Positions 1 to 35,739 are shown, counted from the stretch's first letter. The stretch is DNA of 35,739 nucleotides from an uncultured Pelagibacteraceae bacterium (GCA_902589505.1 CACITE010000002.1:1-35739), one strand, 5' to 3'. Notes: generated by a model not told the origin, from the sequence alone. Program-made: numbers and translations.

Positions 1-2
1 AC

Positions 3-1703
3 AAAATAGCAGAAAATACACAAGTTTTTCAACTGCACATGATTCCAGAAGATGTTCCCAATATGGAAGAATTATTTTTTAAACTATCAAAAATAATTGA
101 TTTTAACGAAAGAAAAAAAAGAAGCTTAATTAATAAATTAAAAAAACGTAGGCCATGGGAACCCATCATTGTTTCTGATAATTTGACTTGGTCTGAATTC
201 TCAAGACTAAATCTTTTTTTACATGAGGTTCAAGGAATAAAGCCAGTAATTTCTTTAGCCAGAAAATATACAACGGACGGTTCATCATCTCATATCATAG
301 GATATGTCTCAGATGTTAGCTCAAAAGATCTAGAAAGAAGTGAAATGCTGAGAGAAATTAATGTTCCTGGATTAAAGACAGGTAAAAACGGTTTAGAAAG
401 ATCTTTAAATGAATCAATGATTGGTAAACCAGGGCTTCAGAGATTTGAGGTTAATGCTTATGGCAAAAGAATTAAAGAGCTAAAACTAATAAAAGGGACT
501 CCTGGGCAGAATTTTAAAACAACTCTCGATCAAGAAGTTCAAGTGTATGCAAATAAATTAATGGAAGGAACAAGCGGATCAGCATGTGTTATGGATATAT
601 ATACTGGGGATATAATATCGATAGTATCAAGTCCGACATTTGATTCTAATAAATTTGTACATGGGATTAGTAGTACAGACTGGCAAGAGTTAATTAAAAA
701 TAAAAAAAAACCACTTATTAATAAACCTTTAGCCGGACTTTATCCTCCAGGATCAACCATAAAGCCAGTTGTAGCTTTGTCAGCTCTAGAAAATGATGTT
801 GTTAGTCCAAAATTTGTTGTTCAGTGCAGAGGCAGCATGGAACTCTATGGTCAAACGTATCACTGCTGGAAAGAAAAAGGTCACGGTTTCATGAATATGA
901 GAAATGCAATCAAACAATCTTGTGATGTTTATTTTTATGAAATTTCACGTAGACTTGGTGTTGACAGAATGTCAGTTACAACAAAAAAATTTGGATTGGG
1001 AAGAACAGTTTTCAATTTTTTTGATGAAGAGAAATCTGGAACAGTACCAAATACAAAATGGAAATTAAAAAATATTGGTACGGGATGGGTTTTGGGAGAA
1101 ACGCTGATAAGTGGAATTGGCCAAGGTTATTTTCAAACTACTCCAATACAATTATGCTTAATGATGGCACAGCTTGCTAATGGTGGTTATGAAATCAAGC
1201 CTAGAATAGTGGATGACAGATATGCATTAGTAGATACAATTAATGCCTGGAGAAAAGAGTTTACCCATAGAAACAATGCTATAAATTTATCAAGCTCCGG
1301 ACTTAAAAAATTATATAGAAATCAAGAAAATATTAAATTCGTTCTTGATGCTATGTACGGAGCTACAAATGAACCACTCGGAACCTCTTACGGATCAAGA
1401 TTTACCAAACCTAATTATATTTATGCTGGAAAAACTGGAACTTCACAGATAAGAAGAATAACAGCAGAAGAAAGAGAATTAAAATTAAAACAGAGTGAAT
1501 TGCCTTATGAAAAAAGAGATCATGCACTTTTTGTAGCTTTTGCTCCTTATAAAAATCCAAGGTATGCAATTAGCGTTGTTATAGAGCACGGAGGAGCGGG
1601 AAGTTCAGGAGCAGCTCCAATAGCAAAAAAAATAATAAAAAAGGTTTTAGATAGACACGAAATAAGAAAAAAATATCAATTAGATTTATTTCAAGAGGTT
1701 TAA
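3..1703 (+). CDS. mrdA: Penicillin-binding protein 2 (peptidoglycan transpeptidase), 5'-partial
   Basis: Class B penicillin-binding protein that cross-links peptidoglycan during lateral wall growth, working with RodA in the inner membrane. The reading frame is open to the left edge, so the membrane anchor and start lie outside the window; the first ATG at 39 sits inside the conserved N-terminal region and is not the real start. Counting from that ATG, the transpeptidase motifs are all present: STIK with the acylated Ser at residue 239, SCD at 294-296 and KTG at 465-467. A PBP dimerisation-type region precedes them. The stop lies 3 bases before rodA, the classic mrdA-rodA order, which supports the assignment to PBP2 rather than FtsI. 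Confidence 0.95.
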   Translation, partial: KIAENTQVFQLHMIPEDVPNMEELFFKLSKIIDFNERKKRSLINKLKKRRPWEPIIVSDNLTWSEFSRLNLFLHEVQGIKPVISLARKYTTDGSSSHIIGYVSDVSSKDLERSEMLREINVPGLKTGKNGLERSLNESMIGKPGLQRFEVNAYGKRIKELKLIKGTPGQNFKTTLDQEVQVYANKLMEGTSGSACVMDIYTGDIISIVSSPTFDSNKFVHGISSTDWQELIKNKKKPLINKPLAGLYPPGSTIKPVVALSALENDVVSPKFVVQCRGSMELYGQTYHCWKEKGHGFMNMRNAIKQSCDVYFYEISRRLGVDRMSVTTKKFGLGRTVFNFFDEEKSGTVPNTKWKLKNIGTGWVLGETLISGIGQGYFQTTPIQLCLMMAQLANGGYEIKPRIVDDRYALVDTINAWRKEFTHRNNAINLSSSGLKKLYRNQENIKFVLDAMYGATNEPLGTSYGSRFTKPNYIYAGKTGTSQIRRITAEERELKLKQSELPYEKRDHALFVAFAPYKNPRYAISVVIEHGGAGSSGAAPIAKKIIKKVLDRHEIRKKYQLDLFQEV

Positions 1704-1706
1704 CAA

Positions 1707-2831
1707 ATGCTAAGAGAAAATTTTTATAAGGGCAATTTAAGTTTAAAAGATAAAATATTAGCTTTAGATTTTTTATTAGTACTTGGGGTTTTGTTAGTTG
1801 GTGTAATCAGTTTTTTTGCAATGTATTCTAGTGAACAAGGTAATTTTGGCTATTATACAAAAAGTCACATTTATAGATTTTCAATTTTTTTTGTTGTTTT
1901 TTTAGCAGCTTCTTTTTTTTCTATTCAATTTTGGTATAAATCATCTTACATCTTTTTTGCTTTAGTACTTATTTTGCTTATAGCTGTGGATTCTTTTGGA
2001 GTTTCTGCATCGGGATCAAAACGTTGGATTAACCTTTATGCTATTAATCTCCAACCTTCTGAATTAATGAAAGTTGCTTTAATTATTTTTTTATCCAGAT
2101 ATTATTATAAAATTCCTTCTGAAAGTGTTACAGATATTAAATATATTTTTGTACCCATCATTGTTTTGTTTGTGCCTGTTGCTTTAGTCGCGATTCAGCC
2201 GGATTTAGGAACAGCGATGCTTATTTTGTTTGGAGGAATCGGTGTAATTTGGTTAACGGGTTTTAGATTTAAATTTTTCTTATATTCCTTTTTTATTGCA
2301 ATTTGTTTGCTGCCAGTGGGAATATCGTTCTTGAAACCATATCAAAAATCAAGAATTTTGACTTTTTTTAATCCAGAAAGGGATCCTTTAGGAGCTGGCT
2401 ATCAGATTATTCAATCAAAAATTGCTGTTGGTTCAGGGGGCATTTTTGGAAAAGGTTTTCTTCAGGGCAGTCAAAGTTATTTGGATTACTTACCTGAGAA
2501 ACATACGGATTTTATATTTACCTTATTTTCCGAAGAATTTGGCTTTGTTGGTTCTTTGTTATTGTTACTTATTTATGTCATGATTATATATAGAATCATA
2601 GTAATTGGTAATAATTCTAGAAATAATTTTGCTAGATTGTACTGTTATGGTTTCGCAACGGCATTTTTTATTTATGTGGCAGTTAATATGTCAATGGTAC
2701 TTGGCCTGCTGCCTATAGTTGGGGCACCTTTACCTATTATGTCTTACGGAGGCTCATCAATGCTTTCCATGATGGTTGGACTGGGCATCGTTATGAGCTG
2801 TAAAATTTACCAACGCGATGAAGTATCCTAA
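1707..2831 (+). CDS. rodA: Peptidoglycan glycosyltransferase RodA (SEDS family)
   Basis: Multi-pass inner-membrane SEDS protein that polymerises glycan strands for cell elongation, partnered with PBP2. It has 374 residues, a normal length for RodA, and about ten hydrophobic segments. Family signatures are visible: a KRWINL...LQPSELMK block near residues 108-122, QPDLGTAML near 164-172, a long loop with NPERDPLGAGYQ, the YLPEKHTDFIF block, and the C-terminal PIVGAPLPIMSYGGSS segment. It starts 3 bases after mrdA, so the two are almost certainly co-transcribed. FtsW is the alternative SEDS protein, but the mrdA neighbour favours RodA. Confidence 0.95.
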   Translation: MLRENFYKGNLSLKDKILALDFLLVLGVLLVGVISFFAMYSSEQGNFGYYTKSHIYRFSIFFVVFLAASFFSIQFWYKSSYIFFALVLILLIAVDSFGVSASGSKRWINLYAINLQPSELMKVALIIFLSRYYYKIPSESVTDIKYIFVPIIVLFVPVALVAIQPDLGTAMLILFGGIGVIWLTGFRFKFFLYSFFIAICLLPVGISFLKPYQKSRILTFFNPERDPLGAGYQIIQSKIAVGSGGIFGKGFLQGSQSYLDYLPEKHTDFIFTLFSEEFGFVGSLLLLLIYVMIIYRIIVIGNNSRNNFARLYCYGFATAFFIYVAVNMSMVLGLLPIVGAPLPIMSYGGSSMLSMMVGLGIVMSCKIYQRDEVS

Positions 2832-2933
2832 AGATCGATAATTTTCATAAAACAACCTAGGATTGTATTATTATTACTTAAATTATTAGTTTTTTTGTTT
2901 TTAATAATTGGTTTTTTGTGCTTAAATTAAAAT

Positions 2934-3398
2934 ATGTTTAAAACTTTAAGAGGGACAGAAGACCAACCGCTAAATAATTCTGGTCGTTCGCATGTAGGCG
3001 AAACAATGCAGTTAGAAGGAGATCTAAGGTCCGCAGGCTCAGTTGATGTTGCCGGATTGATTAATGGTAACATATTTGTATCCGATATAACTATAAAAGA
3101 AACTGGATCAATAAGAGGAAGTATAGAAGCCGAAAATATAGAAATTAATGGACATGTAGAAGGAAAAATTTTGGCGAACGTAGTAATAATTGGAAAAACT
3201 GCAGTAATTAAAGGCGATGTTCTTTTTAAACACACCTTAAAAACCGAAGAGGGAGCTGATATTGATGGCTATATTAAGAGATCAAATAAAGGGAAAGCTT
3301 TAGCCGATGAAGATATTGCAATAGAAGAGATAGTTGAAAGAGAAGATTCGACAAGACCGAAGGTCATTCCTGTAACTACACATAAAGAAGCTGTATAA
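2934..3398 (+). CDS. Bactofilin family cytoskeletal protein
   Basis: Small polymer-forming protein of the bactofilin (formerly DUF583) family, 154 residues. Bactofilins form nucleotide-free filaments at the membrane and influence cell shape or wall synthesis. The middle part (about residues 25-110) shows the repeating short beta-strand pattern with regularly spaced Gly and hydrophobic residues, for example LEGDLRSAGSVDVAGLINGN and IEINGHVEGKI, as expected for the right-handed beta-helix. The N-terminal tail is short and polar, and the C-terminal tail is acidic. It lies 100 bases after rodA, which fits a role in morphology. No convincing ribosome binding site is seen before the ATG. A minus-strand frame across it is a shadow. 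Confidence 0.88.
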   Translation: MFKTLRGTEDQPLNNSGRSHVGETMQLEGDLRSAGSVDVAGLINGNIFVSDITIKETGSIRGSIEAENIEINGHVEGKILANVVIIGKTAVIKGDVLFKHTLKTEEGADIDGYIKRSNKGKALADEDIAIEEIVEREDSTRPKVIPVTTHKEAV

Positions 3399-3446
3399 TC
3401 CACCATCTAACATTTAAATTTTAACTACTATATAACTAAAGATACT

Positions 3447-4703
3447 ATGGACCAAGATGCGAAACAAAGGTCTTCAGTTGGTGTTGTTGGAGCCGGAATA
3501 CAAGGTATTTGTATAGCATTAAATCTTATTAAAAAAGGTTTTGATGTTACTATAATTGATCGAGATGAACCTGGGAAAAGTTCAGCGTCGTATGGAAACG
3601 CTGGCCATTTTTCACCTTATGCCTCCTTACCATTAAACAGACCAGATATCTTAATTGATGTTCCTGCAATGTTGTTAAGTTCAAATGGTCCATTGGCTCT
3701 GAAATGGAATTATGTGCCAAAGATGATTCCTTGGTTTTTAAAATTTATTAAAAACTGCACAACAAAAAAAATGAAGTATACAGCAAAATATATGCATCAA
3801 ATTTTAGATTTGGCATTACCAGCGTATGATGAGTTGTTTCAAGATATAGATGTTTCTGGTTTGGTAGAAAATAAAGGAATTATTTATTTTTGGACAGACA
3901 GAGATTTAAAAAGCAGAGAATTAGAAATAAATTTAAGAAAAGAATTAGGTATAGAGCAAAAATTGTTATCTCCACATGAAATTCATGATCTTGAACCACA
4001 TATTAGAAAAATTTATCATGGTGGTGTTTTATATCCAAGTGCAAGACATGCTAGAAATCCAGGAAAAATTTTTTTAAAACTTTTTGAACTATTTTTAAAG
4101 CGAGGTGGAAAATTTAAAAAAGAAAATGTTTTAAAAATTGATTTTTCTACTAATGACAAGCCAATAATTAAAACTAATTTAAGTTCTTACGAATTTGCAA
4201 AAGCTGTTATTGCTTGCGGTGCTTTTTCAAAAAAATTAACTGACCAAGCAAATGAAAAAATACCTCTAGATACTGAAAGAGGCTATCACATTCATTTCAA
4301 AGGACACGACCATCTTCTTTCAAGACCTGTAATTTTTTTAAACAGAGGTTTTGGTATAACTCCTATGGAACAAGGGCTAAGAGTAGTGGGAACCGTAGAG
4401 TTTGGAGGGTTAAATAATCCATTGAATAAAAAAAGAATTGCTAATCTTGCAAATAATGCAAAATATTTATTTCCAGAATTATCTGAATATTGTGATGAAT
4501 GGTTAGGCTTTAGGCCAACTTTGCCTGATTTTTTACCTGTTATGGGTCCTTCAAAAAATCATAAAAACCTATTTTATTCTTTTGGTCACCATCATCTTGG
4601 ATGGACATTAGGAGCAATATCAGGCAAAATTATTTCCGGAATGATTGCAGAAGAAAAAACAAATTTAGATCTATCTCCTTATAGTTCTTTAAGATTTAGT
4701 TAG
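3447..4703 (+). CDS. FAD-dependent D-amino acid dehydrogenase-like oxidoreductase (DadA family)
   Basis: DAO-fold flavoprotein of 418 residues, the usual length of DadA small subunits. The N-terminus has a Rossmann FAD-binding motif, VGVVGAGIQGICIALNLIKKG (about residues 11-31), then an acidic IIDRDEP end of the second strand and the SYGNAGHFSPYA segment typical of DadA (SxxNAG). The C-terminal part has the FRPTLPDFLPVMGPS and GHHHLGWTLG blocks that contact FAD. Family members oxidise D-amino acids or other amines to imino or keto acids and pass electrons to the respiratory chain. Two predicted imino-acid reductases lie 4-5 kb downstream, a possible functional link. Substrate cannot be assigned; D-proline, hydroxyproline or sarcosine-type substrates are also possible. 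Confidence 0.85.
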   Translation: MDQDAKQRSSVGVVGAGIQGICIALNLIKKGFDVTIIDRDEPGKSSASYGNAGHFSPYASLPLNRPDILIDVPAMLLSSNGPLALKWNYVPKMIPWFLKFIKNCTTKKMKYTAKYMHQILDLALPAYDELFQDIDVSGLVENKGIIYFWTDRDLKSRELEINLRKELGIEQKLLSPHEIHDLEPHIRKIYHGGVLYPSARHARNPGKIFLKLFELFLKRGGKFKKENVLKIDFSTNDKPIIKTNLSSYEFAKAVIACGAFSKKLTDQANEKIPLDTERGYHIHFKGHDHLLSRPVIFLNRGFGITPMEQGLRVVGTVEFGGLNNPLNKKRIANLANNAKYLFPELSEYCDEWLGFRPTLPDFLPVMGPSKNHKNLFYSFGHHHLGWTLGAISGKIISGMIAEEKTNLDLSPYSSLRFS

Positions 4704-4716
4704 GAGTCATTTTTTG
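4702..4716 (+). promoter_or_regulatory. Ribosome binding site deciding a TTG start
   Basis: AGGAG at 4702-4706 overlaps the stop codon of the upstream oxidoreductase and sits 7 bases before a TTG at 4714. No ATG in frame lies near, and the N-terminal hydrophobic segment begins directly afterwards, so TTG is the most likely start of the DMT transporter gene. Confidence 0.75.
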
Positions 4717-5610
4717 TTTTCAAAAGATAAACAAGCTTATTTATTTCTTATACTAACAACTTTTTTTTGGGCAGGTAATTTTATTGTAGGAAAAGCTGCT
4801 AGTTTTTTTGATATTCCGCCTTTTACATTAAATTTTTACAGGTGGACTTTTGCCTGGTTAATACTATCTCCTTTTACAATCAAAGAAATAATTGAGAAAA
4901 AAAAATATATAATAGAGAATATAAACCTAATTTTAATTTTAGGTATTACTAGCATCACAATATTTAATTCAATTGTTTACTATTCACTAAATTTTACTCA
5001 AGTAATTAGCGGAGTATTAATGATTTCAACCATTCCTGTAATGATAATTCTTTTTTGTTGGTTATTAAAAATTGAGAAAACAAATATTTATCAAATACTC
5101 GGTGTGATTTTTTCCTTATCTGGGGTTGTTGTTATTATAACCAAGGCTAACTTATCTATTTTGTTAAATTTAAATTTTAATAAAGGTGATTTGTGGATGG
5201 TTGTAGCAATGTTTTCCTGGGCATTATATTCAGCTCTCCTAAGAAAAAAGAAATTAAAAATATCTCAGCTATCTCTTTTACAAACTATTATTTCTGCGGG
5301 ATTAGTTTTTTTGCTACCAGCTTATATGATAGAATTATCTTTAGGATATAAGGCAAATATAAATCTACCTTTTATTTTGACCTTATCTTACGTGGTTCTT
5401 TTTCCAGGGTTGGCATCATTTATTCTATGGATTAAAGGAATTTCTATAATTGGTTCAAATCGATCTGGAATATTTTTACATTTAATACCAATATTTAGTA
5501 CAATGATGGCTATAATTATTTTTAAAGAAAAATTTATGATTTACCATTTAATTGGTGCCTTATTAATTATCACTGGGATAATTTTATCATCAAGAAGGAA
5601 ACTAAAATGA
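4714..5610 (+). CDS. DMT superfamily transporter (EamA family)
   Basis: Inner-membrane drug/metabolite transporter of 298 residues with about ten predicted membrane segments in two EamA repeats (roughly residues 8-142 and 155-293). The first repeat opens with the common FFWAGNFIVGKA motif and the second contains the MFSWALYSALLRK motif. Members usually export amino acids or metabolites; the substrate here is unknown. It starts at a TTG 10 bases after the DadA-like gene with a good AGGAG. Its stop overlaps the peroxiredoxin start by 4 bases (ATGA), so it is probably the second gene of an operon running to 7175. Confidence 0.88.
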   Translation: MFSKDKQAYLFLILTTFFWAGNFIVGKAASFFDIPPFTLNFYRWTFAWLILSPFTIKEIIEKKKYIIENINLILILGITSITIFNSIVYYSLNFTQVISGVLMISTIPVMIILFCWLLKIEKTNIYQILGVIFSLSGVVVIITKANLSILLNLNFNKGDLWMVVAMFSWALYSALLRKKKLKISQLSLLQTIISAGLVFLLPAYMIELSLGYKANINLPFILTLSYVVLFPGLASFILWIKGISIIGSNRSGIFLHLIPIFSTMMAIIIFKEKFMIYHLIGALLIITGIILSSRRKLK

Positions 5611-6089
5611 AAATTAAAGAAGGCGATATAATGCCAGATGCAAAGGTATTTGTTTTGGAAAAAGACCCAAAAGAATTATCTATTAAAGATTTTATAGGAA
5701 ATGACAAAGCTATCATATTTGGTTTACCAGGAGCTTTTACTCCTACTTGCTCCGCTAAACATTTACCTGGATTTATTTCCGCAAGTGATAAAATTAAAGA
5801 AAAAAAAATAAAAAAAGTTATTTGCGTTTCTGTAAACGATCCTTTTGTTATGGATGCATGGGGAAAAGCGCACAATGCTCATAATAAAATTATTATGTTG
5901 GGTGATAGCAAAGGAGAGTTTACCAAAAATATTGGTGCTGAAAAAAATCTGAGCCACAGAGGTCTCGGAATGCGTTCAAGCAGATATACAATGTTGATAG
6001 AAAATGGAAAAATTATTAAAATTTCTGAAGAAGAGATTCCTGGCAAATGTGAGATAACCTCAGCCGAAAATTTTTTAAAATCAATTTAG
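5607..6089 (+). CDS. Peroxiredoxin, Prx5/type II family
   Basis: Thiol peroxidase of 160 residues that reduces hydrogen peroxide and organic hydroperoxides in the cytoplasm. The peroxidatic cysteine is C48 in the diagnostic PGAFTPTCS motif. A second Cys lies at residue 72 in KKVICVSVND, a position also occupied in plant type II Prx proteins, and a third lies near the C-terminus in PGKCEIT. Type II Prx proteins often take electrons from glutaredoxin, and a glutaredoxin gene lies about 1 kb away. Start overlaps the upstream transporter stop (ATGA), and msrB follows after 4 bases, so this is a tight thiol-repair operon. Confidence 0.92.
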   Translation: MKIKEGDIMPDAKVFVLEKDPKELSIKDFIGNDKAIIFGLPGAFTPTCSAKHLPGFISASDKIKEKKIKKVICVSVNDPFVMDAWGKAHNAHNKIIMLGDSKGEFTKNIGAEKNLSHRGLGMRSSRYTMLIENGKIIKISEEEIPGKCEITSAENFLKSI

Positions 6090-6093
6090 TTTT

Positions 6094-6474
6094 ATGAATA
6101 AAAAAAATCTAACGGAGGAACAGAAAAATATATTATTTAAAGAAGAGACCGAACCACCTGGATCAAGTTCTCTGAATCATGAAAAAAGAGAAGGAGATTA
6201 TTTGTGTGTTGGGTGTGGCACAAAACTTTTTGAATCTAACAAAAAATATGAAAGTGGAAGTGGTTGGCCGTCTTTTTTTGAGGCAATACCAAATGTTTTT
6301 GAAACTAAAGTAGATCATTTAATTGGATCGCCTAGAACAGAATACCATTGTAAAAAATGTGGAGGTCACCATGGTCATATTTTTGATGACGGACCTAAAC
6401 CAACAGGAAAGAGATATTGTAATAACGGTTTATGTTTAGTTTTCGTACCAAAAAAAAATAAAATTTCAAAATGA
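6094..6474 (+). CDS. msrB: Peptide-methionine (R)-S-oxide reductase MsrB
   Basis: Repairs the R epimer of methionine sulfoxide in oxidised proteins. The 126 residues form a complete single-domain MsrB. Two zinc-binding CxxC pairs are present (C38/C41 and C86/C89), along with the SGSGWPSFFEAI substrate-pocket block and the HCKKCGGHHGHIFDDGPKPTGKRYC core. The catalytic Cys is C109 in RYCNN. The residues after it (GLCLVF) carry an additional Cys at 114 where many relatives have Ser, so C114 might act as a resolving Cys; that is inference. It lies 4 bases after the peroxiredoxin and overlaps the next gene by 4 bases. Confidence 0.95.
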   Translation: MNKKNLTEEQKNILFKEETEPPGSSSLNHEKREGDYLCVGCGTKLFESNKKYESGSGWPSFFEAIPNVFETKVDHLIGSPRTEYHCKKCGGHHGHIFDDGPKPTGKRYCNNGLCLVFVPKKNKISK

Positions 6475-7175
6475 TATTTAATCAATTTTTTGACAATGCT
6501 TCATCAACATTTACATATTTAATTTCTAGTGGAAAAGGGAGAGAAGCGCTAATTATAGATCCTGTTATAGAAAAAACCGATGAATATCTTAAGTTATTAA
6601 ACAAGTTAGATTTAAAACTAGTAAAGGTTGTTGATACACATATTCATGCAGACCATATTTCTGGTTTGAACGAATTAGCAAAACAAACAGGTTGTGCAAA
6701 AATTATGGGCGAACAATCAGCTTCAGAAGTTATAGATATAAGAGTAAAAGATAATGAAAAAATAAAAATTGAAAATATAGAATTAATATCAATTTACACT
6801 CCAGGTCATACAGACTGTTCATACAGTTTTTTTATGAAAGATAGGGTTTTTACCGGTGATACTTTATTAATAAATGGTACAGGGAGAACTGATTTTCAAA
6901 ATGGCAATTCTTATGATTCATACGATTCTATTTTTAAAAAAATACTTAAGTTGCCAGAAAAAACTTTAGTATATCCCGCTCATGATTATAATGGAAAAAC
7001 ATATTCAACAATCGAAAATGAAAAAAACAATAACCCAAGGCTTAAAGTAAAATCAGCGGATGAATATGCGGAAATAATGAAAAATTTAAAGTTATCTAAT
7101 CCAAAAATGATGGATTTTTTTGTACCAGCAAACAAAAAAGGATTAACAATTAAAGATCTAGATTTCCAAAAGTGA
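6471..7175 (+). CDS. MBL-fold hydrolase, ETHE1-like persulfide dioxygenase
   Basis: Metallo-beta-lactamase-fold protein of 234 residues. The metal-binding set is complete: H57, H59, D61 and H62 in THIHADHISG, H113 in PGHTDC, D130 in TGDTLL and H171 in YPAHDY. The GTGRTDFQNG segment after the TGD motif is typical of ETHE1-type persulfide dioxygenases, which oxidise glutathione persulfide to sulfite with one iron, rather than of glyoxalase II. The gene overlaps msrB by 4 bases and is convergent with the glutaredoxin gene, with their 3' ends overlapping by 18 bases. The setting suggests sulfide or persulfide detoxification within a thiol-stress operon. Glyoxalase II remains a weaker alternative. 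Confidence 0.85.
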   Translation: MIFNQFFDNASSTFTYLISSGKGREALIIDPVIEKTDEYLKLLNKLDLKLVKVVDTHIHADHISGLNELAKQTGCAKIMGEQSASEVIDIRVKDNEKIKIENIELISIYTPGHTDCSYSFFMKDRVFTGDTLLINGTGRTDFQNGNSYDSYDSIFKKILKLPEKTLVYPAHDYNGKTYSTIENEKNNNPRLKVKSADEYAEIMKNLKLSNPKMMDFFVPANKKGLTIKDLDFQK

Positions 7176-7415
7176 ATCTAATTCACCATTATTTTCTAAA
7201 GCTTTTAGCTCCACGTAACCGCCGACATGTTTATCTCCAATAAAGATCTGAGGGACAGTTTTTGCACCATTAGATTTTCTTAACATTTCTTCTCTTTTTT
7301 CAGTATTATTACCAATATCAACCTCTTCGTATCTAATCTTTTTTTTAGATAACAAATGTTTTGCAGCAGAACAATAATTGCAAATAGGGCCTGTATAAAT
7401 TAATACTTTTCTCAT
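7158..7415 (-). CDS. grxC: Glutaredoxin, GrxC type
   Basis: Small dithiol glutaredoxin of 85 residues, a normal length for GrxC. The active site is C12-N-Y-C15, where most class I members have CPYC; the Asn is unusual but the dithiol pair is kept. The TVPQIFI segment with the cis-Pro and the HVGGY glutathione-binding segment are present. It would reduce disulfides and glutathione mixed disulfides in the cytoplasm and may serve the nearby Prx5 peroxiredoxin. Its last 18 bases overlap the end of the MBL-fold gene on the other strand. It is divergent from the Ldh-family gene across 81 bases. Confidence 0.92.
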   Translation of the reverse strand: MRKVLIYTGPICNYCSAAKHLLSKKKIRYEEVDIGNNTEKREEMLRKSNGAKTVPQIFIGDKHVGGYVELKALENNGELDSLLEI

Positions 7416-7496
7416 TTATTGTATTATATGGTAATTAATAACAATGTTTCCACTTAATTATATTTTAGATAATCTTGATATTTTAAATAATTTAAA

Positions 7497-8504
7497 ATGA
7501 GTACTATTTCTATATCATTAGATGAAATTTATGATCTAGCAAAGAAAACATTACTTTTTAATGGGTGTGACGAGGAGAACGCAAGTATTTTGTCAGACAC
7601 TCTAATGAGAGCTGAAAGAGATGGCTCTCACTCTCATGGTCTGTTTAGATTACCTGCTTATGTTTCTGCATTAAAAAGTAAAAAAGTAAATGGGAAAGCA
7701 AGACCTGAAGTAAAAAAAATTTCATCAAGTATTATTAAAGTGTTAGGCAACAATGCATTTGCACCAATGGTATTAAAAGTTGGTCTACCAGAATTAATTA
7801 AATTAGCAAAAGAAACAGGTGTTGCAGTTTTAGCTATTACTAATTCACATCACATGGCGGCGATGTGGCCAGAAACAGAAGCTATAGCCGAAGAAGGTTT
7901 AGTTGGTTTTGCTTGTACATCTTATATGCCGCTAGTTGCTCCTGCTGGAGCTAAGAAAGCTTTATTTGGAACTAACCCTATTTCATTTGCATGGCCACGT
8001 CCTGGAAAAAATCCTGTGGTTTATGATATGGCTACATCAGCAATGGCTATGGGCGATGTTATGGTTGCAGCAAGAGATGGAAAAAAAGTTCCTTTAGGAA
8101 CAGGTTTGGATAAAGATGGAAAAGAAACAACAGATCCAAAAAAAATTGAAAAAGGAAGCGGTGGAGTTTTACTTCCCTTCGCGGGCTATAAAGGTTCTGC
8201 AATAGCTATGATGGTAGAATTACTTGCAGGCGCACTTGTAGGAGAAACTTTTAGTTATGAAACTGCCGCCAAGGATAATAAAGATGGCGGCCCACCTAGC
8301 GGAGGAGAGTTTGTTTTAGCTATTTCACCAGAAAAAATTACAGGTTCTAATTGGGAAAAACATTCAGAAGAATTTTTTGAAAAAATGAAATCAATGGATG
8401 GTGTACGTTTACCAGGTGAAAGAAGACATAAAAATCGACTAGATAAAGGCACAAGAAAAATAAACAAGGAATTAATAGAAAAAATTAAAAAATTAGCTAA
8501 ATGA
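7497..8504 (+). CDS. Ldh-family NAD(P)H-dependent oxidoreductase, DpkA-like imino-acid reductase
   Basis: Member of the malate/L-lactate dehydrogenase family (COG2055), 335 residues. The ERDGSHSHGLFRLPAYV block (about residues 41-57) carries the catalytic His; NSHHMAAMWPETEAIAEEG, the APAGAKKALFGTNPISFAWP block and the GYKGSAIAMMVELLAGAL segment are family signatures. Well-studied members include malate, lactate and ureidoglycolate dehydrogenases and DpkA, which reduces delta1-piperideine-2-carboxylate and delta1-pyrroline-2-carboxylate. The adjacent ProC-like gene and upstream DadA-like oxidoreductase favour an imino-acid reductase, but this is from context. It is followed by 63 bases with a weak short hairpin and no clear promoter. 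Confidence 0.82.
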   Translation: MSTISISLDEIYDLAKKTLLFNGCDEENASILSDTLMRAERDGSHSHGLFRLPAYVSALKSKKVNGKARPEVKKISSSIIKVLGNNAFAPMVLKVGLPELIKLAKETGVAVLAITNSHHMAAMWPETEAIAEEGLVGFACTSYMPLVAPAGAKKALFGTNPISFAWPRPGKNPVVYDMATSAMAMGDVMVAARDGKKVPLGTGLDKDGKETTDPKKIEKGSGGVLLPFAGYKGSAIAMMVELLAGALVGETFSYETAAKDNKDGGPPSGGEFVLAISPEKITGSNWEKHSEEFFEKMKSMDGVRLPGERRHKNRLDKGTRKINKELIEKIKKLAK

Positions 8505-8567
8505 AAAAAATTATAGCATTTTTAGCTATTTATAAAGTGATTTAAAATCTATATTCTTCATTGCATC

Positions 8568-9338
8568 ATGAAATTAGGATTTATTGGAACGGGACAAATA
8601 GCAAAGGCTACCATTACTGGAATTTGCACTTCAAAAATTTCCTTTCAAAAAGTTCTTGTTTCACCAAGAAATAGAAATATAGCTCAAAAATTAAAAAAAA
8701 GATTTAGAAAAGTTAATATTGCAAAAACTAATCAAGAGATTATTGATAAATGTGATTGGATATTTTTGACCGTAACACCAAAGGTTGGTGAAAAAATATT
8801 ACCAAAATTAAATTATAGATCATCACAAACAATAATAAATTTCATTTCAACAATTGGAAATTCTCAACTTAAAAGATACGTAAAAGTTAAAGCAAAAATT
8901 GTTAGAGCTTTACCATTACCGCCAATTGCATTAAGAAAAGGTCCAGTTCCGATTTGTCCCGCAAATAAAAAAGTAAAAAGGTTTTTTGATCATTTAGGTA
9001 CAGCAGTTGAAATATCTGACGAAAAATTATTTACAAACTTCTGGTGCATGACAGCAATGATGGCTCCATATTATGAAATTTTAAATACTCTTTCAAAATG
9101 GTTATCTAGCAAAGGATTAAAAAAAACTGATACACAAAAATATATCACTTCATTATTTTCAGCTATGTCAGATGACGCGGTTGCAAATTCAAAAGAAGAT
9201 TTAAAAATTTTAATTAAAAATTCCCAAACCCCAGGAGGTTTGAATGAACAAGCTTTAAATAAATTAAGAAAATTAGGCTTCTATAAATTATTAGATAAAG
9301 CAGCTAATAATGTCCTAAAGAGATTGAAAAAAAAATAA
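8568..9338 (+). CDS. Pyrroline-5-carboxylate reductase-like NAD(P)-binding protein
   Basis: 256 residues, close to the normal ProC length. The N-terminus carries a Rossmann motif, MKLGFIGTGQIAKATITG, and the C-terminal half has SQTPGGLNEQAL (about residues 222-233), the counterpart of the ProC SPGGTT block. The middle diverges from housekeeping ProC and the protein is unusually Lys-rich, so it may be a paralogue with a different imino or keto acid substrate. It starts 63 bases after the DpkA-like gene and ends 5 bases before livG, so it is likely co-transcribed with the amino-acid ABC transporter. Function in proline synthesis is possible but not certain. Confidence 0.75.
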   Translation: MKLGFIGTGQIAKATITGICTSKISFQKVLVSPRNRNIAQKLKKRFRKVNIAKTNQEIIDKCDWIFLTVTPKVGEKILPKLNYRSSQTIINFISTIGNSQLKRYVKVKAKIVRALPLPPIALRKGPVPICPANKKVKRFFDHLGTAVEISDEKLFTNFWCMTAMMAPYYEILNTLSKWLSSKGLKKTDTQKYITSLFSAMSDDAVANSKEDLKILIKNSQTPGGLNEQALNKLRKLGFYKLLDKAANNVLKRLKKK

Positions 9339-9343
9339 TTTTT

Positions 9344-10141
9344 ATGCAGCAAGATTTAAATATTTTGCAAGTAGATAATCTTTCCAAATATTTTGGAGGA
9401 TTGGCTGCAGTTTCAAACTGTTCACTAAAAATTCAAAAAGGTTCTATAACTGGAGTAATCGGTCCAAATGGCTCAGGAAAAACTACTTTGTTTAATTTGA
9501 TTGCGGGAAACATAAAACCCTCAAGTGGAAATGTTTTATTTTGTGGCGAAGATATTACCGGAATACCTTCATATGAATTATTTTCTAAAGGTTTACTTAG
9601 AACTTTTCAAATTGCCCATGAGTTTACAAATCTCACAGTATTAGAAAATTTAATGATGGTTCCAGGAAATCAGACTGGAGAACATTTAACCAATGCGTTA
9701 TTTAATTCAAAAATTGTAAATCAAGAAGAAAAAAAAATAAAACAAAAAGCTCTTGAAGTAATTGATTTTTTAAATCTTACTCAGTTATCACAAGAGCTTG
9801 CAGGCAATTTATCTGGAGGACAGAAAAAATTATTAGAACTTGGTAGAACTATGATGGTTGATGCTAAATTAGTTTTACTCGATGAAGTGGGCGCAGGTGT
9901 AAATAGAACTTTATTAAAAGATATTGGAAGCGCAATCCAAAGACTCAATAAAGAGAAGGGTTATACATTTTGTATGATTGAACATGATATGGATTTTATA
10001 AGCAGATTATGTAATCCAGTGATTGTAATGTCCGAGGGTTCTGTTTTGTTTAAAGGAACTTCAAATGAAGTAAAAAATAATGAACAAGTAATCGAAAGCT
10101 ATCTTGGTAGAGGTTCAAAGATTAGAAATGGATCAGTATAA
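9344..10141 (+). CDS. livG: Branched-chain amino acid-type ABC transporter ATPase LivG
   Basis: ATP-binding subunit of a HAAT-family importer, 265 residues. Walker A is GPNGSGKTT (about residues 45-53), the ABC signature is LSGGQKKLLELGR and Walker B is KLVLLDE followed by VGAGVNRT, which is typical of LivG where the usual P in DEP is altered. The H-loop is in FCMIEHDMDF. It pairs with LivF, whose ATG overlaps its stop by one base. The order livG-livF-livH-livM has no binding protein in the operon; a candidate binding protein is on the opposite strand at 15125-16306. Substrate class is probably amino acids or related amides. Confidence 0.9.
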   Translation: MQQDLNILQVDNLSKYFGGLAAVSNCSLKIQKGSITGVIGPNGSGKTTLFNLIAGNIKPSSGNVLFCGEDITGIPSYELFSKGLLRTFQIAHEFTNLTVLENLMMVPGNQTGEHLTNALFNSKIVNQEEKKIKQKALEVIDFLNLTQLSQELAGNLSGGQKKLLELGRTMMVDAKLVLLDEVGAGVNRTLLKDIGSAIQRLNKEKGYTFCMIEHDMDFISRLCNPVIVMSEGSVLFKGTSNEVKNNEQVIESYLGRGSKIRNGSV

Positions 10142-10845
10142 TGTCTTTTTTTTCTGGTGAAAAAATGACCGGTGGTTATGGAGGAGCAGACATAATCAGC
10201 TCCTGCACAATTACTGTAAATAAAGGGGAGATTGTAGCAATTCTTGGACCTAATGGTGCAGGAAAATCTACTGCAATGAAAGCAATGCTTGGCTTATTGA
10301 ATCTTAAGTCAGGTAAAATTTCGATTGATGGAAAGGATATATCAAAATTAACTCCGCAAGATAGAGTTAGAGAAGGAATATCATTTGTTCCTCAGACTAG
10401 AAATGTTTTTACTGGATTAACCGTACAAGAAAATTTAGAAATGGGGGCTTTTCTAAGAGAAGAACGTATAGAAGAAATTATTAATGAAATTTACGAATTA
10501 TTTCCGGTTTTAAGAGAAAAAAGTTCTCAAATAGTAGGAGAATTATCCGGAGGCCAAAGACAGCAAGTTGCTCTGGGCAGAGCTTTAATGACCAAGCCTA
10601 CCGTATTGATGCTTGATGAACCGACAGCCGGTGTTTCCCCAATAGTAATGGATGAATTGTTTGATCATATATTAAAAGTCAAAAAAACAAATGTGGCAAT
10701 CATAATGGTTGAGCAAAATGCAAAGCAAGCCTTAAGCATTGCCGATAGAGGGTATGTTTTAGTAACTGGAGAAAATAAATTTTCTGGCACTGGAAAAGAA
10801 TTATTAAATGATCCTGAAGTCAGAAGATCATTTTTGGGTGGATAA
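10141..10845 (+). CDS. livF: Branched-chain amino acid-type ABC transporter ATPase LivF
   Basis: Second ATPase of the importer, 234 residues, the typical short LivF form. Walker A is GPNGAGKST, the Q-loop is in FVPQTRNVF, the signature is LSGGQRQQVALGRALM and Walker B is VLMLDEPTAGVSP. The C-terminal RRSFLGG ending is typical for LivF. The start overlaps the livG stop by one base (TAATG), implying translational coupling, and livH starts one base after its stop. Confidence 0.92.
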   Translation: MSFFSGEKMTGGYGGADIISSCTITVNKGEIVAILGPNGAGKSTAMKAMLGLLNLKSGKISIDGKDISKLTPQDRVREGISFVPQTRNVFTGLTVQENLEMGAFLREERIEEIINEIYELFPVLREKSSQIVGELSGGQRQQVALGRALMTKPTVLMLDEPTAGVSPIVMDELFDHILKVKKTNVAIIMVEQNAKQALSIADRGYVLVTGENKFSGTGKELLNDPEVRRSFLGG

Positions 10846-10846
10846 T

Positions 10847-11857
10847 ATGGATTTTATAAATGCAATAGTTTTACTTTTAAATTATATATTTGTGCCTGCT
10901 TTATCATACGGTTCTCAACTTGCTCTGGGTGCAATTTTCGTTTCTTTAATTTATGGAATTTTAAGATTTGCTTATTTTACAGCCGGAGACCTTATGTCAT
11001 TTGGGACTATGTTTACAATTTTATTTACATGGTATTTTCAGTCATTGGGTATTAGCCTTGGGATTTTTCCCACAGCATTAATTGCTATTCCATTTGGGAT
11101 AGTTGTTACAATTTTTTATGTTCTCATTAAGGATAAATTAGTTTTTAGTTATTATCGCTTTAAGAAAAGTCCACCAGTGATGCTTGCGATGGTAAGCATT
11201 GGAACAATGTTTGTTACTCAAGCAATTGTTAGAATAATTATCGGACCTTTTGATAGAAGATTTTTTGATGGAGAGAAATTTATTTTAAAGGCAAATGAGT
11301 TTAAAGAAATGACAGGTCTAAATGAAGGATTAACCATCAAATCAACTCAGGTAATAACTTTATTTGTTACAATTGTAGTTGTGTCTATTTTGTTCTGGTT
11401 TTTAAACAAAACTAAAACCGGAAAAAGTATGCGTGCTTATTCAGACAATGAAGATTTAGCTTTACTATCTGGAATAGATCCAAAAAAAGTAGTTATGATT
11501 ACTTGGATAATAGCTGCAATTTTAGCAACGATTGGTGGAACGCTTTATGGCCTAGATAAAAGTTTTAAACCATTTACTTATTTTAATAATATGCTTCCAA
11601 TATTTGCAGCAGCAATTGTTGGGGGTATTGGAAATCCATTTGGAGCTTTTTTAGGAGGTTATGTTATTGCTTTTTCAGAAATACTTGTGACTTATGCGTA
11701 TAGAAAATTCTTTATTTATTTGCTTCCAGAAAGTATAGAACCGGATAGTTTATTACAATTATTATCAACCGACTATAAATTTGCCGTTTCATTTTCAATT
11801 TTAGTTGTAGTCTTATTATTTAGACCATCAGGAATCTTCAAAGGAAAAGTTTTATGA
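10847..11857 (+). CDS. livH: Branched-chain amino acid-type ABC transporter permease LivH
   Basis: Inner-membrane permease of the HAAT family with about eight hydrophobic segments. I chose the ATG at 10847, one base after the livF stop and preceded by GGGTGG at 10836-10841; a frame-open ATG at 10808 would lie deep in livF and add a polar stretch with no family resemblance. From 10847 the protein has 336 residues. The segment IFAAAIVGGIGNPFGAFLGGYVIAFSE is the conserved cytoplasmic loop that contacts the ATPases. The loop between the central membrane segments (roughly residues 130-165) is longer and more charged than in enteric LivH. The stop overlaps the livM start by 4 bases. Confidence 0.9.
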   Translation: MDFINAIVLLLNYIFVPALSYGSQLALGAIFVSLIYGILRFAYFTAGDLMSFGTMFTILFTWYFQSLGISLGIFPTALIAIPFGIVVTIFYVLIKDKLVFSYYRFKKSPPVMLAMVSIGTMFVTQAIVRIIIGPFDRRFFDGEKFILKANEFKEMTGLNEGLTIKSTQVITLFVTIVVVSILFWFLNKTKTGKSMRAYSDNEDLALLSGIDPKKVVMITWIIAAILATIGGTLYGLDKSFKPFTYFNNMLPIFAAAIVGGIGNPFGAFLGGYVIAFSEILVTYAYRKFFIYLLPESIEPDSLLQLLSTDYKFAVSFSILVVVLLFRPSGIFKGKVL

Positions 11858-13224
11858 GAAAAAATCTAGATGTAATAAGTGCTTATGCAATAATGTTTGG
11901 ACTGATAATTGTGGTGGGTTTTTTACAATCCTGGAGTATAGCATTATCAATTTTGTGCTTTTGTTTAATTTCTGCAGTTATGACAATGGGAGCGAATATT
12001 CAATGGGGATACGCGGGATTAATAAATTTTGGAATCATGGGTTACACAGCACTTGGAGGTTTAGCGGCTGTTTTGGTTTCAGTTCCACCCGTAAAAGAAG
12101 CTTGGCAGGTCGGTGGATTTAATATGATTTTATGTGCACTTCTTATTGCTTTAATGGTTTTTAGTGTTCGTTTTATTATTAAAAAATACAATAAATCAAA
12201 AAAAAGAAACTACGGAATTGCTCTTGTTATAATTATGGGCTTAATTCTGTTAAGATTAATATCCGGACCAGCAATTGAATCAATTGAAGCTGTTAACCCA
12301 GCAACCACAGGTTTTCTAGGAGGAATGGGTTTCCCAATTTTATTTTCTTGGATAGTTGGAGCTTTTTTTGCTGGAGCTTTGGCTTACGTTATAGGAAAAA
12401 TTGCATTAGGACTTAGAGCAGATTACTTAGCGATAGCAACACTACTAATATCAGAAATTGTAATTGCAGTTGTAAAACATGAAGATTGGTTATCTCGCGG
12501 TGTTAAAAACGTAATTGGTTTAAAAAGACCGGTTCCATATGAAATTGATCTTCAAACTAAAGAGTGGTTCATTAATTTAGTAGCAAAATTTAATCAAGGT
12601 ACTTTAAATTTGATTACTGATGCTTTGGCAAAAGAGCAAATGTTAAAGCAGTTGGTAATTGAGGGATCTACAGTATTTGTCAAATTATGTTTTGTGGGAC
12701 TTTTTTCAATTGTAGTAATAATTTTATTAATTATTACACAGAAAGCTCTTTATTCTCCGTGGGGAAGAATGATGAGGGCTATTAGAGATAATGAAGAGGC
12801 TGCTAATGCAATGGGGAAAAATGTTGTGAAGCAACATCTTTTAATTTTTGTTCTTGGTTCTGCAATAGTTGGAATAGCAGGTGCAATGATGGTTACTTAT
12901 GATGGATTGTTTACACCAGGAAGCTATAGACCAATGCGATATACTTTTCTAATTTGGGTAATGGTAATTGTTGGAGGAAGCGGAAATAATTTTGGTGCTG
13001 TTCTAGGAGGTTTTGCTGTTTGGTTTTTATGGATTGAAGCAGCACCCATTGCGTTATTTTTAATTAACTTTTTTACGAGTGGTTTGGCAGAAACTAATGC
13101 CCTTAAAGTTCATCTAATCGAAAGCATTCCTTATTTTAGGTATTTAATGATGGGAATAGGCTTATTGTTAATTATGCGCTACCGTCCAAAAGGAATTTTG
13201 CCAGAAAAAATTAAACACGTTTAA
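11854..13224 (+). CDS. livM: Branched-chain amino acid-type ABC transporter permease LivM
   Basis: Second HAAT permease, 456 residues, longer than the usual 300-420. It opens with hydrophobic segments, then the NIQWGYAGLINFGIMGYTALGG block typical of LivM. The WGRMMRAIRDNEEAANAMGKNVVKQHLL and VMVIVGGSGNNFGAVLGGF segments form the conserved ATPase-contacting region. Extra length lies in two soluble stretches: a basic loop near residues 100-125 and a longer one near residues 208-265 with charged residues. It overlaps livH by 4 bases (ATGA) and is the last gene of the operon. No strong terminator is seen in the following 120 bases, only an imperfect AT-rich hairpin without a T-tract. Confidence 0.9.
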   Translation: MRKNLDVISAYAIMFGLIIVVGFLQSWSIALSILCFCLISAVMTMGANIQWGYAGLINFGIMGYTALGGLAAVLVSVPPVKEAWQVGGFNMILCALLIALMVFSVRFIIKKYNKSKKRNYGIALVIIMGLILLRLISGPAIESIEAVNPATTGFLGGMGFPILFSWIVGAFFAGALAYVIGKIALGLRADYLAIATLLISEIVIAVVKHEDWLSRGVKNVIGLKRPVPYEIDLQTKEWFINLVAKFNQGTLNLITDALAKEQMLKQLVIEGSTVFVKLCFVGLFSIVVIILLIITQKALYSPWGRMMRAIRDNEEAANAMGKNVVKQHLLIFVLGSAIVGIAGAMMVTYDGLFTPGSYRPMRYTFLIWVMVIVGGSGNNFGAVLGGFAVWFLWIEAAPIALFLINFFTSGLAETNALKVHLIESIPYFRYLMMGIGLLLIMRYRPKGILPEKIKHV

Positions 13225-13323
13225 TATTTTAAAATTAACTTAACAACCACTGATTGCAGATAGTAAATTTTTTTAAATTTTACTGCTATAAAATAATAAA
13301 AAAATCTGTTGATAACTTTAGCC

Positions 13324-13348
13324 GGGAGGAGATAGAATGAATTTATGA
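13324..13348 (+). promoter_or_regulatory. Strong Shine-Dalgarno serving a three-codon ORF that overlaps the next start
   Basis: GGGAGGAGAT at 13324-13333 is the best Shine-Dalgarno match in the window, 8 of 9 to GGAGGTGAT. GGAGG ends 7 bases before an ATG at 13337, but that ATG opens only Met-Asn-Leu-stop. Its TGA (13346-13348) overlaps the ATG at 13345 that begins the 67-residue protein. The 13345 ATG is 15 bases from GGAGG, too far for efficient direct initiation. Reinitiation after the tiny ORF is the simplest reading; a sequencing or assembly indel is the alternative. Confidence 0.5.
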
Positions 13349-13548
13349 GGGGAAACATTAACAGATCAGAAAGTAGTACAGACGACTATCGTTTTAGATC
13401 ATTTGAAGCAGAGAAAAAAAGACTTAATTTAAATGATCTTCTGAACAGAGCCAAGGAAGAAAAAAAAATAGATAAAAAGCATAATGCATTAATTTTTCTT
13501 GGTGCCGTTTGTCTGTGTGTTACATTTTATTTACTTATAAGTTTATAA
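13345..13548 (+). CDS. Small single-pass membrane protein, function unknown
   Basis: Unrecognised protein of 67 residues. Residues 1-45 are polar and charged, with a probable amphipathic helix (FEAEKKRLNLNDLLNRAKEEKK), and residues 47-66 form one hydrophobic membrane segment, ALIFLGAVCLCVTFYLLISL, so it is likely a tail-anchored-type inner-membrane protein with a cytoplasmic N-terminus. Start is the ATG at 13345; in-frame TAG at 13333 rules out an upstream start. Translation appears to depend on a three-codon leader ORF with a strong Shine-Dalgarno. It stands alone between livM and the convergent NCS2 permease gene. Confidence 0.65.
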   Translation: MRGNINRSESSTDDYRFRSFEAEKKRLNLNDLLNRAKEEKKIDKKHNALIFLGAVCLCVTFYLLISL

Positions 13549-13595
13549 TTGAAATTTTTAAATAAGTTATAAAATTTTTATAATCTTCAATTCGA

Positions 13596-13609
13596 TTGTT
13601 GATCAACAA
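13596..13609. repeat. 14-bp perfect palindrome between convergent genes
   Basis: TTGTTGATCAACAA reads the same on both strands. It lies in the 75-base gap between the small membrane protein (ending 13548) and the end of the NCS2 permease gene (13624). Its position between converging genes could fit a weak bidirectional stop or a protein site, but the stem would be only 5 pairs with a GATC loop, and there is no G+C-rich stem or T-tract. Confidence 0.4.
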
Positions 13610-13623
13610 GTAGCTAATTTAAA

Positions 13624-14943
13624 TTATTTTTTTGGGAGAGTAGCATTTAAAATAAATGCTAATAATCCAGCTGGAATTAAGCCAGTAGTTAATAATAGTT
13701 TAAGTTTAATGCCAAAATCTGGTATATGAGCAACGAATTCAGGAAAAGCGTATAAGCCTATTCCAAAAGAAAGTGATAAAGCTAAAATTAGAATATTTCT
13801 TTGACTCATTTCGGTTTTCGAAATTAATTTGATTCCTGCTCCAGCAATTAATCCAAACATAATTATAGCGGCTCCACCGATTACTGAATCTGGCATTGCA
13901 GCAATAACTCCGCCTAGTTTTGGAAATAAACCTAATAAAATTAAAATTACACCAGCAACAGTTCCTACATGTCTACTAATTACTCCAGTGAATGCAACAA
14001 GACCTGCATTTTGTGAGTAAGATGTATTAGGCATCGCATTAAAAATAGAAGCAAAAGCTGTACCTACTCCGTCAGCCATTATTCCTCCAGAAAGTTCTTT
14101 ATCAGTAGCTTCTCTGTTTGCGCCACCCATTGTAGTAGCACTAATGTCCCCAATAGTTTCAATTGTTGTTACGATTGACATAAACAACATTAATATGACT
14201 GCACCCCAAACAAAATCAATTCCGTATTGGAAAGGCATTGGAAAAGCAAACCAACCAGCAGCTGCTATTTTTCCCCATCTAACTTCTCCTAGCAAAGCTG
14301 CAATTACGAAACCTGCTATTATTCCTATTAAAATAGAAGCTGAAGATACCATTCCTTTTCCTCTTATGTTGCATAGAAGAGCAACAATTAAAACCGTTCC
14401 AGCTATAAGTAGGTGTTCCCAATTTGCAAAAATTTCTGGTTTGTTGTTCATCAACCATACACCACCACCTGCATACTTAAATCCAACTTTAAGAAGACTA
14501 ATTCCAATCATCAACACGACTATTCCTGTAACTAGTGGAGGAAACATGTGTCTAATTGGTTTTAACATTTTACCAATCCATATTTGAAAAATTCCTCCTA
14601 TAAAAGCTGCGGTAAATATTGCTCCCAAACCGAAAGCTTTAAATGGTAACATTATTGGAATAAAAGCAAAGCTTGTTCCTTGAATTATTGGAAGTCTTGC
14701 CCCTATATTTTTGTAACCTACCGTTTGAATTATAGTTGCTACACCTGCAGCAAATAAAGCCATTTGAATTAAAAAAATTTTTTCTCCTGTTGTTACTCCA
14801 AAAACACCTGCAACAATCAGCGGGACTGTAATATTACCAGCAAACATTGCAAATACGTGCTGGATACCTAAAGGTATTGATTGATTCAGCGGCAATTTTT
14901 TGTTTGCGCTTCCTCCTCCGGATTTTTTTCGTGACCTTGCCAT
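13624..14943 (-). CDS. NCS2-family nucleobase permease (uracil/xanthine type)
   Basis: Inner-membrane nucleobase:cation symporter-2 of 439 residues with about 12-14 hydrophobic segments after a basic N-terminal tail. The NAT signature is visible as QNAGLVAFTG in NTSYSQNAGLVAFTGVISR (about residues 289-307). The Q at the start of the motif is more like purine (xanthine/urate) transporters than UraA, which has E; the final G, where many xanthine transporters have K, leaves the substrate open. A conserved MPFQYGIDF segment and an E in the TIETIGDISATT block also fit NCS2. The start is preceded by AGAGGG. A 7-bp inverted repeat lies about 50-70 bases upstream. Confidence 0.9.
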   Translation of the reverse strand: MARSRKKSGGGSANKKLPLNQSIPLGIQHVFAMFAGNITVPLIVAGVFGVTTGEKIFLIQMALFAAGVATIIQTVGYKNIGARLPIIQGTSFAFIPIMLPFKAFGLGAIFTAAFIGGIFQIWIGKMLKPIRHMFPPLVTGIVVLMIGISLLKVGFKYAGGGVWLMNNKPEIFANWEHLLIAGTVLIVALLCNIRGKGMVSSASILIGIIAGFVIAALLGEVRWGKIAAAGWFAFPMPFQYGIDFVWGAVILMLFMSIVTTIETIGDISATTMGGANREATDKELSGGIMADGVGTAFASIFNAMPNTSYSQNAGLVAFTGVISRHVGTVAGVILILLGLFPKLGGVIAAMPDSVIGGAAIIMFGLIAGAGIKLISKTEMSQRNILILALSLSFGIGLYAFPEFVAHIPDFGIKLKLLLTTGLIPAGLLAFILNATLPKK

Positions 14944-14987
14944 TAATTTCCCTCTAGACTAAAAGCCTATTAAAATAACAGACATAC

Positions 14988-15016
14988 GTCAAATAGTGTT
15001 TTGTGCTATTTGTGAC
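14988..15016. repeat. Inverted repeat upstream of the NCS2 permease gene
   Basis: CAAATAG at 14990-14996 and CTATTTG at 15006-15012 form perfect 7-bp arms around a 9-base spacer, with GTC/GAC just outside extending the symmetry imperfectly. On the minus strand it lies 45-75 bases before the permease ATG and overlaps a TTGACG that could act as a -35 element (14987-14992), though no good -10 follows. It could be an operator or an RNA hairpin in the leader. I do not recognise a known riboswitch. Confidence 0.4.
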
Positions 15017-15080
15017 CTTTAAATCACACTCTGTATTTTTAATTATACTTCAATATATGGGTATTTATTAATTAAATAAA

Positions 15081-15111
15081 AAATCCCAGCGATTATTCAT
15101 CGCTGGGATTT
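15081..15111 (-). terminator. Intrinsic terminator of the LivJ-type binding-protein gene
   Basis: Perfect 12-bp stem (15081-15092 with 15100-15111) containing CCCAGCGA/TCGCTGGG and a 7-base loop. It begins 13 bases after the minus-strand stop codon at 15125. On the minus strand the stem is followed by a T-rich run. This is a textbook factor-independent terminator for the binding-protein gene and would limit read-through into the NCS2 permease gene, which therefore probably has its own promoter. Confidence 0.92.
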
Positions 15112-15124
15112 ATAAAATTAAGTT

Positions 15125-16306
15125 TTATCTTTGTTTTTTAGTCTTAAATTTACCGCCTTTAATTTCTTTTTCTAAGAAATTACCAACGTGTTCTCCAACG
15201 TCCGTAAACACTACTCCCGTTGCTCCTTCGTAATCAATCGCTTTACCTTTAGCTAAAAGATCTAGAGCTTTTTTAAGCTGTCCTGGATAAATTTTCTTTC
15301 CAGGGCCATTAGCTACGGCCATTACGTTTTTAGCAATCGAGCCACGATCAGCAGAACCACCGGCTTGCATCGCAAGAACGATTAATGCTGCAGCATCATA
15401 AGACTCTCCAGTGTATGGACCAGATGGATCTATTCCAGCTTTTCCAGCAACTTTCGCAAATACTCCTGCTCCTTTACCTGTTGAACCTGGTAAAGAACCA
15501 AAAGATTTATTTAAACTTTTACCGAAAGCGTCAGTAAGCGAATCACCAATCATACCGTCTGATAATATAAATGTATCAAAGGCACCAGAATCTAAAGATC
15601 CTTGAATAATTCCTTTACCACCTTGGTCTAGGTAACCAATTACAGCAACAGCATCTCCACCAGCTGATGCTAGTGTAGAAACTTCAGCGCTATAGTCAGC
15701 TTTACCATCTTCGTGAGCTGCTACAGTTGTAACTTTGATACCATGAGCTTTAACTGCTGCTGAATAAACATCAGCTAAACCTTTACCATAGTCATTGTTA
15801 GTATATGTAACTGCTACACTTTTAATTCCTCTGTCTTTAGTTATATCAGCAAGAATTTGTCCTCCACGGGCATCCGATGGAGCCGTACGGAAAAACAAAC
15901 CTTTATCATCCAAAGTCGTTAAACCAGGAGATGTTGCTGAAGGAGATATCATTACTACACCGTTAGGAACCGCAACGTTAGTTGCAATTGCTCCTGTAAC
16001 ACCAGAACAATCTGCTCCCATGATAGCAGCAACACCTTGAGAAACTAAACCTTCCGCCGCAGTTGTTGCAGCAGCTGAGTCAACGCAAGTTGAGTCTGCT
16101 CTTACTGGTGTAATCTTTTCTCCACCTAGCAAAGAACCTGAGTCAGAAGCTTCTTTAAAAGCTAACTCTGCTGAAGCTGCCATTGCTGGAGTAAGAGATT
16201 CAATAGGACCAGTAAATCCTAAAATGATACCCATTTTAATTTCTGCATATGTACTAGTTGTCAAAAGTGACAAAGACATAATTGCAGCAATAAATAGTTT
16301 TTTCAT
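15125..16306 (-). CDS. Periplasmic branched-chain amino acid-type binding protein (LivJ family)
   Basis: 393-residue type I periplasmic binding protein (Peripla_BP_6). A signal peptide covers about residues 1-21 (MKKLFIAAIMSLSLLTTSTYA, cleavage after AYA-type site). The mature start IKMGIILGFTGPIESLTPAMAASAELAF is typical of LivJ/LivK, including the Gly-rich ligand loop. Two Cys (in DSTCVDS and GADCSG) probably form the conserved disulfide near the N-terminal lobe. It is the only such protein in the window and is the likely partner of livGFHM at 9344-13224, although on the other strand. AGAGGG precedes the ATG, and a strong terminator follows. It is divergent from the amidinotransferase across 127 AT-rich bases in which I found no confident promoter. 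Confidence 0.92.
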   Translation of the reverse strand: MKKLFIAAIMSLSLLTTSTYAEIKMGIILGFTGPIESLTPAMAASAELAFKEASDSGSLLGGEKITPVRADSTCVDSAAATTAAEGLVSQGVAAIMGADCSGVTGAIATNVAVPNGVVMISPSATSPGLTTLDDKGLFFRTAPSDARGGQILADITKDRGIKSVAVTYTNNDYGKGLADVYSAAVKAHGIKVTTVAAHEDGKADYSAEVSTLASAGGDAVAVIGYLDQGGKGIIQGSLDSGAFDTFILSDGMIGDSLTDAFGKSLNKSFGSLPGSTGKGAGVFAKVAGKAGIDPSGPYTGESYDAAALIVLAMQAGGSADRGSIAKNVMAVANGPGKKIYPGQLKKALDLLAKGKAIDYEGATGVVFTDVGEHVGNFLEKEIKGGKFKTKKQR

Positions 16307-16433
16307 ATTTTCCCTCTTAATAATATTATTAATAATTATAGTATTTACATTTAATCTATACTTTTCAATGGTTAAATTTCTTATATTTATCTAATAGATT
16401 TACAGCAAATCTCGTTGTAAGCTTAAAAATCAT

Positions 16434-17540
16434 ATGAAGACTATAGTAAATAGCTGGAATGAATGGGATCCTTTAAAACATGTAATTTTAGGTCGAGCGG
16501 ACGGTTGTTGTATACCTCCTTCAGAACCAGCGGTTGATGGAAAAGTTCCAGAGGACTCAGATATGAGGGGTCAATTTGGTGTACGACCTAAAGAAACTAT
16601 TGATAAAGCAAACGAACTACTAGAAAATTTCGCAAACCTTCTAAAAAAAAGAGGAATAAGAGTTGATCGACCAACGCCACTTAATTTTAATCAACCTATA
16701 TCAACTCCTGACTGGAAAACAAAAAGTATGTTTGGAACCATGCCTGCTAGAGACATAATTTTGACAGTTGGAAAAGAGATGCTCGAAGCTACAATGAGTT
16801 ATAGGTGTCGATTTTTTGAGTATCTAAATTATAGACCTCTGTTAAAAAAATATTATGAAGAGGATCCTGGAATGCGACATGAAGCGGCACCAAAACCAAG
16901 ATTAACAGATAAGAGTTTTCACTTGGACTATTTGTCTGACAAAATTGGAGTTCAAAAAAGATTAGAATGGACTGCAAAAAAATATTTTGTGACAACTGAA
17001 GAAGAGCCTCTATTTGACGCTGCAGATGTTATGAGATTTGGCAAAGATTTAATGGTTCAACACGGCTTTACTACAAATTTGAAAGGCATTGACTGGTTAA
17101 GAAGGCATTTTCCAAATCATAGAGTACATCCTTTGAATTTTCCAGGCGATCCATATCCTATTCATATCGATGCTTCTTTTACTGCGCTTAAACCAGGTTT
17201 AATAATAAATAATCCAAATAGACGTTTGCCTGATGAACAAAGAAAAATTTTTGAAAAAAATGACTGGAAAATAGTTGATGCAGCTCAACCCGCTCATAAC
17301 AAACCACCACCTTTATGTTTTTCTTCAGTTTGGTTATCTATGAATATTTTAGTTCTTGATCCAAAAACTGTGTGTGTGGAGAAGAGCGAAGTTTACCAAG
17401 CCGAACAAATAAGTAAATTAGGCATGGAAGTTGTTGAAGTTGATTTTCGAGACGTTTACCCTTTTGGAGGAGGACTGCATTGTAGTACAACTGATGTGTA
17501 CAGAGAGGGAAATTGTGAAGATTATTTTCCTAAACAATAA
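16434..17540 (+). CDS. Glycine amidinotransferase-like enzyme (AGAT/StrB1 family)
   Basis: 368-residue amidinotransferase of the pentein fold. Members move the amidino group of arginine to an amine acceptor (glycine in AGAT), giving ornithine and a guanidino compound. The catalytic triad is conserved with the spacing of human AGAT: D195 in FDAADVMRFGKD, H244 in YPIHIDASF and C350 in GGGLHCSTTDV (D-H spacing 49 as in D254/H303). The ALKPGLIINNP and SSVWLSMNILVLD blocks also match the family. The acceptor cannot be deduced. Its stop overlaps the next gene start by one base, linking it to an EutA-like gene, a DoeA-like hydrolase and a Pot transporter. A ureohydrolase lies 11 kb downstream on the same strand. 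Confidence 0.88.
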   Translation: MKTIVNSWNEWDPLKHVILGRADGCCIPPSEPAVDGKVPEDSDMRGQFGVRPKETIDKANELLENFANLLKKRGIRVDRPTPLNFNQPISTPDWKTKSMFGTMPARDIILTVGKEMLEATMSYRCRFFEYLNYRPLLKKYYEEDPGMRHEAAPKPRLTDKSFHLDYLSDKIGVQKRLEWTAKKYFVTTEEEPLFDAADVMRFGKDLMVQHGFTTNLKGIDWLRRHFPNHRVHPLNFPGDPYPIHIDASFTALKPGLIINNPNRRLPDEQRKIFEKNDWKIVDAAQPAHNKPPPLCFSSVWLSMNILVLDPKTVCVEKSEVYQAEQISKLGMEVVEVDFRDVYPFGGGLHCSTTDVYREGNCEDYFPKQ

Positions 17541-18289
17541 TGTCAATTAAATCAAATTATATTAAGCCAAAATTTAAAAAAAAAATAAATCCAAAAGTGG
17601 GTTTGCTTGCACTTTCGACTGATCTTACAATAGAAAGTGATTTTCAATCTATTTGTAAAAAACTTCCTTTAGATTTATTTGTAAATCGTATTCACAATGA
17701 AAATCCTTTAACTAAAGAAAATCTTGTAAAAATGTACGATCAAATAGAGCCTGTTACTGAAAAAATTTTACCAGGACAAAAAATAAATACAATAGCTTAC
17801 GGTTGTACATCAGGAACAATAGCTATAGGAGAAGATAAAGTTAAAGAAAAAGTTCAATTAGCCAAACCTAGTTGTTATGTTACAACACCCATCACTTCTG
17901 CCATCAAAGCTTTTAAAGAAATGAATGTAAAAAAAATTTCTTTGTTTACTCCGTACCCAGAATCTGTAAACAAAACTATTTTGGAGTATTTTGAAAAAAA
18001 AAATATAAATATTATATCATTTAGTACTTTCAATATAGATTTGGACGAAGATATAGCTAGCGTAGATCCAAAATATTTATTAGAGACTTTAATTAAATTG
18101 GACACAAGTAATGCTGATGCACTTTTTATATCTTGCACAGCTCTTCCCGCTCTAGAAATTCTTGATGAAGTTGAAAAAAAAATAGGTAAAATTGTTTTGT
18201 CTAGCAATCAAACTTTAATTTGGGATACCTTAAGATCTGTTGGATACAAATCATCAGTTAAAGGATATGGAAAACTTTTAAGGAATTAA
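17540..18289 (+). CDS. Asp/Glu racemase-superfamily protein, EutA-like (maleate isomerase/AMDase type)
   Basis: 249 residues of the aspartate/glutamate racemase fold, closest in architecture to the maleate cis-trans isomerase, arylmalonate decarboxylase and EutA group. The two active-site Cys are both present: one in IAYGCTSGTIAIG (about residue 90) and one in ALFISCTALPALE (about residue 195). EutA is encoded in many ectoine-utilisation clusters, where its role is not settled. Here it starts in the last base of the amidinotransferase stop codon and ends 1 base before the DoeA-like gene, so the three are surely co-translated. The pairing with a DoeA-like hydrolase is the main reason for naming EutA over maleate isomerase. 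Confidence 0.78.
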   Translation: MSIKSNYIKPKFKKKINPKVGLLALSTDLTIESDFQSICKKLPLDLFVNRIHNENPLTKENLVKMYDQIEPVTEKILPGQKINTIAYGCTSGTIAIGEDKVKEKVQLAKPSCYVTTPITSAIKAFKEMNVKKISLFTPYPESVNKTILEYFEKKNINIISFSTFNIDLDEDIASVDPKYLLETLIKLDTSNADALFISCTALPALEILDEVEKKIGKIVLSSNQTLIWDTLRSVGYKSSVKGYGKLLRN

Positions 18290-18290
18290 A

Positions 18291-19460
18291 ATGCTTTTTG
18301 AAAAAAAAGAATATAAAGAACGATTAAAAAAAGTTAAAGCTTCGATGCAAAAACAAGGAATTGATTTATTAGTTTCACATGATCCCGCAAACATGAATTA
18401 TTTAACCGGTTATGACGCCTGGTCTTTTTATTATGCTCAATGTGTTTTAGTTCATGTAAGCGAAGATGAACCTATTTGTTTTCTTAGAGCGCAGGACGCT
18501 GGTGGAGGTTATATAAAAGCTTATGTTCAACATAAAAATATTATTTCTTATGAAGAAAAATATATTCACACTTGGCCTTTGCATCCATACCAATATCTAG
18601 TTGAAATAATTAAAGAAAGAAAATGGGACAGATCTAATATTGGACTCGAAATGGATAGTCACTACTTTACCGCATATTGTTGTGAAGTAATAAAAAAAGG
18701 TCTACCGAATGCAAAATTCAAAGATGCCGAACGTTTAGTAAATTGGGTTAGAGTTGTCAAATCGGATGCTGAGATCAAATTAATGAAATCAGCTGCAAGA
18801 ATTACAGAAAAAGGAATGAAAAAAGCATTCGAAAGTATTAATCCTGGGGTTAGACAATGTGATGCTGTTGGCGAAATTCAAAAGTCGCTATTTAATGGCA
18901 CAACAGAATTTGGAGGCGATTATGCAAGCATAGCAACTTTGCTGCCTACAGGAAAAGGAACTTCAGCTTCCCACTTAACAGCTACCGAAGATAAGTTTGT
19001 TAAAGGTGAGGCTACTATTATTGAAATATCAGGTGTTCACAAAAGATATCATTGTCCTATGGCAAGAACGGTACTTTTGGGAGAAAAAAATCAAAAAAAA
19101 ATAGATACGATGAAAGCAACTAACGAGGCATTGGATGCAGGAATTTCAGCTACCAAACCAGGAAATACTGCTGATGATGTAGCTCAAAAATTTTGGAGAG
19201 TTTTGGACAAGTATGGAATAAAAAAAGAATCAAGGACAGGATATTCAATTGGTATTGGTTACCCTCCTGATTGGGGCGAACAGACTTTAAATATATCAAA
19301 AGGAGATAAAACTGTTTTACAACCTAACGTTACTTTTCACATGATAGCAGTAATGCAGTTTGGTGATTGGGGAGTTGAAGCAAGCGAGTCAGTAAGGGTG
19401 ACCGAAAAAGACTCAGAATTATTCTGCAATTTATCAAGAGATTTGCATATTAAAGAATAA
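18291..19460 (+). CDS. M24-family hydrolase, ectoine hydrolase (DoeA/EutD)-like
   Basis: 389-residue pita-bread-fold protein: a creatinase-type N-terminal domain (about 1-160) and a catalytic domain (about 165-389). Stretches such as MNYLTGYDAWSFYY, RLVNWVRVVKS, KRYHCPMARTV, SRTGYSIGIGYPPDWGE and WGVEASESVRVTE resemble what I recall of DoeA/EutD ectoine hydrolases, which open the ectoine ring to N-acetyl-diaminobutyrate. The usual metal ligands of M24 peptidases are not kept: the two Asp positions are E245 and P256, and no His occupies the GHGIG position, so it is probably not a metallopeptidase, as known for creatinase. No DoeB/EutE deacetylase is in the window. Creatinase and DddP-type lyases are less likely alternatives. 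Confidence 0.78.
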   Translation: MLFEKKEYKERLKKVKASMQKQGIDLLVSHDPANMNYLTGYDAWSFYYAQCVLVHVSEDEPICFLRAQDAGGGYIKAYVQHKNIISYEEKYIHTWPLHPYQYLVEIIKERKWDRSNIGLEMDSHYFTAYCCEVIKKGLPNAKFKDAERLVNWVRVVKSDAEIKLMKSAARITEKGMKKAFESINPGVRQCDAVGEIQKSLFNGTTEFGGDYASIATLLPTGKGTSASHLTATEDKFVKGEATIIEISGVHKRYHCPMARTVLLGEKNQKKIDTMKATNEALDAGISATKPGNTADDVAQKFWRVLDKYGIKKESRTGYSIGIGYPPDWGEQTLNISKGDKTVLQPNVTFHMIAVMQFGDWGVEASESVRVTEKDSELFCNLSRDLHIKE

Positions 19461-19503
19461 AAAACTTGATAAAAATTTTAAAAGTTGCTTAAATTCACGT
19501 CTT

Positions 19504-20595
19504 ATGGGGAGCACAGATACTTTCGTAAAATTTGAAAAAGTGGATAAAAGCTACGATGGAGAAACATTAGTAGTAAAAGATCTCAATGTAGATATTCCGC
19601 AAGGAGAATTTCTTACAATGTTAGGACCTTCTGGTTCTGGAAAAACTACAACATTGATGATGTTGGCTGGATTTGAAACGCCTACTGGCGGAGAAATATA
19701 TTTAGATGGTGAAGCAATAAATAAAATTCCACCATACAAACGTGGTATTGGAATGGTTTTTCAAAACTATGCTCTATTTCCACATATGACGGTAAATGAA
19801 AATCTTGCATTTCCTCTTGAAGTAAGAAAATTAATTAAAACAGATATTCAAGAAAAAGTAAAAAAAGCTTTAGACATGGTAGAACTAGGAGCTTTTGGAA
19901 ATCGTATGCCTTTGCAATTATCTGGAGGCCAACAACAACGTGTTGCTTTAGCAAGAGCTTTAGTGTTTGAACCTAGATTAGTATTAATGGATGAACCTTT
20001 AGGAGCGCTTGATAAAAAACTTCGCGAACAAATGCAATATGAAATAAAACATATTCATGAAAATTTAGGAATAACAGTTGTATATGTAACGCACGATCAA
20101 AGCGAAGCGCTAACAATGTCGAACCGTATCGCGGTATTTAACGATGGAAAAATTCAACAGATATCATCGCCAGATATTCTATATGAAAAACCAGAAAATG
20201 CATTTGTTGCAAATTTTATTGGAGAAAATAATCAACTAAAAGGAAAAGTAAAATCTATTAGTGGAAAAAATTGTATAGTTACTACAGACAAAGGCGACGA
20301 AATTACATCTTTAAAAATAAACGTTAATTCTGTAGGTGACTCTTCAACTGTTTCTTTACGTCCAGAAAGAGTTGAGATTAATTCAGCGGATAGTAATTTT
20401 GAAAATACTTTTAACGCTAAAGTTAAAGAATTAATTTATTTAGGAGATCATATTCGAACAAGGGTTGAAGTTTGTGGAAATGATCAGTTCATTGTAAAAG
20501 TTCCTAATTCCTATAAAGGTGCAAACTTAAAAGAAGGAGCTTCTGTTAAGTTGTCTTGGAAAGCCAGTGATTCAAGGGCATTAGATCTAGGTTAA
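19504..20595 (+). CDS. potA: Spermidine/putrescine-type ABC transporter ATPase PotA
   Basis: 363-residue ATPase of the polyamine/opine importer family. Walker A GPSGSGKTT (about residues 38-46), Q-loop VFQNYALFPHMTV, signature LSGGQQQRVALARAL, Walker B LVLMDEPLGALD and the H-loop in YVTHDQSEALTMS are all present. A C-terminal TOBE domain follows from about residue 240 to the end. It lies 43 bases after the DoeA-like gene and before potD, potB and potC, forming a full importer. Substrates of this family include polyamines, but also related cationic or zwitterionic compounds, so the ligand may be what the upstream enzymes process. Confidence 0.9.
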   Translation: MGSTDTFVKFEKVDKSYDGETLVVKDLNVDIPQGEFLTMLGPSGSGKTTTLMMLAGFETPTGGEIYLDGEAINKIPPYKRGIGMVFQNYALFPHMTVNENLAFPLEVRKLIKTDIQEKVKKALDMVELGAFGNRMPLQLSGGQQQRVALARALVFEPRLVLMDEPLGALDKKLREQMQYEIKHIHENLGITVVYVTHDQSEALTMSNRIAVFNDGKIQQISSPDILYEKPENAFVANFIGENNQLKGKVKSISGKNCIVTTDKGDEITSLKINVNSVGDSSTVSLRPERVEINSADSNFENTFNAKVKELIYLGDHIRTRVEVCGNDQFIVKVPNSYKGANLKEGASVKLSWKASDSRALDLG

Positions 20596-20611
20596 TTTCT
20601 TATTTTTAAGG

Positions 20612-20640
20612 TTTACAGCACTTTCTCAATTTGTTTTAAT
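20612..20640 (+). promoter_or_regulatory. Predicted sigma70-type promoter for potD
   Basis: TTTACA at 20612-20617 (5 of 6 to TTGACA), a 17-base spacer, then TTTAAT at 20635-20640 (5 of 6 to TATAAT), 43 bases before the potD ATG. It lies just past the potA stop in an 88-base gap, the largest inside the pot cluster, which fits extra expression of the binding protein. Confidence 0.6.
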
Positions 20641-20647
20641 TCGCAAC

Positions 20648-20659
20648 TTATACGTATAA
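20648..20659. repeat. 12-bp perfect palindrome in the potD leader
   Basis: TTATACGTATAA is self-complementary and sits about 8 bases after the predicted -10 of the potD promoter, at the expected start of transcription. Such a position would suit a repressor operator. It is short and AT-rich, so chance occurrence is possible. Confidence 0.4.
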
Positions 20660-20683
20660 ATAACCAATAAAGAGGGAAAAAAT

Positions 20684-21745
20684 ATGTTTAAATTAATCAA
20701 AGCTACTTTCCTTGGATTGATCGCGATGGCATTTACTGCATCATCATATGCAGACATCACGTTCGTGTCTTGGGGCGGAGCTTATACGAACAGTCAACAA
20801 AAGGCTTACGTTGATACTTGGAGCAAAGGTTCAGGAGTTACTGTTGAGAACTATAACGGTGGTCTTGGAGAAATCAAAGCTCAAGTAGAAGCTGGAAACG
20901 TAACTTGGGATGTAGTAGACGTACTTCCTGACCAAGCGATTACTGGTTGCGACGAAGGTTTATTTGCAAAAGTAGACCAAAGTTCATTTTTGGACGATTT
21001 AGTTGTAGCGCCAGTATCTGATTGTGTTGTTCCACAAATTTTCTGGGCATACACAGCGTTTTACAGCAAAAGTGCTTTTCCAGGCAAAAAACCAAAAAAC
21101 ATTAAAGACTTCTTTAATGTTAAAAAGTTTCCTGGAAAAAGAGGAATACATACATGGGCAAACGCTTTAATCGAAATGGCACTAGTTGCTGACGGCGTTA
21201 AAGCAAGCAAAGTATACGAAGTAATGAGCACTCCTGAAGGAATAGACAGAGCATTTGCAAAACTAGATACAATTAAAGATCACGTTGTATTCTGGTCAGC
21301 TGGTTCTAAACCACTTGAATTAGTATCAAGCGGTGAAGTTGTTATGTCATTAGCATACAACGGTAGAATTGGTGCTGCTATCCTTTCTGAAGGTAAAGAC
21401 TTCGAATACATTTGGGACGCTACAGTTCTTGAACAAGAATATCTTGTAGCAATTAAAGGTGGAAACGAGAAAGAAGCTCTTGAGTTTATGGCTCATGCTT
21501 CTACTGCTCAAGCTTTAGCTGATCAAGCTAAATACATTCCATACGGCCCTATGAGAAAATCTAGTATCGATATCATCAAAAAAGGTGAACCTTGGTTCAT
21601 AAAAGAAGGTGGAAATATCGATATATTACCTCACATGCCAACTCATCCGAAAGTTCTTAAGAGAGCTGTTATAGCTGACCCAGTGTGGTGGGCTGATAAT
21701 GGCGCTGAAGTAAGTGAAAGATTCGGTGCTTGGAAGGGTAACTAA
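20684..21745 (+). CDS. potD: Periplasmic polyamine-type substrate-binding protein PotD
   Basis: 353-residue periplasmic binding protein of the PotD/PotF class (COG0687). Residues 1-23 form a signal peptide ending in a SYA-type site, and the mature protein opens with DITFVSWGGAYTNSQQKAY, a family hallmark. WDVVDVLPDQAITGCDEGLFAKVD and the IFWAYTAFYSK and VMSLAYNGRIGAAI blocks line the ligand cleft. Two Cys (in ITGCDE and VSDCVV) may form a disulfide. AGAGGG precedes the ATG. It has its own predicted promoter and a strong terminator after it, so it should be made in excess over the permeases. Codon choice looks more G+C-rich and regular than in its neighbours, consistent with high expression. 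Confidence 0.9.
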   Translation: MFKLIKATFLGLIAMAFTASSYADITFVSWGGAYTNSQQKAYVDTWSKGSGVTVENYNGGLGEIKAQVEAGNVTWDVVDVLPDQAITGCDEGLFAKVDQSSFLDDLVVAPVSDCVVPQIFWAYTAFYSKSAFPGKKPKNIKDFFNVKKFPGKRGIHTWANALIEMALVADGVKASKVYEVMSTPEGIDRAFAKLDTIKDHVVFWSAGSKPLELVSSGEVVMSLAYNGRIGAAILSEGKDFEYIWDATVLEQEYLVAIKGGNEKEALEFMAHASTAQALADQAKYIPYGPMRKSSIDIIKKGEPWFIKEGGNIDILPHMPTHPKVLKRAVIADPVWWADNGAEVSERFGAWKGN

Positions 21746-21762
21746 TAATTCGTAATGTTTAA

Positions 21763-21794
21763 AAAAAAGGCGAGACTTAGGTCTCGCCTTTTTT
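21763..21794 (+). terminator. Intrinsic terminator between potD and potB
   Basis: A 14-bp stem (21763-21776 paired with 21781-21794) with GGCGAGAC/GTCTCGCC core, a TTAG tetraloop and a run of T. It lies 18 bases after the potD stop and 16 bases before the potB ATG. Probably a partial terminator that lowers permease expression relative to the binding protein. Flanking A and T runs could also allow function on the opposite strand, but no gene ends there. Confidence 0.92.
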
Positions 21795-21810
21795 GTTTAG
21801 AGGTAAAATT

Positions 21811-23064
21811 ATGAATGAAACAACTACAGGATCCATTTTAACAACTGAAGGCGTTCCATTAAAAGTTAGTCTTCAAAAAGCTGAAAAAAGAAATAAAATA
21901 AGAGCAATTCTTTTAGTTGCTCCACTTTTAGTTTTTATACTTGTTACATTCTTAATTCCCATTGGCGATATGTTGCTTCGAAGTGTTGATGATAGTTATA
22001 TCAATACTGTTTTTCCGAAAACTTTTAAAGAGTATAAAAAATGGGATAGACAAGATTTGCCATCCGAAGAACTTTATAAAACAATGTTCTTTGAAGTTAA
22101 AGATAGCGAAGGTTATGCTATAGGTAAAGCTAGCACTCGAATGAATTATGCAAAATCAGGTTGGAAAAGTTTATTAAAAAAATCAAAACGTAAATTTAAA
22201 AAAATTGAAGAAGGTCCATACAAAGAACAAATGATAGCCATTGATAAAAAATGGGCCGACATGGAATATTGGAAGGCATTAGGAGTGATGGTTGATGCTA
22301 CGACCGCAGGATATTATTTAAATGCAGTTGATTTAAAATATAATGTAGACAAAGAGATTGTTCGGCAAAAGGAAAATAGAAGAATTTATAATCACACATG
22401 GATTAAAACATTCAAAGTGAGTGTTTTAGTTATGATTTTTTGTTTGATGTTGGGTTATCCAATTTCTTACTTGTTATCAACGCTACCTTTAAAATATAGC
22501 AATCTTTTGATGATATGCGTATTGTTGCCTTTTTGGACATCGTTACTTGTTCGAACAGTCGCATGGATGGTTATGCTACAGCAAAAAGGTGTATTTAATA
22601 ATTTATTAGTAATGGCTAATGTTATTGCTGACGAAAACCGTTTTAAACTTATGTACAATGAAACGGCAACTATAATTGTTATGACACAAATATTATTACC
22701 TTTTATGGTTTTGCCTTTGTATAGTGTAATGAAAACAATTTCACCAAACTACATGCGTGCAGCTTTAAATCTTGGAGCATCTCCATTACACGCCTTTTGG
22801 AAAGTCTATATGCCAAATTCAGTGCCAGGAATTAGTGCAGGATGCATGCTCGTATTTATACTTGCGATTGGTTACTACATTACACCTGAATTGGTTGGAG
22901 GTAAGGATGGGCAAATGGTAGGAAACTGGATTGCTTACCATTTAAAAACAACATTAAATTGGGGACTAAGTGCAGCTCTTGGAGCTATTCTTTTGGGAGT
23001 GCTGACAGTTTTATACTGGGTTTATAATAAATTAGTTGGAATAGAAAATATTAAATTAGGATAA
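21811..23064 (+). CDS. potB: Spermidine/putrescine-type ABC transporter permease PotB with a large loop insertion
   Basis: Inner-membrane permease of 417 residues from the ATG at 21811, which follows AGAGGT at 21798-21803. An in-frame TTG at 21793 lies in the terminator stem and is not the start. Usual PotB proteins have about 280-300 residues; here the first membrane segment (about 31-51) is followed by a soluble, Lys-rich region of about 140 residues (60-200) before the second segment VSVLVMIFCLMLGYPISYLL. The EAA loop is conserved as ALNLGASPLHAFWKVYMPNSVPGI. By topology the inserted region would be periplasmic, possibly facing the binding protein. It ends 2 bases before potC. Confidence 0.88.
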   Translation: MNETTTGSILTTEGVPLKVSLQKAEKRNKIRAILLVAPLLVFILVTFLIPIGDMLLRSVDDSYINTVFPKTFKEYKKWDRQDLPSEELYKTMFFEVKDSEGYAIGKASTRMNYAKSGWKSLLKKSKRKFKKIEEGPYKEQMIAIDKKWADMEYWKALGVMVDATTAGYYLNAVDLKYNVDKEIVRQKENRRIYNHTWIKTFKVSVLVMIFCLMLGYPISYLLSTLPLKYSNLLMICVLLPFWTSLLVRTVAWMVMLQQKGVFNNLLVMANVIADENRFKLMYNETATIIVMTQILLPFMVLPLYSVMKTISPNYMRAALNLGASPLHAFWKVYMPNSVPGISAGCMLVFILAIGYYITPELVGGKDGQMVGNWIAYHLKTTLNWGLSAALGAILLGVLTVLYWVYNKLVGIENIKLG

Positions 23065-23066
23065 TT

Positions 23067-23951
23067 ATGGCTTTACCATCATATGCAACAACAGGACAAA
23101 AAATAGGTTGGTATTCTTTTTTAACCTATTGTGGTCTAGTTTTTTTCTTTTTAATCGCACCTATTTTTGTCATTCTTCCTTTATCATTTAGCTCTTCACC
23201 ATTTTTTGAATTTACTAGGGAATTTATGAACTTTGAACCAGAAGCATGGTCTCTTAGATGGTATAGACAAATGGTTGGTATTGCTAGCGTGGGAGACACA
23301 ACGGTTGTTTCTAATAAATGGATGTTAGGAACTAGAAATAGTTTTATCGTTGGAATTTCTGCTACATTTTTGGCAACGGCACTAGGTACCGTCGCAGCTT
23401 TGGGTCTGAGTAGACCACATATGCCATTCAAAGGTACTATTATGGCAATACTAATTTCTCCTATGATCGTTCCATTAATTATTACATCTGCCGGTATGTT
23501 TTTCTTTTATTCAAAAATTGGACTAACTCATACTTATTTAGGATTAATTCTTGCACACACTGCTCTAGGTACACCATTTGTTGTTATAACTGTTACAGCT
23601 ACTTTAACAGGCTTTGATACCAATCTAATTAGAGCTTCGCAAAGTTTAGGAGCTGATACAGTGCGAACTTTTTTTAAAGTCATAATGCCTTTAATTCTCC
23701 CAGGCGTCATATCTGGAGCATTATTTGCTTTTATTACCTCTTTTGACGAAGTTGTTGTAGTTATGTTTATCGGAAGCGTTGAACAGATAACCATACCTAA
23801 ACAAATGTGGGCAGGTTTGCGTCAAGAAACGAGTCCTGTAATTTTATGCATGGCTACGTGTTTAGTTGCATTATCAATTGCACTTTTAACAACAGTTGAA
23901 TTATTAAGAAGAAGATCAGAAAGATTACGTGGAATTAAGTTGCGTAATTAA
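23067..23951 (+). CDS. potC: Spermidine/putrescine-type ABC transporter permease PotC
   Basis: 294-residue second permease with six predicted membrane segments. The EAA loop is visible as ASQSLGADTVRTFFKVIMPLILPGVISGALFAF, followed by ITSFDEVVVVMFIG, both typical of PotC/PotI. The loop after the first segment is modest in size, unlike PotB. It begins 2 bases after potB and completes the importer. The next gene, a secreted protein of unknown function, starts 35 bases later. Confidence 0.92.
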   Translation: MALPSYATTGQKIGWYSFLTYCGLVFFFLIAPIFVILPLSFSSSPFFEFTREFMNFEPEAWSLRWYRQMVGIASVGDTTVVSNKWMLGTRNSFIVGISATFLATALGTVAALGLSRPHMPFKGTIMAILISPMIVPLIITSAGMFFFYSKIGLTHTYLGLILAHTALGTPFVVITVTATLTGFDTNLIRASQSLGADTVRTFFKVIMPLILPGVISGALFAFITSFDEVVVVMFIGSVEQITIPKQMWAGLRQETSPVILCMATCLVALSIALLTTVELLRRRSERLRGIKLRN

Positions 23952-23986
23952 ATTAATTATAAATTATATTTTCTGTATCTAAATTA

Positions 23987-24601
23987 ATGAAAAAATTTTT
24001 TTTTTTAATAATTTTAGTCTCATTTTTTCAAACCATATCCTTATCTGATGATATTCGACACCTTCAAATTGAAGAAATGAAGATAGGAGATAGTGCTTTA
24101 GATTATTTTAACGAATCCGAATTAGAAGATAACGAACAAGGATGGCACAATTATAGTTATAAAGAATATTCATCCTCACTCATGCCAGGGAAAGGCATTT
24201 ATAGTTGGTTTTTAGTAAGTTACAGAAACGGGGATAATAATTTTATTATAGAATCACTAGTCGGAGGAATAGAAAAAATAAATTACGATAATAAAGAATG
24301 TGTCAATAATATAGATACTTTTGCTTTAAATATATCAGATAATTTAAAAATGCCGATCAACCTTAAAAAAAAAAATTATAAACTTACAGAGAGCGCTTCT
24401 CGAAATTATCCTTTTACAGGGAAAAGTGATGTAACAAGTTTATCTTTTAATTTTATAGATGGAGCAGAAATAATTTTATCTTGCTACATTATGAATAAAG
24501 AAGCTAACCAAGAAGAATCTCTTTTAACATTAATTTCAAATAAAAAAGACACTTTTAGGGTAGAGGTTAGAAGTAATGCATTTAAAAATTTTTTAAAATA
24601 A
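23987..24601 (+). CDS. Secreted protein of unknown function
   Basis: 204 residues, not recognised. A signal peptide covers about residues 1-20 (MKKFFFLIILVSFFQTISLS), without a lipobox Cys, so the protein is probably periplasmic. The mature part begins DDIRHLQIEEMKIGDSALDYF and is rich in aromatic and acidic residues; it has two Cys, in NKECVNN and LSCYIM. No membrane segment follows the signal. It lies between potC and a TPR protein, 35 and 14 bases away, all on one strand, so it may be transcribed with the transporter, but nothing in it indicates a transport role. Confidence 0.7.
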   Translation: MKKFFFLIILVSFFQTISLSDDIRHLQIEEMKIGDSALDYFNESELEDNEQGWHNYSYKEYSSSLMPGKGIYSWFLVSYRNGDNNFIIESLVGGIEKINYDNKECVNNIDTFALNISDNLKMPINLKKKNYKLTESASRNYPFTGKSDVTSLSFNFIDGAEIILSCYIMNKEANQEESLLTLISNKKDTFRVEVRSNAFKNFLK

Positions 24602-24615
24602 GGAAAAGCCAAATA

Positions 24616-25176
24616 ATGAAAAAGCACATATTAATTTTTATTTTTAGTTTATTTTTTTTTAATAATGTAAGCGCTGAAGATCGAAAAAGTGAGCTAAATG
24701 AATTATTTATCCAACTAAAAAATGCAAAAGATTTATCATCCGCACAAGTAGTAGAAAGTAAGATAGCAAAAATTTGGAATAAACATCCCTCAGATGACAG
24801 ACGAGGTTTTAGATTAACCGAACTATTGAATCAAGGTTCTGTTTTAATTAATAGCGGTGAATTAAATAAAGCTTATAAACTTTTTACACAAATAATTGCA
24901 GTAGAACCTGATTGGGCTGAAGCATGGAATAGACGCGCAACTGTTCTTTATTTAATGAAAAAATATCAATCTTCACTAGATGATATTGAAATTACACTTA
25001 AATTTGAACCTAGGCATTTTGGTGCTTTAGGAGGTCAGGCTTTAAACTATTTAGAGCTCAAAGAATATGAGAAAGCAATTGAAAGTTATAAGGCCGTACA
25101 AAAAATATATCCTTTAAAAGACTCAGCTAAAAAAATGATACCAAAGTTAAAAGAATTGATTGATCAAACTATATAA
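24616..25176 (+). CDS. Secreted TPR-repeat protein
   Basis: 186 residues with a signal peptide (about 1-20, ending NNVSA) and tetratricopeptide repeats. Clear repeat units lie near residues 72-105 (GSVLINSGELNKAYKLFTQIIAVEPDWAEAWNRRATVLYLMKKYQSSLDDIEITLKFEP) and 135-170 (ALNYLELKEYEKAIESYKAVQKIYP), with the expected small and aromatic positions. TPR proteins act as binding scaffolds; the partner here is unknown. Similar small periplasmic TPR proteins are common in alphaproteobacteria. Starts 14 bases after the previous gene with GGAAAAG upstream. Confidence 0.8.
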   Translation: MKKHILIFIFSLFFFNNVSAEDRKSELNELFIQLKNAKDLSSAQVVESKIAKIWNKHPSDDRRGFRLTELLNQGSVLINSGELNKAYKLFTQIIAVEPDWAEAWNRRATVLYLMKKYQSSLDDIEITLKFEPRHFGALGGQALNYLELKEYEKAIESYKAVQKIYPLKDSAKKMIPKLKELIDQTI

Positions 25177-25233
25177 TTAATCAGATATCATGCCGACAGC
25201 CCACAAGGCTACTACTATATATACAAAAACCAT
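25177..25233 (-). CDS. Candidate 18-residue hydrophobic peptide ORF
   Basis: Minus-strand ORF MVFVYIVVALWAVGMISD, beginning at the ATG complementary to 25231-25233 and ending directly beside the TPR gene. The peptide could span the membrane once. It sits in a 71-base gap, part of which (about 25189-25213) is locally richer in G+C than other gaps in this window. There is no convincing ribosome binding site, and a 21-codon ORF is also open on the plus strand across the same bases, so coding status is doubtful. Confidence 0.2.
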   Translation of the reverse strand: MVFVYIVVALWAVGMISD

Positions 25234-25247
25234 GTTAACAATAATAC

Positions 25248-26228
25248 ATGAATGATAAAAATTTTAAAATAGACAATTTACAGTACTGCAACTGGTCTAA
25301 AGAAATATTTGAAATAAATAACGAAGCAAAGCTAGACGCGATTCACGTAACCATTGCATATCATGAAGATTTTAGTGAAGTAGAAAAAAATATAAGTGTT
25401 TGGAACACACATTTCAAAAATTTTAAAGATTTAATTTTTCATGGAAAAACATTTAAAGATATAGAAAAAGCTCATAAAGAAAAAAAGACTGCGGTTTTTT
25501 TTGGTTTTCAGAATTGTTCACCTATTGGAGACAATATTGGACTAGTAGAAGAAATTCATAAATTGGGAATAATTTTTATGCAACTGACTTACAATAACCA
25601 ATCTTTGTTGGCCACTGGTTGCTATGAAAAAAATGACAGTGGAGTAACTAGAATGGGAAAAGAGGTTATAAAAGAAATGAATAGATTGGGTGTTGTGGTA
25701 GATATGTCCCATTCAGCAGAAAAATCAACATTTGATGCAATTGAAATATCGTCTAAACCTATAGCAATTACACATGCTAACCCCGCATTCTGGTTTGCTG
25801 CAAAAAGAAATAAATCAAATGAACTTTTAAAAGCATTAGCAGATTCTGGAGGAATGATTGGTCTTTCTTTGTATCCTCATCATTTAAAAGATAAATCAAA
25901 TTGTACTCTCAAAAGCTTTTGTGAAATGGCTGCAAAAACTGCTGAACTTATAGGAGTTAAACATATTGGAATAGGGTCAGATCTTTGTATTGGACATCCA
26001 GATTCTGTTGTTGATTGGATGAGAAATGGTAAATGGACCAAGTCAAAAGATTACGGAGAAGGAAGCGCTTCAGATGCAAGTTTTCCTAAACAACCAGATT
26101 GGTTTAAAGATGCAAGAGGATTTAAAAACCTAGAATTAGGTCTAAAAAAAGTTGGGTTCAAAGACACCGAGGTAAATGACATACTGGGAAATAATTGGTA
26201 TAATTTTTACCGAGGGATAAGGTCTTGA
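25248..26228 (+). CDS. Peptidase M19 (renal dipeptidase)-like protein with altered metal site
   Basis: 326 residues of the M19 membrane-dipeptidase amidohydrolase fold. Recognisable blocks are LGIIFMQLTYNN, VVVDMSHSAE (H155), PIAITHANP (H176) and HIGIGSDLC (D245), matching the later metal and catalytic residues. However, the N-terminal HxD pair of classic members is replaced by the NLQYCNW segment, and the bridging Glu is Q88 in FFGFQNC. The two-zinc site of ordinary dipeptidases therefore cannot form as usual. It may bind one metal or have a different substrate. No signal peptide, so cytoplasmic. Its stop overlaps the TTG start of the next gene (TTGA), tying it to the unknown 556-residue protein. 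Confidence 0.82.
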   Translation: MNDKNFKIDNLQYCNWSKEIFEINNEAKLDAIHVTIAYHEDFSEVEKNISVWNTHFKNFKDLIFHGKTFKDIEKAHKEKKTAVFFGFQNCSPIGDNIGLVEEIHKLGIIFMQLTYNNQSLLATGCYEKNDSGVTRMGKEVIKEMNRLGVVVDMSHSAEKSTFDAIEISSKPIAITHANPAFWFAAKRNKSNELLKALADSGGMIGLSLYPHHLKDKSNCTLKSFCEMAAKTAELIGVKHIGIGSDLCIGHPDSVVDWMRNGKWTKSKDYGEGSASDASFPKQPDWFKDARGFKNLELGLKKVGFKDTEVNDILGNNWYNFYRGIRS

Positions 26229-27895
26229 GCAAACTAAATATAAAACTTAGAGATCCAAATGAAGTCATGAAACTTTCTAGACTAGGATCGTTTCATCAAT
26301 CTAAACTTTCATTTTTGAGAAGCTTTATTAGAGAATTTAAGGATTGGGAATATAAAAGAAATATATTTGAACTTGATAAAGACGGCTATGGAGTAGCGGT
26401 ATACTCTTTTGAAAAAAAGAAAAGAAATTATTCTTTGATATGTTTTGCTCAACATATTAATCCAAACGAACGTTCAGATAGAGTAATAGCAACAAAATGG
26501 GATACCGCTTTTGTTTTACATGACGGACTTCCAGCAAGGAGTGATATAAACCGACTTAAAAAAAATGTTCCAAAACAAGAAATTGGCAGAATGTCATACA
26601 AAGAACTTACACTGTCAAGAGCCAACAAATCAGTAAGAGTTTTTGATCATGTTGTTAATTCATTAAGTGAGGGCAATCAACCGGATAGAAATTTATTAAA
26701 CAAAGTAGGTTACTTATATAGAACCACAGCTGTTTACGGATCAGGAAAATTTGGTCTAGCTGATCGTTTTAGAATTAAAAATAGAAAAGAAGTTTATGGA
26801 CCTTTCAGATTGGAAATGATGTTGGTGTATCTAGTCCGTCAATTTACTTTTGATCAAGTCAATCATATAGCCAAAAATAAAAATCCTAATAAGGCAGTTC
26901 AACTTGATGAGAATATTGCAAGAAATTTAGGAATAGGAAACTCAACAGGATTAGGAATGGCTCCTTTTATTGTTAATCACCCAACACTTTTACATAAATG
27001 GATTTATAATAGAGAGAAGGCATTAAAAGAGATTAGATCTATTGAGGTTGTGAATAATGATGAGTTTAATTTTTTTAAAGATTGTCTAACTAAATCTAAA
27101 AAAATTATTGATACATGGCTTACAGATAGCGAATATCAGAACAAAAAAATTAATTCTTTAAAATCAGATTTAGTTAAATTTGATGTGTTTTTAGAAAAGA
27201 ACTGTTCAATTAAAACCAAATATCTTTGGAATGAAATATATCTGTGGGTTGAAAAGAACCTTAAAGAAGAATGTATTGAATATATTGTTTCTATGATGAT
27301 GGAACCTCATGACAAAATTATAGACCCATTAATTAATAATATGAGTTCAGAGGAAGAACAGTATTTTAGCATACCAGGTCATAGAAAAATTTCTGATCTA
27401 AAAACAATTTTAGAGAAAAAGTATCAATCAATTATCAAAATTAATTTTAAGGAAAAAAATAGTATTGCCAATTTTTGGTTTATTTCAAAAAATAAAGAAG
27501 AACCTAGAGTTGCTAATAGATATGAAGAACAAGGTGCAGAATTAGAACAACCCTTGGCAATTGCAAGAGATATCAAGCAGCTTTACGAAAGAATATTAAA
27601 AGCAAATCAATCAGAAACCATTGCAGATTTTTTATTAAATAACGATGATTTGAGACATGTTGTTAGAAGAGCTTTTATAGCAGATAAATTTCCTTATTCA
27701 GAAATTCAAGATAATACAATTGGAGCTTCACTTATGCCTATAGATATGCTCCGTTTAAAACTTTCTTTTTTTGGAGCGGTTAAATTTGATCCAAGATCGG
27801 ACAAATGGCTTAGAATAAATATGTATCAAGGAGCTCCATTATCTCATGAATTGAAAAATTCAGATGATACATGGATATACAACTCTCTTAATTAA
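26225..27895 (+). CDS. Uncharacterised 556-residue protein (partner of DUF3726 protein)
   Basis: I do not recognise a characterised family. The start is a TTG at 26225 overlapping the dipeptidase stop, with ATAAGG just upstream. There is no signal peptide and no membrane segment; the protein is soluble, basic and Lys/Arg-rich. Notable conserved-looking blocks are KRNYSLICFAQHINPNERSDRVIATKWDTAFVL (about 68-100), VGYLYRTTAVYGSGKFGLADRFRIKNRKEVYGPFRLEMMLVYLVRQFTFDQVNHIA (about 161-216), NLGIGNSTGLGMAPFIVNHP (about 235-254) and a C-terminal ADKFPYSEIQDNTIGASLMPIDMLRLKLSFFGAVKFDPRSDKW. The middle is a Lys-rich helical region. It ends 2 bases before the DUF3726 gene; the two look like one functional unit beside amide/guanidino-acting hydrolases. 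Confidence 0.75.
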   Translation: MSKLNIKLRDPNEVMKLSRLGSFHQSKLSFLRSFIREFKDWEYKRNIFELDKDGYGVAVYSFEKKKRNYSLICFAQHINPNERSDRVIATKWDTAFVLHDGLPARSDINRLKKNVPKQEIGRMSYKELTLSRANKSVRVFDHVVNSLSEGNQPDRNLLNKVGYLYRTTAVYGSGKFGLADRFRIKNRKEVYGPFRLEMMLVYLVRQFTFDQVNHIAKNKNPNKAVQLDENIARNLGIGNSTGLGMAPFIVNHPTLLHKWIYNREKALKEIRSIEVVNNDEFNFFKDCLTKSKKIIDTWLTDSEYQNKKINSLKSDLVKFDVFLEKNCSIKTKYLWNEIYLWVEKNLKEECIEYIVSMMMEPHDKIIDPLINNMSSEEEQYFSIPGHRKISDLKTILEKKYQSIIKINFKEKNSIANFWFISKNKEEPRVANRYEEQGAELEQPLAIARDIKQLYERILKANQSETIADFLLNNDDLRHVVRRAFIADKFPYSEIQDNTIGASLMPIDMLRLKLSFFGAVKFDPRSDKWLRINMYQGAPLSHELKNSDDTWIYNSLN

Positions 27896-27897
27896 TT

Positions 27898-28509
27898 ATG
27901 ATAACTTTTAGCGAAATTGAAACAACAACAAAAAGAGCTTCCAAAGCCGCAGGTTTTTCTTGGGGAGTTGCAGAAGAAATAGGGAAATCAATAAGGAGTT
28001 TAGAGCTATTTGGTCTGCCAGGCATTATAAACCTCAATAAATATTTAAAGAAAATTAAAATAAAACATCCAAAAAAAATAGCAAAAATAGAAAAGAAAAA
28101 TAAAACTAGAGATAAAGAATTATGTCCTATTTATTCGGGAGTAGCCTTTTTAGATCGTTGTTTAGAACTAGAAAAATTAAAATCTCTTAAATTTTATAAA
28201 GTAAGCTATCCTTTGCTTATGCTTCCTTTTATTAGCAGGGCATCGGAGATGATAAGCAAAAAAATATTGGTTCAATTTGACAAATCAAGTTTCTTGTTGA
28301 ATTTTGATAAATCTATTTTTTCAAAAGATATTGAAAAGCAAGCTCCATCAATAGCTAAAGTAGTAAATATAGAATTTTTAGAAAATAAAAACTCCTTTTC
28401 AGAGCAAGATTGGAAGGAATTATATAAACTTTCAGAAGAGACTTTTGTGGAAGAGTCTGATAGCCTAAAAAAATCAGCAGCAGGAGCGGGATTAACAGAT
28501 AATGACTAA
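27898..28509 (+). CDS. DUF3726-like protein, function unknown
   Basis: 203 residues. The N-terminus, MITFSEIETTTKRASKAAGFSWGVAEEIGKSIRSLELFGLPG, fits my recollection of the DUF3726 family, whose function is not known. The rest is a Lys-rich region with one CPIYSG motif (Cys near residue 75) and a short hydrophobic stretch near residues 100-112 that is probably buried rather than membrane-spanning. It directly follows the 556-residue unknown protein (2-base gap) and is followed by a tiny hydrophobic ORF overlapping its end by 8 bases and then the ureohydrolase. The family name is from memory and should be treated as tentative. Confidence 0.65.
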   Translation: MITFSEIETTTKRASKAAGFSWGVAEEIGKSIRSLELFGLPGIINLNKYLKKIKIKHPKKIAKIEKKNKTRDKELCPIYSGVAFLDRCLELEKLKSLKFYKVSYPLLMLPFISRASEMISKKILVQFDKSSFLLNFDKSIFSKDIEKQAPSIAKVVNIEFLENKNSFSEQDWKELYKLSEETFVEESDSLKKSAAGAGLTDND

Positions 28510-28570
28510 ATTTGTAAAAAATTTTTTAGTATTTATTATTTTAGGTTTGCTTTTCAGTGGAAAAGTTTAA
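28502..28570 (+). CDS. Candidate 22-residue hydrophobic leader-like peptide
   Basis: Short ORF from the ATG at 28502, overlapping the end of the DUF3726 gene by 8 bases and stopping 4 bases before the ureohydrolase ATG at 28575. The peptide has two N-terminal Lys, a hydrophobic core (FLVFIILGLLF) and ends SGKV, looking like a signal or lipoprotein leader that stops just where a lipobox Cys would be expected. It might be a tiny membrane protein, a decayed lipoprotein or a translational coupler filling an otherwise 65-base gap. No strong ribosome binding site. Confidence 0.35.
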   Translation: MTKFVKNFLVFIILGLLFSGKV

Positions 28571-28574
28571 ATTT

Positions 28575-29540
28575 ATGAAAAAAGAAAAAACAAAAAACCC
28601 AATTCAACCAGTTAGCGGAACTAAAGTTCCAAGATTCGCTGGCCCATCTACATTTGCGCGATTACCAGAAATGAGAGATGTTAAAAGCTGCGACGTTGCA
28701 ATAGTTGGAATACCTTTTGATGCAGGGACAAGCTATCGACCTGGAGCTAGGTTTGGACCGCAAAGCATTAGACAAGCTTCACGACATCTTAGAACAAACT
28801 ACCATCCAAATTATGATATTGAGCCTTTCAAAGTTCAACAAGTTGCTGACGCTGGAGATATTGTTTGCAATCCATTTAATATTAATGAAGCGATACAACA
28901 AATAGAAAAAGGAGCTTTAGATTTATTAAATAAAGTTGGTGGAATAATTAGTATGGGAGGAGATCACACAATTGCTTTTCCTTTACTTAAAGCTGTTAAT
29001 AAAATAAATAAGGGACCCGTTGCATTAGTTCACTTCGATGCTCATCTAGATACTTGGGATACTTATTTCGGAGCGCCCTACACTCATGGAACACCTTTTA
29101 GAAGAGCAAGAGAAGAAAACTTATTTTTAGATAATGCTTCAATGCACGTTGGAATAAGAGGACCTTTGTATAGCAGAGAAGATCTAAAAAATGATGCAGA
29201 ATTTGGTTTCAAAATTATTCATTGTGACGAATTTCAAACAGAAGGAATAGATAAAATTGTAAAAAGAATAAGAGATAGAGTTGGAAATAATGCATTGTAC
29301 TTATCAATTGATGTTGATGTTCTTGATCCTGCTTTTGCACCTGGAACGGGTACTCCAGAAATAGCCGGAATGACGACTAGAGAAATGGTTAATGTTATTA
29401 GAGGCTTGTCAGGTTTAAATATAATTTCTGCAGATGTAGTGGAGGTTTCACCTGCTTATGATCATGCTGAAGTTACTTCTTTAGCAGCCGCAACAATAGT
29501 ATATGAATTAACTAATTTATTTGCAAAAATTAAAAGATAA
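28575..29540 (+). CDS. Ureohydrolase: agmatinase / guanidino-acid hydrolase (SpeB/GbuA-like)
   Basis: Arginase-superfamily enzyme that removes urea from a guanidino substrate in the cytoplasm. From the ATG at 28575 it has 321 residues; a GTG at 28557 could add six. All six manganese ligands are present: H131 in GGDHT, D155, H157 and D159 in HFDAHLDTW, and D246 and D248 in SIDVDVLDP. The N-terminal PVSGTKVPRFAGPSTFARLPEM block is typical of the agmatinase/guanidinobutyrase/guanidinopropionase group. Substrate within that group is undecided; the amidinotransferase upstream makes guanidino acids, and the aldehyde dehydrogenase 14 bases downstream fits a guanidinobutyrate or agmatine route. Confidence 0.88.
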   Translation: MKKEKTKNPIQPVSGTKVPRFAGPSTFARLPEMRDVKSCDVAIVGIPFDAGTSYRPGARFGPQSIRQASRHLRTNYHPNYDIEPFKVQQVADAGDIVCNPFNINEAIQQIEKGALDLLNKVGGIISMGGDHTIAFPLLKAVNKINKGPVALVHFDAHLDTWDTYFGAPYTHGTPFRRAREENLFLDNASMHVGIRGPLYSREDLKNDAEFGFKIIHCDEFQTEGIDKIVKRIRDRVGNNALYLSIDVDVLDPAFAPGTGTPEIAGMTTREMVNVIRGLSGLNIISADVVEVSPAYDHAEVTSLAAATIVYELTNLFAKIKR

Positions 29541-29554
29541 TATATTTTGCTGCC

Positions 29555-30988
29555 ATGTTAGATAAAAAAAAATTTTATATTGATGGAAAATGGGTTTCTC
29601 CAATTGAACCAAGAAACTACAAAGTAATTGATCCATCAAACGAAAAACCTTGTGCAGAAATATCTCTTGGAGGGAAAAAGGATGTAGATAAAGCTGTTAA
29701 TGCTGCAAAAAAATCTTTTGAAACTTGGGCTTTCTCAAAAAAAGAAGAAAGATTGGAATTGTTAGAAAAACTTTATGCTATTTATAAAAAACGATGGGCC
29801 GAAATGGCTAAACTTATTTCTCTTGAAATGGGAGCTCCTATTAAATTTTCTACAGAAATGCAAGCTGCGACAGGAGCTAGTCACATAAAATCTTTCAAAA
29901 ATATATTAAAAGATTTTAAATTCGAAAAAGATTTAGGAGAGGAAAAGAATAATCAAAAATTATTGTATGAACCCAAAGGTGTTTGCGCTTTAATTACACC
30001 TTGGAACTGGCCAATAAATCAAGTTAATTTAAAAGTGATTCCTGCGTTAGCATCAGCATGTACTGTGGTTTTAAAACCTTCCGAGATAGCACCGCTGTCA
30101 TCAATGTTACTTGCAGAAATGATGGATGAAGCAAAATTTCCTTCTGGAGTTTTTAATTTAGTAAATGGAGATGGAGCTATAACTGGAGATGCTTTAACTA
30201 GCCATCCAGATATTAATATGATTTCTTTTACAGGATCAACAAGAGCTGGTGCATTAATTTCTCAAAATGCTGCAAAAGATTTTAAAAGAATAAGCTTAGA
30301 ACTAGGTGGAAAGGGTGCGAATATTATTTTTAAAGACGCCGATTCAGAAGCGGTAGCAAGAGGTGTTCTTAGATGTTTTAGGAATTCAGGGCAATCTTGT
30401 AACGCTCCAACAAGAATGCTTGTTGAAAAATCAATTTATAATGAAACTGTAGAGAAGGTAAAAGAATTAGCAAATAATACTAAAGTAGATTCTCCACAAA
30501 AAGATGGCGATCATATAGGGCCTGTGGTTTCTGAAGTACAATTTAATAAAATTCAAACTCTAATTCAAAAAGGAATAGACGAAGGTGCAAAATTAATTGC
30601 AGGAGGAACTGGCAAACCCAAAGGTTTAGAAAAAGGTTATTATGTAAAACCAACTGTTTTTGCAGATGTTAATAATCGAATGGAGATAGCGAGAACAGAA
30701 ATTTTTGGACCGGTACTGTCAATAATTCCTTTTGAAAATGAGGAAGAAGCTATTTCAATAGCAAATGATACTCCTTACGGTTTGACAAACTATATTCAAA
30801 CGCAAGATAAAGAAAAAGTTCAAAGAGTTGCAAGAAAACTTAGATCTGGAATGGTAGATGTTAATGGGGTTGGTATAGCTGTTTCTTCTCCTTTTGGCGG
30901 ATATAAACATTCTGGTATTGGACGAGAAGCGGGAACAGAAGGTTTAATAGAATTTTTAGAAGTCAAAACAGTTGGTGGTTGGGCTTAA
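29555..30988 (+). CDS. NAD(P)-dependent aldehyde dehydrogenase
   Basis: 477-residue ALDH-superfamily enzyme of full length. The NAD-binding region has ITPWNWPINQ and SFTGSTRAGALI; the general base is E249 in SLELGGKG and the nucleophile is C282 in NSGQSCNAPTR. The EIFGPVLSIIPF and PFGGYKHSGIGREAG C-terminal motifs are intact. It would oxidise an aldehyde to a carboxylate, for example an aminoaldehyde from polyamine or guanidino breakdown, but the specificity cannot be read. It lies 14 bases after the ureohydrolase and is the last gene of the long plus-strand run. Its stop is only 3 bases from the end of the convergent ArgE-like gene, with no terminator between them. Confidence 0.92.
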   Translation: MLDKKKFYIDGKWVSPIEPRNYKVIDPSNEKPCAEISLGGKKDVDKAVNAAKKSFETWAFSKKEERLELLEKLYAIYKKRWAEMAKLISLEMGAPIKFSTEMQAATGASHIKSFKNILKDFKFEKDLGEEKNNQKLLYEPKGVCALITPWNWPINQVNLKVIPALASACTVVLKPSEIAPLSSMLLAEMMDEAKFPSGVFNLVNGDGAITGDALTSHPDINMISFTGSTRAGALISQNAAKDFKRISLELGGKGANIIFKDADSEAVARGVLRCFRNSGQSCNAPTRMLVEKSIYNETVEKVKELANNTKVDSPQKDGDHIGPVVSEVQFNKIQTLIQKGIDEGAKLIAGGTGKPKGLEKGYYVKPTVFADVNNRMEIARTEIFGPVLSIIPFENEEEAISIANDTPYGLTNYIQTQDKEKVQRVARKLRSGMVDVNGVGIAVSSPFGGYKHSGIGREAGTEGLIEFLEVKTVGGWA

Positions 30989-30991
30989 GAT

Positions 30992-32185
30992 TTATTTTTT
31001 TGCAAAATCATTTATCTGAATTAATAAAGCCAAACATTTTTTAAGTTGTTCAAATGATACAAACTCATCAATCGTGTGAGCTTGTTCAACTGATCCAGGT
31101 CCGCACACAACAGTGCTGATACCAATTTCTTGAAACAAACCTGCTTCAGTACCAAAAGAGACAACTTCTCGCGAATTATCACCTGTTAAATTACAAACAA
31201 GATTTAATGCTTCAGAGTTTTCTTCTTTATTAAAACCAATAATTTCTCCAATAATTTCTTTTTTAATATCTGCTTTCGGATAAACTTTTCGCATCATAGG
31301 CAATAGAATTTCTTTCACATAAGCATCCATAGTTTTATTTACAAATTCTCCATCTTCTGGAACTACCGGTCTAAGTTCCCAATCGACTACACATTGATCA
31401 GCAATAACATTTCGTGCTAACCCCCCTTTTATTCTGCCAATTCCTAGGGTTGTATAGGGTGGTGTAAAAATAGAATTTTTTGGCACTCTTTTTTTAAGTT
31501 CCTCTCTTAGTTCCAAAAGTTTATTTATAAATCTTGTTGCATACTCAACTGCGTTAACACCTTTATCAGGAGCAGACCCATGTCCAGCTAAACCTGTAAA
31601 ATAAGTTGAATATTCATAACAACCTTTATGTGCCTGAACTGCTTTCATGTTAGTTGGTTCACCCACAATGCAAACTGAGCAATTTAAGTTACGTTTTTTA
31701 AGCTCTTTAATCATTACAGGAGCACCTTGGCATGCGGTTTCTTCGTCATAAGTAAATGAAAAGTGAATTGGTTTTTTTAAATTTTGAGAAGCAAAATAAG
31801 GCGCCAAAGCCAAACTACATGCTATAAATCCTTTCATATCACAAGTACCCCTACCATAAACTTTGTTATTTTTTTCCTTAGAAACAAACGGATCAGAGCT
31901 CCATTCTTTTGCAGAAGCAGGAACTACATCTGTATGTCCTGATAAAATAATTCCATTTCTGTTTACTTTCTCTTTTCCACTAACTGTTGAAAATAAATTA
32001 AATCTTTTTCTCGCTTCATCAGAAGTTCTAAATGACGAAGCTCCAACTTTGCTTAATTTTTTTTCACAATATTCAATTAATGCAAGATTTGAAGTCCCAG
32101 ATACTGTTTGAAATTTTATTAATTCTGATAAAATTTTTAAAGTTTCTGGAAATACCTCATCTACTATATTTTTTTGCATACTCAT
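30992..32185 (-). CDS. argE: Acetylornithine deacetylase-like M20 hydrolase (ArgE family)
   Basis: 397-residue M20 metallohydrolase that would release acetate from N-acetylornithine in arginine synthesis. Zinc and catalytic motifs are present: SGHTDVVPA (H ligand and D), YGRGTCDMKGF (bridging D), TYDEETACQGA (E-E) and CIVGEPT, with the C-terminal EQAHTIDEFV His. The lid domain HGSAPDKGVNAVEY is typical of ArgE. Substrates of this family vary, and it could deacetylate another N-acetyl amino acid such as N-acetyldiaminobutyrate. It is divergent from csaA across 30 bases and convergent with the aldehyde dehydrogenase gene. Confidence 0.85.
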   Translation of the reverse strand: MSMQKNIVDEVFPETLKILSELIKFQTVSGTSNLALIEYCEKKLSKVGASSFRTSDEARKRFNLFSTVSGKEKVNRNGIILSGHTDVVPASAKEWSSDPFVSKEKNNKVYGRGTCDMKGFIACSLALAPYFASQNLKKPIHFSFTYDEETACQGAPVMIKELKKRNLNCSVCIVGEPTNMKAVQAHKGCYEYSTYFTGLAGHGSAPDKGVNAVEYATRFINKLLELREELKKRVPKNSIFTPPYTTLGIGRIKGGLARNVIADQCVVDWELRPVVPEDGEFVNKTMDAYVKEILLPMMRKVYPKADIKKEIIGEIIGFNKEENSEALNLVCNLTGDNSREVVSFGTEAGLFQEIGISTVVCGPGSVEQAHTIDEFVSFEQLKKCLALLIQINDFAKK

Positions 32186-32215
32186 TTAGACAAAAATATA
32201 TTATAAATCTTGATT

Positions 32216-32557
32216 ATGAAACAACAAATTACATATGAAGATTACAGCAAAGTAGAGATAAAAGTTGGAACCGTTTTAAGTGTTAAAAAAAATGAAAAAG
32301 CTAGAAAACCGTCATTAGTTGTTGAGGTTGATTTTGGTGCAGAAATTGGAATTAAAAAATCTTCTGCTCAAATTACTCATTATTATAATGAAGAAAATTT
32401 AATCGGAAAACAAGTGATAGGAGTTTGTAATTTTCCCAAAAAAAATATAGCTGGTATAGATTCTGAATTTTTGATTTTGGGGGCGATCGAAAAAGATGGA
32501 AAAGTAGTTTTGGTGCATCCTTCGCAAAAAGTTGAAAATGGTTTAGAAATAGCATAA
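32216..32557 (+). CDS. csaA: CsaA-like tRNA-binding-domain protein
   Basis: 113-residue single OB-fold protein from the ATG at 32216; a TTG two codons upstream is less likely. It matches the CsaA type in length and in sequence: ITYEDYSKVEIKVGTVLSVKKNEKARKPSLVVEVDFGAEIGIKKSSAQITHYY carries the tRNA-binding-domain core, and KKSSAQIT is diagnostic. CsaA is reported to have chaperone-like and tRNA-binding activity in Bacillus. It is divergent from the argE-like gene and is followed after 9 bases by the LysE-family gene, so it leads a csaA-lysE-acnA operon. Confidence 0.9.
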   Translation: MKQQITYEDYSKVEIKVGTVLSVKKNEKARKPSLVVEVDFGAEIGIKKSSAQITHYYNEENLIGKQVIGVCNFPKKNIAGIDSEFLILGAIEKDGKVVLVHPSQKVENGLEIA

Positions 32558-32566
32558 ACCATTGCG

Positions 32567-33163
32567 ATGTATCCTAATTTACTACCGCTAATTTTATTTT
32601 CTTTTGCTGCAGCTTTTACTCCGGGTCCTAATAATATAATTGGATCTTATTCGGGTTTTAATTTTGGGATAAAAAAATCATTGCCGCTAATTCTAGGAGT
32701 AACATTTGGCTATACTATCCTTATTACTTTATTAGCAGTAGGTTTAAAAGAAATATTTGATATTTACCCAATATTAAAAACTATAATAAAAATTGTTGGA
32801 TCTTTATTTTTAATTTATTTAGCTTATAAAATTTCATTTCAAAATCAAGTCGAAGAAAAAAAGATTAAAAATCCTGTTACATTTTATGATACATTTATAT
32901 TTCAGTTTGTTAATCCCAAAGGTGTTTTTGCTGCTATAACAAGCATTTCTCTTTTTGTTGAACTTGGACCAAATTATTTATTTCACTCTTTGGTAGTCAT
33001 AATGGTGTCATTTTTTTGTGCAATAACAAGCATAACAAGTTGGTGTTTACTAGGAAAATTTCTTAAACGTTTTTCAGAAAATAAGAAATTTATTCAAATG
33101 TTTAATTACACTATGTCCTTTTCACTAATTGTTTGTGTTATACTTATTTATTTAAAAATATGA
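32567..33163 (+). CDS. LysE/RhtB-family amino acid exporter
   Basis: 198-residue inner-membrane protein with six predicted membrane segments, the LysE/RhtB length. The N-terminal FSFAAAFTPGPNNIIGSYSGFNFGIKKSLPLILGV segment is the family signature, and FQFVNPKGVFAAIT is the second conserved block. It would export an amino acid or related solute. It sits 9 bases after csaA and its stop overlaps the aconitase start by 4 bases (ATGA), so aconitase translation may be coupled to it. Confidence 0.9.
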   Translation: MYPNLLPLILFSFAAAFTPGPNNIIGSYSGFNFGIKKSLPLILGVTFGYTILITLLAVGLKEIFDIYPILKTIIKIVGSLFLIYLAYKISFQNQVEEKKIKNPVTFYDTFIFQFVNPKGVFAAITSISLFVELGPNYLFHSLVVIMVSFFCAITSITSWCLLGKFLKRFSENKKFIQMFNYTMSFSLIVCVILIYLKI

Positions 33164-35739
33164 AGATAAATAGCAAAGATTCATTTAAATCTTTAAAAAA
33201 ACTAAAAGTAGATAATAAAATTTATAATATATTTAATCTTAAAGAAGCAGAAAAGAATGGATTGAAAGGTATTTCAAAATTACCTAAATCAATAAAAGTT
33301 TTATTGGAAAATTTATTAAGACATGAAGATAATAAATCAGTTAAAAAAGAACAAATCTTATCAATCAAATCTTGGCTAGACAAAAAAAATTCAAAAACTG
33401 AAATCGCTTTTAGACCTGCTCGAGTTCTTATGCAGGATTATACAGGCATACCGGCGATAGCTGATCTTGCTGCTATGCGTGATGCCGTAAGAGCAAAAAA
33501 AAAAGATCCAAAAAAAATAAATCCTTTATCTACTGTTGATTTAGTTATTGATCATTCAGTAATGGTAGATACCTATGCCTCAAAAGATTCATATAAAAAA
33601 AATGTTGAAAAAGAGTTTTCAAGAAATGGAGAACGGTACTCTTTTCTAAAATGGGGACAAGAAGCTTTTAATAATTTTAGAGTTGTTCCTCCAGGTACGG
33701 GTATTTGCCACCAAGTTAATTTGGAATATTTATCAAAAGTTGTTTGGTCATCAAATAATTTTGCTTATCCTGATACTCTCGTAGGAACTGATAGTCATAC
33801 TACAATGGTTAATGGTCTTTCAGTTCTTGGTTGGGGCGTAGGAGGGATAGAGGCCGAAGCTGCGATGTTAGGCCAGCCGATATCAATGTTAATTCCAGAA
33901 GTTGTTGGTTTTGAAATTAAAAATAAACTTTCAGAAGGTACTACAGCTACCGACTTAGTTTTAACCATTGTCCAAATGTTAAGGCAGGAGGGAGTAGTTG
34001 GAAAATTTGTTGAGTTTTATGGAGATGGTTTAAAAAATCTATCACTGGCTGATCGAGCCACTATTGCAAATATGGCACCAGAGTATGGAGCTACTTGTGG
34101 TTATTTTCCAATAGATGAAGAAACTTTAAAATATTTAAAATTTTCTGGTAGAGATCAACATACAATTTCACTTGTAGAAAAATATTCTAAAGAACAAGGA
34201 CTTTGGGTAGATAACAATATTTCTTTCACCAAAACTTTAGATTTAGACTTATCTAAAGTAGTTCCAAGCATTTCTGGTCCTAAGCGTCCCCAAGATAAAG
34301 TTTTGTTATCTGAATCATCAAAATCTTTTATGACTTCTTTCAAAAAAAATATGAATAAGGAAAGTATAAAAGAAGAAGTAGTCTCAGGCGAAAATTTCAA
34401 ATTAAAGGATGGAAATATTGTTATAGCTGCAATTACTTCATGTACCAATACTTCGAATCCCAGTGTACTTATAGGAGCTGGTTTGCTTGCTAAAAAGGCA
34501 GTAGAAAAAGGTTTAAAAGTAAAACCTTGGGTAAAAACTTCTTTGGCACCAGGTTCTCAAGTTGTTACAGATTATCTTGAAAAAGCTGGATTAAATAAGT
34601 ATTTGGATCAACTTGGTTTTCATTTGGTAGGATATGGATGCACAACTTGTATAGGAAATTCAGGTCCTTTAAATGAAAATATTTCAGAAGCTATTCAAAA
34701 AGGAAATTTATATGCAGTTTCAGTTTTATCAGGTAATAGAAACTTTGAAGGAAGAATTAATCCTGATGTAAAAGCAAACTATCTAGCATCTCCACCTTTA
34801 GTTGTTGCATACGCTCTAGCTGGTTCAATGAATTTTGATTTATACAAAGAACCTTTAGGAAAAGATAAAGATGGGAAAAATGTATTTTTAAAAGATATAT
34901 GGCCAACAAATAAAGAGATTGAAGAGCTAATTTTAACATCAATAAATGCTGAAATGTTTTCTAAGCGTTATTCAAAAGTTTCAGAAGGTTCAGATGATTG
35001 GAAAAAAATCAAAACTAGCGAAAGTAGCATTTACAATTGGAATGACAGTTCTACTTACGTAAAAAAACCACCATTTTTTGAAAAAATGTCTGACAATCCC
35101 GAAGGTTTCAAAAAAATTACTAATGCTAGACCGTTATTAATTTTAGGTGATATGGTAACGACAGATCATATTTCTCCAGCTGGATCAATAAAAAAAGATA
35201 GTCCGACTGGCGATTATTTTATGAAACATCAAATTCAGCAAAAAGATTTTAATTCTTACGGAGCAAGAAGAGGAAACCATGAAGTTATGGTACGCGGAGC
35301 ATTCGGAAATATTAGAATAAAAAACGAAATAGCTCCTGGAACTGAAGGAGGGTTTACGAAATTATACCCAGAAGGAAAGGTGATGACTATTTATGAAGCA
35401 GCAATGGAATATAAAAAAAGAGGAAATGATCTTGTTGTAATTGCTGGAAAAGAATATGGAGCAGGATCTTCTAGAGATTGGGCAGCAAAAGGTACAAAAT
35501 TACTAGGAGTAAAAGCTGTAATCGTAGAAAGTTTTGAAAGGATACATAGATCAAATTTAATTGGAATGGGGATACTTCCTCTTCAATTTAAGGATGGATT
35601 TAATAGAAAAAAACTAAATCTAAAAGGATCTGAATTAATTACTATTATCGATATAGAAAAAGGCATTACGCCAGGTCAGGAAATTGAATGCGAGATTAAA
35701 TATGCAGATGGAGCAGCTAAAAAGATTAATTTACTTTCT
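33160..35739 (+). CDS. acnA: Aconitate hydratase A, 3'-partial
   Basis: TCA-cycle enzyme interconverting citrate and isocitrate with a [4Fe-4S] cluster. 860 codons are in the window and the frame is open at the right edge; AcnA proteins have about 890 residues, so about 30 are missing. Cluster ligands are C428 in TSCTNTSNPS and C494 and C497 in GYGCTTCIGNSGPL, with the same spacing as in E. coli AcnA. VDLVIDHSVMVD, the swivel-domain DMVTTDHISPAG and EYGAGSSRDWAAKG are present. The length and domain order fit the AcnA/IRP type, not AcnB. The ATG overlaps the exporter stop (ATGA), so the start at 33160 is well supported. Confidence 0.96.
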   Translation, partial: MKINSKDSFKSLKKLKVDNKIYNIFNLKEAEKNGLKGISKLPKSIKVLLENLLRHEDNKSVKKEQILSIKSWLDKKNSKTEIAFRPARVLMQDYTGIPAIADLAAMRDAVRAKKKDPKKINPLSTVDLVIDHSVMVDTYASKDSYKKNVEKEFSRNGERYSFLKWGQEAFNNFRVVPPGTGICHQVNLEYLSKVVWSSNNFAYPDTLVGTDSHTTMVNGLSVLGWGVGGIEAEAAMLGQPISMLIPEVVGFEIKNKLSEGTTATDLVLTIVQMLRQEGVVGKFVEFYGDGLKNLSLADRATIANMAPEYGATCGYFPIDEETLKYLKFSGRDQHTISLVEKYSKEQGLWVDNNISFTKTLDLDLSKVVPSISGPKRPQDKVLLSESSKSFMTSFKKNMNKESIKEEVVSGENFKLKDGNIVIAAITSCTNTSNPSVLIGAGLLAKKAVEKGLKVKPWVKTSLAPGSQVVTDYLEKAGLNKYLDQLGFHLVGYGCTTCIGNSGPLNENISEAIQKGNLYAVSVLSGNRNFEGRINPDVKANYLASPPLVVAYALAGSMNFDLYKEPLGKDKDGKNVFLKDIWPTNKEIEELILTSINAEMFSKRYSKVSEGSDDWKKIKTSESSIYNWNDSSTYVKKPPFFEKMSDNPEGFKKITNARPLLILGDMVTTDHISPAGSIKKDSPTGDYFMKHQIQQKDFNSYGARRGNHEVMVRGAFGNIRIKNEIAPGTEGGFTKLYPEGKVMTIYEAAMEYKKRGNDLVVIAGKEYGAGSSRDWAAKGTKLLGVKAVIVESFERIHRSNLIGMGILPLQFKDGFNRKKLNLKGSELITIIDIEKGITPGQEIECEIKYADGAAKKINLLS

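Follow-up and report, generated by a model that had tools for sequence, protein, structure and literature searches.

A three-gene unit of SAR11 and Rhodobacteraceae linked to N-methylglutamate genes: a probable core of homarine catabolism

The system closest to the locus described here is a homarine operon, homABCDER, which Ferrer-Gonzalez et al. reportedly described in 2026 in Nat Microbiol; it is said to encode five enzymes and a regulator, to yield N-methylglutamate and glutamate, and to occur in Rhodobacterales, SAR11, and SAR116. No paper naming DUF3726 or homABCDER was found in the literature searched. According to PMC13390433, which cites Ferrer-Gonzalez 2026 (doi 10.1038/s41564-026-02313-7), N-methylglutamate dehydrogenase (Mgd) takes part in homarine catabolism. 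R. pomeroyi draws homarine down within hours (PMC12817926). The DNA analysed here, called the window, is a stretch of 35,739 nucleotides from a SAR11 genome (G000; 925 kb in 25 contigs) whose relatives in this study are Pelagibacteraceae records. It carries a unit of three genes that most likely belongs to the SAR11 form of the homarine pathway, the probable identity with the hom genes being judged from the reported gene count, the taxa, and the linkage to Mgd.

The three-gene unit and its occurrence

The features discussed below are located in the window as follows.

25248..26228, + strand: M19-fold protein, 326 aa, usual first gene of the unit (PF01244, 1.5e-71)
26225..27895, + strand: P556, 556 aa, unnamed family, predicted large subunit or enzyme of the unit; TTG start
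26930..26968, + strand: P556 motif GIGNSTGLGMAPF, residues 236-248, candidate active-site loop (alignment and pLDDT)
27898..28509, + strand: DUF3726 protein, 203 aa, predicted partner of P556 (PF12525, 9.3e-20)
28477..28506, + strand: C-terminal tail AAGAGLTDND of the DUF3726 protein, candidate docking or active-site tail (conservation and pLDDT)
7497..8504, + strand: Ldh_2-family oxidoreductase, 335 aa, tentative remote member of the pathway (PF02615, 2.6e-96)

The first-pass annotation of this DNA had described P556 and the DUF3726 gene as a tightly spaced two-gene unit, and a check of the open reading frames re-found this arrangement: the TGA of the M19-like gene and the TTG of P556 share 4 nt (TTGA), and 2 nt lie between the TAA of P556, which ends at 27895, and the ATG of the DUF3726 gene at 27898. 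Judged from comparison of homologues, the P556 frame is a real gene because 79 further SAR11 loci have homologues (67-93% identity) that are open over almost their full length, and because it remains open across the Alphaproteobacteria. The TTG is a plausible start, backed by the conserved residue R9, which precedes the earliest internal ATG (M15), and P556 homologues of other SAR11 likewise begin at the stop of the M19 gene.

P556 was detected in 57 of 387 sampled alphaproteobacterial genomes, in 38 of 60 relatives of the window genome, and in 175 of 395 Rhodobacteraceae (44% of those sampled), as well as on PLSDB plasmids of Phaeobacter, Ruegeria, Sulfitobacter, Aminobacter, Shinella and, more distantly, Sinorhizobium. 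DUF3726 was present in 46 of the 387 genomes, all 46 of which also possess P556. With the family HMM, a DUF3726-like gene was recognised at 47 of 50 loci of a mixed P556 set, including that of the window, and was missing at only three, all of a distant rhizobial type. Among 80 SAR11 loci, an M19 gene adjoins P556 in 78 and DUF3726 follows P556 in 77, the loci without one of these neighbours lying at or near contig ends, and in the mixed set M19 is present at 44 of 52 loci. From these adjacency counts it is evident that P556 and DUF3726 really form one unit, of which the M19 gene is the third member. Both couplings that had been proposed from the window, that of the pair to each other and that of the pair to the M19 gene, are thus borne out, and a check for the two genes standing apart in most genomes did not find them separated.

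Outside the SAR11 clade of the window, the general operon has the order LysR / ALDH-M19-(BCCT)-P556-DUF3726-Ldh_2. In Ruegeria TM1040, soxBDAG, an AraC-type regulator, LysR, ALDH, M19, a BCCT transporter, P556, DUF3726, and Ldh_2 follow each other, the P556/DUF3726 pair being TM1040_RS02335/02340; one further genome (G245) displays a LysR-type gene, ALDH, M19, P556, DUF3726, and Ldh_2; and in P. inhibens the row LysR, ALDH, M19, P556, DUF3726 (the last two PGA1_RS19010/19015) adjoins DMSP demethylation genes. Transporters accompanying the unit elsewhere are of the BCCT and choline-type ABC classes. In SAR11 family f2, an ALDH gene and, in part, an Ldh_2 gene are convergent to DUF3726, and in the clade of the window only M19, P556, and DUF3726 are adjacent, with no regulator, ALDH, or Ldh_2 gene beside them. 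BLAST and Pfam identify the gene downstream of DUF3726 in other genomes as Ldh_2, not as a ureohydrolase. The Ldh_2 gene of the window lies 18 kb from the unit, and its product is 58% and 50% identical to the unit-adjacent Ldh_2 proteins of G151 (L194) and G225 (L204), respectively; an Ldh_2 match was obtained in 5 of 5 P556-positive versus 0 of 2 P556-negative SAR11 genomes tested. The window ALDH was considered as the operon ALDH and rejected, as it is only about 31% identical and not orthologous, and no operon-type ALDH adjoins the unit in the window. The data support a catabolic operon; the metabolic role suggested earlier is probable, and a maturation system found no support.

Several further arrangements were observed. 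On plasmid pPGA1_262 of P. inhibens DSM 17395 (L210, 14876-20316), the unit lies beside genes for DMSP demethylase, an AMP-binding protein, dmdD, and an acyl-CoA dehydrogenase. In some Rhodobacterales P556 is present twice, the additional copy (about 40% identity to that of the window) lying in another neighbourhood (L195 and L196, from G269 and G189). A divergent P556 clade (L199-L203) is 22-28% identical, and plasmids of Sinorhizobium and Neorhizobium carry copies like it; of its 5 loci, 4 contain an M19 homologue and at least 3 contain Pot-like ABC genes, and no DUF3726 was detected in L200-L202. Members of this clade possibly carry out the same chemistry on another substrate.

Linkage to genes of the N-methylglutamate pathway

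Genes of the soxA family (TIGR01372) are present in 55 of the 57 P556-positive genomes, compared with 159 of 387 overall (about 104 of 330 P556-negative genomes). The Fisher p for this association, about 6e-22, ignores shared ancestry, and for this reason the position and the phylogeny of the soxA genes were examined. In the nearest relative of the window (L021/L246), soxB-D-A, M19, P556, and DUF3726 are consecutive, and an mgd-type alpha subunit is encoded in 50 of the 55 SAR11 loci whose upstream sequence extends over 9.5 kb or more. Linkage of mgd-type genes to the unit was also found in TM1040, P. porticola, G193, and G113. In a phylogenetic tree, all P556-adjacent soxA-like alpha subunits fall into one clade (support 100/98); the remaining SoxA copies lie outside it, as does another, GmaS-linked clade (G160 and G317). 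A member of the P556-adjacent clade is found in G269, within a GADB gene set that comes after gmaS, three mgs genes (GATase, GXGXG, and Glu_synthase domains) and a DJ-1/AraC regulator; this TmaR-type regulator is 47% identical to the P556-adjacent one in TM1040. In G084, a clade member stands in a row with mgsABC. Because this synteny in G269 and G084 resembles the arrangement of R. pomeroyi, where dmmDABC-tmaR-mgdABCD occupies SPO1579-1588 (PMC13390433), the P556-adjacent soxBDAG-like clade is assigned, by synteny, to N-methylglutamate dehydrogenase.

MgdABCD (N-methylglutamate dehydrogenase / heterotetrameric sarcosine oxidase), as assigned here by synteny, is a recurrent neighbour of the unit and belongs to a single clade. 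It is not adjacent in the window, and the mgd-type gene of the window genome is located on another contig (C16:35-3019). Some P556-negative SAR11 assemblies, which are incomplete, also contain an mgd-type gene. In genus g15 of SAR11 family f2 (L278-L281), gmaS lies directly upstream of M19-P556-DUF3726, and these genomes mostly have no mgd-type soxA copy. With mgd at most of the SAR11 loci examined and gmaS in family f2, the unit has two distinct N-methylglutamate-pathway genes as neighbours, and the gmaS link in this one family could indicate release of methylamine there in place of N-methylglutamate.

Folds and conserved segments of the three proteins

Homology and structure searches with P556 and the DUF3726 protein left the former without a match and yielded a possibly Ldh_2-like model for the latter. 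That the large protein matches no familiar characterised family had been stated in the first-pass annotation, and the searches by sequence and by fold agree: P556 had no match in Pfam, NCBIfam, or PDB, none of 44 diverse members had a credible family match in Pfam, and a profile of these 44 members produced nothing credible in PDB. A similarity of this profile to V-ATPase subunit C (E 0.007-0.03) fell on a helical, low-information stretch and was judged to be due to chance. Foldseek comparison of the P556 model with PDB and viral models gave nothing at E <= 0.001, and hhalign detected no similarity of P556 to Ldh_2 or to DUF3726. The P556 model, whose quality is limited by the use of SAR11 rows only, is only moderately confident (pLDDT 72, pTM 0.79). 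The segment GIGNSTGLGMAPF is among the most conserved in the alignment and among the least confidently modelled (pLDDT < 50 at 238-251); segments of this kind, conserved and poorly modelled, could be explained by an active site that needs a cofactor or DUF3726 for its completion, or else by a shallow alignment.

The DUF3726 protein is a member of PF12525, scoring 70.7 bits against a gathering threshold of 22.1, and the family model spans only about the first 73 residues, leaving the conserved C-terminal tail of the 203-aa protein outside. Its predicted structure (pLDDT 88) resembles a shortened Ldh_2 fold: the best 24 Foldseek matches in PDB all have the Ldh_2 fold with prob 0.95-1.00, but E values are 0.02-0.2 and TM scores 0.40-0.49, and hhalign reports a weak profile similarity of the N-terminus to Ldh_2 (prob 18%, P 0.0014). 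The Ldh_2 family (PF02615) comprises malate/L-lactate, ureidoglycolate, 2,3-diketogulonate, and delta1-piperideine-2-carboxylate reductases, with a length of about 335 aa compared with the 203 aa of the DUF3726 protein, for which no Pfam match to Ldh_2 was obtained and in which the SHG active-site motif was not recognisable. The last ten residues, AAGAGLTDND, are conserved in alignments yet disordered in the monomer model (pLDDT < 50 at 194-203), suggesting that this tail docks on a partner protein.

The first protein of the unit scores 241.7 bits with PF01244, and its nearest solved chain is 2i5g (4.3e-53). It shares with the M19 membrane dipeptidases the fold, the histidines of DMSH and THAN, and the aspartate of GSD, all three motifs being kept in the residue alignment, but their two-metal dipeptidase site is not intact: IDNLQY and FGFQN stand in for IDGHND (H-x-D) and the bridging glutamate, and the latter is replaced by glutamine in all aligned M19 rows shown. 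The ligand positions are those of the M19 metal site. The same loss of the N-terminal H-x-D and of the bridging glutamate is seen in 2i5g. As three metal ligands are lost, the alignment indicates that the protein is not an ordinary dipeptidase, and the earlier remark that this M19 protein is odd was right.

Candidate substrates and reactions

P556 and DUF3726 are probably the core of a catabolic module, together with the M19-like protein, an ALDH, and an Ldh_2 oxidoreductase, that turns an N-methylated compound, with homarine (N-methylpicolinate) as the leading candidate, into N-methylglutamate. Homarine is taken as the likeliest substrate on the strength of agreement with the reported homarine operon in gene count, taxa, and link to Mgd. 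The five enzymes ALDH, M19, P556, DUF3726, and Ldh_2 together with LysR, as arranged in TM1040 and G245, would fit the gene count reported for homABCDER, and Rhodobacterales and SAR11 are reportedly common to both. Both would also feed Mgd, whose part in homarine catabolism is reported in PMC13390433. The likeness is drawn for the operon as a whole, with no hom letter given to any single gene, and the clade of the window differs from homABCDER in its missing adjacent regulator, ALDH, and Ldh_2.

We infer the substrate, the order of steps, and the chemistry as follows. For homarine to become N-methylglutamate, its ring would have to be opened, one carbon removed, an aldehyde oxidised, and an unsaturated bond reduced. 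P556, with the tail of its small Ldh_2-like partner DUF3726 docked on it, would attack and open the pyridinium ring; ALDH would oxidise the exposed aldehyde, Ldh_2 would reduce a C=N or C=C bond, and the M19-fold protein, devoid of the usual two-metal site, may serve a C-N hydrolysis or binding step. MgdABCD would then demethylate N-methylglutamate to glutamate and a one-carbon unit. In the simplest carbon map, the carboxylate and C2-C5 would become the glutamate skeleton and C6 would be lost as formate. Since the operon contains no flavin monooxygenase or Rieske oxygenase, ring opening would fall to P556, DUF3726, and the M19 protein. It is possible, and here put forward tentatively, that P556 and DUF3726 constitute a new two-subunit enzyme, in which the large subunit has a new fold and the active site is completed by the conserved tail of the smaller subunit, a shortened Ldh_2-like protein. 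Such an enzyme would open the N-methylpyridinium ring with neither the flavin monooxygenase nor the Rieske oxygenase that known pyridine pathways employ. The homarine system itself has already been reported and, as far as our tools show, the biochemistry of P556 and DUF3726 is undescribed. If the homarine reading is right, a family that is nameless in Pfam and NCBIfam and is carried by SAR11 and by nearly half of the sampled Rhodobacteraceae would gain a role in recycling a plankton osmolyte to glutamate, and P556 with DUF3726 would be the likely catalyst of the unexplained ring-opening step.

A smaller, still appreciable probability attaches to a module of the same class acting on another N-methylated betaine or heterocycle, e.g., trigonelline, proline betaine, or a carnitine-like compound, with an N-methyl amino acid or methylamine as product. 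The Mgd or GmaS neighbours point to N-methyl chemistry only, BCCT and choline-type ABC transporters and, in P. inhibens, the adjacent DMSP demethylation genes would suit such a substrate, and the two P556 copies of several Rhodobacterales may differ in what they act upon. Trigonelline is made less likely by its known and unrelated flavin-monooxygenase route. For homarine specifically, Mgd is the demethylase reported (PMC13390433), which argues against the other compounds. It is improbable that the unit assists GmaS-Mgs-Mgd as part of the trimethylamine/methylamine pathway proper: the position of gmaS directly upstream in family f2 and of mgd elsewhere would agree with this, but GmaS is present in only 29 of the 57 P556-positive genomes, BCCT, ALDH, and Ldh_2 would be unexpected partners, and the TMA genes of R. 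pomeroyi (tmm, tdm, dmm, gmaS-mgs, mgd, TmaR) include no such unit (PMC13390433).

In contrast to the homarine reading, a guanidino or polyamine pathway shared with the neighbouring ureohydrolase and ALDH, in line with the coupling to the ureohydrolase noted in the first-pass annotation, is very improbable and strongly disfavoured by the neighbourhood counts, for although both genes accompany the unit in the window (the ureohydrolase at a gap of about 47 nt) and in its closest relatives, and a Pot-like transporter lies upstream, a ureohydrolase homologue occurs in 4 of 80 SAR11 loci, closest relatives only, and in the mixed set at the locus of the window alone, the window ALDH occurs in 5 of 80, and ordinary SAR11 polyamine use (PMC8437039) accounts for the agmatinase, ALDH, and Pot genes. 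M19 is the usual third partner, and the ureohydrolase lies outside the unit. Upstream in the window, at 16434-23951, amidinotransferase-like, arylmalonate decarboxylase-family, M24 creatinase-like, and Pot-like ABC transporter genes stand in a row. As G193 likewise has M24 and Pot genes flanking P556 (L179, L254), this Pot-like transporter may serve either the pathway of the unit or a guanidino pathway.
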